A DNA stretch of 49,407 nucleotides, from contig REAR01000070.1 in assembly GCA_004295245.1 (NCBI GenBank), forward strand, positions 1 through 49,407, written 5' to 3'. This DNA is from Sphingobacteriales bacterium. GTDB taxonomy: Bacteria; Bacteroidota; Bacteroidia; Chitinophagales; Chitinophagaceae. Within the stretch, counting starts at the first letter, position 1; the number at the start of each line of letters is the position of its first letter. The position numbers were made by a program, and so were the translations under genes. This document shows positions 1 to 49,407 of this stretch, in pieces. The notes under the pieces are model-generated. The model ran no database searches, had not been told where the DNA came from, and was given only the letters and a program-made list of their open reading frames with translations.

Positions 1-858
1 ATTCCATTTTATTAAATTTCCTTTGGTGGCATAATCTTCATCTGTGAACCAGAGGTGGTGTATACATGCCTCGGCTGTGATGTGCTTTTTTTCTAAAGGC
101 ACATCGTTGCTAAACAGTGAGGTTTCTTTAGCGGTACTTATATGAAGTATATGTAAACGGGTGCCGTGTTTCTTGGCTAATTCAACCGCCATGCTGCTGC
201 TTTTGTAACAGGCTTCTTCGTTTCGTATCATGGCGTGTTGCATAGCAGACAGTCGGTCGCCATACTCAGCGAGGTATTTTTCTAAATTATTTTTAACAGT
301 GGCTTCATCCTCGCAATGGGTGGCAATTAATACTTCGGCCTCACTAAAAATTTTTTCCAGTGTAATGGGGTTATCTACCAATAAACCGCCGGTAGAAGAA
401 CCCATAAAAATTTTAATGCCGCAGATGTCTTTTTTGCGTTGGTTGGTTTTTAAAACTTCTTCCGCATTTTCATTACTGGTGCCCATAAAAAATGAGTAAT
501 TAGCCAGCGAAGTGGCAGCGCCAATAGTATATTTATTTTCCAGTAATTCTTGTGTAAACACCGGTGGCACAGTGTTGGGCATTTCCATAAAAGAGGTAAC
601 GCCGCCAGCAACAGCTGCTTTAGCTTCGGTGTATATAGATGCTTTGTGCGTAAGCCCCGGCTCTCTGAAATGTACCTGATCATCAATGGCACCGGGTAAA
701 AGATATTGTCCGTTGGCAGCAATAGTAATTGTGTTTTCAGCAGGGGTTAATTGCCGGCCTATCTTTTCTATACGGCCATTCTTTATCAATACATCCGCTT
801 CAATTATTGTACCTTCGTTAACAAGCTTTGCTTCCTTAATTAAATAATTTTTGGTCAT
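1..858 (-). CDS. pyrC: Dihydroorotase, C-terminus beyond the window
   Basis: Cyclic amidohydrolase that interconverts carbamoyl aspartate and dihydroorotate in pyrimidine synthesis. The 286 visible codons start at ATG 858 and run off the left edge, so the C-terminus is missing. Seen: the N-terminal metal site as GAIDDQVHFREPG (about residues 57-69), a KIFMGSS segment with the likely carboxylated Lys (about 149), HCEDE (about 181) and HILHIST (about 236-242). The usual first metal ligand in the DxHxHxR signature is Gln here (DDQVHFR). I recall the same variant from other Bacteroidota dihydroorotases, so it is probably lineage-typical and not inactivating. It is divergent from the gene at 892, with only 33 bp between the start codons. 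An allantoinase or hydantoinase is a less likely alternative because the FREPG and MEMPNT motifs fit dihydroorotase best. Confidence 0.9.
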   Translation of the reverse strand, partial: MTKNYLIKEAKLVNEGTIIEADVLIKNGRIEKIGRQLTPAENTITIAANGQYLLPGAIDDQVHFREPGLTHKASIYTEAKAAVAGGVTSFMEMPNTVPPVFTQELLENKYTIGAATSLANYSFFMGTSNENAEEVLKTNQRKKDICGIKIFMGSSTGGLLVDNPITLEKIFSEAEVLIATHCEDEATVKNNLEKYLAEYGDRLSAMQHAMIRNEEACYKSSSMAVELAKKHGTRLHILHISTAKETSLFSNDVPLEKKHITAEACIHHLWFTDEDYATKGNLIKWN

Positions 859-891
859 AGTAAATCGTTATATCCTTTAAATAACTACGGC

Positions 892-2556
892 ATGCAATTT
901 AAACAAACCGTTTTAAGCTTCTTTATTTTTGTTCTTCCTGTTTTTGTCGCGGCGCAAAGCACTTTATTGCCGGTTAATCATAAACATCAGCAGTTTTTAG
1001 AGCGTTTAGAAATATTGGCGCAGCAGGATTCTGTATTCAATTTTTCTGCCACCAAGCCACTTAACCGTAAACACGTTGTACTGGCTGCAGAACGGTTATC
1101 AGCCCATGGCAGCCTTAGCAAAATTGATCAATACAACCTGCAAAATTTTTTAATGAATAGCCCTGAATGGGTAAGTGGTACTAAAACCTCTTTTGCTTCA
1201 AAGAAAAAACTGCTGAACACGTTTTACCCCACTAAGGCCAATTTTGTAGAAGTAAATGAAAAAGACTTTTTCTTAGCCATCAACCCGGTGCTGCAACAGG
1301 TGCAGTCTGCAGAAAGCGGTAATAACCAGCGTGTTTTTTTAAACAGCAAGGGTATTGCATTCAGAGGCTTAATAGCTAATAAAATTGGCTTTAATTTTTA
1401 TGCTACCGATAACCAGGAGCGTACACCTTTATTTGTACAAAGCTGGGAGCAAAAATTTACGGCCCTGCCTGGAGCTGGTTTTTACAAACCATTTAAAACA
1501 ACGGCCTACGATTATTTTGATGCCCGTGGTTCGGTACACTTTAACGCTACCAAATACATCAATTTTCAATTTGGATACGATAGAAATTTTATTGGCAACG
1601 GCTACCGCAGTATGTTTTTAAGCGATTTTGGTAATAGCTATCTCTTCTTAAAGGTAAACACCCGCATCTGGAAAATTAATTACCAAAACCTGTTTATGGA
1701 GCTGGCGGGGCGCAATAAAAACAATAACACACTGCTGCCTAAAAAATATGCGGCCATGCATCATTTAAATTTACAAGCCACCAAATGGTTGAATATTGGT
1801 TTGTTTGAAGGCATTGTATTTGGCCGGCAAAATAAGTTTGACTTTACCTACCTCAATCCAATTATTTTACTGCGCTCTGCGGAGCAACAAAACGGAAGTA
1901 TAGACAACGCCTTTTTGGGTTTTGATGCCAAAGCCAATATTGCAAAAACAATACAACTGTATGGACAAATTTTATTTGATGAGTTTTTACTGAAAGAAAT
2001 AAAAGCCGGTAATGGATGGTGGGGTAATAAGTTTGCGTTGCAAGGCGGTATTAAATACATCAATGCGTTTAAAATTAAAAACCTCGATCTGCAGGCAGAG
2101 TTAAATATTGTTCGTCCCTACACCTATGCACATTTCGATTCAGTATCTAACTACTCTCATTACAACCAACCTTTGGCACATCCGCTGGGTGGCAACTTTT
2201 CCGAGTTCATTGGCATAATTCGTTATCAGGCCACCCCTAAATTATATGCACAGGCAAAATTGATTGTATTTAAACAAGGGTTGGATACCGGCACAACCAA
2301 CTATGGCAGCAATATTTTTTTACTAAATCAAAACCGCACCGGTGGAGACTATGGGCATACACTGGCCAGCGGTGTTAGCGGTAAAGGGGTAAATGCATCT
2401 TTATGGCTGGGTTACGAGCTGTGGGAGAACTTTTTTATAGATGGCAGCTTTCAATACCGTAAATTAAATGCAGCAGTAAATACACTCTCACAAAAAACAA
2501 CTTTATTATCTTTGGGCATTCGTATGCATGTTAACCGCCGTGAGTACGATTACTGA
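892..2556 (+). CDS. Wzi/RemB-like outer-membrane beta-barrel protein
   Basis: A 554-residue exported protein. Residues 1-21 form a signal peptide ending at VAAQS. The rest is rich in alternating aromatic and polar strands typical of an outer-membrane barrel. The block around residues 220-280 (FGYDRNFIGNGYRSMFLSD, then FLELAGR-like strands) resembles the capsule assembly Wzi family and the gliding protein RemB, which share this fold. It ends in a short strand and a basic tail. The role is inferred: a surface polysaccharide or surface assembly porin. The start is the first ATG after the stop codons upstream and directly precedes the signal peptide. It is transcribed alone. The downstream gap holds a palindromic element and no terminator that I can see. 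Confidence 0.6.
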   Translation: MQFKQTVLSFFIFVLPVFVAAQSTLLPVNHKHQQFLERLEILAQQDSVFNFSATKPLNRKHVVLAAERLSAHGSLSKIDQYNLQNFLMNSPEWVSGTKTSFASKKKLLNTFYPTKANFVEVNEKDFFLAINPVLQQVQSAESGNNQRVFLNSKGIAFRGLIANKIGFNFYATDNQERTPLFVQSWEQKFTALPGAGFYKPFKTTAYDYFDARGSVHFNATKYINFQFGYDRNFIGNGYRSMFLSDFGNSYLFLKVNTRIWKINYQNLFMELAGRNKNNNTLLPKKYAAMHHLNLQATKWLNIGLFEGIVFGRQNKFDFTYLNPIILLRSAEQQNGSIDNAFLGFDAKANIAKTIQLYGQILFDEFLLKEIKAGNGWWGNKFALQGGIKYINAFKIKNLDLQAELNIVRPYTYAHFDSVSNYSHYNQPLAHPLGGNFSEFIGIIRYQATPKLYAQAKLIVFKQGLDTGTTNYGSNIFLLNQNRTGGDYGHTLASGVSGKGVNASLWLGYELWENFFIDGSFQYRKLNAAVNTLSQKTTLLSLGIRMHVNRREYDY

Positions 2557-2611
2557 TAACCTTTTTCAATCCTTATTTTCCGAAAGTTCAGCGAGTTCTT
2601 ATTTAATAATT

Positions 2612-2735
2612 AGGTAACCGGCAGTAGCACCTGTTTCAGCAGTTGTTGCGTCGCACACTTCAGCTTTTACAGTGCTCATCAACAGTACTGCCGCCCAAGT
2701 GTGCGACGCAACGATGTTTAATAACAGTATACCGC
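2612..2735. repeat. Palindromic intergenic element, copy 1
   Basis: Perfect 16-bp inverted arms GTTGCGTCGCACACTT (2645-2660) and AAGTGTGCGACGCAAC (2697-2712) are separated by 36 bp. The left outer part begins with GGTAACCGGCAGTAG, the family's outer end. The right outer end is decayed. It lies between two genes on the same strand. Confidence 0.85.
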
Positions 2736-2763
2736 ACGGCCAATACACTTACAATAACCAACA

Positions 2764-5049
2764 ATGAAACAACTGATACTTTTTGCGTTTGCCATAACCT
2801 GCATTAGCGCCTATGCACAGGAAAATAAGCCAGCAGAAAAAAAGCCACTGACACTGGATGTGATTTGGGGCGGCAACTACCTGGATGAACAAAAACTAGT
2901 GGTGCGTAAAATGAACAGTGGCGACAGTATTGCATTTATCAGAGCCGATAAAGCCACCAACAGTCAGGTAATTGTAACATTAGACTTTGCCACAGGCAAA
3001 TTAATAGATACCATTTTCACCAACCAAATTCGCAACGAAAAAGATTCATCGTTGGTAACTTTTGCTTTTTTTGAAGATTTTGAAATGGCGCCCGATGATT
3101 CTAAAATTTTAATACAAACACAAATAGAGTCACTGTTTTATAATTCAACGCGGCAGTTTAATTATATATGGGATAGGGCAACCACTACATTAAAACCAGT
3201 TTCTGCAGATGGTAAACAAAGTTATGTAAGCTTTTCGCCCGATAGTAAGAAAATTGCTTTTGTTAGAGAAGGTAATTTGTTTGTAAAATATTTAAACAAC
3301 GATCAGGTAATTGCTATAACCGCAGATGGCAGTGCGGGAAAAGTGTTGTATGGTATGGCAGACGCGTTGTATGAAAATTGTTTTGGCATAAGCAAAGGCT
3401 ATCAATGGAGCCCCGATGGAGAGAGTATTGCTTTTTTTCGGTTTAATGAAAACGTGGTTCAGCAATATCCCATAACTGTATATGAAGGTCGTACTTATCC
3501 GGAGATCATCAGCCAACGCTATCCCAAAGCCGGTGAAGCAATACCAGAAGTGCAGGTGTTTATTTACAGTTTGCGTAATAAAACATTAACCAAAGTAGAT
3601 GTGGGTGTAAACCCCAATCAATATATAACAGGGTTTAAATGGCAGCCCGATGGAAATAATTTGTATGTACAACGCCTGAACAGGCCACAAACACAACTAG
3701 AAATATTAAAAGCCAATACAAGAACGGGTAACACTACCATTGTTTTTAAAGAAGAAAATAAAGAGTATGTAAAAGTATTTGCAGACAATATGTTTTTTAT
3801 GCAAACAAAAAATGCTTTTTTATGGCAAAGTGAACGCAGCGGCTATGCACAGTTATATGAAGTGGCTTTAAATAATTTTGTTGTTAAACCCGTTACAACC
3901 GGTAATTGGGAGTTGCAGCGTATTGAAGGAATTGATGAAGAGAATGGAGAGATCTATTTTACGAGCAATGAAACTGCTGCTACCGAACAAAATTTGTATA
4001 AATGCGGGTTGGATGGAACCGGCCGGCAACGTATTACAAATGGGCAAGGGGTTCATTACACGTTGCTTAGTGCCAGCTTTAATTATTTTTTAGACGAATA
4101 TTCTTTACTGAATCAACCAGCTATTTACCAGATGTATAGCACTAAGGGAAGGGCCATGCATACAACTTTGGTTGAAAATAAACTGTTGGTCCAACGTTTA
4201 AAAGAATTTACAATACCGGTTACAGAGTCGTTTAGTTTTACCAGCAATGGTAATAATTTAAATGGGTGGATTATAAAACCATTAGCCATTACCCGTGGCC
4301 GCAACCCATTATTAATATATGTGTATGGAGGTAATACGTTACAGGAAAGTCTGGATGCATGGAAGGGGAAAATGGGTTTAACCATGCGATACCTGGCTGC
4401 AGAAGGCTTTATGGTGGTATGTATAGACCCCAGAGGTACACCAGGTAAAGGACAAGCATTCAGAAACAGCAACTACAAAAATATTGGGGATATAGAAATG
4501 AGTGATTTGATAAATCTGAAAAAATATGCGGTTGCAAATTTAAAAGCAGATAGTAATGCTGTGTCTGTTATTGGTTGGAGCTATGGTGGCTACCTTGCAG
4601 CATTGGCTGCAACTAAATATGCGGGCACGTTTACCAATACAATTGCTATTGCACCTGTTACTAATTGGCGCTTTTATGAAAATGCCTATATTGAACGGTT
4701 ACTACAATTGCCCGCAGAAAACCCAGACGGATACAAAAGCAGTGCAGCAGTAAATTTTGTGCGTAATTATAATAGCGGATTGTTGTTAATACACGGTAGT
4801 GCTGATGATAATGTACATTTCCAAAACAGTATGGAATTTAGCAGGGAGTTGATTAATGCCAACAAACAATTTCAGCAATATTTCTTTCCGGATTATGCAC
4901 ATGCCATTAGCAGCAGCGGCAGTAGTAATACGGCACGCATAAATCTTTTTACAAAAATTACTGCATTTATGAAAGAACAATTGGCACAATTAGATAAGCC
5001 AATTGTTGCAGAAACATCAAAACCGGTGAATAATAAAAAGAAAAAATAA
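2764..5049 (+). CDS. S9 family peptidase (DPP IV-like)
   Basis: Prolyl oligopeptidase-clan serine peptidase that probably removes N-terminal dipeptides from peptides in the periplasm. It has 761 residues. Residues 1-19 are a signal peptide ending in AYAQ. A beta-propeller domain (DPPIV_N type) fills roughly residues 80-470 and contains WSPDGESIAFFRF, a typical propeller motif. The alpha/beta-hydrolase domain follows. The catalytic triad is visible: Ser606 in GWSYGG, Asp681 in GSADDNVH and His713 in DYAHAIS, with spacing as in human DPP IV. The C-terminal tail is Lys-rich (NNKKKK). The length is normal for the family. It forms its own transcription unit. The substrate cannot be read from the sequence. 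Confidence 0.93.
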   Translation: MKQLILFAFAITCISAYAQENKPAEKKPLTLDVIWGGNYLDEQKLVVRKMNSGDSIAFIRADKATNSQVIVTLDFATGKLIDTIFTNQIRNEKDSSLVTFAFFEDFEMAPDDSKILIQTQIESLFYNSTRQFNYIWDRATTTLKPVSADGKQSYVSFSPDSKKIAFVREGNLFVKYLNNDQVIAITADGSAGKVLYGMADALYENCFGISKGYQWSPDGESIAFFRFNENVVQQYPITVYEGRTYPEIISQRYPKAGEAIPEVQVFIYSLRNKTLTKVDVGVNPNQYITGFKWQPDGNNLYVQRLNRPQTQLEILKANTRTGNTTIVFKEENKEYVKVFADNMFFMQTKNAFLWQSERSGYAQLYEVALNNFVVKPVTTGNWELQRIEGIDEENGEIYFTSNETAATEQNLYKCGLDGTGRQRITNGQGVHYTLLSASFNYFLDEYSLLNQPAIYQMYSTKGRAMHTTLVENKLLVQRLKEFTIPVTESFSFTSNGNNLNGWIIKPLAITRGRNPLLIYVYGGNTLQESLDAWKGKMGLTMRYLAAEGFMVVCIDPRGTPGKGQAFRNSNYKNIGDIEMSDLINLKKYAVANLKADSNAVSVIGWSYGGYLAALAATKYAGTFTNTIAIAPVTNWRFYENAYIERLLQLPAENPDGYKSSAAVNFVRNYNSGLLLIHGSADDNVHFQNSMEFSRELINANKQFQQYFFPDYAHAISSSGSSNTARINLFTKITAFMKEQLAQLDKPIVAETSKPVNNKKKK

Positions 5050-5249
5050 AGGCGTATTTAACCAGAATGAATTGCATGCTTTATTGTTGTTTTAAAAATA
5101 CCCATAACCGGTAGTTGTAATACAGTTACAGTGCCTTTTTTCAATAGCGTTAAAATCAAGTAGATAGCAAAGCATTCTTAATTTTAATGCAGCAATATTG
5201 AATATGTAAGTTTTATTGACTTAACTCAACCAATAACGCGATTAATATT

Positions 5250-5257
5250 TACTTTTG
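5250..5257 (+). promoter_or_regulatory. Candidate -7 promoter element (TACTTTTG)
   Basis: TACTTTTG matches the Bacteroidota -7 consensus TAnnTTTG, 21 nt before the ATG of the glycosyltransferase gene. No TTTG was found at the usual distance for the -33 element, so support is partial. Confidence 0.35.
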
Positions 5258-5278
5258 CGAGAACCTTACAACTAACTG

Positions 5279-6178
5279 ATGCAACATCCCGAACCTGGAA
5301 AAATAACTATTGTTGTTACAAGCGACAATTTTTTTAGTGTTTTATTAGCCGCCCTCATAAAATCGGTTGAAGTAAACCATACCAGCCCTGAATTTTTATG
5401 CTTTTATATTATTGATGATGGCATAACTGCTCGTAACAAAAAGTTGATTGAGCAAATGATTGACCACACCAAAACCAGTATCACTTGGGTGCCGGCAAAG
5501 CAAGCTATTCCAAAGGGCATTAAAATTCCGGCAGATACCTCTTCTTTTCCGGTGGCTACATATCTCAGGCTTTTCGCTCCTTTTATTATACCGCAAGAGG
5601 TAGAAAAATTAATTTTTCTGGATACAGATATGATTTGTACTACTGATATAGCAGCACTTTGGAACACTTCTTTAGACGGGGCTATTTTTGGCGCCGTAAC
5701 CGATAGAATAAAAACAGTGAGTAATGAATGGGGCGGTATTAGTAACTACAAAGAATTAGGTATTTCTCCGGATACAAAATATTTTAACTCTGGGTTATTA
5801 TTAATTAACCCTGTTAAATGGAGAGACGAAGAAGTGACGCAACAAGTTTTGAAAGCATTAGTAGATAACCGAGACTATGTGCGTTTTTCTGACCAATATG
5901 GGTTAAACGTAGCAATGCATAATCAGTGGAAGGAGTTGGATGCCCGTTGGAATAATTTTTCTTCGGCTGAAAATAATGACCCCTATATTATACACTTTGT
6001 AGAAACGAAGCCAATTTTTAAAGATTATAACCGTAATAAGAGTTACCAGCAACAATTTTTAAAATACCTGCAACTAACACCCTGGAAGAATCAGCAACCC
6101 ATTGGTAAATACCAATTATTGCGCAGGCGTGTGTACTATAAATTAAAGAACAATCTTTCCCGCTATTTTCAGAAATAA
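5279..6178 (+). CDS. Glycosyltransferase family 8 protein
   Basis: A 299-residue retaining glycosyltransferase of family GT8 (LPS galactosyl/glucosyltransferase and GspA type). It transfers a hexose from a nucleotide sugar, probably to a cell-surface glycan. The N-terminus ITIVVTSDNFFSVLLAALI is the nucleotide-binding strand. The metal-binding DxD appears as FLDTDMICTTDIAALW (about residue 113 on). YFNSGLLLINPVKWR is the typical GT8 acceptor-side motif, and IIHFVETKP near residue 240 carries the third metal ligand His. The C-terminal 30 residues are basic. No membrane segment is seen, so it is cytoplasmic or peripheral. It converges with the FkbM gene, leaving only 2 bp between the stop codons. 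The acceptor is unknown. Confidence 0.9.
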   Translation: MQHPEPGKITIVVTSDNFFSVLLAALIKSVEVNHTSPEFLCFYIIDDGITARNKKLIEQMIDHTKTSITWVPAKQAIPKGIKIPADTSSFPVATYLRLFAPFIIPQEVEKLIFLDTDMICTTDIAALWNTSLDGAIFGAVTDRIKTVSNEWGGISNYKELGISPDTKYFNSGLLLINPVKWRDEEVTQQVLKALVDNRDYVRFSDQYGLNVAMHNQWKELDARWNNFSSAENNDPYIIHFVETKPIFKDYNRNKSYQQQFLKYLQLTPWKNQQPIGKYQLLRRRVYYKLKNNLSRYFQK

Positions 6179-6180
6179 TT

Positions 6181-6936
6181 TTATGCCCTGATAAAATACC
6201 AGGTCATATCAGACTGACCGGCTATTGCAAACCCAATTGACTGCAGTTGAGTAATCATTGATGCCGCAGTTAATTGTTGGTTACCAAATTTTCCTTCATG
6301 CAGTTCTATACATATTTCTTTGCAATTAGTTAGGGCTGTGTTGTCATCTTCAATAAAAAAAATCTCAGCGCCTTCAATATCTGCAAATAAAGAATAGGCT
6401 TCAATCTGGTGCTTTTGTAATAGGTTACTAAGTGTAGTGGCGGTAGTATTAATTACTTTTCCTCCGGTGCTGTAGAAATTAGATTCCAGTACCTTATCCT
6501 GTACCGCAAAACTGGTAGCCTCGTTTTTGTTACCAATAAGCTGGTTGCAGAGTGTAACAGTGCAATTATTACGATTGTACTTGTTTACATTTTGCCAGAA
6601 AGTATTGTTTAAAAAAATGTTGCCTTCTACAGCTATATATTTTTTTCCAGAAAGTTTACTAATAACAAAAGAACTCATTATACCAGCGCTGGAGCCCAGC
6701 TCTACCACATCGTACAGGCCTGTAAAGTGTTTTTGTGTCAGTTTTATTTCATGCTGCTCATAAAAGCCCCAAAAAATGGGTGCGGCCAGTTTTTGTTTAT
6801 TGGGATGGTGCTGTAATGAAAAGCGATAGGGTAGGTGCCGCAGGCAGGGAATATTGTTGCCAAACAACCAACACAGGCAGGTGCCAAAATATTTATTATT
6901 GATAAAGCGTAGCCAAAGAATGTGGAGTTGTTTCAT
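6181..6936 (-). CDS. FkbM family methyltransferase
   Basis: A 251-residue SAM-dependent methyltransferase of the FkbM family, which O-methylates sugars or natural products. The SAM-binding motif I is VELGSSAGIMSS (residues 78-89). VEGN follows as the acidic end of the second strand, and the family motif is SLFADIEGAE (about residue 185). The first 45 residues are basic and aromatic without a clear membrane anchor. It lies tail to tail with the GT8 gene, which fits a role in surface glycan modification, but that link is inference. The start is the first ATG and is supported by the gap behind it. Confidence 0.8.
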   Translation of the reverse strand: MKQLHILWLRFINNKYFGTCLCWLFGNNIPCLRHLPYRFSLQHHPNKQKLAAPIFWGFYEQHEIKLTQKHFTGLYDVVELGSSAGIMSSFVISKLSGKKYIAVEGNIFLNNTFWQNVNKYNRNNCTVTLCNQLIGNKNEATSFAVQDKVLESNFYSTGGKVINTTATTLSNLLQKHQIEAYSLFADIEGAEIFFIEDDNTALTNCKEICIELHEGKFGNQQLTAASMITQLQSIGFAIAGQSDMTWYFIRA

Positions 6937-6975
6937 TTGGTGGAGTTATAATACTAAGATAACCTTTCAAAAATA

Positions 6976-7110
6976 GGTAGCAGATTGTTTTTTGTAAGCA
7001 CTATCAAAAAGCGTCGTATTATTTATATTGCTTTGTATTTGTACATTCTTTTATTCAGTACAAGTGTGCGACGCAACGGTATTGCTATGAATTACCACTG
7101 CTGGTAACAT
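6976..7110. repeat. Palindromic intergenic element, copy 2 (left arm decayed)
   Basis: The right core arm AAGTGTGCGACGCAAC is intact (7062-7077) and its outer end is CTGGTAACAT (7101-7110). The left half is degenerate but alignable: GGTAGCAGATTGTTTTTTG starts at 6976 and GCGTCG (7011-7016) remains of the core. It lies between two minus-strand genes. Confidence 0.7.
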
Positions 7111-7122
7111 AAATATGCTTAT

Positions 7123-7160
7123 AAAGTAAAGGAGCTGGCAAATACCAACTCCTTTACTTT
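7123..7160 (-). terminator. Rho-independent terminator behind porT
   Basis: A 16-bp stem (7123-7138 with 7145-7160) surrounds a 6-nt loop. The one non-Watson-Crick position is a G-U pair only in minus-strand RNA. Long A/T tracts lie on its right side, so it could also act on plus-strand transcripts. Confidence 0.6.
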
Positions 7161-7176
7161 TTTATTTTTTTTTGGC

Positions 7177-7920
7177 TTATCCTTCAAAAATCAGCGAGAA
7201 CACAATCATACGGCTTTGCAGTTTATCTACTACGTTGCTGTATTTTAAAAACTGATCGCGGCTATGGCTATTGCTGATGCCGTTACTTATTTTAATTTCT
7301 GGAGACAGGATGAAGTAACGGTTATAAATATTGAAACCCATTCCTGCTTCTACGCCAAAATCGGTGCCTTTTAATTTAATAATATCATCCGCATTTTTTG
7401 CACGTGCCTTGCTGGCAAGATCGGTTTCAAATTTAATACCGCCCATCATGTACACTCTAAAATTATTAATACGGTCGCTTTTAAATTTTAATTGAATGGG
7501 TACGCCCAGCAAAATAGATTCAATATTCTTTTTTACAAGTGTGGCACCGTCAGCATCGGGGTATTTTAACTCGTAGGTAATGGCTTTATTAGCAAACAGT
7601 AATTGCGGAAACACCACCCGTGCTTCAAAATGATCGCTTATTTTAAATGTGTGCATACCGCCAATGCCCAGGCCAATGCTGTTTTCTGGGTAAACTGCCA
7701 AAACACTATCGTATTGTAAAAATCGGGGATGGTGGCTTATTTGAAAACGGCTGCTGGCGCCCATAATAACAATGCCAATATGATAATTTTTGTCATCAGT
7801 ATCGGGCAGGTTCAATTGGTCGCGTAGTTGCGCAATTGAAGTTAAACTGGTAATAATACAACAGGCTGCTGCTACTATGCCAATCAGTTGTTGCTTTTTG
7901 ATCCGCAATAAATGGTACAT
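7177..7920 (-). CDS. porT: PorT-family protein (type IX secretion)
   Basis: A 247-residue outer-membrane beta-barrel protein of the PorT/SprT group, a component of the Bacteroidota type IX secretion system. Residues 1-31 hold a positively charged signal peptide ending in TSIAQ. Barrel strands follow (FEARVVFPQLLFA, GVPIQLKFKSDRINNFRVYMMGGIKFE). The C-terminal strand is RMIVFSLIFEG. The assignment rests on sequence pattern and on its position directly after ubiE, an arrangement common in Bacteroidota. Its ATG at 7920 lies 37 bp inside the end of the broken ubiE frame, so the two were cotranscribed and probably translationally coupled. A generic PorT-like outer-membrane protein without a secretion role remains possible. 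Confidence 0.78.
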   Translation of the reverse strand: MYHLLRIKKQQLIGIVAAACCIITSLTSIAQLRDQLNLPDTDDKNYHIGIVIMGASSRFQISHHPRFLQYDSVLAVYPENSIGLGIGGMHTFKISDHFEARVVFPQLLFANKAITYELKYPDADGATLVKKNIESILLGVPIQLKFKSDRINNFRVYMMGGIKFETDLASKARAKNADDIIKLKGTDFGVEAGMGFNIYNRYFILSPEIKISNGISNSHSRDQFLKYSNVVDKLQSRMIVFSLIFEG

Positions 7921-8646
7921 ATTCCTCCGGTAAGCGTTATTAAATAAGTAGCAGTGTATCCAACTTCGTTCATTATGGTTATAAAATCATTTCCCTCAGG
8001 AAATTTTTGTACAGAGTCGTTTAAATATTGATAGGCTTCTCGGTTTTTAGAAATTAGTTTGCCAATGCCGGGTGTAACCAAACGCATGTAAAAGTTATAT
8101 AACTTTTTAAAAGCGGTTTGTTTGGGTTTGCTAAACTCCAATACTACCAGCTTCCCCCCACCCCCCAGGCTTTAATACTCTAAGCATTTCAGCCAAACCA
8201 GCCCGCAGGTCTTCAAAGTTTCTAACACCAAAAGCCACTGTCACACCATCAAACGATTGGTCAGGAAAGTTTATTGCTTCACTATCTCCGGTAAAAAGCT
8301 GTATCTGCTTGTTTAACTGTAATTTATCAATTTTCTTTTTGCCTAATTCCAGCATTCCTTCAGAAATATCTATGCCGGTTATTGTTACGGGCTTTAACAA
8401 CTTGCTGGCCATAATGGCCACATCTGCGGTACCAGTTGCCACATCCAACAGGTGCTGAGGGGCAATTTCCTGCAGTTCTCTTAAGGCACGCTTGCGCCAG
8501 AAAACGTCAATACCACCGCTTAAAAAGCGGTTCAAAAAATCGTACCTAAAAGCAATTTGGTTAAACATTTCTGCAACCTGTTGCTTTTTGCTTTTATCGC
8601 TGCCTTCAAAAGGCACAATAGTGTCGTGTGGTAAGCTTTTATTCAT
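7884..8646 (-). pseudogene. ubiE: UbiE/MenG methyltransferase with frameshift
   Basis: Demethylmenaquinone C-methyltransferase, the last step of menaquinone synthesis. The first part (ATG 8646) has the YDFLNRFLSGGID motif, the SAM site LLDVATGTADVA and VAFGVRNFEDLRAGLAEMLR, then reads into PGGWGEAG and stops at 8131. The rest, KLVVLEFSKP to the stop at 7884, continues in another frame. The break is at 8154-8166, reading G6-T-G6 on the coding strand. One G6 would give the family motif KPGGKLVVLEFS, so the extra 7 nt look like a tandem duplication. The restored protein would be about 251 residues, normal for the family. Cause unresolved: a real mutation, a slippage-prone switch, or an assembly error. 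The open frame extending up to 8877 is not credible coding sequence. Confidence 0.88.
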
Positions 8647-8696
8647 TGGGGTTGCGAAGATAAGACAGCAAATAATTACATCTTTTTTTTGTTTAG

Positions 8697-8741
8697 TAAG
8701 CCGGCCATTGCAACTCCGGTTGGGCATCGTTGCCACGCTCG
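8697..8741. repeat. Possible decayed left half of palindromic element
   Basis: AAGCCGGCCATTG followed by GGCATCGTTGCCACGCTCG keeps the order and spacing of the family's outer end and core arm (GGTAACCGGCATT, then GCATCGTTGCGTCGCAC), but the core is altered. No right half is seen. Weak support. Confidence 0.35.
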
Positions 8742-8861
8742 GTTCAGCTATAAAAGCCAGTTTGGGCGGGCAAAGCAACCATTTATAATAAAATGGCCTC
8801 TTAAGCTGCAAACCCGCATACCCTTTTAGTAGAACTGCCATCCTAAAATAGCAAAATGCTA

Positions 8862-8869
8862 TATATTTG
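8862..8869 (+). promoter_or_regulatory. Candidate -7 promoter element (TATATTTG)
   Basis: Exact match to TAnnTTTG, 34 nt before the response regulator start. No convincing -33 TTTG lies at 19-21 nt spacing. Confidence 0.35.
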
Positions 8870-8903
8870 ATGGGCAACCATTATAATACCATTAACGGAC
8901 CAC

Positions 8904-9545
8904 ATGATAAAGTTGTTTATTGTTGAAGATCAGGAAATTTACCTGGAAGGGTTATGCCTCTTGTTGCAAAAAGACGCGGCTATTGAAATAACCGGCACAG
9001 CTGGCAAAGCAGCTGATGTGTTGGCGGTATTACAAGAAAAAGATATAGATGTTCTTATGCTGGATGTGCACCTGCCAGACATGCCTGAAGAGGAGCTGCT
9101 TAAGAAAATAAGAGCCATAAAGCCCCATCAGAAAGTGGTTTACCTAACCATGATGCGAGGCACCCGCTACATTCATAAATTATTAAAACACAATATTCAG
9201 GGCTACGTGTTAAAGAGTGCCGCTATTAATGAATTAATGGAAGCCATTAAAACGGTAGCCAGCGGGGGTACTTATTACAGTAAAGAAATTGATGTTATTA
9301 CCGATGATGATTTTAGAAGTACCGTTACCGTAGAATCTCATAAAGTATCCGAAATACTTTCTAAACGTGAAATTGAGATTTTAAAACTGGTATGCAAAGA
9401 ATACAGTAATGCAGCCATTGCCGAAAAACTTTTTTTAAGCGTAAGTACCGTAGAAACGCATCGCAAAAACCTGATCGCAAAATTAGGAGTTAGCAATACC
9501 GTTGGCTTGGTTAAATTTGCACTTAAAAACAACCTGATTGAATAA
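8904..9545 (+). CDS. LuxR-type two-component response regulator
   Basis: A 213-residue NarL/FixJ-type regulator. The receiver domain covers residues 1-120, with acidic pocket Glu8-Asp9, phospho-acceptor Asp54 in MLDVHLPD, Thr in YLTMMRGTR and Lys in YVLKSA. The LuxR helix-turn-helix covers residues about 148-205, with LSKREIEILKLVCKEYSN and STVETHRKNLIAKLGV. The next gene, a histidine kinase, starts inside its last codons (8-bp overlap), so the two are translationally coupled and very likely form one signalling pair. No target genes are evident. A -7 type promoter element lies 34 nt upstream. Confidence 0.93.
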   Translation: MIKLFIVEDQEIYLEGLCLLLQKDAAIEITGTAGKAADVLAVLQEKDIDVLMLDVHLPDMPEEELLKKIRAIKPHQKVVYLTMMRGTRYIHKLLKHNIQGYVLKSAAINELMEAIKTVASGGTYYSKEIDVITDDDFRSTVTVESHKVSEILSKREIEILKLVCKEYSNAAIAEKLFLSVSTVETHRKNLIAKLGVSNTVGLVKFALKNNLIE

Positions 9546-11394
9546 AACCTTAATATACTTTTTTCATTCCCTTTTTTTTCTATGCTTACTGTATCAGCCA
9601 ATATGTGCACAGGAAGCAGATACTACATTTCTAAAAAAATTATACGACCGTTGTCTTGATTTTGACGAAACCAAGGCCGACTCACTGGATTATTTTGCTG
9701 GCTTTATTGAAACTACCGGCACACAACTGAAGTTTAATAAAACAAAGGTATTAGCCTCCCGGCTACGGGGTATTGCCCAGGATTTACGTGGCAATTACGA
9801 TAAAGCCATCCCTTTTTACCTGCAAAGCCTGGAAGAGGCAAAAAAGCTAAACGATTATAATTATGAAGGTGCTGCTATAAATGATCTGGCGTTTGTATAC
9901 GTAAATACCAAACAGCCGGTAAAAGCCAAGCAAATGTATTTACAGGCGGCAAGGCTTTCTATGAAAGAAAATAGTGTGAGTGCTGTTTTTAATGCCTTAA
10001 GTAATTTGGGTGCTATCTATAATGAGCTGGGGCAACCAGACAGTGCACTTATTTTTTTAAAAGAAGCGCTGAAGTACGGAAAACCATTTGCCGCTGAATT
10101 GAATATTGGCAGCGTTTACAATAACACTGGTAATGTATATTTTAAGAAAAAAGAGTATGCTAAAGCCATTGAATACTTTACACAAAACCTGCTACTGCAG
10201 CAACAACTCAGCAATCCGTCAGAGATATGGATATCGTACCTGAACCTGGCCGATGCCTACGTAGAATTAAAGAAATTTGACAGCTCTTTTTTGTATGCTA
10301 ACAAAGCGTTGCAACTGGCAAAAGCCTTGCAGTCAAAAGCAAAAGAAGCCGATAGCTATGGCATTCTCTCTAAGCATTATTTTGCCAAAAACGATTTTAA
10401 GCAGGCCTACACCTATAAAGAACGCTGGTACACATTAGATACCAGTATGGTTAATGAAGGTACTAATACAACCATTGCTCAACTGCAAGAACGATTTAAC
10501 GCGGTTGAAAGAGACCGGCAAAACCAACTCTTGTCTGTAAACATAGAAAAGGAAAAACTGCGCAGCCGCATTATTACACTGTTAGCCCTTGCTTTTTGCC
10601 TGGTAGCAATGGTAGTGGCTGTTTTTTTACTACAAAAAAGAAGAGCCAATAAGCGGTTGCAGCAGCAAAACGATTTGATACGTCGCCAAAACGATAAACT
10701 GGCTGAGCTGAATTTTGAAAAAAACTCACTCATTAGCATTGTTTCTCACGATTTAAGCAGCCCCTTTACGGCTATTAAAATGTGGAGTCAGTTACTGGAT
10801 GATGAAAATGCGGTTGCTTTGGCCCCCGATCAGCAAAAAGCTATTAACCGCATTAAAGAAGCCACAACAAAAGGAGAGCAACTAATAAGAAACATATTAG
10901 ATGTAGAAAAAGCCGGCACCAATTTACAAAAACTAGCGCTTGAAAATTTGGATGTGAAGTTTATTGCAGAATCGGTTATTACAGACTTTGCGCCAGCCGC
11001 CAAAGGCAAAGCCATTAACCTGTTTTTTGAAACCAACGAAAAGCAGGTATTTATTGTAAGCGACCGCAACCTGGTAAGCCGTATCTTAGAAAACCTGGTA
11101 TCTAACGCCATTAAATACACCCCACAGGGCAAAAATATATGGCTGCAACTGGCAACCGATGCAGATGCAGTGCATATTAAAGTAAAAGATGAAGGAGTAG
11201 GTATTGACAAAGACGAATTGCCTTACCTTTTTTCAAAATACAGCAACATCTCTTCTAAACCTACAGGCGGCGAACCTTCCACTGGCCTGGGTCTTTCAAT
11301 AGTAAAGCGGCTGGTGAGCGAACTGAATGGCTCTATCTTTTGCGAAAGCGAATTGGGTAAAGGCTCGGTTTTTACCGTCATCCTAAAAAAATAA
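9538..11394 (+). CDS. TPR-containing sensor histidine kinase
   Basis: A 618-residue membrane kinase partnering the upstream response regulator. Order: signal peptide (1-25, ending PICAQ), a periplasmic array of tetratricopeptide repeats (about 60-300, e.g. GNVYFKKKEYAKAIEYF), a membrane segment (about 343-362), a short coiled coil, then HisKA with phospho-acceptor His404 in SIVSHDLSSPF, and HATPase_c with N box ENLVSNAIKYTP, G1 DEGVGI and G2 TGLGLSIVKRL. The start is TTG at 9538. No ATG is available that keeps the signal peptide, and the codon overlaps the end of the regulator gene. The stimulus is unknown. Periplasmic TPR sensors of this kind are common in Bacteroidota. Confidence 0.92.
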   Translation: MNKTLIYFFHSLFFLCLLYQPICAQEADTTFLKKLYDRCLDFDETKADSLDYFAGFIETTGTQLKFNKTKVLASRLRGIAQDLRGNYDKAIPFYLQSLEEAKKLNDYNYEGAAINDLAFVYVNTKQPVKAKQMYLQAARLSMKENSVSAVFNALSNLGAIYNELGQPDSALIFLKEALKYGKPFAAELNIGSVYNNTGNVYFKKKEYAKAIEYFTQNLLLQQQLSNPSEIWISYLNLADAYVELKKFDSSFLYANKALQLAKALQSKAKEADSYGILSKHYFAKNDFKQAYTYKERWYTLDTSMVNEGTNTTIAQLQERFNAVERDRQNQLLSVNIEKEKLRSRIITLLALAFCLVAMVVAVFLLQKRRANKRLQQQNDLIRRQNDKLAELNFEKNSLISIVSHDLSSPFTAIKMWSQLLDDENAVALAPDQQKAINRIKEATTKGEQLIRNILDVEKAGTNLQKLALENLDVKFIAESVITDFAPAAKGKAINLFFETNEKQVFIVSDRNLVSRILENLVSNAIKYTPQGKNIWLQLATDADAVHIKVKDEGVGIDKDELPYLFSKYSNISSKPTGGEPSTGLGLSIVKRLVSELNGSIFCESELGKGSVFTVILKK

Positions 11395-11404
11395 ATTAAT
11401 TTTT

Positions 11405-11564
11405 ATAGCCAGCAATAGAATATTATTCAGCAGCCGTTGCGTCGCACCCTTCAGCATTTGAAATTTGATGTTTCTGATTTGAAATTTAAAATTGCAAATT
11501 AGAAATACTACAGCTGAAGTGTGCGACGCAACGGCTGCTGCTATGCGTGCAAATGCCCGGCACC
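11405..11564. repeat. Palindromic intergenic element, copy 3 (best preserved core)
   Basis: Arms of 28 bp (11428-11455 and 11513-11540) pair with one mismatch, beginning CAGCAGCCGTTGCGTCGCAC. The outer part starts at AGCCAGCAATAG (11405) and ends at AATGCCCGGCACC. The centre contains ATTTGATGTTTCTGAT, which is found in reverse orientation in the copy at 40918. Confidence 0.88.
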
Positions 11565-11597
11565 AAAAAAAGAAAGAGGTTGTATTTGAAATATCTA

Positions 11598-11605
11598 TAC
11601 ATTTG
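11598..11605 (+). promoter_or_regulatory. Candidate -7 promoter element (TACATTTG)
   Basis: Exact TAnnTTTG match 21 nt before ATG 11627. It directly follows the palindromic element. A GTTG at 11579-11582 is closer than the usual -33 spacing. Confidence 0.35.
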
Positions 11606-11626
11606 CAACGTAGTTTCATAAACTGA

Positions 11627-11962
11627 ATGCAGCAAAAACGCATCATATCATTTATAAGTGCCTTGTGGCTGTTGCTGGTGTTTACTTTAAGTATAGCACC
11701 CAAAAAGTATTTGCACGATGTGTTTAGCAACCACGGAGACAGTTGTATTAACCTAACTGCTGAAAAGAACACTACGGTTGGCAGTTTTAAAACAAATTGC
11801 GATGTAAGTAACCAGGTTGCAACAGTTCCTTTTTTATTAATTAGTAATCAATATACCGTTTTGTTGCCGGCATTTTCTGCTGAACAAAACACTCCGTTCT
11901 TATACTACTGTTTTTCTACCCTGCAGTACAACTACGCTCTAAGAGGTCCACCTGCTGTTTAA
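11627..11962 (+). CDS. Small exported protein preceding TonB receptor
   Basis: A 111-residue protein of unknown function. Residues 5-24 are a hydrophobic segment (IISFISALWLLLVFTLSIAP) that could be a signal peptide or an N-terminal anchor. The rest holds three cysteines (in DSCINLT, TNCDVS and YYCFST) and ends in ALRGPPAV. Small proteins with this plan, a signal-like start, sparse Cys or His and a terminal RGPP/QPP motif, often sit directly before TonB-dependent receptors in Bacteroidota. That is recollection, not a search result. The receptor gene begins 68 nt downstream and a -7 type promoter lies 21 nt upstream, so the pair probably forms one operon. Confidence 0.6.
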   Translation: MQQKRIISFISALWLLLVFTLSIAPKKYLHDVFSNHGDSCINLTAEKNTTVGSFKTNCDVSNQVATVPFLLISNQYTVLLPAFSAEQNTPFLYYCFSTLQYNYALRGPPAV

Positions 11963-12030
11963 TTTTTTTTAGTTTATTAAGGGCTTGCAGCCCGTTATTT
12001 ATTTTATCAGGTGTACTTTAAATTTTTACA

Positions 12031-14478
12031 ATGAAGTCGTATTTATTTATTGCTTTTGCTATTGCAGGGATGTTGCCAGTTTTAGTAAAATCGCAAAATT
12101 TTAAAACAGCAGATGCTGTTGTTGTTTTACCGGTTAAAGTGGTTATTAGTGGTAAGGTTGCCGATGCCAAAACCAGTCTTCCATTGGCAGGCGCCAGCAT
12201 TTATTTCCCCGATTTAAAATTGGGCACCACTACTAATAGTGAGGGTTATTACAAACTGCAACATATTTCTCAGGGCCGTCATTTAATAGAAATAAGTTAT
12301 ACCGGTTATGCATCCATAATAGAATCAATAGATATTGTTACCGATACGGAAAAGAATTTTGAGCTGCGTACAACCTATGCAGAAAGGGAAGCTGTTACAG
12401 TAACGGGCGTTTCTTCGGCCACTTCAGTAAAAAGGGCTTCTATTCCGGTTAGTATTCTAAAGAAAGAAGAATTGTTGAGGGGTGTTTCCACCAATTTAAT
12501 AGATGCATTAGCAAAAACACCGGGTGTATCACAAATAGGAACAGGGCCGGCAGTATCCAAACCTTCCATTCGCGGCTTGGGTTACAACAGGGTAGTGGTG
12601 GTAAATGATGGAATACGCCAGGAAGGACAGCAATGGGGCGATGAGCACGGTATTGAAATAGACGAATACAGTGTAAGTAAAGCAGAAATATTAAAAGGGC
12701 CCGCTTCATTAATGTATGGCAGCGATGCATTGGCTGGTGTAATAAATATTATTTCGCTGTTGCCAGAAGCTGCTGCCACTGTTAAAGGAAATCTATTCAG
12801 CACTTATCAAACCAATAACCGGCAGCGGGGGTTGCATGCCACTATTGGCGGTAATAAAAATGGTTACATATGGGGTGGCTATGCATCGTATAAAGCTGCG
12901 GCAGATTATAAAAATAAATACGATGGCTATGTGTTTAACTCAAAATTTTATGAAAAGAATATTGGTTTTTATACCGGCCTGCATAAAAGTTGGGGCTATA
13001 GTCATTTATATTTTACAAGCTTCAATCAAAACTTGGGTTTAATAGAAGGAGAGCGGGATGCTGCCACCGGCCAGTTTTTAAAACTGATTAATAATAATGG
13101 CAACGAAGAAGAAGTAATTGCCACCGGAAATGATTTTACAAGCATCAATCCATTTACCCCGCACCAAAAAATTAAGCACACCAAACTGGTAAGCGATAAT
13201 AGCTTTAAGTTGGGTAGCAGCCGGCTTACCGCTACCCTTGGCTACCAGCGCAACCAGCGCAAAGAGTTTGGTAACGTACTTGAGTTGAACGAGACGGAAT
13301 TGTTTTTTGATTTGGCCACCATTAGCTATAATATAAAACTGCACCTGGCAGAAAAAAATAAATGGAAAACCGCCATTGGTGTTAATGGTATGCAGCAAAC
13401 CAATACTAATAAAGGCGCGGAAGCATTAATACCCGATTATACTTTATTTGACGCCGGCATTTTTGTGGTTACCCAAAAAAGTATTGATAAAATAACCTTC
13501 AGTGCCGGCGCACGTGCAGATAACAGAACTATTGCTGCAAAAGAATACAGAGAAGGGAATGATGTGAAATTTGAAGCGTTTAATAAAGCCTTTGCCAATA
13601 TTTCTGCAAGCACAGGTATTAGTTATGAAGTTAGTAAGACCGTAACACTTAAGGCAAATCTGGCACGGGGCTTTAGGGCACCCAGCTTACCAGAATTAGC
13701 CAGTAACGGGGCACACGAAGGCACTAATCGCTACGAGTACGGAAACCGGCAGTTAAAATCTGAAACCAGTTGGCAGTCCGATGCAGGAATTGAAATGGCG
13801 AACGAGCATATTTCTTTTACCGCTAATTTTTTTCTGAATGCAATTAATAATTTTATTTATTACAGTAAACTTGGCGCTGCAGCCGGAGGAGATTCTATAG
13901 TAACAGATGGGGGAGAAGATTTTTTTGCATTTGAATACAAGCAGCAAAATGCAAAGTTGTATGGGGTAGAGTTTAATTTTGATATTCATCCACACCCATT
14001 GGATTGGCTGCATGTGGAAAATACTTTTTCTTATGTACGCGGCATACTCAACAAGCCGGAAGATGGAAGCAAAAACCTGCCATTCATTCCGGCGCCAAGA
14101 TTAATTAACAGAGTAAAGGCTGTGCTATTAAGCAAAAGCAAAACTATTGTAAATGCATATATGCAAGTAGAGGCGGATAACAACTTTGCACAAAACAATC
14201 CATTTGCAGGGTATAATACAGAAACGGCCACACCTGCTTTTACATTATTAAATGTAGGTGCAGGTTTTATGTTGCAGGCAAAACAAAAAGTGGTTTGTAG
14301 TATTTACTTTGCTGGAAATAATATTACAGATGTGGCTTATCAAAATCATTTAAGCCGGTTAAAATATACTGCCGTAAATGATGTAACACAAAGAGCCGGC
14401 GTGTTTAATATGGGCCGCAATTTTAGCATTAAGTTATTAGTGCCATTTAATTTTACAAATGCAACACACCATAAGTAA
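12031..14478 (+). CDS. TonB-dependent receptor, possibly for metal
   Basis: An 815-residue outer-membrane transporter. Order: signal peptide (1-21), a CarboxypepD_reg-like Ig domain (about 35-110; VISGKVADAKTSLPLAGASI), a plug domain (about 130-235; IDALAKTPGVSQIGTG, then NDGIRQEGQQWGDEHG), and a 22-stranded barrel ending in FSIKLLVPFNF. The barrel segment RAPSLPELASNGAHEGTNRY with its nearby His residues resembles ZnuD-type zinc or heme receptors, so metal uptake is plausible but not shown. Energy would come from an ExbB/ExbD/TonB system such as the one at 44-47 kb. It follows the small exported protein and is closed by a good terminator. Confidence 0.88.
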   Translation: MKSYLFIAFAIAGMLPVLVKSQNFKTADAVVVLPVKVVISGKVADAKTSLPLAGASIYFPDLKLGTTTNSEGYYKLQHISQGRHLIEISYTGYASIIESIDIVTDTEKNFELRTTYAEREAVTVTGVSSATSVKRASIPVSILKKEELLRGVSTNLIDALAKTPGVSQIGTGPAVSKPSIRGLGYNRVVVVNDGIRQEGQQWGDEHGIEIDEYSVSKAEILKGPASLMYGSDALAGVINIISLLPEAAATVKGNLFSTYQTNNRQRGLHATIGGNKNGYIWGGYASYKAAADYKNKYDGYVFNSKFYEKNIGFYTGLHKSWGYSHLYFTSFNQNLGLIEGERDAATGQFLKLINNNGNEEEVIATGNDFTSINPFTPHQKIKHTKLVSDNSFKLGSSRLTATLGYQRNQRKEFGNVLELNETELFFDLATISYNIKLHLAEKNKWKTAIGVNGMQQTNTNKGAEALIPDYTLFDAGIFVVTQKSIDKITFSAGARADNRTIAAKEYREGNDVKFEAFNKAFANISASTGISYEVSKTVTLKANLARGFRAPSLPELASNGAHEGTNRYEYGNRQLKSETSWQSDAGIEMANEHISFTANFFLNAINNFIYYSKLGAAAGGDSIVTDGGEDFFAFEYKQQNAKLYGVEFNFDIHPHPLDWLHVENTFSYVRGILNKPEDGSKNLPFIPAPRLINRVKAVLLSKSKTIVNAYMQVEADNNFAQNNPFAGYNTETATPAFTLLNVGAGFMLQAKQKVVCSIYFAGNNITDVAYQNHLSRLKYTAVNDVTQRAGVFNMGRNFSIKLLVPFNFTNATHHK

Positions 14479-14530
14479 TAAAATAAATTTAAGGGTTTAT
14501 CGTTATATATGCACTACTAACCCTTTCTAA

Positions 14531-14568
14531 TAAAAAAAATCCCTGCCAATGGCGGGGATTTTTTTTAT
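14531..14568 (+). terminator. Terminator after TonB receptor
   Basis: A 10-bp stem AATCCCTGCC / GGCGGGGATT (one G-U pair) is followed by eight T and preceded by an A tract, so it may act in both directions. Confidence 0.85.
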
Positions 14569-14570
14569 TA

Positions 14571-14641
14571 GGTTACCAGCAGTTAGCTACTATTAAGCAT
14601 CGTTGCGTCGCACCTGTTAACAGTAAAGCACTGCGCAACGG
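14571..14641. repeat. Palindromic intergenic element, copy 4 (shortened)
   Basis: The left outer end GGTTACCAGCAG (14571) leads to the core arm GTTGCGTCGCAC (14602-14613). The right arm survives only as CTGCGCAACG (14631-14640) with bases missing. It directly abuts the terminator on its left. Confidence 0.75.
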
Positions 14642-14681
14642 TTTATATAATTATAGTTAATTTGCAATAAAGCAACATACA

Positions 14682-15134
14682 ATGGAGATTACAATTAATA
14701 CACCTGCCTTGCTATTTCCTGCCATCAGTTTATTAATGCTGGCATTTACCAACCGGTTTCTGGCTTTGGCAAATCTCATTCGTAACCTTCACGAGAAATA
14801 CAAACTGCAATCAGATAAAACCGTATTGCTTCAGCAAATTAAAAACCTGCGGTTAAGGTTACGCTTAATCCGCTCTATGCAATGGTTTGGCATCTTCAGC
14901 CTTTTTTTGTGTGTGCTAAGTATGTTTTTTATTTATGAGCAACTTACTATAGCAGCCGGCATCAGCTTTGCCGCCAGCCTTGTTTGTATGTTGGTATCGC
15001 TTTTTATTTCTTTATCAGAAATACAAATAAGTACCCGTGCTTTAGAAATAGAGTTAAGCGATATGGAGTTGGAAGATACCAACGCCATTATGGATTATTT
15101 TAAAAGTGGCCTTACAAAAAAAGAGAAAGACTAA
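14682..15134 (+). CDS. DUF2721 family membrane protein
   Basis: A 150-residue protein with three predicted membrane segments: about 8-30 (ALLFPAISLLMLAFTNRFLA), 67-85 and 90-112. Between the first and second lies a basic stretch with NLHEKYKLQSDKTVLLQQI. This layout and the N-terminal PALLFPAISLLMLAFTNRF motif match DUF2721, a family of uncharacterised inner-membrane proteins. It is a single gene, convergent with the ABC exporter; the stop codons are 6 bp apart and no terminator hairpin lies between them. Function unknown. Confidence 0.75.
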   Translation: MEITINTPALLFPAISLLMLAFTNRFLALANLIRNLHEKYKLQSDKTVLLQQIKNLRLRLRLIRSMQWFGIFSLFLCVLSMFFIYEQLTIAAGISFAASLVCMLVSLFISLSEIQISTRALEIELSDMELEDTNAIMDYFKSGLTKKEKD

Positions 15135-15140
15135 CTTGTT

Positions 15141-16976
15141 TTAAGCAATCTTCAGACTTTTTCTTTCTCCTATCTGCTGGCGCCACATGGCATAGTACAA
15201 GCCTTTTTCATCTAACAAAGCCTCATGGGTGCCGGTTTCAATTACGCTGCCCTTTTCCAATACAAAAATTCTATCGGCATGCATAATAGTGCTTAACCGG
15301 TGGGCTATTAAAATTGTTATTTGGTTTTGCTGGCTCGATACATCTTTTATAGTAGTAGTTATTTCTTCCTCGGTTAATGAATCTAGCGCAGAAGTAGCTT
15401 CGTCAAAAATAAGCAACTTGGGTTTGCGTAATAATGCACGGGCAATAGATAAACGTTGTTTTTCTCCGCCACTCAATTTAAGTCCGCCCTCGCCAATCAT
15501 CGTATCCACTCCCTTTTCAGCTCTATCTAATAAATTGTTACACGATGCTTTTGTAAGCACATCATTTATTTCTGCATCCGTAGCTACAGGGTTTACAAAT
15601 AGCAGGTTTTCTTTTATAGTGCCGGCAAACAATTGTGTGTCTTGTGTAACAAAACCAATCTGGTTTCGCAGGTCTTCAAAACTAATTTCGTTTTCATCCA
15701 TACCATTATATAAAATAGAGCCTTGCTGTGGGCGGTATAAACCTACTAGCAGTTTCATAAGGGTAGACTTGCCGGAACCCGACGGGCCAACAAAGGCAAT
15801 GGTTTGACCAGTGCTTACATCAAAACTAATATTCTCAATAGCGTTTTGCTGGGCTGTTTTGTGTTTGAAAGCTATATTTTTAAATGAAAGATTTTCAATA
15901 CTGCCTAAGTGTATTGGTTTTTCCGGGTGTTGTTCAGGCGCTTTTTGCATTAGCGTATGAAAATTGTTAAGGGATGCTTCTGCTTCTCGGTACGATAAAA
16001 TAATATTGCCAATTTCCTGCAATGGGCCAAAGATGAAGAAGGAATAGAAGGTAAGTGTCATTACTTCTCCGGCAGTTAATACACCCTTAAATACCAACCA
16101 TAATAATGTAAACATAATTACCTGTCGCAGCAGGTTCACAAAAGTGCCTTGTATAAAACTAAGGGTACGAATACTTTTTACTTTGCGTAGCTCCAGCCCC
16201 AGTATTTTATAGGTATTGTTATTTAAACGGTTTATTTCCTGTTCTGTTAGGCCAAGGCTTTTTACCAGTTCAATATTTCTTAAAGATTCTGTGGTGCTGC
16301 CCGCCAACGCTGTAGTTTCTTTTACAATATTTTTTTGAATGACTTTTATTTTTTTACTAAGCAAACTGGTAAGAAATGCCAATAAAAAGATGCCGCCAAA
16401 AAAAATAGGCATTATAGACCAGTGCAATTTAAACGAGTAGACAGATACAAACACCACCCCTACCAAAATACCAAACACCACGTTTATAAATGAAACAATA
16501 AAACGTTCGGTATCGGTTCTTACTTTAGACAGTACGGATAAGGTTTCACCGCTGCGCTGGTCTTCAAACTCTTGGTAAGGCAACTTCATAGAGTGTTGCA
16601 AGCCATCAGTAAATATTTTGGCGCCAAATTTTTGCACTACCACATTACTAAAATAATCCTGAAAGGCTTTTGCTATACGAGATACCATGGCCACACTTAT
16701 GAGCAAACCTAAGAAGCGTAGTACGCCCCATATAAATTCTGATTGTGTGCGGGGCCCTTCTTTAATAAATATTTTTTGCTGCACGGTCTTTCCGTTTTCA
16801 ATTATTTTTTGCACTTCATAATGCCCTTTTTCATAAGGATGCGTGGCATAGTTGTCAATTAACTGTCCAAAAAAATACGGATCCATCATAGAAAATACCT
16901 GATTAATGGTGGCTAATAACAAGGCCAGCCCAATTAACCATTTATAAGGCTTTAAATAGTGCAGTAATATTTTCAT
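15141..16976 (-). CDS. ABC exporter (fused permease-ATPase, MsbA type)
   Basis: A 611-residue half-transporter of the type that works as a homodimer to flip or export lipids, peptides or drugs across the inner membrane. The membrane domain (about 1-330) has six segments with a long insert after the first (about 35-80). The ATPase domain shows Walker A GPSGSGKST (about 394), Q-loop VTQDTQLF, signature LSGGEKQRLSIARALL, Walker B LLIFDEATSALD and the H-loop in LIAHRLST. All catalytic residues are present. The cargo cannot be told from sequence, and MsbA-like lipid export is only one option. It is transcribed alone. Confidence 0.9.
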   Translation of the reverse strand: MKILLHYLKPYKWLIGLALLLATINQVFSMMDPYFFGQLIDNYATHPYEKGHYEVQKIIENGKTVQQKIFIKEGPRTQSEFIWGVLRFLGLLISVAMVSRIAKAFQDYFSNVVVQKFGAKIFTDGLQHSMKLPYQEFEDQRSGETLSVLSKVRTDTERFIVSFINVVFGILVGVVFVSVYSFKLHWSIMPIFFGGIFLLAFLTSLLSKKIKVIQKNIVKETTALAGSTTESLRNIELVKSLGLTEQEINRLNNNTYKILGLELRKVKSIRTLSFIQGTFVNLLRQVIMFTLLWLVFKGVLTAGEVMTLTFYSFFIFGPLQEIGNIILSYREAEASLNNFHTLMQKAPEQHPEKPIHLGSIENLSFKNIAFKHKTAQQNAIENISFDVSTGQTIAFVGPSGSGKSTLMKLLVGLYRPQQGSILYNGMDENEISFEDLRNQIGFVTQDTQLFAGTIKENLLFVNPVATDAEINDVLTKASCNNLLDRAEKGVDTMIGEGGLKLSGGEKQRLSIARALLRKPKLLIFDEATSALDSLTEEEITTTIKDVSSQQNQITILIAHRLSTIMHADRIFVLEKGSVIETGTHEALLDEKGLYYAMWRQQIGERKSLKIA

Positions 16977-17150
16977 AATAGTTTAAAATAATAGCAGTGA
17001 GATAATAGAGGAAGGTGTTGCAACTTCAAATATTGTACAATTTCGGTAAAAATGACGAGATGGCAGCGGCTGTGGATCTTATATACAAACAAAAGCTATA
17101 GAGTAATAGTGTAAATGCCCTGGTTAGTGATGATAGTTGCAATGCCGCTG

Positions 17151-17202
17151 AAGGGTGCGACGCAACGCTGTAGCTATGAAATACAAAAGCCGGTTACAAA
17201 AT
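17151..17202. repeat. Palindromic intergenic element, copy 5 (right half)
   Basis: Core arm AAGGGTGCGACGCAAC (17151-17166) is followed by the usual outer sequence, ending AAAAGCCGGTTACAAAAT. No intact left arm is found. The outer end forms half of the adjacent terminator stem. Confidence 0.75.
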
Positions 17203-17213
17203 AACCGGCTTAA
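17185..17213 (-). terminator. Terminator built on the repeat's outer end
   Basis: AAGCCGGTTA (17187-17196) and TAACCGGCTT (17202-17211) form a perfect 10-bp stem with a 5-nt loop. In the minus direction it is followed by TTTTG. It lies 23 nt behind the stop of the beta-barrel gene at 17234. Confidence 0.7.
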
Positions 17214-17233
17214 TTAATAATATATTTAGTTTA

Positions 17234-17809
17234 TTAAAAACGAAAAGCGGCAAAAGGGCCTGCCATCCAAATTGGGTCTGCTGCCTTAGCAACTGTAAAA
17301 CGTGCGCCAAAAGATAAATTGTTTTCTAAATAATATTCATACTCTGCCAAAAATGAAAAACCAGATACACGGCCTTTGGCATCTTCCATAACCCAGGTGG
17401 GTTCTTTTGACTGTGGCAAATTAGTATTGGTATTATAAACCGGGTAAGACCGGCGGGTGTTGTAAAATGCAAAAGTATAACCACCGCCAATTTTTATGGC
17501 CTGCACCGCATCGGTATACGGCACAAATAACAAATTAAAATCTAATGTAGTGGCATTGGTATGTTCTTTAATAGTGCTGGTTCTTGGGTAACCGCTTGCC
17601 ATAATGCGTTTAACGCCAATACCGCCTTGCAGCCAGTTGCTCATTGGCAACGTATATTCTGTATAAACACCTAAGCCATTGAGGCCCGGAAAATCGTGCA
17701 CATACCCTGCACCTAAACGAAGGGCTCCATTCATTGTACTTACGGGAGATTCTTGTGCATGTGAGGTAATTGCGGCAGTAAGCGCCAGAAAGAGCAATAA
17801 TTTTCTCAT
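17234..17809 (-). CDS. Small outer-membrane beta-barrel protein, function unknown
   Basis: A 191-residue exported protein. Residues 1-18 are a signal peptide ending in SHAQ. The mature part has alternating strands (GALRLGAGYVHDF, GIGVKRIMA, AIKIGGGYTFAFY, NLSFGARFTVAK) and ends in AFRF, a terminal aromatic residue typical of BAM-inserted barrels. The size suggests an eight-stranded barrel similar to OmpA/OmpX-like or PorT-like proteins. I do not recognise a specific family. The gene stands alone, with a terminator behind it and a 285-bp gap in front shared with terC. Confidence 0.65.
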   Translation of the reverse strand: MRKLLLFLALTAAITSHAQESPVSTMNGALRLGAGYVHDFPGLNGLGVYTEYTLPMSNWLQGGIGVKRIMASGYPRTSTIKEHTNATTLDFNLLFVPYTDAVQAIKIGGGYTFAFYNTRRSYPVYNTNTNLPQSKEPTWVMEDAKGRVSGFSFLAEYEYYLENNLSFGARFTVAKAADPIWMAGPFAAFRF

Positions 17810-18067
17810 CGGTTTACGATTTTTTTTTTAGTTGACATAGTACGAAAAGCAACAGCCTCAGAAAATCTAGTACACGGGGTTTTTAAAAAAAAGTAGAGGT
17901 TAAATCAAATGCAGGAATTTTGTATATGCTTATAACTCTTAGCGAGGGTTAAAAATTGTGCCAGAAAAAGAAGTTTCGTAAAAGTCCTATACAGATTATT
18001 AAACCTTTTAACAAAACCGCCACTTTTGAAAGGCTTTTAAAAGCAAGCGCATTTTAAAGAAAGCCCC

Positions 18068-18075
18068 TATTTTTG
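18068..18075 (+). promoter_or_regulatory. Candidate -7 promoter element (TATTTTTG)
   Basis: Exact TAnnTTTG match 19 nt before the terC start. The nearest TTTG upstream (18025-18028) is too far for a standard -33 element. Confidence 0.35.
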
Positions 18076-18094
18076 CGCATCAATAGTTAGTATT

Positions 18095-18901
18095 ATGGAG
18101 CATCTTTTTACCAGTGAAGCAATTATAAGTTTTATTGTATTGGTTGTGTTAGAAGTGGTTTTAGGTATAGATAATGTAATATTTGTAAGCATTATTATGA
18201 ACCGGTTGCCCGAAAAAAAACAAGGCAATGCCCGCCGGGTTTGGATGATTACAGGTATTATATCCCGCAGTTTATTATTAATGGCATTGGGTTGGTTATT
18301 GTCTCAAAAAGGAAAATATTTGTTTTCTATTAATGGGAAGGGTTTTGATTTGGCCAGCTTGGTAATGTTACTGGGTGGGTTATTTCTTATTTATAAATCA
18401 GTAAAAGAAATTCATGAGAAGCTAGAGGGTGAAGACCCCAACACAGCATCTGTAAACAAAAAACCTCTTTCGTTTGGCCAGGCCGTAGCACAAATAATGC
18501 TGATAGACGCCGTGTTTTCTTTTGATAGTATTATTACAGCTGGCGGCACAGCCAAGCATGTTGAAATTATGATTGCAGCAGTAGTGGTGGCCATGTTTGT
18601 AATGTTTTTGTTCAGCCCTAAAATTGCAAGCTTTATACATAAACATCCTACATTAAAAATGCTTGCCTTGTCTTTTTTAGTAATGATTGGCTTAAGCCTG
18701 ATAGTAGAAGGATGGGATAGTGAGACTGCACATGAACTGCATCTTAAAAACTATATATATTTTGGTATGGCATTTTCATTTGCTGTAGAAGTGCTGAATA
18801 TGATTATGCGTAAAAGAAATGCCATTCGTAAACCAGTAGAATTAAGAGAACCGGTTTTAAAAGATACCACACCTACTGAGTATAATGATATGGCTAAATA
18901 A
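18095..18901 (+). CDS. TerC family integral membrane protein
   Basis: A 268-residue inner-membrane protein of the TerC/Alx group, implicated in metal (manganese) efflux and tellurium-associated phenotypes. About seven membrane segments are seen. The two conserved acidic motifs lie in membrane helices: VVLEVVLGIDNVIFVSII (about 16-33) and DAVFSFDSIITAGG (about 138-151), with the Asp residues that bind metal in this family. The hydrophilic loop at about 105-125 (LEGEDPNTASVNKK) separates the halves. The C-terminal 30 residues are charged and cytoplasmic. A single gene. The substrate is inferred from the family. Confidence 0.9.
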   Translation: MEHLFTSEAIISFIVLVVLEVVLGIDNVIFVSIIMNRLPEKKQGNARRVWMITGIISRSLLLMALGWLLSQKGKYLFSINGKGFDLASLVMLLGGLFLIYKSVKEIHEKLEGEDPNTASVNKKPLSFGQAVAQIMLIDAVFSFDSIITAGGTAKHVEIMIAAVVVAMFVMFLFSPKIASFIHKHPTLKMLALSFLVMIGLSLIVEGWDSETAHELHLKNYIYFGMAFSFAVEVLNMIMRKRNAIRKPVELREPVLKDTTPTEYNDMAK

Positions 18902-18907
18902 TTTTTT

Positions 18908-18990
18908 GTAGCCAGCTATTTAAGCAAAAGTCATCAGCCGTTGCTCGTTGAAAACCCCGACAGGATTTGTGCATGGCTTTCGGGGCACAC
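18908..18990. repeat. Truncated or variant palindromic element, copy 6
   Basis: GTAGCCAGCTATT, followed after 16 nt by TCATCAGCCGTTGC (18931-18944), reproduces the outer end and the first bases of the core arm, then diverges. CCCCGA and TCGGGG downstream form a separate short inverted repeat. The core GTCGCAC is absent. Confidence 0.45.
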
Positions 18991-19009
18991 TGCAAGGGCT
19001 GTGCTTTTT

Positions 19010-19714
19010 TTAACGAAGGGTAAGCATAACTGCCGCAGCCATACCGGCTGTTTCTGTTCTTAAGCGAGTGCTTCCTAAAGAAACGGGTAACCACCCTTTA
19101 GCTAGTGCTTTTTCAATTTCATGTTGCGTAAAATCTCCTTCGGGCCCAATACAAATTGCAGCCGCCGCTGCTGTTTTTTTTAAATAATCCTGTAATTCTT
19201 TTTTTTCATTTTCCATGCAATGTGCAATAAAACTATTGGCAATTGCTGGCTGTTTTATATACGTATCAAAGGGCAACGGTGCTGCCAAAACAGGCAACCA
19301 GCTTTGCTGGCTTTGTAATAAAGCGCTTATCAAAATAGTTTGCATGCGCTCCACCCGCAGGTGAGAGCGTTCTGTTCTATCGCATAACAGCGGCACAATA
19401 TGGGCAATGCCAAGCTCTGTGGCTTTTTCTAAAAACCATTCAAACCGGCTGGCGTTTTTGGTAAGCGAAATAGCAATGGTGTTTTGTAATGGAGGTTGCT
19501 GGTAATTGGTTGTTGTAATTTTTACCACACAGTTTTTTTTGTGCGGTGTATCTATAACGGCGGTGCAAATAGTTCCTTTGCCATCTGTTAATTGCAGGGC
19601 TTCGCCCGTATTCATACGCAACACCTGTACAATGTGTTTAGAGCTTTCTTCACTTAAAGTAAGCAACGTGTTTACAGGGCTTAATGTTGGGGTGTAAAAA
19701 AAAGGTAAAGCCAT
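19010..19714 (-). CDS. rsmE: 16S rRNA m3U1498 methyltransferase RsmE
   Basis: A 234-residue SPOUT-class enzyme that methylates N3 of U1498 in 16S rRNA. The N-terminal PUA-like region covers about residues 1-70 (SKHIVQVLRMNTGEALQLTDG). The SPOUT domain contains KATELGIAHIVPLLCDRTER, the SAM-binding knot motif CIGPEGDFTQHE and LGSTRLRTETAGMAA near the C-terminus. All the typical motifs are present and the length is normal. It is the second gene of a two-gene minus-strand operon after queA, with a 27-bp gap. Confidence 0.94.
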   Translation of the reverse strand: MALPFFYTPTLSPVNTLLTLSEESSKHIVQVLRMNTGEALQLTDGKGTICTAVIDTPHKKNCVVKITTTNYQQPPLQNTIAISLTKNASRFEWFLEKATELGIAHIVPLLCDRTERSHLRVERMQTILISALLQSQQSWLPVLAAPLPFDTYIKQPAIANSFIAHCMENEKKELQDYLKKTAAAAAICIGPEGDFTQHEIEKALAKGWLPVSLGSTRLRTETAGMAAAVMLTLR

Positions 19715-19741
19715 ATTTAATACTTCATCACTGTTAGTGTG

Positions 19742-20968
19742 TTATGGTTCTAAAAGGCAGCCATCGCCATAGCTTAAAAACCTGAAATTATTTTCTAGCG
19801 CATAGTTATATACTTTTTTCCAATCATCGCCAATAAGTGCCGCTACCAGTAATAAGAGGGTAGACTCTGGCTGATGAAAATTAGTAATTAATCCTTTTAT
19901 CGTTTTTAAGTTATACCCCGGAGCAATTAATATTTGCGTTTTGCTTAAAATACGTGTTAATTTATTACGCTGCATCCATTGCAGCAGGCTTTCAAGCGCT
20001 TCAGGCACTGGTATTTCAGCAGCAGCAAGTGTATCATAAACTTCCCATTGGGTAATGCTCAATTGCTCTGCTTTAATAGCGGGTTGTTTTATTGTTTTAA
20101 CCCCCATCCAGTATAAACTTTCAATAGTTCTTAGAGAGGTGGTACCCACTGCATAAATTTTGCCGGCATTTTGTTTTAATAAATTTAAGGTTGCAATATC
20201 TACTTCAAAAAACTCTGCATGCATCTCATGTTCTTCCAGTAATGCGGCTTTTACAGGTTTAAAAGTACCTGCGCCAACGTGTAAAGAAACAAAGGCAGGT
20301 GTGCAATTCTTTTCTTGCAGGGCAGTTAATAATTGCTGGGTAAAATGCAGGCCTGCGGTTGGGGCTGCCACAGAACCCTCTTGCTGTGCATAAACAGTTT
20401 GATATCGTTCAAGATCCTTTGTATCCGGGTTTCTTTTAATATAGGGAGGTAATGGAATGAATCCGGCATAGTGCAATACTTCTGCAAAGGTGAATGAAAA
20501 CGGATTCCAGGAGAGTTCAATCAAAAATGCGTCGGATAATTTTTCAACAAATCTTGCTTCCAGATTAATGGTGTGTGTACCAGTTTTAATAATCTTTTGT
20601 AAAACCTGCCCGGGTTTCCATTTGCTGGCGCCACCTACCAGGCATTTCCAAAGCACATAACCTTGCTGTCTCATTCCGGTAGTAATGTCTTTATAGCGTT
20701 CATCTGGCTCTAAACAAAATATTTCTATAGCACCACCGGTTTCTTTTTGAAAGATGAGTCTTGCTTCCACCACTTTGGTGTTATTAAATACCAAAACACT
20801 TTCGGGTGCAATAATTAATGGCAGGCTTTTATATAAGTCTTCCTGTATTATTCCTTTTTTATAAACTAACAGACGGGAAGCGTCTCTTTCTTCTAATGGA
20901 TGAAAAGGAATTTTTTCTGCAGGTAAACTGTAGGTATAATCTTTTATTGAAAGATTTTTTGGGTGCAT
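19742..20968 (-). CDS. queA: tRNA preQ1(34) ribosyltransferase-isomerase QueA
   Basis: A 408-residue enzyme that transfers and isomerises the ribose of S-adenosylmethionine onto preQ1 at tRNA position 34, giving epoxyqueuosine. Seen: YSLPAEKIPFHPLEERDASRLLV (the family start is DYxLPxxxIA), VFNNTKVVEARL, the hallmark VAAPTAGLHFT (about 193), LHVGAGTFKPV and ITNFHQPESTLLLLVAAL near the end. It is about 50 residues longer than the E. coli enzyme, as I recall for Bacteroidota homologues. It leads the queA-rsmE operon and is divergent from mraZ. Confidence 0.94.
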   Translation of the reverse strand: MHPKNLSIKDYTYSLPAEKIPFHPLEERDASRLLVYKKGIIQEDLYKSLPLIIAPESVLVFNNTKVVEARLIFQKETGGAIEIFCLEPDERYKDITTGMRQQGYVLWKCLVGGASKWKPGQVLQKIIKTGTHTINLEARFVEKLSDAFLIELSWNPFSFTFAEVLHYAGFIPLPPYIKRNPDTKDLERYQTVYAQQEGSVAAPTAGLHFTQQLLTALQEKNCTPAFVSLHVGAGTFKPVKAALLEEHEMHAEFFEVDIATLNLLKQNAGKIYAVGTTSLRTIESLYWMGVKTIKQPAIKAEQLSITQWEVYDTLAAAEIPVPEALESLLQWMQRNKLTRILSKTQILIAPGYNLKTIKGLITNFHQPESTLLLLVAALIGDDWKKVYNYALENNFRFLSYGDGCLLEP

Positions 20969-21201
20969 AGGTTTACGACCGACTGTCGTTTTTTGGTTAC
21001 CGCAAAGTTAACTGATGATATAACGCTGTCCCTTACATTATTTATAGCTGGTATGTTTTGCCAGTATAAAAGGTGCATGCACAAGTTGTATGGCCTCTTG
21101 CCTTTACATGGTAAAGCCCATAGTGGTATTAATAAAAAATGGCTTTGCGCCTGTTGTTATGCGGGAACTATTTCAATTAGCTTAATAAAGTGATGGGGTA
21201 C

Positions 21202-21217
21202 AAGTGTGCGACGCAAC
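21202..21217. repeat. Palindromic intergenic element, copy 7 (right arm only)
   Basis: An intact AAGTGTGCGACGCAAC. A degenerate left arm could be TTTGCGCCTGTTG near 21142, but this is weak. Confidence 0.7.
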
Positions 21218-21415
21218 GGGTGTTGGGCAAGGATATAATGCTGACCTCAAAAAATGAGAATGCACATTTTTAGAGACTAAAAGCACAGAAAAAAAGGGTT
21301 TTCCACAGGCTATTAACAGGGGTTTGTTTACTTGGCGTAAGAATACCTCTGAAACCCTTTGCCAGCGCTGCATTGGCTTAATAATCAAACTGTGGAAAAA
21401 ATAAGTTTTTCTAAA

Positions 21416-21448
21416 TTTGATTAGTTGGTGGGAAAAATTGTTATTTTG
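21416..21448 (+). promoter_or_regulatory. Possible promoter of the dcw cluster
   Basis: TTTG (21416-21419), then 22 nt, then TATTTTG (21442-21448), which is one base short of the TAnnTTTG consensus. The mraZ start follows 37 nt later. It is the best candidate in the gap, but imperfect. Confidence 0.35.
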
Positions 21449-21485
21449 TGTCAATAAATGTCAAAATCGTTTATACACCTCCTAA

Positions 21486-21944
21486 ATGATTCATTTTGTT
21501 GGCGAATACGAATCTACGATGGACACAAAAGGTCGCTTTCTTCTGCCGGCTAAGCTTTTAAGCCAATTGCCGCAGGGGCCCGCTACCAATTTCATTATCC
21601 ACAGGGGGTTAGATGAATGTTTGTACATGTACCCTGCTGAAAACTGGGAGACCGTATCTGCTGAAGTGGAAAACCTGCCCGACTATGAAGAAGACTACCG
21701 CAAGTTAAAGCGATTTTTTAATGCGGGTGTGCAGCCGGTAACACCGGATAGTGCTAACCGGGTTTTGGTGGGGCAATTATTAAAATCTTATGCAAGGCTG
21801 GAGAAAGATATTGTTTTAACCTGTTCGCGAAAGCGAATTGAGATTTGGGATAAAAGTAAGTACCAAGAGTTCTTTGAGACGTTTACTGCTGCTGATTACA
21901 GCGCTCTTTACAAAAAGGCATTGAAGGAAAATAAAACACCCTAA
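21486..21944 (+). CDS. mraZ: Transcriptional regulator MraZ
   Basis: A 152-residue AbrB-fold DNA-binding protein that opens the dcw cluster and, in species studied, represses it by binding repeats upstream of its own gene. Two MraZ domains are seen: GEYESTMDTKGRFLLPAKLL (about 4-23) and the second with TPDSANRVLVGQLLKSYARL (about 76-95). Each has the conserved D-x-K/N-R turn. It is followed 5 nt later by rsmH, so the two are coupled. I could not confirm the TGGGN-type operator repeats known from other bacteria, although GTTGGTGGGA near 21425 is a single candidate. Confidence 0.95.
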   Translation: MIHFVGEYESTMDTKGRFLLPAKLLSQLPQGPATNFIIHRGLDECLYMYPAENWETVSAEVENLPDYEEDYRKLKRFFNAGVQPVTPDSANRVLVGQLLKSYARLEKDIVLTCSRKRIEIWDKSKYQEFFETFTAADYSALYKKALKENKTP

Positions 21945-21949
21945 CTGTA

Positions 21950-22885
21950 ATGGCTGCTTCTGAAACCAATCAATCAATCACTGGCGGTTACCATGTGCCG
22001 GTTTTGTTGAAAGAAACAATTAATGGTTTGGCGGTTAAGCCAAACGGTGTGTATGTTGATTGCACGTTTGGTGGTGGCGGTCATTCAAAAGAGTTATTAA
22101 AGCATTTGGGCAAAGAGGGCAAGTTGTATTTGTTTGATCAGGATGCTGATGCAAAGCAAAATGTACCAGAAGATGAGAGGGTGGTTTTTGTTCCGCACAA
22201 CTTCAGGCATCTGCAACGTTTTTTAAAGTTGCATAAAGTAGCAATGGTGGATGGTATTATGGCGGATTTGGGCGTTAGCAGTCATCAGTTTGATGAGGCG
22301 GAGCGGGGTTTCTCTATTCGGTTTGACGCTGATTTGGATATGCGTATGGATAGAAGACAGGCGGTAACCGCTGCCGCTGTTATTGCTGGCCATACCGAAC
22401 AACAATTGCACCTGCTGTTTGAAAAGTATGGAGAGGTAACCAATTCAAAAACGCTGGCCAAAACCATTGTGCAATTAAGAACAGTAGTGCCGCTAAAAAC
22501 CATCAGCCAATTTAAAACAGCATTACAAGCAGTAGTAAAAGGTAATCCCAATAAATACTTTGCCCAGGTCTTTCAGGCGTTGCGTATAGAAGTAAATGAT
22601 GAGATAGGTGCTCTAAAAGAATTATTAGAACAAATACCCCCGCTGTTAAAACCCGGTGGCCGTGCAGCCATTATTACGTTCCATTCACTGGAAGACCGTG
22701 AAGTAAAAAATTTTTTTAAAAAAGGAATTTGGGAAGATGCTATTGAGGATAATCCTTTTCAGCAAGATGCCCGTGTGGCAGTGCTTAGGCCTGTAACCAA
22801 AAAGCCGCTTACTGCAACAGATGAAGAATTAAGGCGAAACTCAAGAAGCAGAAGTGCAAAGTTGCGGGTGGCAGAAAAAATATAG
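21950..22885 (+). CDS. rsmH: 16S rRNA m4C1402 methyltransferase RsmH
   Basis: A 311-residue enzyme (MraW) that N4-methylates C1402 of 16S rRNA. Seen: HVPVLLKETINGL at the start, SAM site YVDCTFGGGGHSKELL (about 34-49), IMADLGVSSHQFDEAERGFS, QALRIEVNDEIGAL and the C-terminal IITFHSLEDREVK. All motifs are present and the length is normal. It is translationally close to mraZ. A long 366-bp gap with repeat and structured-RNA features separates it from the next division gene, unlike compact dcw clusters. Confidence 0.96.
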   Translation: MAASETNQSITGGYHVPVLLKETINGLAVKPNGVYVDCTFGGGGHSKELLKHLGKEGKLYLFDQDADAKQNVPEDERVVFVPHNFRHLQRFLKLHKVAMVDGIMADLGVSSHQFDEAERGFSIRFDADLDMRMDRRQAVTAAAVIAGHTEQQLHLLFEKYGEVTNSKTLAKTIVQLRTVVPLKTISQFKTALQAVVKGNPNKYFAQVFQALRIEVNDEIGALKELLEQIPPLLKPGGRAAIITFHSLEDREVKNFFKKGIWEDAIEDNPFQQDARVAVLRPVTKKPLTATDEELRRNSRSRSAKLRVAEKI

Positions 22886-22890
22886 CTAAG

Positions 22891-22951
22891 GTAGCAGGCA
22901 GTAGTACAAGTGGCAACAGCGTTGCGTCGCACCCTTCAGCGGCAACAAAAA
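22891..22951. repeat. Palindromic intergenic element, copy 8 (left half)
   Basis: The outer part GTAGCAGGCAGTAG leads to the core arm GTTGCGTCGCACCCTT (22921-22936), followed directly by CAGCGGCAACAAAAA. The same short ending follows the core of copy 12 (31792), suggesting a shared deletion form. There is no right arm until 23623, behind ftsL. Confidence 0.8.
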
Positions 22952-23046
22952 ATTGAGCGGTGTGTAAAAATTTTAAAGCATGGCCTTTGTGGCCTTTTTT
23001 GAAAATACTTTTTTTGGCGGTAGTTACCAACTAACAACTTCACAAA

Positions 23047-23237
23047 CCCTCTCTGCATTAGCAGGGAGGGGTGGAGTAAGAAAGAGATATAAACCTGGAC
23101 GGATTTATAGATGATTCTCTAACGAAGAACCGTGAAATGTTAATGTCCTGATGAAAACCACTTCTGAACATCACATAAAGTGAAGTGGTTACAACCTGAA
23201 AAGCCGGTGCTCTTATAACGGAGTGCCGGCTGCAGGT
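23047..23237 (+). ncRNA. Structured leader upstream of ftsL (candidate RNA element)
   Basis: Three hairpins lie in the 205 nt before the ftsL start codon. First, CCCTCTCTGC / GCAGGGAGGG (23047-23070). Second, AACCACTTC (23156-23164) with GAAGTGGTT (23182-23190), a perfect 9-bp stem. Third, AGCCGGTGCTC (23202-23212) with GAGTGCCGGCT (23221-23231), an 11-bp stem that is complete only as RNA (two G-U pairs), closed by ACCTG (23194-23198) with CAGGT (23233-23237). The last helix ends 14 nt before ATG. It could be a cis-regulatory RNA or the remnant of a group II intron. No known riboswitch class was recognised. Confidence 0.4.
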
Positions 23238-23251
23238 AAAACACAACAACA

Positions 23252-23599
23252 ATGAGCGAAGAAAAGCAACATAAAGAACCGGTGCTGGAAGTAAAAAAAT
23301 TGTTTACGTACCAATGGATAGTTAAGAACGTACCCTTTTTTCTTTTTTTAAGTGTGTTGGCTGTATTGTATATCTATAACGGGCACTACTCTGATAAAAC
23401 AATAAAAGACATTAATAAAACCAGCAGAGAGTTGAAAGAGCGGCAGTATGAATATAAGTCGTTGAAGAGTGAAGTAATGTTTAGAAGTAAGCAAAGTGAA
23501 ATGGCAAAAGCAGTGGAGCCGCTGGGGTTAAAGGAACTTGTAACCGTGCCGGTACAACTGAAAGACTCATTAATAACAGATAAGCAAGAAGATGATTAG
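23252..23599 (+). CDS. ftsL: FtsL-like divisome protein
   Basis: A 115-residue bitopic membrane protein in the usual place of ftsL between rsmH and ftsI. Layout: a charged cytoplasmic N-terminus (1-27), one membrane segment (about 28-46, VPFFLFLSVLAVLYIY), then a coiled-coil-like periplasmic stretch (NKTSRELKERQYEYKSLKSE) and a short acidic tail. This is the FtsL plan. Primary sequence is poorly conserved in this family, so position and topology carry the assignment. FtsL binds FtsB and FtsQ and activates FtsWI. The gene is bracketed by opposite half-elements (22921 and 23623). Confidence 0.82.
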   Translation: MSEEKQHKEPVLEVKKLFTYQWIVKNVPFFLFLSVLAVLYIYNGHYSDKTIKDINKTSRELKERQYEYKSLKSEVMFRSKQSEMAKAVEPLGLKELVTVPVQLKDSLITDKQEDD

Positions 23600-23622
23600 T
23601 GCTGTATTACTATTTGCTGTTG

Positions 23623-23667
23623 AAGGGTGCGACGCAACGATGTTGATAAAAGAATAAATGCCGGTAA
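23623..23667. repeat. Palindromic intergenic element, copy 9 (right half)
   Basis: Core arm AAGGGTGCGACGCAAC (23623-23638) with the outer part ending AATGCCGGTAA. It has the same C variant (CACCCTT/AAGGGTG) as the left half at 22921, making them possible partners across ftsL. Confidence 0.78.
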
Positions 23668-23719
23668 AAAATATTTCCTTAAAAAATTAATAGACGCCTT
23701 TTAAAAACACCACCTGCCA

Positions 23720-25852
23720 TTGGAAGTAAAAAAAGACATATTGTGGAGAGTGTACTTGTGTTTTATAGGCATTGCTGTCTTTGGCTTGGTAGTGGTGGGT
23801 AAAGCTGTTTATATACAAATGGCTGAGGGTAGTTATTGGCGTGGTAAAAGTGATAGTCTGCATACGAAGCTGCTGCCGATGCTGGCCGAAAGAGGAACTA
23901 TTTATAGCGAAAATGGTGAAATGCTCAGTACCTCGGTGCCCTACTGGGATGTGTATATAGATTTTAAGGCAGATGGTTTGATTGAAAAGAAAGGAATGCG
24001 TTTTAATAAGTATGTAGATTCTTTAAGCACGGCGTTGGCGGTTTATTTTAATGATAAAAATGCGGCTACTTATAAAAAAGAATTACAGAAAGGCTATCGT
24101 TTGCAAAACCGCTATTACCAGTTGCGTAAAGGTATTTCGTTTGAAGAATATAAAGCCATGCGTTCTTTTCCGCTGGTAAACCAAGGTGCCAATAAGAGCG
24201 GGTTTAAGTTTGAGCTGCAAACAAAACGAATCAATCCGTTTGGTTTATTGGCAAACAGAACCATTGGCTTATCTCGGCAGTACATAAATGATGAGGGGCG
24301 AATGGTAAGCCAGAACGTGGGCTTAGAAAAAACCTACGATGAATTGTTGAAAGGTGAAAAAGGGCAACGCCTGGTGCGCTTTATAAGTGGCGGCGCTTTT
24401 ATACCAGTAGAAGGAACCGAGATTGAACCGGAAAATGGCAGAGATATTATTACCACCATTGATGTAAATATTCAAGATATAGCAGAAAATGCTTTATTAA
24501 AAACAATGTTGGCTAATGATGCAGAGCATGGCACCTGTATAGTAATGGAAGTAGCTACCGGAAAGATAAAAGCAATGGCCAATTTGGGTAAGGTAGCAGA
24601 TGGAAAATATTGGGAGGACTATAACTACGCATTGCGTACTACAGAACCGGGATCAACTATCAAACTGGCTACTTTATTGGCAGTATTAAGTGAGGGTAAA
24701 ATGGAGGCAGATGATTTGGTGCAGGTAGGTACGGCCGGTAGTGATTATGTGGGAGTGCGTACGGTTACAGATGCAGAGCGTTCTCCTAAAGCTGTAATGA
24801 GTATTAAAGAATGTTTTGCGCACAGTTCTAATGTAGGCATGAGCCGGATTGCATACGATGCTTTTAAAGATGCTCCGGATAAATACATCAGTTATTTGAA
24901 GAAGTTTCACCTGGATAAAAAAACGGGTATTGATTTAATTGGCGAAGAGCCGCCTTTATTACCAAGGGTTAAAAGAAACAACGAAGGATTGCATGCAATG
25001 GTTACTGCCAGCTTTGGCTATGCTATTGAAGTAAGTCCGCTGCAAACATTAATGCTGTACAATGCCATTGCTAATAATGGCAAGATGATGAAACCCTATC
25101 TGGTAAACCGTATTCAAAGCAATGGGTTATTGGCACAACAGTTTGAACCTGAAATTTTAGAAGAGCAGCTTGCGCCAGAACCAGTAATTAAAGCGGCTAA
25201 AGAAAGTATGCGGATGGTGGCTACCGAAGGAACGGCAAAAAAGATTTTCATCGACGCACCGTACACCGTAGCCGGAAAAACAGGTACAGCACATGTGGCT
25301 GCGAAAGGAGTAAGTTATAACGATCGGGTGTATCAGGCATCATTTGTGGGTTATTTTCCTTACGAGAAACCGATGTACACCTGCGTAGTGGTTATAAAAA
25401 CAAAACCCTTTCCGGTATTGCACTATGGCGGCGATGTGGCAGCACCGGTATTTAAAGAAGTGGCCGATAAATTATATGGCATTACTGCCGGCGGCACGGC
25501 AATTACTGCTGCTGGAATAAAGAAAGATAGTGTGGCGTTTTATTATGCCGGCAATACTAAAGAAGCTAAGTATGTATTAAGCAGTTTGCAGCTAGCATAC
25601 AAAGATTCAGCCGGTGCCAGTGAGTGGGGCAGTGTGTATGCCACGCAGCAGCAACCGGTAATTAATAAAAAAACAGTATTGCCCAATAGTATGCCTAATG
25701 TAAAAGGCATGGGTTTAAAAGATGCGCTGTTTTTGTTAGAAAGCATGAATATAAAAGTAAGAGTAAGTGGCAAGGGTAAGGTAGCTACTCAATCTGTTGA
25801 AGCGGGTGTGCCTCTTTCAAAAAATATGTTGGTGGTATTAGAATTGAGTTGA
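23720..25852 (+). CDS. ftsI: Division transpeptidase FtsI (class B PBP, PASTA domain)
   Basis: Septal peptidoglycan transpeptidase, 710 residues. One N-terminal membrane segment (about 10-30), a PBP dimerisation domain (about 55-220), then the transpeptidase with STIK (Ser312-Lys315), SSN (369-371) and KTG (520-522). A C-terminal PASTA domain follows (about 652-710, MPNVKGMGLKDALFLLESM), usual in Bacteroidota FtsI. The start codon is TTG at 23720. It gives the expected short cytoplasmic tail MEVKKDILWRV, and no ATG fits. It works with FtsW (30.5 kb) in the divisome. murE follows after 7-19 nt. Confidence 0.95.
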   Translation: MEVKKDILWRVYLCFIGIAVFGLVVVGKAVYIQMAEGSYWRGKSDSLHTKLLPMLAERGTIYSENGEMLSTSVPYWDVYIDFKADGLIEKKGMRFNKYVDSLSTALAVYFNDKNAATYKKELQKGYRLQNRYYQLRKGISFEEYKAMRSFPLVNQGANKSGFKFELQTKRINPFGLLANRTIGLSRQYINDEGRMVSQNVGLEKTYDELLKGEKGQRLVRFISGGAFIPVEGTEIEPENGRDIITTIDVNIQDIAENALLKTMLANDAEHGTCIVMEVATGKIKAMANLGKVADGKYWEDYNYALRTTEPGSTIKLATLLAVLSEGKMEADDLVQVGTAGSDYVGVRTVTDAERSPKAVMSIKECFAHSSNVGMSRIAYDAFKDAPDKYISYLKKFHLDKKTGIDLIGEEPPLLPRVKRNNEGLHAMVTASFGYAIEVSPLQTLMLYNAIANNGKMMKPYLVNRIQSNGLLAQQFEPEILEEQLAPEPVIKAAKESMRMVATEGTAKKIFIDAPYTVAGKTGTAHVAAKGVSYNDRVYQASFVGYFPYEKPMYTCVVVIKTKPFPVLHYGGDVAAPVFKEVADKLYGITAGGTAITAAGIKKDSVAFYYAGNTKEAKYVLSSLQLAYKDSAGASEWGSVYATQQQPVINKKTVLPNSMPNVKGMGLKDALFLLESMNIKVRVSGKGKVATQSVEAGVPLSKNMLVVLELS

Positions 25853-25871
25853 TAATTATTTGAATCATTCT

Positions 25872-27338
25872 ATGGCTGTATTGCAGGATATAATGTATAA
25901 GGTAGGCATCCGTTCGGTGCGTGGCAACATGCAAACCGAAGTAAATAGTCTGCAAATTGATTCAAGAAAAGCAGGGCCCGGCACCGCATTTATTGCTATA
26001 AAAGGAGCAGCGGCAGATGGGCACCAGTATATCACAAAGGCAATTGAGTTAGGTGCAACGGTAATAGTGTGTGAGCAGTTTCCGGGTAAGCTGAATGATA
26101 CAGTAACCTATGTGCAGGTAGAAAATAGTGCAGCAGCGGCGGGTTATATGGCGCATCATTTTTACGGGCAGCCGTCAGAAAAAATAAAATTAGTGGGTGT
26201 TACCGGCACTAACGGTAAAACTACTATTGCAACTTTATTATACAAGCTCTTTACATCGTTGGGGTATACCTGTGGTTTGGTTAGCACCGTGCAAAATATT
26301 GTAGCCGGAGAAGCTATGGAAGCAACACATACCACGCCAGATGCTATTAGTGTAAATGCCTTGCTAAAACAAATGCAAGATGCCGGTTGCACTCATGTGT
26401 TTATGGAAAGCAGTAGCCATGCGATACACCAACACCGCATAACAGGTTTGCATTATACTGGCGCATTGTTCAGCAACATTACGCACGACCATTTGGATTA
26501 TCATAAAACCTTTGATGAATATATCCGTGTAAAAAAATCGTTTTTTGATAACCTGTCGCCCGATGCATTTGCTATTACCAATGCAGATGATAAGAGGGGG
26601 CTGGTAATGCTGCAAAACACACCGGCTCATAAATATTATTACAGTCTTAAAACCATGGCCGACTTTAAAGGCCGCATTTTAGAGAATGGTTTAACGGGGC
26701 TGGTGCTGAATGTGAATGAACAGGAAGTGCATTTCAGACTAATCGGTGAGTTTAATGCGTACAATTTATTAGCGGTATATGGTGCTGCTATTTGTTTAGG
26801 AGAAGACAAGCATGAAGTGCTACGCAATTTAAGTGTGTTAACGGGGGCAGAAGGTCGTTTTGAATACATGGTATCTGTTAAAGAAAGAATTATTGGTATT
26901 GTGGATTATGCGCACACCCCCGATGCTTTATTAAATGTGCTATCTACTATAAAGAACTTAAGAAAAGGGCATGAGCAGGTAATTACAGTAGTGGGTTGTG
27001 GCGGAGACAGAGATAAAACCAAAAGACCGGTGATGGCAGAAGTGGCTAATGAGTACAGTGATCGTGTCATCATTACCTCTGATAACCCAAGAACAGAAGA
27101 CCCGTTGCAGATAATAAAAGATATGGAGCAGGGTTTGAATACAGCGGCAAAAAGAAAAACAATTTCTATTGCAGACAGAAGAGAGGCCATTAAAATAGCC
27201 ATCAGTTTAGCCAGTGCAGAAGACATTGTACTGATAGCAGGTAAGGGCCACGAAAAATACCAGGACATAAACGGTGTAAAACACCATTTTGATGATAAAG
27301 AAGAGCTGTTGCAATTTTTTGCTTTGTTAGAAAAGTAG
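25872..27338 (+). CDS. murE: UDP-MurNAc-tripeptide ligase MurE (meso-DAP type)
   Basis: Cytoplasmic ATP-dependent ligase that adds the third stem-peptide residue to UDP-MurNAc-Ala-Glu. The P-loop is GVTGTNGKTT (about 107-116). The nucleotide and substrate motifs HTTPD, ESSSHAIHQHR and NITHDHLDYH are seen. DNPR in SDNPRTEDP is the signature of meso-diaminopimelate-adding enzymes, so this organism makes DAP-type peptidoglycan. The C-terminal GKGHEKYQ is also typical. I chose ATG at 25872 because MAVLQDIMYKV is the usual start; TTG at 25860 is in frame and would add four residues. It forms part of the dcw operon. Confidence 0.95.
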   Translation: MAVLQDIMYKVGIRSVRGNMQTEVNSLQIDSRKAGPGTAFIAIKGAAADGHQYITKAIELGATVIVCEQFPGKLNDTVTYVQVENSAAAAGYMAHHFYGQPSEKIKLVGVTGTNGKTTIATLLYKLFTSLGYTCGLVSTVQNIVAGEAMEATHTTPDAISVNALLKQMQDAGCTHVFMESSSHAIHQHRITGLHYTGALFSNITHDHLDYHKTFDEYIRVKKSFFDNLSPDAFAITNADDKRGLVMLQNTPAHKYYYSLKTMADFKGRILENGLTGLVLNVNEQEVHFRLIGEFNAYNLLAVYGAAICLGEDKHEVLRNLSVLTGAEGRFEYMVSVKERIIGIVDYAHTPDALLNVLSTIKNLRKGHEQVITVVGCGGDRDKTKRPVMAEVANEYSDRVIITSDNPRTEDPLQIIKDMEQGLNTAAKRKTISIADRREAIKIAISLASAEDIVLIAGKGHEKYQDINGVKHHFDDKEELLQFFALLEK

Positions 27339-27340
27339 AA

Positions 27341-27408
27341 GCCCGGCGATAGTAAAATAATTAAGCATCGTTGCGTCGCACACTTGTACCGTTGTGCCCG
27401 CAGCAACC
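27341..27408. repeat. Palindromic intergenic element, copy 10 (right arm decayed)
   Basis: The outer part GCCCGGCGATAG leads to AAGCATCGTTGCGTCGCACACTT (core 27370-27385). The right arm is eroded to TGTGCCCGCAGCAAC (27393-27406). It fills the murE-mraY gap. Confidence 0.78.
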
Positions 27409-27435
27409 AATAAAAAATAGAAAACAACAAACAAT

Positions 27436-28713
27436 ATGCTGTATCACTTATTTGAATGGTTTAAACTGGAAGGATGGAAAGTGCCGGGTGGTGCACTGTT
27501 TCAGTTTATCACCTTCAGGGTGCTGCTGGCAATATTATTATCACTCATTATTACGTCGGTTTATGGCAAACGCTTAATTAATTTTTTACGCAATAAGCAG
27601 GTAGGCGAAACAGTAAGGGACTTAGGATTAGCAGGTGAGCAGCAGAAAAAAGGCACCCCAACAATGGGGGGCTTCATTATTATACTAGGCATTTTAATAC
27701 CCACTTTGTTATTAGCCAATTTAGATAAAGCCTACGTGCGGTTAATGATTTTAAGTACGGTATGGCTGGGTATTATTGGTTTTGTAGACGATTATTTAAA
27801 ACTGCGGTCTAAGCGTATTGCACAACAGCAAGGTATTAATTATAAAAAAGGAGATAAAGATGGCCTGGCCGGTTGGTTTAAAATACTGGGGCAAGTGGGA
27901 CTGGGGTTAATAATTGGTTTAACCCTACTGTTTAATGATAATGTAAAAGCATATCGTGAGTTTACAGGTACAACACCGCCGGTAAACGCTAAAACTATTA
28001 AAGTTGATTTAGATGGAAAGGAACGTGTTTTTGTAGAGGCAGATTATCCGGTTACTACCATTCCGTTTGTAAAGTCGCATGAGTTTAACTACTCTAAGCT
28101 ATTGCCCAAAAGTTTAAGAGAATATACCTGGGTAGTGTATTTGCTGGTTACCATTTTTATTGTTACCGCAGTTTCTAACGGCGCTAATATAACCGATGGT
28201 ATTGATGGTTTGGCAACCGGTACATCGGCATTAATTGGTGTTTGCCTGGGCATTTTTGCATACGCCAGTGGCAACCTAAGGCTGGCAGACTATTTAAATA
28301 TTATGTACATACCCAATCTGGGTGAGCTGTCCATATTTATTGCAGCTATGGTAGGCGCCTGTATTGGGTTTTTATGGTACAATGCCTACCCGGCACAAGT
28401 ATTTATGGGCGATACAGGAAGTTTAACACTGGGCGGCATAATTGCAGCCATGGCATTAATGGTACGTAAAGAATTACTGATTCCTATTTTCTGTGGCGTG
28501 TTCCTGGTAGAAAACCTGAGTGTGATGATACAGGTGAGCTATTTTAAATATACCCGCCGAAAGTATGGAGAAGGCAGAAGAGTGTTTTTAATGAGCCCTT
28601 TGCACCACCATTATCAAAAGCTAGGCTACCATGAAAGTAAAATTGTAACAAGATTCTGGATTGTGAGTGTGCTGTTGGTGGTGTTTGCCATTGTTACATT
28701 AAAGATTAGATAG
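27436..28713 (+). CDS. mraY: Phospho-MurNAc-pentapeptide transferase MraY
   Basis: Ten-helix inner-membrane enzyme that makes lipid I from UDP-MurNAc-pentapeptide and undecaprenyl phosphate. Seen: [11 protein letters not shown], the catalytic [31 protein letters not shown] and [11 protein letters not shown]. At 425 residues it is about 65 longer than E. coli MraY. The excess is a hydrophilic insert around residues 175-225 ([20 protein letters not shown] and after), which I recall as normal in Bacteroidota. Half-elements of the palindromic repeat lie on both sides (27370 and 28804). Confidence 0.96.
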
Positions 28714-28803
28714 ATGATTTGATAATGTGATAATGAGGTATTGTGCTGATCTGGAAACTGGAAAGTGTGATGCTGTGAAGTGCCCCTTGATGAGATGCAG
28801 TAC

Positions 28804-28850
28804 AAGAGTGCGACGCAACGATGCTGAACAAAGAAATACGGTTGGTTTCA
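28804..28850. repeat. Palindromic intergenic element, copy 11 (right half)
   Basis: Core arm AAGAGTGCGACGCAAC (28804-28819, one change) followed by GATGCTGAACAAAGAAATACG. No left arm is nearby. Confidence 0.7.
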
Positions 28851-28930
28851 TAAATAAAAAATTAGTGAAAAACCACGTGTTAAATCCAATACCAATAGAA
28901 AACCTCCTAAACTAAAGAGATTGTGGTGCA

Positions 28931-29193
28931 GTAAAATTTCAATCTATAGAAGAACCATTAATCCACCCATTCATTGAAACGGATGTTTTGTTGGGTGCAT
29001 TGCATCATAAAATAGCAGAGTCGTAAAATTTCAACCTGTAGAAGAACCATTAATCCTCCCATAAGTGGATAGTATGTTTTTGTTATAAAGCATCGCCGGG
29101 TGTATAGTGATGCCGTAAAATTTCAACCTGTAGAAGAACCATTAATCCTCCCATTAACTGAACCGATGTTTTTGTTATGAAGCAACGTATGGT
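28931..29193. repeat. Three 92-bp tandem repeats running into murD
   Basis: Units start at 28931, 29023 and 29115, exactly 92 bp apart. The first 40 bp of units 2 and 3 (from GTAAAATTTCAACCTGTAGA) are identical, and unit 1 differs at three positions. The remainder of each unit is diverged but alignable, e.g. GATGTTTTTGTTATGAAGCA at the end of unit 3 and ATGTTTTTGTTATAAAGCAT in unit 2. The murD ATG (29177) lies in unit 3; the matching codon in unit 2 is ATA. Together with the half-element it occupies the 463-bp mraY-murD gap. Confidence 0.9.
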
Positions 29194-30517
29194 AATACTT
29201 GGTGGCGGCGAGAGTGGTGTGGGCGCCGCTATACTGGCAAAGCAACAAGGGTATGATGTTTGGCTGAGCGATGGGGGCCATTTGAAAGACGCTTATAAAA
29301 AAGAGTTAGACAGCCATGCAATACCTTATGAAGAAGGAATGCATACAGAAGCCAAAATTTTAGCAGCAGCTGTGGTGGTAAAAAGTCCGGGCATACCAGA
29401 GAAGAATGAGTTGGTAAAAAAAATAAGAGCAAGGGGCATTGAAGTGATTAGTGAAATTGAACTGGCGTACCGCTATAAAGGCAATAGTAAAATTGTGGCT
29501 ATTACCGGTAGCAACGGAAAAACCACCACCACTTCTTTGATCTATCATATTTGTAAACATGCCGGGTTGAACTGTGCGCTGGTGGGCAATATTGGTTACT
29601 CGTTTGCCAAGCAGGTAGCAATAGACCCTAAAGAGTGGTACATAGCAGAAATAAGTTCTTTTCAGTTAGATGATATTAAAAATTTCAGAGCAGAAATAGC
29701 CATACTAACAAACATAACAGAAGATCATTTAGACCGGTATGAGTACAAATTTGAAAACTACATTGCCAGTAAGTTCAGAATAACAATGAATCAACAGCAA
29801 GAAGATTTTTTTATTTACTGTGCCGATGATCCTGTGACAAACCAATTTATAAACCAGTACACTATCTATTCTAACCCATTACCAATTACTATGCAACATC
29901 CTACTAACCAGGGAGGCTCTATTCAGAACGGACAAATGTCTTTAGACATGTTAAACGAACGCATGCAAATGAGTGTATATGATTTTACGCTTAAAGGCAA
30001 GCACAACCAGTACAATACTATGGCAGCAGGTTTAGCCGCAATGACCATTGGGTTGCGAAAAGAAAAAATTAAAGAAGCACTAGAGTCTTTTGAGGCACTG
30101 GAGCACCGCATGGAAAAAGTATTAACCGTGCGGGGGGTAGAATTTATTAACGATAGCAAAGCTACCAATGTAAACAGTACCTGGTATGCATTAGAAAGCA
30201 TGACCAAACCTACCATTCTTATTTTGGGTGGGGTAGATAAAGGCAACGACTACAGCCTCATCAGCGATCTGGTAAAAGAAAAAGTAAAGGCAATTGTATG
30301 TATGGGTGTAGATAATAGAAAAATTCATGAAGCCTTTGGTAATGAGGTGGAGCTGATAGTTAATACCAGCAGTGCGCTGGAAGCAGTAAATGCCGCTTTC
30401 CATTTTGCAGAAAAAGGAGATGTGGTACTATTAAGTCCGGCATGTGCCAGTTTTGATTTATTTAAAAATTACGAAGACCGTGGCAATCAGTTTAAGCAAG
30501 CTATAAGAGAACTATAA
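29177..30517 (+). CDS. murD: UDP-MurNAc-Ala D-glutamate ligase MurD
   Basis: Cytoplasmic ligase adding D-Glu to UDP-MurNAc-L-Ala, 446 residues. The N-terminal nucleotide-sugar domain starts VILGGGESGVGAAIL. The P-loop is ITGSNGKTTTT (about 108-118). AEISSFQLDDI, NITEDHLDRY and NDSKATNVNSTWYALE are the expected motifs, and the C-terminal ends LSPACASFDLFKNYEDRG. All catalytic motifs are intact. The start ATG falls inside the third copy of a 92-bp tandem repeat, so its upstream region is unusual. ftsW follows 18 nt later. Confidence 0.96.
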   Translation: MKQRMVILGGGESGVGAAILAKQQGYDVWLSDGGHLKDAYKKELDSHAIPYEEGMHTEAKILAAAVVVKSPGIPEKNELVKKIRARGIEVISEIELAYRYKGNSKIVAITGSNGKTTTTSLIYHICKHAGLNCALVGNIGYSFAKQVAIDPKEWYIAEISSFQLDDIKNFRAEIAILTNITEDHLDRYEYKFENYIASKFRITMNQQQEDFFIYCADDPVTNQFINQYTIYSNPLPITMQHPTNQGGSIQNGQMSLDMLNERMQMSVYDFTLKGKHNQYNTMAAGLAAMTIGLRKEKIKEALESFEALEHRMEKVLTVRGVEFINDSKATNVNSTWYALESMTKPTILILGGVDKGNDYSLISDLVKEKVKAIVCMGVDNRKIHEAFGNEVELIVNTSSALEAVNAAFHFAEKGDVVLLSPACASFDLFKNYEDRGNQFKQAIREL

Positions 30518-30535
30518 TTAAGCAACCTGCTATTT

Positions 30536-31753
30536 ATGCAAACGCTACTTTACAGAACCAAAGGCGATAAAACAATCTGGGCCATAGTTATACTACTGGC
30601 CCTGTTTAGCTTGTTGGTGGTATATAGCAGCACAGGTTCTTTGGCATACAAACACAGTAAGAGCACAGAAAGCTATCTGTTTAAACAGATCATGTTTATA
30701 GCGGTAGGTATGATGGTGGTTTATTTTTTGCATAAAGTAAATTATAAAATGTATTCGCAGGTGGCAAGACTGGCCTTTATCATTTCTGTGCCACTATTAA
30801 TATATACGTTGTTTTTTGGGGTTCGTTTAAATGAAGGCAGCCGCTGGATAAAGCTGCCCATTATTCAAATGACCATTCAAACATCAGATCTTGCCAAGCT
30901 GGCCTTGTTTATGTACATCAGCCGCCTGCTCAGTAAAAAGCAAGATGTTATTAAAGATTTTAAAAAAGGTTTTTTACCCTTAATTATACCCGTTGGTATT
31001 GTTTGTTTGTTAATCGCACCCGCTAATTTATCAACTGCCTTACTAATTGGCGCTACCAGTTTGTTGTTAATGTTTATTGGCCGTATAAGTGTAAAACATT
31101 TGGCCCTGGTTATTGCCGTGGCTGCTATACCCGTAGTAATGCTTGTTATGGCTGCAGTAATAAAACATAACGATAATGGCGCCGAAACAGTAGCCGTAAA
31201 AAAAGAAAAAGGTTCTTCACTTTTTGTACGGGTAGATACCTGGATCAGCCGGGTAGATAATTTTATTTATGGCGGTAAAGATGTGGATGATGAAAAAACA
31301 TTCCATGTTAATCAAATGAAAATTGCCATTAGCAATGGAGGTTGGGTAGGGCTTGGCCCCGGCAATAGCACACAACGTAATTTTATGCCGCATCCGTATT
31401 CAGATTCTGTGTATGCAACCATCATAGAAGAGTATGGTTTGTTGGGTGGCGTAAGTGTACTGGCCATTTATTTATTATTCCTGTTTCGCTGCATACGCAT
31501 TTTTAAAAAATGCCCTTATGCATTTGGCGCCTTTCTGGCTTTGGCCTTAAGTTTTACGTTGGTAATACAAGCACTGGCCAACATGGCGGTTAATGTAAAC
31601 CTGATGCCCGTAACAGGGGTAACATTACCCTTGGTAAGTATGGGTGGCAGCTCGTTTATTTTTACCTGTATTGCCATTGGTATTATATTAAGTGTGGCCC
31701 GTAATGTAGAGCAGGCAGAAGGGGTGCCACAACCTGTTGAGGCAAATGTGTAA
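30536..31753 (+). CDS. ftsW: Septal glycan polymerase FtsW
   Basis: SEDS-family lipid II polymerase of the divisome, 405 residues with about ten membrane segments. Seen: VVYSSTGSLAY at the first helix end, LNEGSRWIKLPIIQMTIQTSD (cf. NGSRRWI..QPSE), KIAISNGGWVGLGPGNSTQRNFMPH, the catalytic-region DSVYATIIEEYGLLGG and PVTGVTLPLVSMGGSSF. The QPSE-like position reads IQTSD, as I recall for Bacteroidota FtsW. RodA is unlikely given the dcw location. It partners FtsI encoded upstream. Confidence 0.95.
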   Translation: MQTLLYRTKGDKTIWAIVILLALFSLLVVYSSTGSLAYKHSKSTESYLFKQIMFIAVGMMVVYFLHKVNYKMYSQVARLAFIISVPLLIYTLFFGVRLNEGSRWIKLPIIQMTIQTSDLAKLALFMYISRLLSKKQDVIKDFKKGFLPLIIPVGIVCLLIAPANLSTALLIGATSLLLMFIGRISVKHLALVIAVAAIPVVMLVMAAVIKHNDNGAETVAVKKEKGSSLFVRVDTWISRVDNFIYGGKDVDDEKTFHVNQMKIAISNGGWVGLGPGNSTQRNFMPHPYSDSVYATIIEEYGLLGGVSVLAIYLLFLFRCIRIFKKCPYAFGAFLALALSFTLVIQALANMAVNVNLMPVTGVTLPLVSMGGSSFIFTCIAIGIILSVARNVEQAEGVPQPVEANV

Positions 31754-31760
31754 GTAGTAG

Positions 31761-31820
31761 GTTGCCAGCAGCAGTGCTAATAGCAACAGTGGTTGCGTCG
31801 CACACTGCAACGGCAACAAA
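31761..31820. repeat. Palindromic intergenic element, copy 12 (left half)
   Basis: The outer end GTTGCCAGCAGCAG leads to core GTTGCGTCGCACACT (31792-31806), then CGGCAACAAAAA, the same truncated ending as copy 8 at 22891. It lies between ftsW and murG. Confidence 0.8.
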
Positions 31821-31879
31821 AAGCCAAACAAAAGCAAACAAATTTTTAAAATGCCCGGTGCATTGTTGAAATAAGTAAA

Positions 31880-32989
31880 GTGGCCCATTTAAAAAAACAA
31901 TTAAGAATAATAATAGCAGGCGGCGGCACTGGCGGACATATTTTTCCGGCCATTGCCATTGCTAATGCAATAAAGGCACAGCAGCCCGCTACCAAATTTT
32001 TATTTGTGGGTGCTAAAGGAAAAATGGAAATGGAAAAAGTGCCGCAGGCCGGATATGAAATTACCGGCATTGATATAGCCGGCTTAAACAGAAGTTCTTT
32101 GCTTAAGAATATAGGCCTGCCTTTTAAACTTGTAAAAAGTTATTTTCAGGTGCGTGGCATTATTGCTGATTTTATGCCAGATGCAGTTATTGGTGTGGGT
32201 GGGTACTCCAGTTTTCCGGTATTACGTTTTGCACAAGGCAAAAACATACCAGTGTTTATACATGAGAGTAATTCTTTTGCCGGCAAAGCCAACCAGTGGC
32301 TGGGTAAAAAAGCCACCAAGGTATTTACGGCAACTACTGGTATGGAACAATTTTTTCCTGCCGGTAAAATCATCATTAGCGGCAACCCGGTAAGAAGAAA
32401 TATTGCAGAAAGTGTTATTACCCGTTCAGAAGGGTTGGCTTTTTTTAAATTGGAAGAAACCAAACCCACTGTATTAGTAACAGGTGGCAGCTTGGGTGCT
32501 AAAGGAATTAACGATGCTATTGCAGCACAGTTAGACCAATTGGCGCAAAACAATGTACAGCTGATATGGCAAACAGGTAAGCCTTTTGCAGCAACTGCCA
32601 AAATATTAAGTGAAGGCAAAACTGGTGTATGGACCAACGATTTTATTATACAGATGGCCTATGCTTATGCGGCAGCAGATGTTGTGGTATCAAGGGCCGG
32701 GGCCATGGCAATATCAGAATTATGTGTGGTTAAAAAGCCAGCCGTATTAGTGCCTTTTCCTTTTGCTGCAGAGGACCATCAAACGGTAAATGCCCAAAAC
32801 CTGGTAAACAAACAAGCCGCTATTTTAATTAAAGATGAAGCAGCTATGAAAGAACTGGTGCCGGCTTTATTAAAACTGTTAAACAACCAGCAACAACAGC
32901 AAACGCTTAAAAATAATATAGAAGCATTGGCTGTAACCAATGCAGATGAAATAATTGCTACGGCTATTTTAAAAGAGTTAGAACAGTAA
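31880..32989 (+). CDS. murG: Lipid II synthase MurG
   Basis: GT28 glycosyltransferase that adds GlcNAc to lipid I at the inner face of the membrane, 369 residues. IIIAGGGTGGHIFPAIAIA is the N-terminal glycine-rich loop. GVGGYSSFPVL, IHESNSFAGKANQWL, VTGGSLGAKGIN and SRAGAMAISELCV (the UDP-GlcNAc site) are all present. The start is GTG at 31880, giving MAHLKKQLRI. Its stop codon overlaps the murC start (TAATG), so the two are translationally coupled. Confidence 0.96.
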   Translation: MAHLKKQLRIIIAGGGTGGHIFPAIAIANAIKAQQPATKFLFVGAKGKMEMEKVPQAGYEITGIDIAGLNRSSLLKNIGLPFKLVKSYFQVRGIIADFMPDAVIGVGGYSSFPVLRFAQGKNIPVFIHESNSFAGKANQWLGKKATKVFTATTGMEQFFPAGKIIISGNPVRRNIAESVITRSEGLAFFKLEETKPTVLVTGGSLGAKGINDAIAAQLDQLAQNNVQLIWQTGKPFAATAKILSEGKTGVWTNDFIIQMAYAYAAADVVVSRAGAMAISELCVVKKPAVLVPFPFAAEDHQTVNAQNLVNKQAAILIKDEAAMKELVPALLKLLNNQQQQQTLKNNIEALAVTNADEIIATAILKELEQ

Positions 32990-34416
32990 TGAAAGGTTTA
33001 GAAGATATACAACGCTTAATTGCTCAACCCGTAACCGATGGTAGCGCCGGAACTATTTATTTTATTGGAGTGGGCGGTATTGGTATGAGTGCGTTGGCAA
33101 GATATTTTAAATCGAGAGGGTTTAATGTGGCGGGTTACGATAAAACACCCACTGTATTAACAGCACAATTAGCCCAAGAAGGTATTGTTATACATTTTGA
33201 AGAACAGCTTAAAGCAATACCGGACGATGTGAGATTGGTGGTGTATACCCCGGCAGTACCCAAGCAACATAAAGAACTGGTTTACTTTCAGGAAAACCAA
33301 TACCCGGTTTTAAAACGCAGTGAGGTATTGGGCTTAATAAGCAATAGCTCTTTTAATATTTGTATTGCAGGCACACATGGCAAAACCACCACCACTTCTA
33401 TGGTGGCGCATATATTAAGACACAGTAGTTATGGTTGTAATGCGTTCTTAGGCGGCATTGCGGCTAATTACAATACTAATTTTTGGAGTCATGAAAGAAA
33501 TGTAAGTGTAATTGAAGCAGATGAATACGATCGTAGTTTTTTAAGACTAAGCCCGGATATTGCCATTATTACCTCAATGGATGCAGACCATTTAGATATA
33601 TATGGCACAGAAGCGGCCTTGCAAGATGCCTTTATACAGTTTAGTGAAAAAGTAAAACCCGATGGGCTATTAATAAGCAAGTATGGCTTAGCAAAAAAAA
33701 GTTCTTTAAAAGCCAGCAGGCATATTACTTACAGTGCTGCCAATAATAAAGCAATGGTGCATGCCTTTAATATAAGATTACAAGAAGGCGGCTATTGTTT
33801 TGATGTGCAATTAGACAATGCTGTTATGGAGAATGTAGTGTTAAATATGGGTGGCGGCCACAATATAGAAAACATAACCGCCGCTATTGCTGTGGCACAT
33901 GCACTTCAAATAGATAGCACATTCATAAAAGCAGCGGTAGCCGCTTATGCAGGCGTAAAGCGCCGCTTTGAATACATAGTGCCGCCGGCAGCAGATAATG
34001 TGGTGTATGTAGATGATTATGCCCATCACCCGGAAGAATTGAGAGCTTTGCTAAATGGGGCCCAAGGTTTGTTTGCCGATAGAAAATGTACCCTTGTTTT
34101 TCAGCCACACCTGTTCAGCCGCACCAACGATTTTGCAACCGGCTTTGCAGCCGTGTTAGACCAGGCCGATGAAATTATTTTGTTGCCCATTTACCCCGCA
34201 AGAGAATTGCCGATGCCCGGTGTAAACAGTGAGATGTTGGTGCAGCTAATGCAAAACAAAAATGTACGCATTGTAGAAAAAGAAAACCTGGCAACTTATT
34301 TAGCGCAGCAATGGCTGCCCGGTATTACAGATAGGAAAAAGCAATTGCTGATAACCGCCGGCGCCGGAGATATAGATACCGAGGTACAACCTATCAAAAA
34401 ATTATTAAACCAGTAA
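32989..34416 (+). CDS. murC: UDP-MurNAc-L-alanine ligase MurC
   Basis: First Mur ligase, adding L-Ala to UDP-MurNAc; 475 residues. FIGVGGIGMSALARYF forms the N-terminal Rossmann loop, the P-loop is IAGTHGKTTTTSM (about 125-137), and EADEYDRSFLRLSPD, NMGGGHNIENITAA, VDDYAHHPEELRA and FQPHLFSRT are typical. All motifs are intact. It overlaps both neighbours by one base (TAATG at each end), forming a tight murG-murC-ftsQ unit. Confidence 0.96.
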   Translation: MKGLEDIQRLIAQPVTDGSAGTIYFIGVGGIGMSALARYFKSRGFNVAGYDKTPTVLTAQLAQEGIVIHFEEQLKAIPDDVRLVVYTPAVPKQHKELVYFQENQYPVLKRSEVLGLISNSSFNICIAGTHGKTTTTSMVAHILRHSSYGCNAFLGGIAANYNTNFWSHERNVSVIEADEYDRSFLRLSPDIAIITSMDADHLDIYGTEAALQDAFIQFSEKVKPDGLLISKYGLAKKSSLKASRHITYSAANNKAMVHAFNIRLQEGGYCFDVQLDNAVMENVVLNMGGGHNIENITAAIAVAHALQIDSTFIKAAVAAYAGVKRRFEYIVPPAADNVVYVDDYAHHPEELRALLNGAQGLFADRKCTLVFQPHLFSRTNDFATGFAAVLDQADEIILLPIYPARELPMPGVNSEMLVQLMQNKNVRIVEKENLATYLAQQWLPGITDRKKQLLITAGAGDIDTEVQPIKKLLNQ

Positions 34417-35486
34417 TGAGCATAAAACGCAACATAAAAAAAATACTCCTGTTATCACTTTGGTTGTTGATAGGTGGTGGCGTGGTGGCTTTACTGGTGG
34501 CAGGCATTAATAAAAAAGCCAATCAACAATGCGCAGCAGTGGCAATAACCATTAATGGACTGGCAGGTAATAGTTTTTTAAATCAAGAAGCGGTGTTGCG
34601 TATTATTGCGCCCAACAAAAACAATCCGCCGCAAAACAAACCCATCAGCAGTTTTGATTTGCAGGCACTGGAAAAAACCTTGCTGCAAAACCAATGGGTG
34701 CAAACAGCCAATCTTTATTTTGATAATAACCGGGTATTGCAGGTAGTAGTAAACGAAAAAGAGCCCATTGCCCGCATCTTTACCATCAGCGGCAGCTCTT
34801 TTTATATGGATAGCAGCGGCAGGCAGGTGCCACTAAATGAAAACGTATCGTTGAAGTTGCCGGTGTTTACCAATTACCCCAAAGAAAAATTATTAAGAAA
34901 AGGCAGCGATAGTGTTTTGATTGAAGACATCAAACACATCAGCAACTACATACGCAACCAGCAGTTTTGGATGGCGCAGGTAGCGCAAATAGATATTACA
35001 ACAGCTAAAACATTTGAGCTGTTGCCGGTAATAGGCCACCATACCATTGTATTTGGCAATGGCAATGATTACCAGCAAAAGTTTAAGCGCTTGTTGCTTT
35101 TTTATCAGCAGGTGTCAGCCAGTGTGGGGTTTGATAAATACAGCAGTATAAATGTGCAATACAGCAATCAGGTGGTAGCTACCAAACGCGGCACTATTAG
35201 TAAAACAGATTCTATACAAGTATTAAAAAATGTACAACGTTTAATTGAAGCATCACAGCGAATTACAGTTGATTCATTATTAACATCAGTGGATAATAAT
35301 ATTATGGTAACAACGCCGCATGATGCACCTTTATCTATCGCAGAAGAACGAGCTAATATAAATTCTAAAAAAGATTCTATAAAACCTGTTCCAACTGCAT
35401 CCAAACCGCCTGTGCTAAAACCTCAAACCAATCCATCCAATATTCAAGAAAGACCAAGGGCAGTAATGCCGCGCAGGAGTACTTAA
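34416..35486 (+). CDS. ftsQ: Cell division protein FtsQ
   Basis: Bitopic divisome protein, 356 residues. A basic N-terminus (KRNIKK), one membrane segment (about 11-30, LLLSLWLLIGGGVVALLVAG), a POTRA-like region (about 40-120) with NQWVQTANLYFDNNRVLQVVVNEKEPIARIF-type strands, then the beta domain (to about 260). It ends in a long low-complexity Pro/Lys/Ser tail (about 300-356, ending PRRST) absent from E. coli FtsQ. It links FtsA/FtsZ-side and FtsL-side divisome parts. It starts on the last base of murC. Gene order supports the call; the sequence alone is weakly conserved. Confidence 0.9.
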   Translation: MSIKRNIKKILLLSLWLLIGGGVVALLVAGINKKANQQCAAVAITINGLAGNSFLNQEAVLRIIAPNKNNPPQNKPISSFDLQALEKTLLQNQWVQTANLYFDNNRVLQVVVNEKEPIARIFTISGSSFYMDSSGRQVPLNENVSLKLPVFTNYPKEKLLRKGSDSVLIEDIKHISNYIRNQQFWMAQVAQIDITTAKTFELLPVIGHHTIVFGNGNDYQQKFKRLLLFYQQVSASVGFDKYSSINVQYSNQVVATKRGTISKTDSIQVLKNVQRLIEASQRITVDSLLTSVDNNIMVTTPHDAPLSIAEERANINSKKDSIKPVPTASKPPVLKPQTNPSNIQERPRAVMPRRST

Positions 35487-35508
35487 AAATGACGCTAATT
35501 TTTTTTAT

Positions 35509-35675
35509 GTACCCGGCATTGGTTCTTTGAGCAACAGTGGTTGCGTCGCACACTTGTACAGCAGGTATTTTAGTAAACAGTGCTAAAATGCCAGAAAGGT
35601 AATCGCTGCATTATGTTCTACCGTACAAGTGAGTGACACAACGATGTTGCAGCGCATTACAAATGCTGGCAAACA
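35509..35675. repeat. Palindromic intergenic element, copy 13
   Basis: The outer end GTACCCGGCATTGG (35509) leads to core GTTGCGTCGCACACTT (35540-35555). The right core AAGTGAGTGACACAAC (35627-35642) has three changes, then the outer part ends ACAAATGCTGGCAAAC. It spans most of the ftsQ-ftsA gap. Confidence 0.82.
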
Positions 35676-35728
35676 ACTAATCAAAACAGCTATTACCATT
35701 TAACTAACAACTAAAAACAACATAAACT

Positions 35729-37105
35729 ATGAACAACGAACAACCAATTATTGTGGGTTTGGATATTGGTACCACAAAAATTGCCTGTATTGCCGGCCGT
35801 AAGAACGAATACGGAAAATTGGAGATACTGGGTTTTGGTCGTGCTAACAGCAATGGTGTAAAACATGGCCAGGTGCTGAACATTGATGAAACCATTAAAG
35901 CCATTAAAGCAGCACTGGACAATTGTAAGCTGAGCAACCCCGATTTAGAGTTTAATGAAGTGTATGTGGGCATTGCCGGCCATCATATAAAAAGTTTACA
36001 AACCCGTGGAGATATTGTGCGGCAGGATACGGGAGATGAAATTTCTCAGCGTGAGATTGATCAGCTGATTCGGGATCAGTATAAAACATATATTCCCGCC
36101 GGCGATCAGATTATTGATGTGATACCGCAGGAGTTTACGGTAGATAATTTTCAGAACATACCAAACCCCATTGGTTTTGGTGGTGTAAAAGTGGGCGCCA
36201 ACTTTCATATTATTACCGGCGATCGCAACGCTATTAAAAACATTAACCGTGCAGTAGAAAAAAGTAACCTGTCTACAAAAGATTTAGTGTTGCAACCATT
36301 GGCTTCTTCTGCTGCTGTAATGGCGCAGGAAGATTTGGAAGCAGGTGTGGCCATTGTAGATATTGGTGGTGGCACTACCGATCTGGCTGTTTTTCATGAA
36401 GGCATTTTAAAACATACGGCGGTAATACCTTTTGGTGGCGAAAATATTACCAATGATATTAAAACCGGCTTGGGTGTTTTAAAAACACAAGCCGAGCAAA
36501 TGAAAGTGCAGTTTGGCAGTGCATTGGCCAACGAAGCCAAAGCCAATGCGTTTATTACCATACCTGGTTTAAGAGGCATGCCTGCAAAAGAAATTTCTGT
36601 AAAAAACCTGGCCAACATCATACAAGCTCGTATGAGTGAGATAATGGATTTTGTTACCTACCACTTAAAGCAGGTGGGTTTAGACAATCGCCAGCTGAAC
36701 GGAGGTATTGTATTAACCGGTGGTGGCAGTCAATTAAAGCACCTGATTCATTTAACTGCGTATGTTACCGGTTTAAATGCACGCATTGGTTACCCTAATG
36801 AGCATTTAGCTGCCGGCCATATTGATGAACTGGCCAAACCAACGTATGCTACCTGTATTGGTTTAATATTAAAAGGCTACGACGATTACGAGCACAACCG
36901 CAAACAATTTGAAGCCAGCTTTAAGAAAGTAGAAGTGCCGGAGCAGTTGTTACAAAACCAACCTGTAACAGTAGATACGGAAGAGGAAGCATTAGCCGTG
37001 GAGCCAGAAAAAATAAGAAATCGTAAAGGCATGAAAGAATTCTGGAGCAAGTTTAAAGATGGTTTAATTGACCTTTTTAAAGAAGAAGAAGATAAAGCAT
37101 TGTAA
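35729..37105 (+). CDS. ftsA: Cell division protein FtsA
   Basis: Actin-like ATPase that tethers FtsZ to the membrane, 458 residues. The phosphate-1 motif is GLDIGTTKIACIAGRK (about 9-24). The 1C domain follows, then IVDIGGGTTDLAVF (phosphate 2, about 210) and GGIVLTGGGSQLKHL (adenosine motif, about 331). The C-terminal FWSKFKDGLIDLFKEEED contains an amphipathic helix suited to membrane binding. It is preceded by an A-rich leader and followed by ftsZ after 118 bp. Confidence 0.96.
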   Translation: MNNEQPIIVGLDIGTTKIACIAGRKNEYGKLEILGFGRANSNGVKHGQVLNIDETIKAIKAALDNCKLSNPDLEFNEVYVGIAGHHIKSLQTRGDIVRQDTGDEISQREIDQLIRDQYKTYIPAGDQIIDVIPQEFTVDNFQNIPNPIGFGGVKVGANFHIITGDRNAIKNINRAVEKSNLSTKDLVLQPLASSAAVMAQEDLEAGVAIVDIGGGTTDLAVFHEGILKHTAVIPFGGENITNDIKTGLGVLKTQAEQMKVQFGSALANEAKANAFITIPGLRGMPAKEISVKNLANIIQARMSEIMDFVTYHLKQVGLDNRQLNGGIVLTGGGSQLKHLIHLTAYVTGLNARIGYPNEHLAAGHIDELAKPTYATCIGLILKGYDDYEHNRKQFEASFKKVEVPEQLLQNQPVTVDTEEEALAVEPEKIRNRKGMKEFWSKFKDGLIDLFKEEEDKAL

Positions 37106-37117
37106 TAAAAGATCCAT

Positions 37118-37204
37118 GTTACAAGTTGCAGGTTTTAAGCCGGCACGTCATTTAGTAAACACTTGTAACGTAAAACCTGTAACCAGTAACTCGTGACCTG
37201 TAAC
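37118..37204. repeat. GTAAC-rich inverted and direct repeats before ftsZ
   Basis: GTTACAAGT (37118-37126) is the reverse complement of ACTTGTAAC (37161-37169). CAGGTTTTA (37129-37137) is the reverse complement of TAAAACCTG (37171-37179). ACCTGTAAC occurs twice (37175-37183 and 37196-37204). This sequence type differs from the GTTGCGTCGCAC family. Confidence 0.75.
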
Positions 37205-37223
37205 TTAAAAAAATTCAACAACT

Positions 37224-39197
37224 ATGATTCACTTTGATTTACCGAAAGAAAAATCGTCTATTATAAAAGTAATAGGTGTTGGGGGTGGGGGCAGCAATGC
37301 AGTGAACCACATGTTCAGTCAAAGTATTGAGGGCGTAAACTTTATTATTTGTAATACCGATGCACAGGCTATTGCGCAAAGCGATGTGCCCAATAAAATT
37401 CAGCTGGGGCCGCATTTAACGCAAGGGCTGGGTGCCGGTGCCAACCCTGAAATTGGAAAGCAGGCAACTGAAGAAAGTTTGGAAGAAATTAAACGCATAC
37501 TGGAAGTAAATACCAAAATGGCATTTATTACAGCAGGTATGGGTGGTGGTACTGGTACTGGCGGAGCACCTATTATTTCAAAAATTTGTAAAGATCTTGG
37601 TATTCTTACAGTAGGTATTGTTACCACGCCCTTTTCTTACGAAGGAAAGAAGCGTCAGTTGCAGGCAGAAGAAGGCATTCTGTCAATGAAAAACTATGTA
37701 GACACTTTACTGGTAATTAGCAACGATAAATTGCGCCACCAGTTTGGTAACCTTAAAATGAAAGAAGCTTTTGCCAAGGCAGACAATGTATTGGCAACAG
37801 CCGCTAAATGTATTACCGATGTAATTAACAGTACCGGTCAGATTAATGTAGACTTTGCCGATGTATGTACGGTAATGCGCAATGGCGGTGTGGCTATTTT
37901 AGGTAATGCTGCTGCAGAAGGTGAAAACCGTGCACAAAAAGCTATTGAAGAAGCATTGAATTCTCCGTTGCTGAACGATAATGATATCAGTGGTGCTAAA
38001 TGGATACTGATAAATATCAACTCTTCTGAGAACGAGCATGAGTTTACAATGGATGAAGTGGAGATTATTCAAAACTACCTGTTAAGCCGTGCCGGTGAAA
38101 GTACTGATGTGATATTGGGATTGGGGTACGATAATAACCTGGGCAGCAAAATTGGTATTACATTAATTGCAACAGGTTTTGAATATAAAGATCCGTTTAA
38201 TAAAGCGGCCGCAAAAAAAATTGAAACAATTGCAGAGCCGGAGAAAATAGTAATGACGCTGGAAGTAAAGAAAGAAGAGCCTGTTGCTGTAATACCGGTG
38301 GCTAAACAATTTGCGCTGCCATTGGATGAACGTGCAGAAGAAAAAGAAGAAACCATTGAACCTGTAGTAGCATTAGCAATAAAAACAGCAACACCAGCGC
38401 CCCAGCAGATAATAGAAGAAACGTTGATGCCCACTTTGAAAGAAGAAGATGTGGCACCGGTTATTCTTTTTACAGATGCGGAACCTATTAGTAAAACTAC
38501 TGTGAACAAAGCAGCAGAATTGGTGGAGAATAAAAACGAACCAGAATTTTTTGAGTTGGTACTTTCGCAACCAACCAATGCAGTTGAAGAAAAAATAAAT
38601 TCTGTACCGGTACAAGCCGTTAAAGAAGAACAAAATAATCAAATGCATTCTCCTGCGTCTGCAGCGTCGGGAGGATACTTGGCCAAGCCCTCCAATATTT
38701 ATGCAGAACCACGGTCGGCAGAGACTAATCCCTGCCCCGAACACTCGGTAACTCCTGTGAATCACCCCATCTTAAAAGAGACGGTGCCACCGCTGGTTCA
38801 AAAAGAAGAAGAACCTTCTTTCGGCGAAATGCAAATTGTTCTCAAAGATGACATTTCAAGTACGGCGGATGCGCCTTGGGCCTCACAAACTCAACCAACA
38901 ATCAATGCCTCTTTTGCTGAGGAACCGGCAATGCTGGACGAAGCAGAGGAACAAAAACGGCGGGCAGCAGAACGAATACAGAAATTACGTAACCTGTCAT
39001 TCAATGTTAACACTGCTGATCCAAACAATGAGTTTGAAACTGTGCCGGCTTACATCCGCCGTAATTTAGAGTTGTATAATACAGTAAGTCCTGCAGAAAA
39101 TTTTTACAGCAATTACGAGGTGAAAAGCGATGATGAAAAAGGCGGCGCCTCCATCAGCACCATTAATACATTTTTACAAGGCAAAAAGCCCGATTAA
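37224..39197 (+). CDS. ftsZ: Cell division GTPase FtsZ with long C-terminal linker
   Basis: Tubulin-like GTPase forming the Z ring, 657 residues. The GTPase core is residues 1-320: GVGGGGSNAVNHM, the tubulin signature GMGGGTGTGGAP (about 105-116), NVDFADVCTVM and the T7-loop region. A Glu/Pro/Val-rich linker of roughly 280 residues follows. VPAYIRRN (607-614) resembles the conserved C-terminal peptide that binds FtsA, but here it is followed by another 43 residues ending STINTFLQGKKPD. The length is well above E. coli (383). It is the last gene of the cluster, with a terminator behind it. Confidence 0.96.
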   Translation: MIHFDLPKEKSSIIKVIGVGGGGSNAVNHMFSQSIEGVNFIICNTDAQAIAQSDVPNKIQLGPHLTQGLGAGANPEIGKQATEESLEEIKRILEVNTKMAFITAGMGGGTGTGGAPIISKICKDLGILTVGIVTTPFSYEGKKRQLQAEEGILSMKNYVDTLLVISNDKLRHQFGNLKMKEAFAKADNVLATAAKCITDVINSTGQINVDFADVCTVMRNGGVAILGNAAAEGENRAQKAIEEALNSPLLNDNDISGAKWILININSSENEHEFTMDEVEIIQNYLLSRAGESTDVILGLGYDNNLGSKIGITLIATGFEYKDPFNKAAAKKIETIAEPEKIVMTLEVKKEEPVAVIPVAKQFALPLDERAEEKEETIEPVVALAIKTATPAPQQIIEETLMPTLKEEDVAPVILFTDAEPISKTTVNKAAELVENKNEPEFFELVLSQPTNAVEEKINSVPVQAVKEEQNNQMHSPASAASGGYLAKPSNIYAEPRSAETNPCPEHSVTPVNHPILKETVPPLVQKEEEPSFGEMQIVLKDDISSTADAPWASQTQPTINASFAEEPAMLDEAEEQKRRAAERIQKLRNLSFNVNTADPNNEFETVPAYIRRNLELYNTVSPAENFYSNYEVKSDDEKGGASISTINTFLQGKKPD

Positions 39198-39273
39198 AAT
39201 AGTTTGATTGTTTTCAATCAATCAAGTTCGTATGTTTTTAGTTGTTGTATCCTGTTGAAAGGATAGTTGTTAG

Positions 39274-39304
39274 CCCTCCTGTTTTTTACAGGAGGGATTT
39301 TTTA
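39274..39304 (+). terminator. Terminator closing the dcw cluster
   Basis: CCCTCCTGT (39274-39282) and ACAGGAGGG (39288-39296) form a perfect 9-bp stem followed by ATTTTTTT. It reaches the stop codon of the convergent yccF-like gene. Confidence 0.88.
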
Positions 39305-39676
39305 TGCCGCCACTATCTTTTTGCCAAAAGGCAGCAGTGAAACTTCCACCAGTTTAAAATGCTGGCGGCCCCAGGGCAAACCAATAATGGTTATAGAAAG
39401 CAGCAGGCCCATAATAATATGCGTAAAGGCTGTGCACAATCCGCCACAGAGTAACCAAATAACATTAAATACTACACCCAGGCAGCCGGTATTGCTGCTG
39501 TCACTCACCACCTTTTTGCCAAAAGGCCATATCACCAGCGCAGCCAATTTAAAACATTGCAACCCAAAGGGTATACCAATAACAGTAATACACAAAACCA
39601 GCCCGCCCAATAAATAGCCCAATGCGGCTAAGAAGCCGCCAAAAATCAGCCAGATTAAATTGCCTAATAAATTCAT
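39302..39676 (-). CDS. YccF domain membrane protein
   Basis: A 124-residue inner-membrane protein with two copies of the YccF motif. Copy one is LIWLIFGGFLAALGYLLGGLV with CITVIGIPFGLQCFKLAAL; copy two is VIWLLCGGLCTAFTHIIMGLL with SITIIGLPWGRQHFKLVEV. Each ends in PFGKK. About four membrane segments are expected. The duplication within the protein is clear and normal for the family. Function unknown. It is convergent with ftsZ and divergent from the methyltransferase gene, with 65 bp between their start codons. Confidence 0.85.
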   Translation of the reverse strand: MNLLGNLIWLIFGGFLAALGYLLGGLVLCITVIGIPFGLQCFKLAALVIWPFGKKVVSDSSNTGCLGVVFNVIWLLCGGLCTAFTHIIMGLLLSITIIGLPWGRQHFKLVEVSLLPFGKKIVAA

Positions 39677-39729
39677 GCAATGAAAATAAAATAATTGCTG
39701 CTAATAAAATGATAAACCAAGGGTTCATT

Positions 39730-39737
39730 TACATTTG
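39730..39737 (+). promoter_or_regulatory. -7 element very close to ATG (leaderless candidate)
   Basis: TACATTTG matches TAnnTTTG and ends only 4 nt before the chosen ATG at 39742. If used, transcription would begin at or next to the start codon. No clear -33 element is seen. Confidence 0.38.
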
Positions 39738-39741
39738 CGGC

Positions 39742-40914
39742 ATGACGAACGTAATTTTAAAAAAGAAAATAAGCCAGCGCATTACCAATGGTCACCCTTG
39801 GATATTTGCCAACGAGGTGGCGGAAGTAAATGGAGTGGCCGATGGCGGAGAAACGGTAGAAGTGTTTACATACGATAAAAAATTTGTGGGCCGTGGTTAT
39901 ATCAACCAACGCTCACAAATAATGGTACGCTTACTTACCAGAGATAGGAATGAAGCTATTGACGAAGCTTTCTTCTACAATCGTATTGCCAGCGCCTGGC
40001 AATACCGCCAGCAAATTGGTTATACAGAAAATTGCCGGCTTGTGTTTGGAGAAGCAGATGAAATGCCGGCACTTATTATTGATAAGTTTAACGATTATTT
40101 TGTGCTGCAAACACTGGCACTTGGTATGGATAAATGGAAGCCCGCCATTGTTGCTGCGCTGCAAAAAATATTTAACCCCAAAGGTATTTATGAACGCAAC
40201 GATGTGCCGGTGCGTGAACTGGAAGGCATACCCCAGCAAAAAGGGTTTTTAACAACGCCGTTTGATACCAAGATTCTTATTAATGAAAACGGATTAAAAT
40301 TTCATGTAGATATTGAGAACGGACAAAAGACCGGTTATTTTTTAGACCAGCAAGATAACCGCCGTGCCATACAACATATTTGCAAAGGGGCCGATGTGCT
40401 GGGTGCCTTTACCTATACCGGCACTTTTGAAATTCATGCGGCGCATTATGGCGCTAAATCTGTTTTTGGTATTGATATTTCTGAAAATGCCGTAGCGCAA
40501 GCCAATAAAAATGCGGCGTTGAATGGATTGGAAAATGTTTGCCGGTTTGAAGCCATGAATGCGTTTGATGTATTAAAGCAATGGGGGAAAGATGGCAAGC
40601 AATACGATGTGGTGATGCTGGACCCACCGGCGTTTACCAAAAGCCGTGAGACCATACAAAAAGCTATTACAGGTTATAAAGAAATAAACCTGCGTGGCAT
40701 GAAGCTGATAAAAAAAGGCGGTTTCCTGGTTACCTCTTCCTGCACCAACCTGGTGCAGCCAGAATTGTTTTTGCAAATAATTGAAATGGCGGCTAAAGAT
40801 GCACGCCGCAAATTAAGGCAGGTAACTTTTCAGGCGCAGGCCAGCGATCATCCCATTATCTGGGGCATGGAAAATACTAACTATTTAAAATTCTTAATTG
40901 TGCAGGTTATATAA
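39742..40914 (+). CDS. RlmI-like 23S rRNA cytosine methyltransferase
   Basis: A 390-residue class I SAM-dependent enzyme related to RlmI, which makes m5C1962 in 23S rRNA. The N-terminal PUA domain (about 1-75) includes NGHPWIFANEVAEV. An EEHEE-like central part follows, then the Rossmann domain with YFLDQQDNRRAIQ, DVLGAFTYTGTFEIHAA (SAM site), VMLDPPAFTKSR and the catalytic-region SSCTNLV. ATG 39742 starts MTNVILKKKI, the usual family beginning. The open frame extends 40 codons further upstream, but that part overlaps the divergent yccF-like gene and does not look like PUA sequence. Confidence 0.9.
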   Translation: MTNVILKKKISQRITNGHPWIFANEVAEVNGVADGGETVEVFTYDKKFVGRGYINQRSQIMVRLLTRDRNEAIDEAFFYNRIASAWQYRQQIGYTENCRLVFGEADEMPALIIDKFNDYFVLQTLALGMDKWKPAIVAALQKIFNPKGIYERNDVPVRELEGIPQQKGFLTTPFDTKILINENGLKFHVDIENGQKTGYFLDQQDNRRAIQHICKGADVLGAFTYTGTFEIHAAHYGAKSVFGIDISENAVAQANKNAALNGLENVCRFEAMNAFDVLKQWGKDGKQYDVVMLDPPAFTKSRETIQKAITGYKEINLRGMKLIKKGGFLVTSSCTNLVQPELFLQIIEMAAKDARRKLRQVTFQAQASDHPIIWGMENTNYLKFLIVQVI

Positions 40915-40916
40915 TT

Positions 40917-41072
40917 GGGTAACCAGCATTGGCAATGCTATTCAGCATCGTTGCGTCGCACACTTCAACTGCAGCATTTCACATTTGAGAGTTAAAATCA
41001 GAAACATCAAATCTCAAATGTACAAGTGTGCGACGCAAGGATGCTGCCATGAAAAACAATAGCTGGTAACAT
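40917..41072. repeat. Palindromic intergenic element, copy 14 (near complete)
   Basis: The left arm runs from GGTAACCAGCATTGG (40917) through CAGCATCGTTGCGTCGCAC to the core end (40950-40965). The right arm starts AAGTGTGCGACGCAAG (41024-41039) and ends AGCTGGTAACAT. The two roughly 48-bp arms align over their full length. The centre carries ATCAGAAACATCAAAT, the reverse complement of the centre of copy 3. Confidence 0.9.
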
Positions 41073-41106
41073 AAAAAAATGGCTGCTTTTATAGCAGCCA
41101 TTTTTT
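41073..41106. terminator. Bidirectional terminator abutting repeat copy 14
   Basis: A stem of AAAAAATGGCTGCT with AGCAGCCATTTTTT around a 5-nt loop, with A tract left and T tract right. It sits between convergent genes and starts where the palindromic element ends. Confidence 0.85.
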
Positions 41107-41124
41107 ATGCAATGCAATTACTTA

Positions 41125-43686
41125 TTATTTAGGATCGAGAATTTTGGTGATGCGTTCTGCCACATCTTGCAAGTGCAGTTTGCTCATACGATCTGCAGTG
41201 GCAGGCAGGGCGGCGTTTATTTGTGTGCGCAGGCTGCGTAAGGTTCCTTTGGCAACAGAAACAATATCTGTTTTCTTTACATCTACAGTAGAGAAACTGC
41301 CAATGGTAATAACCAAGCCACCAAAGCCGCTGTTACTGGGTGGGTTTATGATGCTGCTCAATCTTTCTATAAATACTTTTTGCAAATTGCGGCGATACAT
41401 ATCAATAGGTTTGCGGGTGCTTAGTTCTGTCCAGAGATTTTTTTGCAAATCATCCAGCAGGTTGCTTACCGTATAAGTTTTATCTCCCAGTTCTGCTTCG
41501 GCATACATCAACTTGTTCATGCGGTAGGTACTTAATAAACTATTTAATGTACTTTCTTGTCTTGCGCCAATAACACTCAAAGGGCTGCTTGAAATTTTAC
41601 TATACGCATCGTTGGTTGTAAGCCAGGTGGGTGTGGTAAATAATTGTTTGTTTAAAAAAGCCATAGCCTCCTGTTGGGTGGCTTTGGGTACAAACTCGTA
41701 CACAGCACCGCTTTGCTCTACCGTTTTTGGGGTTTCATAAATACCGCCGATATTTTTTGTTGCATGACCAATATAGCGGCCATACTGAGTAACTACTTCA
41801 TTAAATAATGTGTTCAATGTTAAAAAATCTTCGTTGGCCACTTTGCTCCAATTTGTAAGATTTGGAAAGATGCGCTGCAGGTTTTTAATGCCGTAGTTAC
41901 CCGCTTTCATGGCATTGTCTCCAAGGTCTTCGTTTTGAGAGCGGGGATCATCGGGATTACTTTCGGTGCCAAACCACAAACGGGGGTTTTTTTGCAAACG
42001 ATCCATTACCAGTTTATTTAAAATGGGTGTTTCTGCTTCGGCTGAGTTTGCCTCGTACAATTTTTTGTAGCCCCATTCAATGGCCCATTTATCATAGTCG
42101 CCTACATCTGGCAGCATTTCTTCTCCTGAGATATTGTCTTCTGGTTGTGCAACATAATTAAAACGTGCATAATCCATAATAGAGGGGGTATGCCTGTTTT
42201 CCTGCAGCCATTTTTTATCTCTTAGTTTTTCAACCGGTACGGTAGAGCTGGAGCCAAAATTGTGACGCAGTCCTAATGTGTGGCCTACCTCATGGGCAGC
42301 TACAAAACGAATAAGCCGCCCCATCAATTCATCATCAAAAACTGCTTTGCGGGCACGGTCATCTACTGCACCGGCTTGTACAAAATACCAGTTACGTTGA
42401 AGCTCCATTATATTATGGTACCAATTGATATGGCTCTCTAATATTTCACCGCTGCGGGGGTCGTGAACGTTGGGGCCGCTGGCATTGGGTATATCAGAAG
42501 GTTTGTAAACAATAGCAGAGAAGCGGGCATCTTCCAAACTCCAGGTGCTATCTTCTGCGGGTGTTGGTGCTAATTTACCCATAATGGCATTTTTAAAACC
42601 TGCTTTTTCAAAAGCTTTTTGCCAATCGTTTACACCTTGTATGAGATAAGGTACCCATTTTTTTGGGGTAGCTGGATCTATATAATAAACAATTGGTTTT
42701 TTAGGTTCTACCAGTTCACCGCGTTTATGTTTTTCAATGTCTTCCTCTTTAGGCTCCAATCTCCAGCGCAAAGCCATATTAATATCTTTTACGCCTTGTG
42801 GGTTGGCATCAAAGTCGGTATAACTACGTGCAAAGAAGCCAACGCGGCTATCAAAATAGCGGGCTTGCATGGGTTTTGCTGGAAGTAGTAGGAGCGAACT
42901 GTTTATTTCCATGGTCATCAGCTGGCCTGCAGGTGGTGCACCAAAAGGGGAAGTTGTAATTGCGCCAAAACTTCCGCTGCTTTTTGAATATGTTTTAACG
43001 GTTTTTATTTCTATGTTAACCGGATAAGGCTTAACCGAAACAGTGTATGATTTATCTGGCTGTAATCCTCCAATCTGAAACAAGGATTTTAATCCGGAAG
43101 AGAAAAAAAGCACATCATTATCACTATTAATATAGTTGGTCATTTCTATAACCACACCAGTAGAGTCTTTTGAAAAGCAGGCGATATCAAAAGCAGCTAC
43201 TATTGGTTGAATATTAGAATTCATAACTGCTTTATACATGGGCATGGTGCTGTCTTTAGAAATCTCATCATAAGACAGCTTCATCATAAAAATTTTATTA
43301 TTGGGGCCTTTTTTAAAAGAAATAACATTACTGCCTATCTGATCACCGGCATAGCCAAAGAAAAAATTTCTCATACCGGCAGCAGCTTTAGAAAGACGGT
43401 TTACCACTAAAATTTCCCTACTAAATAAACTGTCGTGTATTTCAAAAAACCATTTGTCTTCAAGTCTATAAACAGTAAAAAGCCCTTTTTTTGAAATGGC
43501 CTTATCGGTTATGATGTCTTTAAAAGCTTTGGGCCCGGGTTTTGGCGGGGTAGATAAACTAACAGGTGTACTTCCGTTGTTAGGAGTAATAGGGGTAACG
43601 GCAGGCCTTCTATCTTGTGCAAAGGTTTGCATTGAAAGCAGAAAAAATGCGGCAGATAATATGCCTTTACTCAAAGTTTGCATCAT
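41125..43686 (-). CDS. Zinc-dependent metalloprotease (met-zincin, DUF5117/DUF4953 type)
   Basis: An exported protease of 853 residues. Residues 1-23 are a signal peptide (ending QTFAQ). A Pro-rich stretch follows, then the DUF5118/DUF5117-like N-terminal half (about 60-330). The catalytic domain carries HEVGHTLGLRHN with His465, Glu466, His469 and His475; PSIMDYARFNY about 35 residues later supplies the Met-turn. This pattern matches the large zinc proteases of Bacteroidota with DUF4953. The substrate is unknown. I start at ATG 43686 (MMQTLSKGIL) because the 12 residues before it would spoil the signal peptide; 43722 is the upstream alternative. Confidence 0.88.
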   Translation of the reverse strand: MMQTLSKGILSAAFFLLSMQTFAQDRRPAVTPITPNNGSTPVSLSTPPKPGPKAFKDIITDKAISKKGLFTVYRLEDKWFFEIHDSLFSREILVVNRLSKAAAGMRNFFFGYAGDQIGSNVISFKKGPNNKIFMMKLSYDEISKDSTMPMYKAVMNSNIQPIVAAFDIACFSKDSTGVVIEMTNYINSDNDVLFFSSGLKSLFQIGGLQPDKSYTVSVKPYPVNIEIKTVKTYSKSSGSFGAITTSPFGAPPAGQLMTMEINSSLLLLPAKPMQARYFDSRVGFFARSYTDFDANPQGVKDINMALRWRLEPKEEDIEKHKRGELVEPKKPIVYYIDPATPKKWVPYLIQGVNDWQKAFEKAGFKNAIMGKLAPTPAEDSTWSLEDARFSAIVYKPSDIPNASGPNVHDPRSGEILESHINWYHNIMELQRNWYFVQAGAVDDRARKAVFDDELMGRLIRFVAAHEVGHTLGLRHNFGSSSTVPVEKLRDKKWLQENRHTPSIMDYARFNYVAQPEDNISGEEMLPDVGDYDKWAIEWGYKKLYEANSAEAETPILNKLVMDRLQKNPRLWFGTESNPDDPRSQNEDLGDNAMKAGNYGIKNLQRIFPNLTNWSKVANEDFLTLNTLFNEVVTQYGRYIGHATKNIGGIYETPKTVEQSGAVYEFVPKATQQEAMAFLNKQLFTTPTWLTTNDAYSKISSSPLSVIGARQESTLNSLLSTYRMNKLMYAEAELGDKTYTVSNLLDDLQKNLWTELSTRKPIDMYRRNLQKVFIERLSSIINPPSNSGFGGLVITIGSFSTVDVKKTDIVSVAKGTLRSLRTQINAALPATADRMSKLHLQDVAERITKILDPK

Positions 43687-44011
43687 AAGCTTGTAATTGT
43701 GTTTAGAAATGAAGATAACCAAAAGATAATGTGATTTTTTTTTGATACTACAGCAAAGGAGTATTTTTTGTTTAAACGGGCTACCGCGTGAAGTTTCACT
43801 GAAATTATGGAAGTGGGTAGAGGACGGTTTTATGTAGAAAATTTGGGTATTAAGTTGGGTTTTTGAAAACGGAAAATACTTATCTTGTGAGCCCTCGTAA
43901 AATTTTTATTTAGGGGGACTGATTTTTTAAAAACTTTTTTATGTAGAATTGTGTGTGTAAAACATACATTAATTGCCAACGAAAAATTTTAAACACTAAA
44001 AACAAACGATC
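43687..44011. other. 325-bp AT-rich divergent gap, metalloprotease/exbB
   Basis: No gene or family repeat is seen. It holds poly-T runs and a weak promoter-like pair: GTTG at 43854-43857, then TATCTTG at 43881-43887. The region just before exbB is A-rich (AACACTAAAAACAAACGATC), as is usual for Bacteroidota translation starts. Confidence 0.4.
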
Positions 44012-44866
44012 ATGGCTGAAACAAAACCAACTGCTGCAAAGTCTGCAACATCTGTGCAACCGAAAAAAAAGAGTAACGCTATTTCATGGTTGGCACCAAC
44101 TATTTGTATTGTTCTTGGGTACTGCATCTGGAGATTTATTCTTGGAGCGGATTCTAATTTTGCCCGCCCGGATGCGAATGGTGGCTTCTGGCCCAAACAT
44201 GCAGGCCCTAAAGGTTTAGGAGCTATGTATGAAGGTGGTATTATTGTACCTATTTTGATTGGTACATTCTTAACAATGTTGACTTTTGTGATTGAGCGTT
44301 TTATGACAATCATTAAAGCAACAGGTACTGGTAATATTGCTGAGTTTATTCGCAAAGTACAATATCACCTTGCAAATAAAAATGTAGATGCAGCACTGGC
44401 AGAATGCGATAAGCAAAAAGGTTCTGTTGGCAATGTAATGAAAGCTGGTTTACGCAAGTACAAAGACATGATGTCTAACTCAGAGTTAGATACAGAGCAA
44501 AAAGTATTAGCTATTCAGAAAGAAGTGGAAGAAGCTACTTCATTGGAACTGCCAATGCTTGAAAAGAATCTGGTATTCTTATCAACTATTGCGTCTGTTG
44601 CAACCTTATTAGGTCTGTTAGGAACGGTATTAGGTATGATTCGTTCATTCAGTGCCTTGGGTAATTCTGGTGGCGGTGGTGCGGCTGCTGAAGCACTCTC
44701 TCAGGGTATTTCTGAAGCCTTGTATAATACCGCATTAGGTATTGGTACTTCAGCTTGCGCTATTATTTTCTATAACATCTTTACTACTAAAATTGACTCT
44801 ATTACATACGGTATTGATGAAAGTGGTTTTACTTTAACCCAAAGCTTCGCTTCTTTGTACAAATAA
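44012..44866 (+). CDS. exbB: ExbB/TolQ-type proton channel protein
   Basis: Inner-membrane subunit of the TonB energising complex, 284 residues. Three membrane segments: about 28-48, 88-108 (with GGIIVPILIGTFLTMLTFVIE before it) and around 190-245. The MotA/TolQ/ExbB domain has TIASVATLLGLLGTVLGMIRSF and ISEALYNTALGIGTSACAIIFY, the conserved channel helices. An N-terminal hydrophilic extension (KPTAAKSATSVQPKKKS) and the region around 55-75 are typical of Bacteroidota versions. It heads an exbB-exbD-exbD-tonB operon that can power receptors such as the one at 12.0 kb. Confidence 0.92.
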   Translation: MAETKPTAAKSATSVQPKKKSNAISWLAPTICIVLGYCIWRFILGADSNFARPDANGGFWPKHAGPKGLGAMYEGGIIVPILIGTFLTMLTFVIERFMTIIKATGTGNIAEFIRKVQYHLANKNVDAALAECDKQKGSVGNVMKAGLRKYKDMMSNSELDTEQKVLAIQKEVEEATSLELPMLEKNLVFLSTIASVATLLGLLGTVLGMIRSFSALGNSGGGGAAAEALSQGISEALYNTALGIGTSACAIIFYNIFTTKIDSITYGIDESGFTLTQSFASLYK

Positions 44867-44923
44867 TTGTGGAAAGACGCGATTTCTGAATCTTAGAGTA
44901 AATCATTTTTTAAAAAATAACAT

Positions 44924-45580
44924 ATGCCTAAAGTAAAAGTGCCCCGAAAGAGTACGACCATTGACATGACGGCCATGTGTGATGTGGCGTTCCTGTTATT
45001 GTCATTCTTTATCCTGGCTACTAAATTTAAACCTTCAGAGGCATTAGAAGTTAAAACACCTACCTCAGTTAATACCAAAGCCGCTCCAGAAAAGGATGTG
45101 GTAATGATAACCATTGATAAAGAAGGTAAAGTGTACTTCTCTATGTCTGAAAAGGAAAAGAAAGAAGCTGCTTTGGAAACTATCCTTGCATCTAAAGGCC
45201 TTCAAATGTCTGCAGAAGCTAAAAAGGTTTTTGGAAAGGAAAGCTCTTTTATAGGTGTACCTATTGCTAACCTGCCTTCTTATTTTGGATTATCTGAAGA
45301 AGAAGCTAAAAAAGTGGCGTTGCCAGGTATACCTGTTAAAGACAGTTCTAACAATGAGTTGAATGATTGGTTAAGAGCTGCTTTATCTGCTTACGAAGGA
45401 GAAAAAATGAACCTTCTTGTGAAAGGAGACAATGCTTCTCAATACGGTATTTTCAAAAATGTAATTAATGCATTTAAGAAAAACGACCTTTTAAAGTTTC
45501 AGATGGTTACAGATCCGGAAGGTATTCCTGCAGGGTCAGAACTGTCTAAAAAACAAATAAAGGGCGAGAAGTTAGATTAA
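44924..45580 (+). CDS. exbD: ExbD/TolR family protein, first copy
   Basis: Bitopic inner-membrane partner of ExbB, 218 residues. The N-terminal KSTTIDMTAMCDVAFLLLSF holds the membrane segment with the functionally important Asp (DMTAMCD). The periplasmic domain begins VKTPTSVN. At 218 residues it is longer than the usual 140-180 because of an insert at about 65-150 (KEKKEAALETILASKG and after). It lies 57 bp after exbB and 25 bp before a second exbD. Whether the two copies form a heteromer is unknown. Confidence 0.9.
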   Translation: MPKVKVPRKSTTIDMTAMCDVAFLLLSFFILATKFKPSEALEVKTPTSVNTKAAPEKDVVMITIDKEGKVYFSMSEKEKKEAALETILASKGLQMSAEAKKVFGKESSFIGVPIANLPSYFGLSEEEAKKVALPGIPVKDSSNNELNDWLRAALSAYEGEKMNLLVKGDNASQYGIFKNVINAFKKNDLLKFQMVTDPEGIPAGSELSKKQIKGEKLD

Positions 45581-45605
45581 TTAATTTAAGTAAAACAATT
45601 GAGTC

Positions 45606-46148
45606 ATGGCAGAAATGGATACCTCGTCCGGCGGCGGACATAAAAAAGGCCCCGGCGTTAAAAAAGCCAAAAAGCTTTCTACCCGTGTAGATCTAACACC
45701 GATGGTAGATCTTGGTTTCCTGCTGATCACATTCTTCGTTTTCACAACATCAATGAGCCAACCTACAGGTTTAAAAATGTTCTTACCAAAGGACGCTGAT
45801 AAACCTGAGGACCAGAATAAAGTAAAACAATCTGCCGTATTAACCATTTTATTGGGTAAAGGCGATAATGTTTACTACTATGAAGGAGAACTGGCTTTAG
45901 ACGCCTCTAATTTTAAATCATCTTCTTTCAAAGATATAAGAGATGTGGTTTTAAATAAGAAGCGCAATACAGACCCTAAAGACTTTGTAGTAATTCTCAA
46001 ACCCAATGATGAATGCACCTACAAAAACACGGTAGATATTTTAGATGAAATGGCCATAAATGATGTGAAGCGTTATGCAATGGTAGATATTGCAGATGTA
46101 GAAAACCAGTTAATTAAAGCAACAGAACAAAGTTCAGGGGTAAAATAA
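45606..46148 (+). CDS. exbD: ExbD/TolR family protein, second copy
   Basis: A 180-residue paralogue of the preceding gene. It has a Gly/Lys-rich N-terminus (SSGGGHKKGPGVKKAKK), then RVDLTPMVDLGFLLITFFVF, the classical ExbD membrane segment with the DLTPMVD motif and the essential Asp. The periplasmic domain follows with LKMFLPKD and ends with a helix (DEMAINDVKRYAMVDI). Tandem unlike exbD genes are common in Bacteroidota TonB operons. tonB follows after 56 bp. Confidence 0.92.
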   Translation: MAEMDTSSGGGHKKGPGVKKAKKLSTRVDLTPMVDLGFLLITFFVFTTSMSQPTGLKMFLPKDADKPEDQNKVKQSAVLTILLGKGDNVYYYEGELALDASNFKSSSFKDIRDVVLNKKRNTDPKDFVVILKPNDECTYKNTVDILDEMAINDVKRYAMVDIADVENQLIKATEQSSGVK

Positions 46149-46204
46149 ATTTCACTAAACTGTGGAATTATTATTCAACTGCATCTTATTAAAAAACAAG
46201 AACC

Positions 46205-47032
46205 ATGTTAGATATAAACAAAATTTTGTCTGCCGATATTCTGGACATCATTTTTGATGGCCGGAATAAGGAGTATGGTGCTTACCAGCTTCGGAAGACA
46301 TATAATAAACGCATGGGCATTGCCTTAACGGCTATGGCTTCTTTCTGCGCTTTATTACTAATTGGTTACGTGGTTTCCAGCAACTTAAAGGATAGTAATA
46401 AAAAAGCCCTTGTAGTGCAGGACGTACAATTAGAAGAAGTGAAGCAGGAAGAAAAGAAAAACGAACCACCTCCACCCCCTCCGCCACCAAAGCCGGAACC
46501 CCCAAAAGTGGAAATGGCTAAGTTTACGCCGCCCAAAATTGTAAAAGATGAAGAAGTAAAAGAAGACGAAAAGCCACCAGAAGTTGAAAAACTGGAGGAC
46601 ACTAAAATTGGTACTGTAAACCAGGAAGGTATTAAAGATGAAGGTTTAGCAGCACCAGTTGACGAAGGCAAAGGCGTGGTAGAACAACCCAAAAAGGATG
46701 AAGAAGACTACGATAAAACTTTTACAAAAGTAGAAATTGAGTCTGAATATCCCGGTGGGGCAAATGCCTGGATTCGTTACCTGAATAAAACATTGCAATA
46801 CCCGCAAGATGCGGTAGACAATGAAATTCAAGGCCAGGTTGTGGTACAGTTTATTGTAGATAAAGAAGGTAATGTTAGTGAAGTAGAAGCAGTAAGCGGC
46901 CCACAAGAGTTGAGAGCAGAAGCGGTACGTGTAATTAAGAAAAGTGGTAAATGGACACCCGCTGTTCAAAACGGCCGTCAGGTTAAGTCTTACAAAAAAC
47001 AACCCATCACTTTCCGTTTAGAAACTGAATAG
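46205..47032 (+). CDS. tonB: Energy transducer TonB
   Basis: A 275-residue protein spanning the periplasm to carry ExbBD energy to outer-membrane receptors. The N-terminus FDGRNKEYGAYQLRKTYNKR is characteristic of Bacteroidota TonB. One membrane segment (about 40-58) follows, then a Pro/Glu/Lys-rich rod (about 80-165) with eight consecutive prolines. The C-terminal TonB domain (about 185-275) has LNKTLQYPQDAVDNEIQGQV, VVQFIVDKEGNVSEVEAV and TPAVQNGRQVKSYKKQPITF. It is the last gene of the operon, closed by a terminator. Confidence 0.95.
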   Translation: MLDINKILSADILDIIFDGRNKEYGAYQLRKTYNKRMGIALTAMASFCALLLIGYVVSSNLKDSNKKALVVQDVQLEEVKQEEKKNEPPPPPPPPKPEPPKVEMAKFTPPKIVKDEEVKEDEKPPEVEKLEDTKIGTVNQEGIKDEGLAAPVDEGKGVVEQPKKDEEDYDKTFTKVEIESEYPGGANAWIRYLNKTLQYPQDAVDNEIQGQVVVQFIVDKEGNVSEVEAVSGPQELRAEAVRVIKKSGKWTPAVQNGRQVKSYKKQPITFRLETE

Positions 47033-47053
47033 TTTTAGTGGTTAAAATTTTAT

Positions 47054-47083
47054 AAAAGCTCCTCAATTTGAGGAGCTTTTTTT
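47054..47083 (+). terminator. Terminator after tonB
   Basis: AAAGCTCCTCAA and TTGAGGAGCTTT form a nearly continuous inverted repeat followed by seven T. It ends about 5 bp before repeat copy 15 begins. Confidence 0.88.
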
Positions 47084-47087
47084 ATGG

Positions 47088-47265
47088 GCACCGGCTTTGT
47101 TCTTTCATGGCATCATCGTTGCGTCGCACCTGTCAACTATGGTAAAAGGTATTAAGCATCGGGTTTAAGGTCATACGCCTTTAGCCTTTGGCTGATACCC
47201 ATTCTTAAGTTGAAGTGTGCGACGCAACGATGCTTCATCTGGGTTACAAATGCCGGCTACAAAAT
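47088..47265. repeat. Palindromic intergenic element, copy 15
   Basis: The outer end GCACCGGCTTTG leads to ATCATCGTTGCGTCGCAC (core from 47118). The right arm AAGTGTGCGACGCAAC (47213-47228) continues CGATGC and ends ACAAATGCCGGCTAC. The centre (83 bp) is longer than in other copies and unrelated to copies 3 and 14. Confidence 0.85.
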
Positions 47266-47282
47266 ATTAATTACTAAAATTT

Positions 47283-47314
47283 TTTGGCTGTAAAAGCGCA
47301 GGCTGTTATCTTTG
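47283..47314 (+). promoter_or_regulatory. Promoter of tRNA-Glu (TTTG-N20-TATCTTTG)
   Basis: A -33 TTTG (47283-47286), 20 nt, then TATCTTTG (47307-47314), an exact match to the Bacteroidota TAnnTTTG element. It ends 19 nt before the mature tRNA start. This is the clearest promoter in the window. Confidence 0.65.
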
Positions 47315-47333
47315 CCGTCCATTAAAAAAGAAT

Positions 47334-47405
47334 GGCCCGTTCGTCTAAGGGTTAGGACACCACCCTTTCACGGTGGTGATACGAGTTCGAATCTCGTACG
47401 GGCTA
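47334..47405 (+). tRNA. tRNA-Glu (anticodon TTC)
   Basis: The 72-nt cloverleaf has a 7-bp acceptor stem GGCCCGT/ACGGGCT (first pair G-T), anticodon stem CCACC/GGTGG with loop CTTTCAC giving anticodon TTC, and a T arm with the loop GTTCGAATC. The CCA end is not encoded. It stands alone between tonB and gap, with its own promoter and terminator. Confidence 0.96.
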
Positions 47406-47406
47406 C

Positions 47407-47440
47407 AAAGAGGTTCTGTAAAAGCAGAACCTCTTTTTTT
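47407..47440 (+). terminator. Terminator after tRNA-Glu
   Basis: A perfect 11-bp stem AAGAGGTTCTG / CAGAACCTCTT with a 6-nt loop, followed by a T run. Confidence 0.9.
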
Positions 47441-47547
47441 ATAACCTCTTTTTTTGTTTGTAACAAAGCAGCTGCTAAACAGCATATTACTAATGATTGT
47501 TACTTAAAAACAGTTAAAATCATAAGCTTAAAATAATTTCAATATTG

Positions 47548-47555
47548 TAACTTCG
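47548..47555 (+). promoter_or_regulatory. Weak -7-like element before gap (TAACTTCG)
   Basis: TAACTTCG differs from TAnnTTTG by one base and lies 33 nt before the gap ATG. No -33 element is evident. Confidence 0.28.
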
Positions 47556-47588
47556 CCACTCATTTATAACTTTTAAACAGATAACTAC

Positions 47589-48602
47589 ATGAGCACAGTT
47601 AAAGTTGCTATTAACGGTTTTGGCAGAATTGGCCGTTTAGTATACCGCCAGATTTATAAAATGGAAGGTATTGACATAGTAGCCATTAATGACTTAACCA
47701 GTCCAAAAGTACTGGCACACCTGCTAAAGTATGATAGTGCACAAGGTCGTTTTGACGCAACAGTAACCTCTACCGATAATTCAATTACAGTAAATGGTGA
47801 TGAAGTAAAAATATATGCACAAAGAAATCCGGCAGATATTCCATGGAAAGAGCATGGTGTGGATGTGGTATTAGAGTGCACTGGTTTTTTTACAGATAAA
47901 GAAAAAGCAGAAGCGCATCTTACAGCAGGTGCTAAACGTGTAGTAATATCTGCACCAGCTACCGGAGATTTAAAAACAATTGTTTTTAACGTAAACCATA
48001 ATAAACTGGATGGTAGTGAAACGATTATTAGCTGTGCAAGTTGCACCACCAACTGTTTAGCGCCTATGGCACAAGTACTGGAAGAGCAATATAATATTGT
48101 AAACGGGTTAATGACTACAGTACATGCATATACCAACGATCAGAATACGCAAGATGCGCCGCACCCGAAAGGTGATTTACGCCGTGCCCGTGCAGCCGCT
48201 CAGAATATTGTGCCTAATAGTACCGGTGCAGCAAAAGCAATTGGCTTAGTATTACCAAGCTTAAAAGGCAAGCTGGATGGTAGTGCGCAGCGTGTGCCTA
48301 CATTAACCGGTTCTTTAACTGAGTTAACAGCAGTACTGGGTAAAAAAGTTACAGTAGAAGAAATTAATGCAGCTATGAAAGCGGCTTCTAATGAAAGCTT
48401 TGGTTATACTGAAGATGAAATTGTTAGCAGTGATATTATTGGCATTTCTTACGGCAGTTTGTTTGATGCTACTCAAACGAGGGTTCAGACAGTTGGAGAT
48501 GTACAATTAGTACGCACCGTAAGTTGGTACGATAATGAAATGAGTTATGTGAGCCAATTAGTACGTACCGTACATTATTTTGCCACATTAATTAGTAAAT
48601 AA
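47589..48602 (+). CDS. gap: Glyceraldehyde-3-phosphate dehydrogenase, type I
   Basis: Glycolytic enzyme converting glyceraldehyde 3-phosphate to 1,3-bisphosphoglycerate with NAD, 337 residues. The Rossmann start is [18 protein letters not shown]. The active site is [12 protein letters not shown] with catalytic Cys152. [34 protein letters not shown] (phosphate site) and [15 protein letters not shown] complete the set. Asp at the end of the second strand (INDL) fits NAD preference. Length and motifs are normal. A single gene with its own terminator. Confidence 0.98.
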
Positions 48603-48619
48603 TAATTACTGCTTTATAG

Positions 48620-48652
48620 AATAACGCCCCGCATTACGGGGCGTTATTTATT
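48620..48652. terminator. Bidirectional terminator between gap and CPBP gene
   Basis: A 12-bp stem AATAACGCCCCG (48620-48631) with CGGGGCGTTATT (48637-48648), loop CATTA, and T/A-rich flanks. It overlaps the stop of the minus-strand gene. Confidence 0.88.
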
Positions 48653-49407
48653 TAACGGTATCTGGCGTAAACTTTTTTTTGTATGCTACATAAAAAAAAC
48701 CAATAGCCAGTAAAAACAAAACTGAAGTTAATAGAGAGGCCTCCAACCCAAAAGAACCGCCAGTAATAAGTACAGAACCGGAAGTTTGCTGGCTTAATAC
48801 ACTTTTAAGAACAATGCCGCTAACCTGGAAGCCTAGGACAGGACCCTGAAAAAAATTCCAGCTAAAGTGTAAAAAAATACCAAACCATAAGTTTTTTGTA
48901 AAAATGTAATTGATGCCAAGTAACAAGCCCGCCAAAAAAATATTGAATACACCAATAAAACCAATACCAGGGTTACCAAGATGCGCCAAAGCAAACAATA
49001 ATGCGCTTATGCAAAGCGCATTCCTTTGGTTGAGCGATTGAAGGAGATTGTTTAACAGGTAGCCTCTAAAAACTAGTTCTTCGTAAAATGCAACCAACAA
49101 CATTAGTACAAAGCTTAATAATAGTTCTGTAAAATGTATCTCAGAAAAAGTCCAACTAAGATTTTTATTTAGTACCATCAAAATAGCAGCAGCCAGTAAT
49201 AGAAAAACGCCTGTAAATAAACCAGCAAACGCATCTTTTATATGCGGCAAAAATTTAAAGCCTAAGGATGAAAAGCTCTGGCGGTCAATAATTTTTCTGA
49301 AAGCAGCCACCAGTGCTATAGAAACAATTGCAAGTAATGACACTGAAAAAAGCATAAAAGAGGAAGCGATGCTACCAGATTCTATTTGAATATTCTTTTT
49401 GCTGGCA
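48648..49407 (-). CDS. CPBP family intramembrane metalloprotease, N-terminus beyond the window
   Basis: A multi-pass membrane protease of the CPBP/Abi family (Rce1-like). The conserved motifs are EELVFRG (motif 1, EExxxR), FALAHLGNP (motif 2, FxxxH) and HFSWNF (motif 3, HxxxN), all within membrane helices, so it is probably active. About six segments are seen. An ATG exists at 49355, but the frame stays open to the window edge (codons reading SKKNIQIESGS), and the family usually has another helix before SLGF, so the gene probably starts outside. Its role (prenyl-protein processing, bacteriocin immunity or other) is unknown. Confidence 0.85.
   Translation of the reverse strand, partial: ASKKNIQIESGSIASSFMLFSVSLLAIVSIALVAAFRKIIDRQSFSSLGFKFLPHIKDAFAGLFTGVFLLLAAAILMVLNKNLSWTFSEIHFTELLLSFVLMLLVAFYEELVFRGYLLNNLLQSLNQRNALCISALLFALAHLGNPGIGFIGVFNIFLAGLLLGINYIFTKNLWFGIFLHFSWNFFQGPVLGFQVSGIVLKSVLSQQTSGSVLITGGSFGLEASLLTSVLFLLAIGFFYVAYKKKFTPDTVK

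Follow-up and report, generated by a model that had tools for sequence, protein, structure and literature searches.

Organization of the mraY-murD region

The window, that is, the whole stretch of 49,407 nucleotides that was analysed, belongs to a draft genome of 269 contigs (3.37 Mb) and carries the dcw cluster in its usual order: mraZ (21486), mraW, ftsL, ftsI, murE, mraY (27436-28713), murD, ftsW, murG, murC, ftsQ, ftsA and ftsZ. Six of the dcw genes were checked by NCBIfam; the others are named from the cluster order and were found in relatives by tblastn. The first gene 3' of the element described here is murD (29177-30517, plus strand, 446 aa; TIGR01087, E 2e-125). It is followed by matches to the ftsW and murG families (NCBIfam), and the names of murC, ftsQ, ftsA and ftsZ in the window rest on the cluster order.

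The gap between mraY and murD is 463 bp long, and all its features are on the plus strand. The first is the P box TTAGTGAAAAACC (28862-28874), which is also found after mraY in relatives. Next come a degenerate middle core, TAAATCCAATACCAATAGAAAACC (28881-28904), with comparable middle boxes in L238, L296, L299 and L309, and the GATTGTGGTGCAGT box (28919-28932), which is intact only before the first of three repeated units and is near-invariant in most of the relatives that carry the element. The core of unit 1, GTAAAATTTCAATCTATAGAAGAACCATTAATCCACCCAT, occupies 28931-28970 (match to the model R1 at 28928-28963) and its decayed remainder, a copy of the leader and murD start, 28971-29022. Unit 2 consists of the core at 29023-29062 (R1 match 29019-29055) and the decayed remainder at 29063-29114. 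The core nearest to murD, that of unit 3, lies at 29115-29154 (R1 match 29113-29147), and the murD leader from this core to the start codon at 29155-29176. In this leader five copies score above the cutoff of the position-weight matrix: the P box with 11.9, the degenerate core with 14.9 and each of the three full cores with 21.7-22.8.

Triplication of the core and decay of the copied murD start

The earlier note had described three head-to-tail units of 92 bp with a nearly invariant first 40 bp, and this description holds in every measured detail. The units start at 28931, 29023 and 29115, exactly 92 bp apart. Their first 40 bp agree at 37/40 positions between units 1 and 2, at 37/40 between units 1 and 3 and at 40/40 between units 2 and 3, while the remaining 52 bp differ at 34, 31 and 21 positions, respectively (Fisher p 8e-9, 2e-7 and 1e-6 for the partition of mismatches). 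Thus 40-65% of the positions differ in the non-core parts, and the conserved 40 bp are coextensive with the core found throughout the family. The best other self-match of a 40-mer in the window at offsets of 30-399 is 27/40, equal to that of shuffled sequence (26-27), so the 40/40 at offset 92 far exceeds what chance would give. The array is absent from the Tandem Repeats Finder listing, presumably because whole units are too diverged.

The murD ATG at 29177 is position 63 of unit 3, and the equivalent position of unit 2 is ATA (29085-29087), within TTTTTGTTATAAAGCA. Over positions 52 to 73, units 2 and 3 agree at 20 of 22 positions, which means that the start region itself was duplicated, as had been proposed from the sequence. 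The duplicated segment comprised the core and what follows it, as far as the first few codons of murD; the copied start regions then decayed, and the three cores remained nearly identical. This near-identity could in part result from gene conversion or from a second, recent duplication.

A mini reading frame, ATG TTT TTG TTA TGA, is present in unit 3 (29166-29180), its stop overlapping the murD ATG. Unit 2 retains this frame (29074-29088), ending in TAA, despite the loss of its copy of the murD start. The frame is not seen in the two congeners.

The element in relatives

In the relatives the element consists of TTACTGAAAAACC after the mraY stop, GATTGTGGTGCAGT, and then the core ending in GAARAACC...TCCG before murD. 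The pattern of the core is a run of A, two pyrimidines, A, CT, GAARAACC and TCC(G); the accompanying boxes are (TT)ACTGAAAAACC 3' of the mraY stop, where the P box usually follows shortly after the stop, and GATTGTGGTGCAGT.

With a position-weight threshold of 10, at which shuffled sequences give no match, the core is carried in 92 of the 149 mraY-murD gaps scored, a count that is descriptive, since the matrix was trained partly on the scored set, including two of the window copies. In the tree of murD proteins (106 rows) the carriers all fall within a single clade (61 rows, support 99); the carrier label changes 7 times, against 27 in shuffles. This distribution would fit one old gain of the element followed by several losses. 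In the non-carriers inside the clade mraY and murD mostly nearly touch, or the gap holds other sequence, often an unrelated dispersed repeat. The element is dispensable, given that many relatives no longer have it and show hardly any gap between mraY and murD.

The element is noncoding and orientation-specific; its place is the mraY-murD gap of a single clade of Chitinophagaceae. By comparison of these sequences, the 40-bp block is older than the local duplication and corresponds to the core of an element that is shared by the clade and normally single. Of the two origins that had been left open for the block, that it was kept or that it is recent, the former stands; the block was not born with the duplication. 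Its absence from close relatives, named in the earlier note as the mark of a neutral duplication, is not what is found, as the core precedes murD in both congeners as well.

The genus sample comprises three genomes, that of the window and those of the two congeners, and both congeners, like most carriers, have one full core. Two or three cores are found in L050, L053 (both Ferruginibacter records), L280 and L300. Their spacings are other than 92 bp, from which it follows that cores were multiplied more than once.

Inserts of another kind are seen in L012, L040 and L041, where GC-rich repeats such as GCCCGGCCTCCCTCTC...GAGAGGG stand between the element and murD and put the start codon 160-195 nt from the core.

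Restriction to the murD locus

A search of the 3.37-Mb assembly for the 40-bp block (20-mer, up to 3 mismatches) gives the three units and four unrelated matches. The exact core pattern occurs 14 times in 117 family genomes, and 13 of these occurrences are on the strand of murD, no more than about 210 bp upstream of it. The best matches of the model R1 are likewise murD leaders, the window units being the top three in their own genome. Seven stray matches of R1 or of the pattern were opened elsewhere in the genomes; none is close to a dcw gene, and long open frames enclose several of them. We see no convincing strong match in the family genomes other than before murD. The other intergenic gaps of the dcw cluster in relatives have only isolated short matches to the box, such as GAAAAACC in the mraW-ftsL gap of L212. 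A single GAAGAACC in the same gap of the window (about 23124) was rejected as a copy of the element, because in relatives nothing of the same sequence corresponds to it.

A dispersed genomic repeat of the REP kind was also rejected as the identity of the core: in the window genome the core occurs only before murD, and the dispersed repeat of that genome is a different sequence. The latter, with the core GTGCGACGCAAC, is present in 18 copies in the window against 0.14 expected (2645, 2701, 7066, 11436, 11521, 14602, 17155, 21206, 22921, 23627, 27370, 28808, 31792, 35540, 40950, 41028, 47118 and 47217), and its 13-mer form in 78 copies in the genome. Several copies are arranged as inverted pairs at distances of about 55-100 bp, in the manner of REP/REPIN elements. 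Repeats of the GTGCGACGCAAC type are also present in the mraY-murD gaps of L011, L014, L054, L055, L057, L303, L313, L322-L324, L327 and L328, which have no element, and are there often followed by GAAAAACAAAAGCTGGTAAC-like sequence directly before murD.

Comparison with known systems

The dcw cluster has another control site made of direct repeats, the MraZ box. Before mraZ the window has GTG repeats with a spacing of about 10 bp, conserved in relatives, which we take to be MraZ boxes; the likely box is GTGGGAAAAATTGTTATTTTGTG (21428-21450). These repeats before mraZ are GTGGGAAAAAGTGTTATTTTGTG-like, and the murD element differs from them in sequence, position and spacing. We rejected its assignment as an MraZ box, since what precedes mraZ in the window and in relatives is different in sequence and nowhere has GAARAACC. 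To the housekeeping promoter of Bacteroidota (-33 TTG, -7 TAnnTTTG) there is some likeness, in that the cores of some relatives resemble a degenerate -7 box; however, the conserved bases of the element lie downstream of the would-be -7 box, the spacing is variable and no perfect pair occurs.

The closest published parallel that we found is the TAACTGA direct repeats of Beggiatoaceae and some Bacteroidetes, which lie immediately before start codons and were proposed to bind a post-transcriptional regulator (PMC4679880). Those are arrays of a 7-mer at many genes per genome, whereas the murD element has a longer core, long spacers and one gene per genome. RbpB, an RNA-binding protein of Bacteroides that recognises sequence motifs in single-stranded RNA (PMC11697453), illustrates a possible kind of trans factor for the murD element, although its 41-nt motif marks a multicopy family of small RNAs (PMC11697453).

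Coding capacity, promoter and RNA structure

A leader peptide or small gene was rejected, because the spacer lengths between boxes are spread over all three frames, and start-like codons are not conserved.

Another possibility is that the core is, or belongs to, an internal promoter that serves the murD transcription unit, perhaps weak and activator-dependent, so that the triplication multiplies promoter sites. The core and the TTGTGG box do resemble TTG...TRCTTNTG in some clades, gaps in which mraY and murD come close to touching do not have the element, and pairs of TTG and TAnnTTTG with one mismatch are enriched about twofold (30 of 98 leaders, 14 expected). However, the perfect sigma-A pair (TTG, 17-22 bp, TAnnTTTG) is found in none of the 98 leaders, and perfect TAnnTTTG itself is depleted (1 leader, 8 expected), which excludes a canonical Bacteroidota promoter. 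Moreover, the GTGG of the GATTGTGGTGCAGT box stands 24-38 nt before GAARAACC, a distance too variable for a two-box promoter, and the clade of the window does not have the TTTG part (ACCTGTAG, AACTATCG) yet retains GAARAACC. A promoter as the identity of the core is thus rather unlikely, while a weak overlapping promoter is possible given the enrichment of one-mismatch pairs.

The element may alternatively be a structured, riboswitch-like leader: pairing would take place between the P box and the GTGGT box, with the core as a junction or an expression platform. Conserved boxes that look unpaired, joined by variable linkers, do resemble riboswitch junctions, and strong duplexes of the P box with GTGGT (-13 to -19 kcal/mol) are predicted in one subclade (L237, L238, L244, L245, L267). 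Against this, RNAalifold gives no consensus structure for the core and only small, inconsistent helices clade by clade; native pairs of the P box (ACCAC) and GTGGT are no better than swaps between species (p 0.11, and 0.15 for longer arms), pair-by-pair counts equal expectation (p 0.69) and no covariation is seen. Rfam gave no family at the gathering threshold, and among matches with E up to 1 none was relevant. With neither a known family nor covarying base pairs, we rejected a structured cis-regulatory RNA of the Rfam kind, and consider the riboswitch-like arrangement quite unlikely. Of the two roles considered earlier for the block, a repeated regulator-binding site is plausible, but an RNA motif, if structured, finds no support from covariation.

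The array could also be a neutral tandem duplication without function, if a recent duplication or gene conversion happened to spare 40 bp. The two congeners have a single full copy each and the extra copies are known from one genome only. On the other hand, mismatches are sharply partitioned (0/40 against 21/52 between units 2 and 3), the spared part is exactly the part that is conserved across a family-level clade, and several cores occur in other lineages too. We hold a neutral origin to be unlikely.

Proposed function

We suggest that the sequence before murD is very probably a cis element under selection. In our best reading it is a cis element specific to this lineage and of a general kind already known, which was tripled locally, and it probably contributes to the level at which the second half of the cell-wall and division genes is expressed. 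Conserved repeated sites adjoin a gene here, as in an array of regulator-binding sites. We propose, with about even confidence as to the mode of action, that the array serves a putative sequence-specific trans factor controlling the distal dcw genes. Each core would be a binding site of this factor, which would control the expression of murD, ftsW, murG, murC, ftsQ, ftsA and ftsZ, and additional cores would give more or tighter binding. The action may proceed on the intercistronic mRNA leader, where the cores would be single-stranded sites for an RNA-binding protein or a small RNA. We lean slightly to such action rather than to a DNA operator, because the boxes always lie between two cistrons inside the cluster, they are non-palindromic and variably spaced, and perfect promoter boxes are depleted. 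It is unusual for a regulator to have only one site in a genome, and this counts against the array of binding sites.

More tentatively, a dedicated switch with its own putative trans-acting factor might govern murD to ftsZ in a large clade of Chitinophagaceae, the number of tandem cores adjusting its strength; we regard this as possible but doubtful.

Last but not least, to our knowledge almost nothing beyond MraZ is known, outside model bacteria, of how the cell-wall and division cluster is controlled, and we found no description of an mraY-murD element of Bacteroidota in the open-access literature. The window offers a clear case of a short noncoding block that was retained while the sequence between its copies decays. 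A conserved element at a single locus before murD that naturally varies from one to three cores is a directly testable entry point to this control in Bacteroidota.
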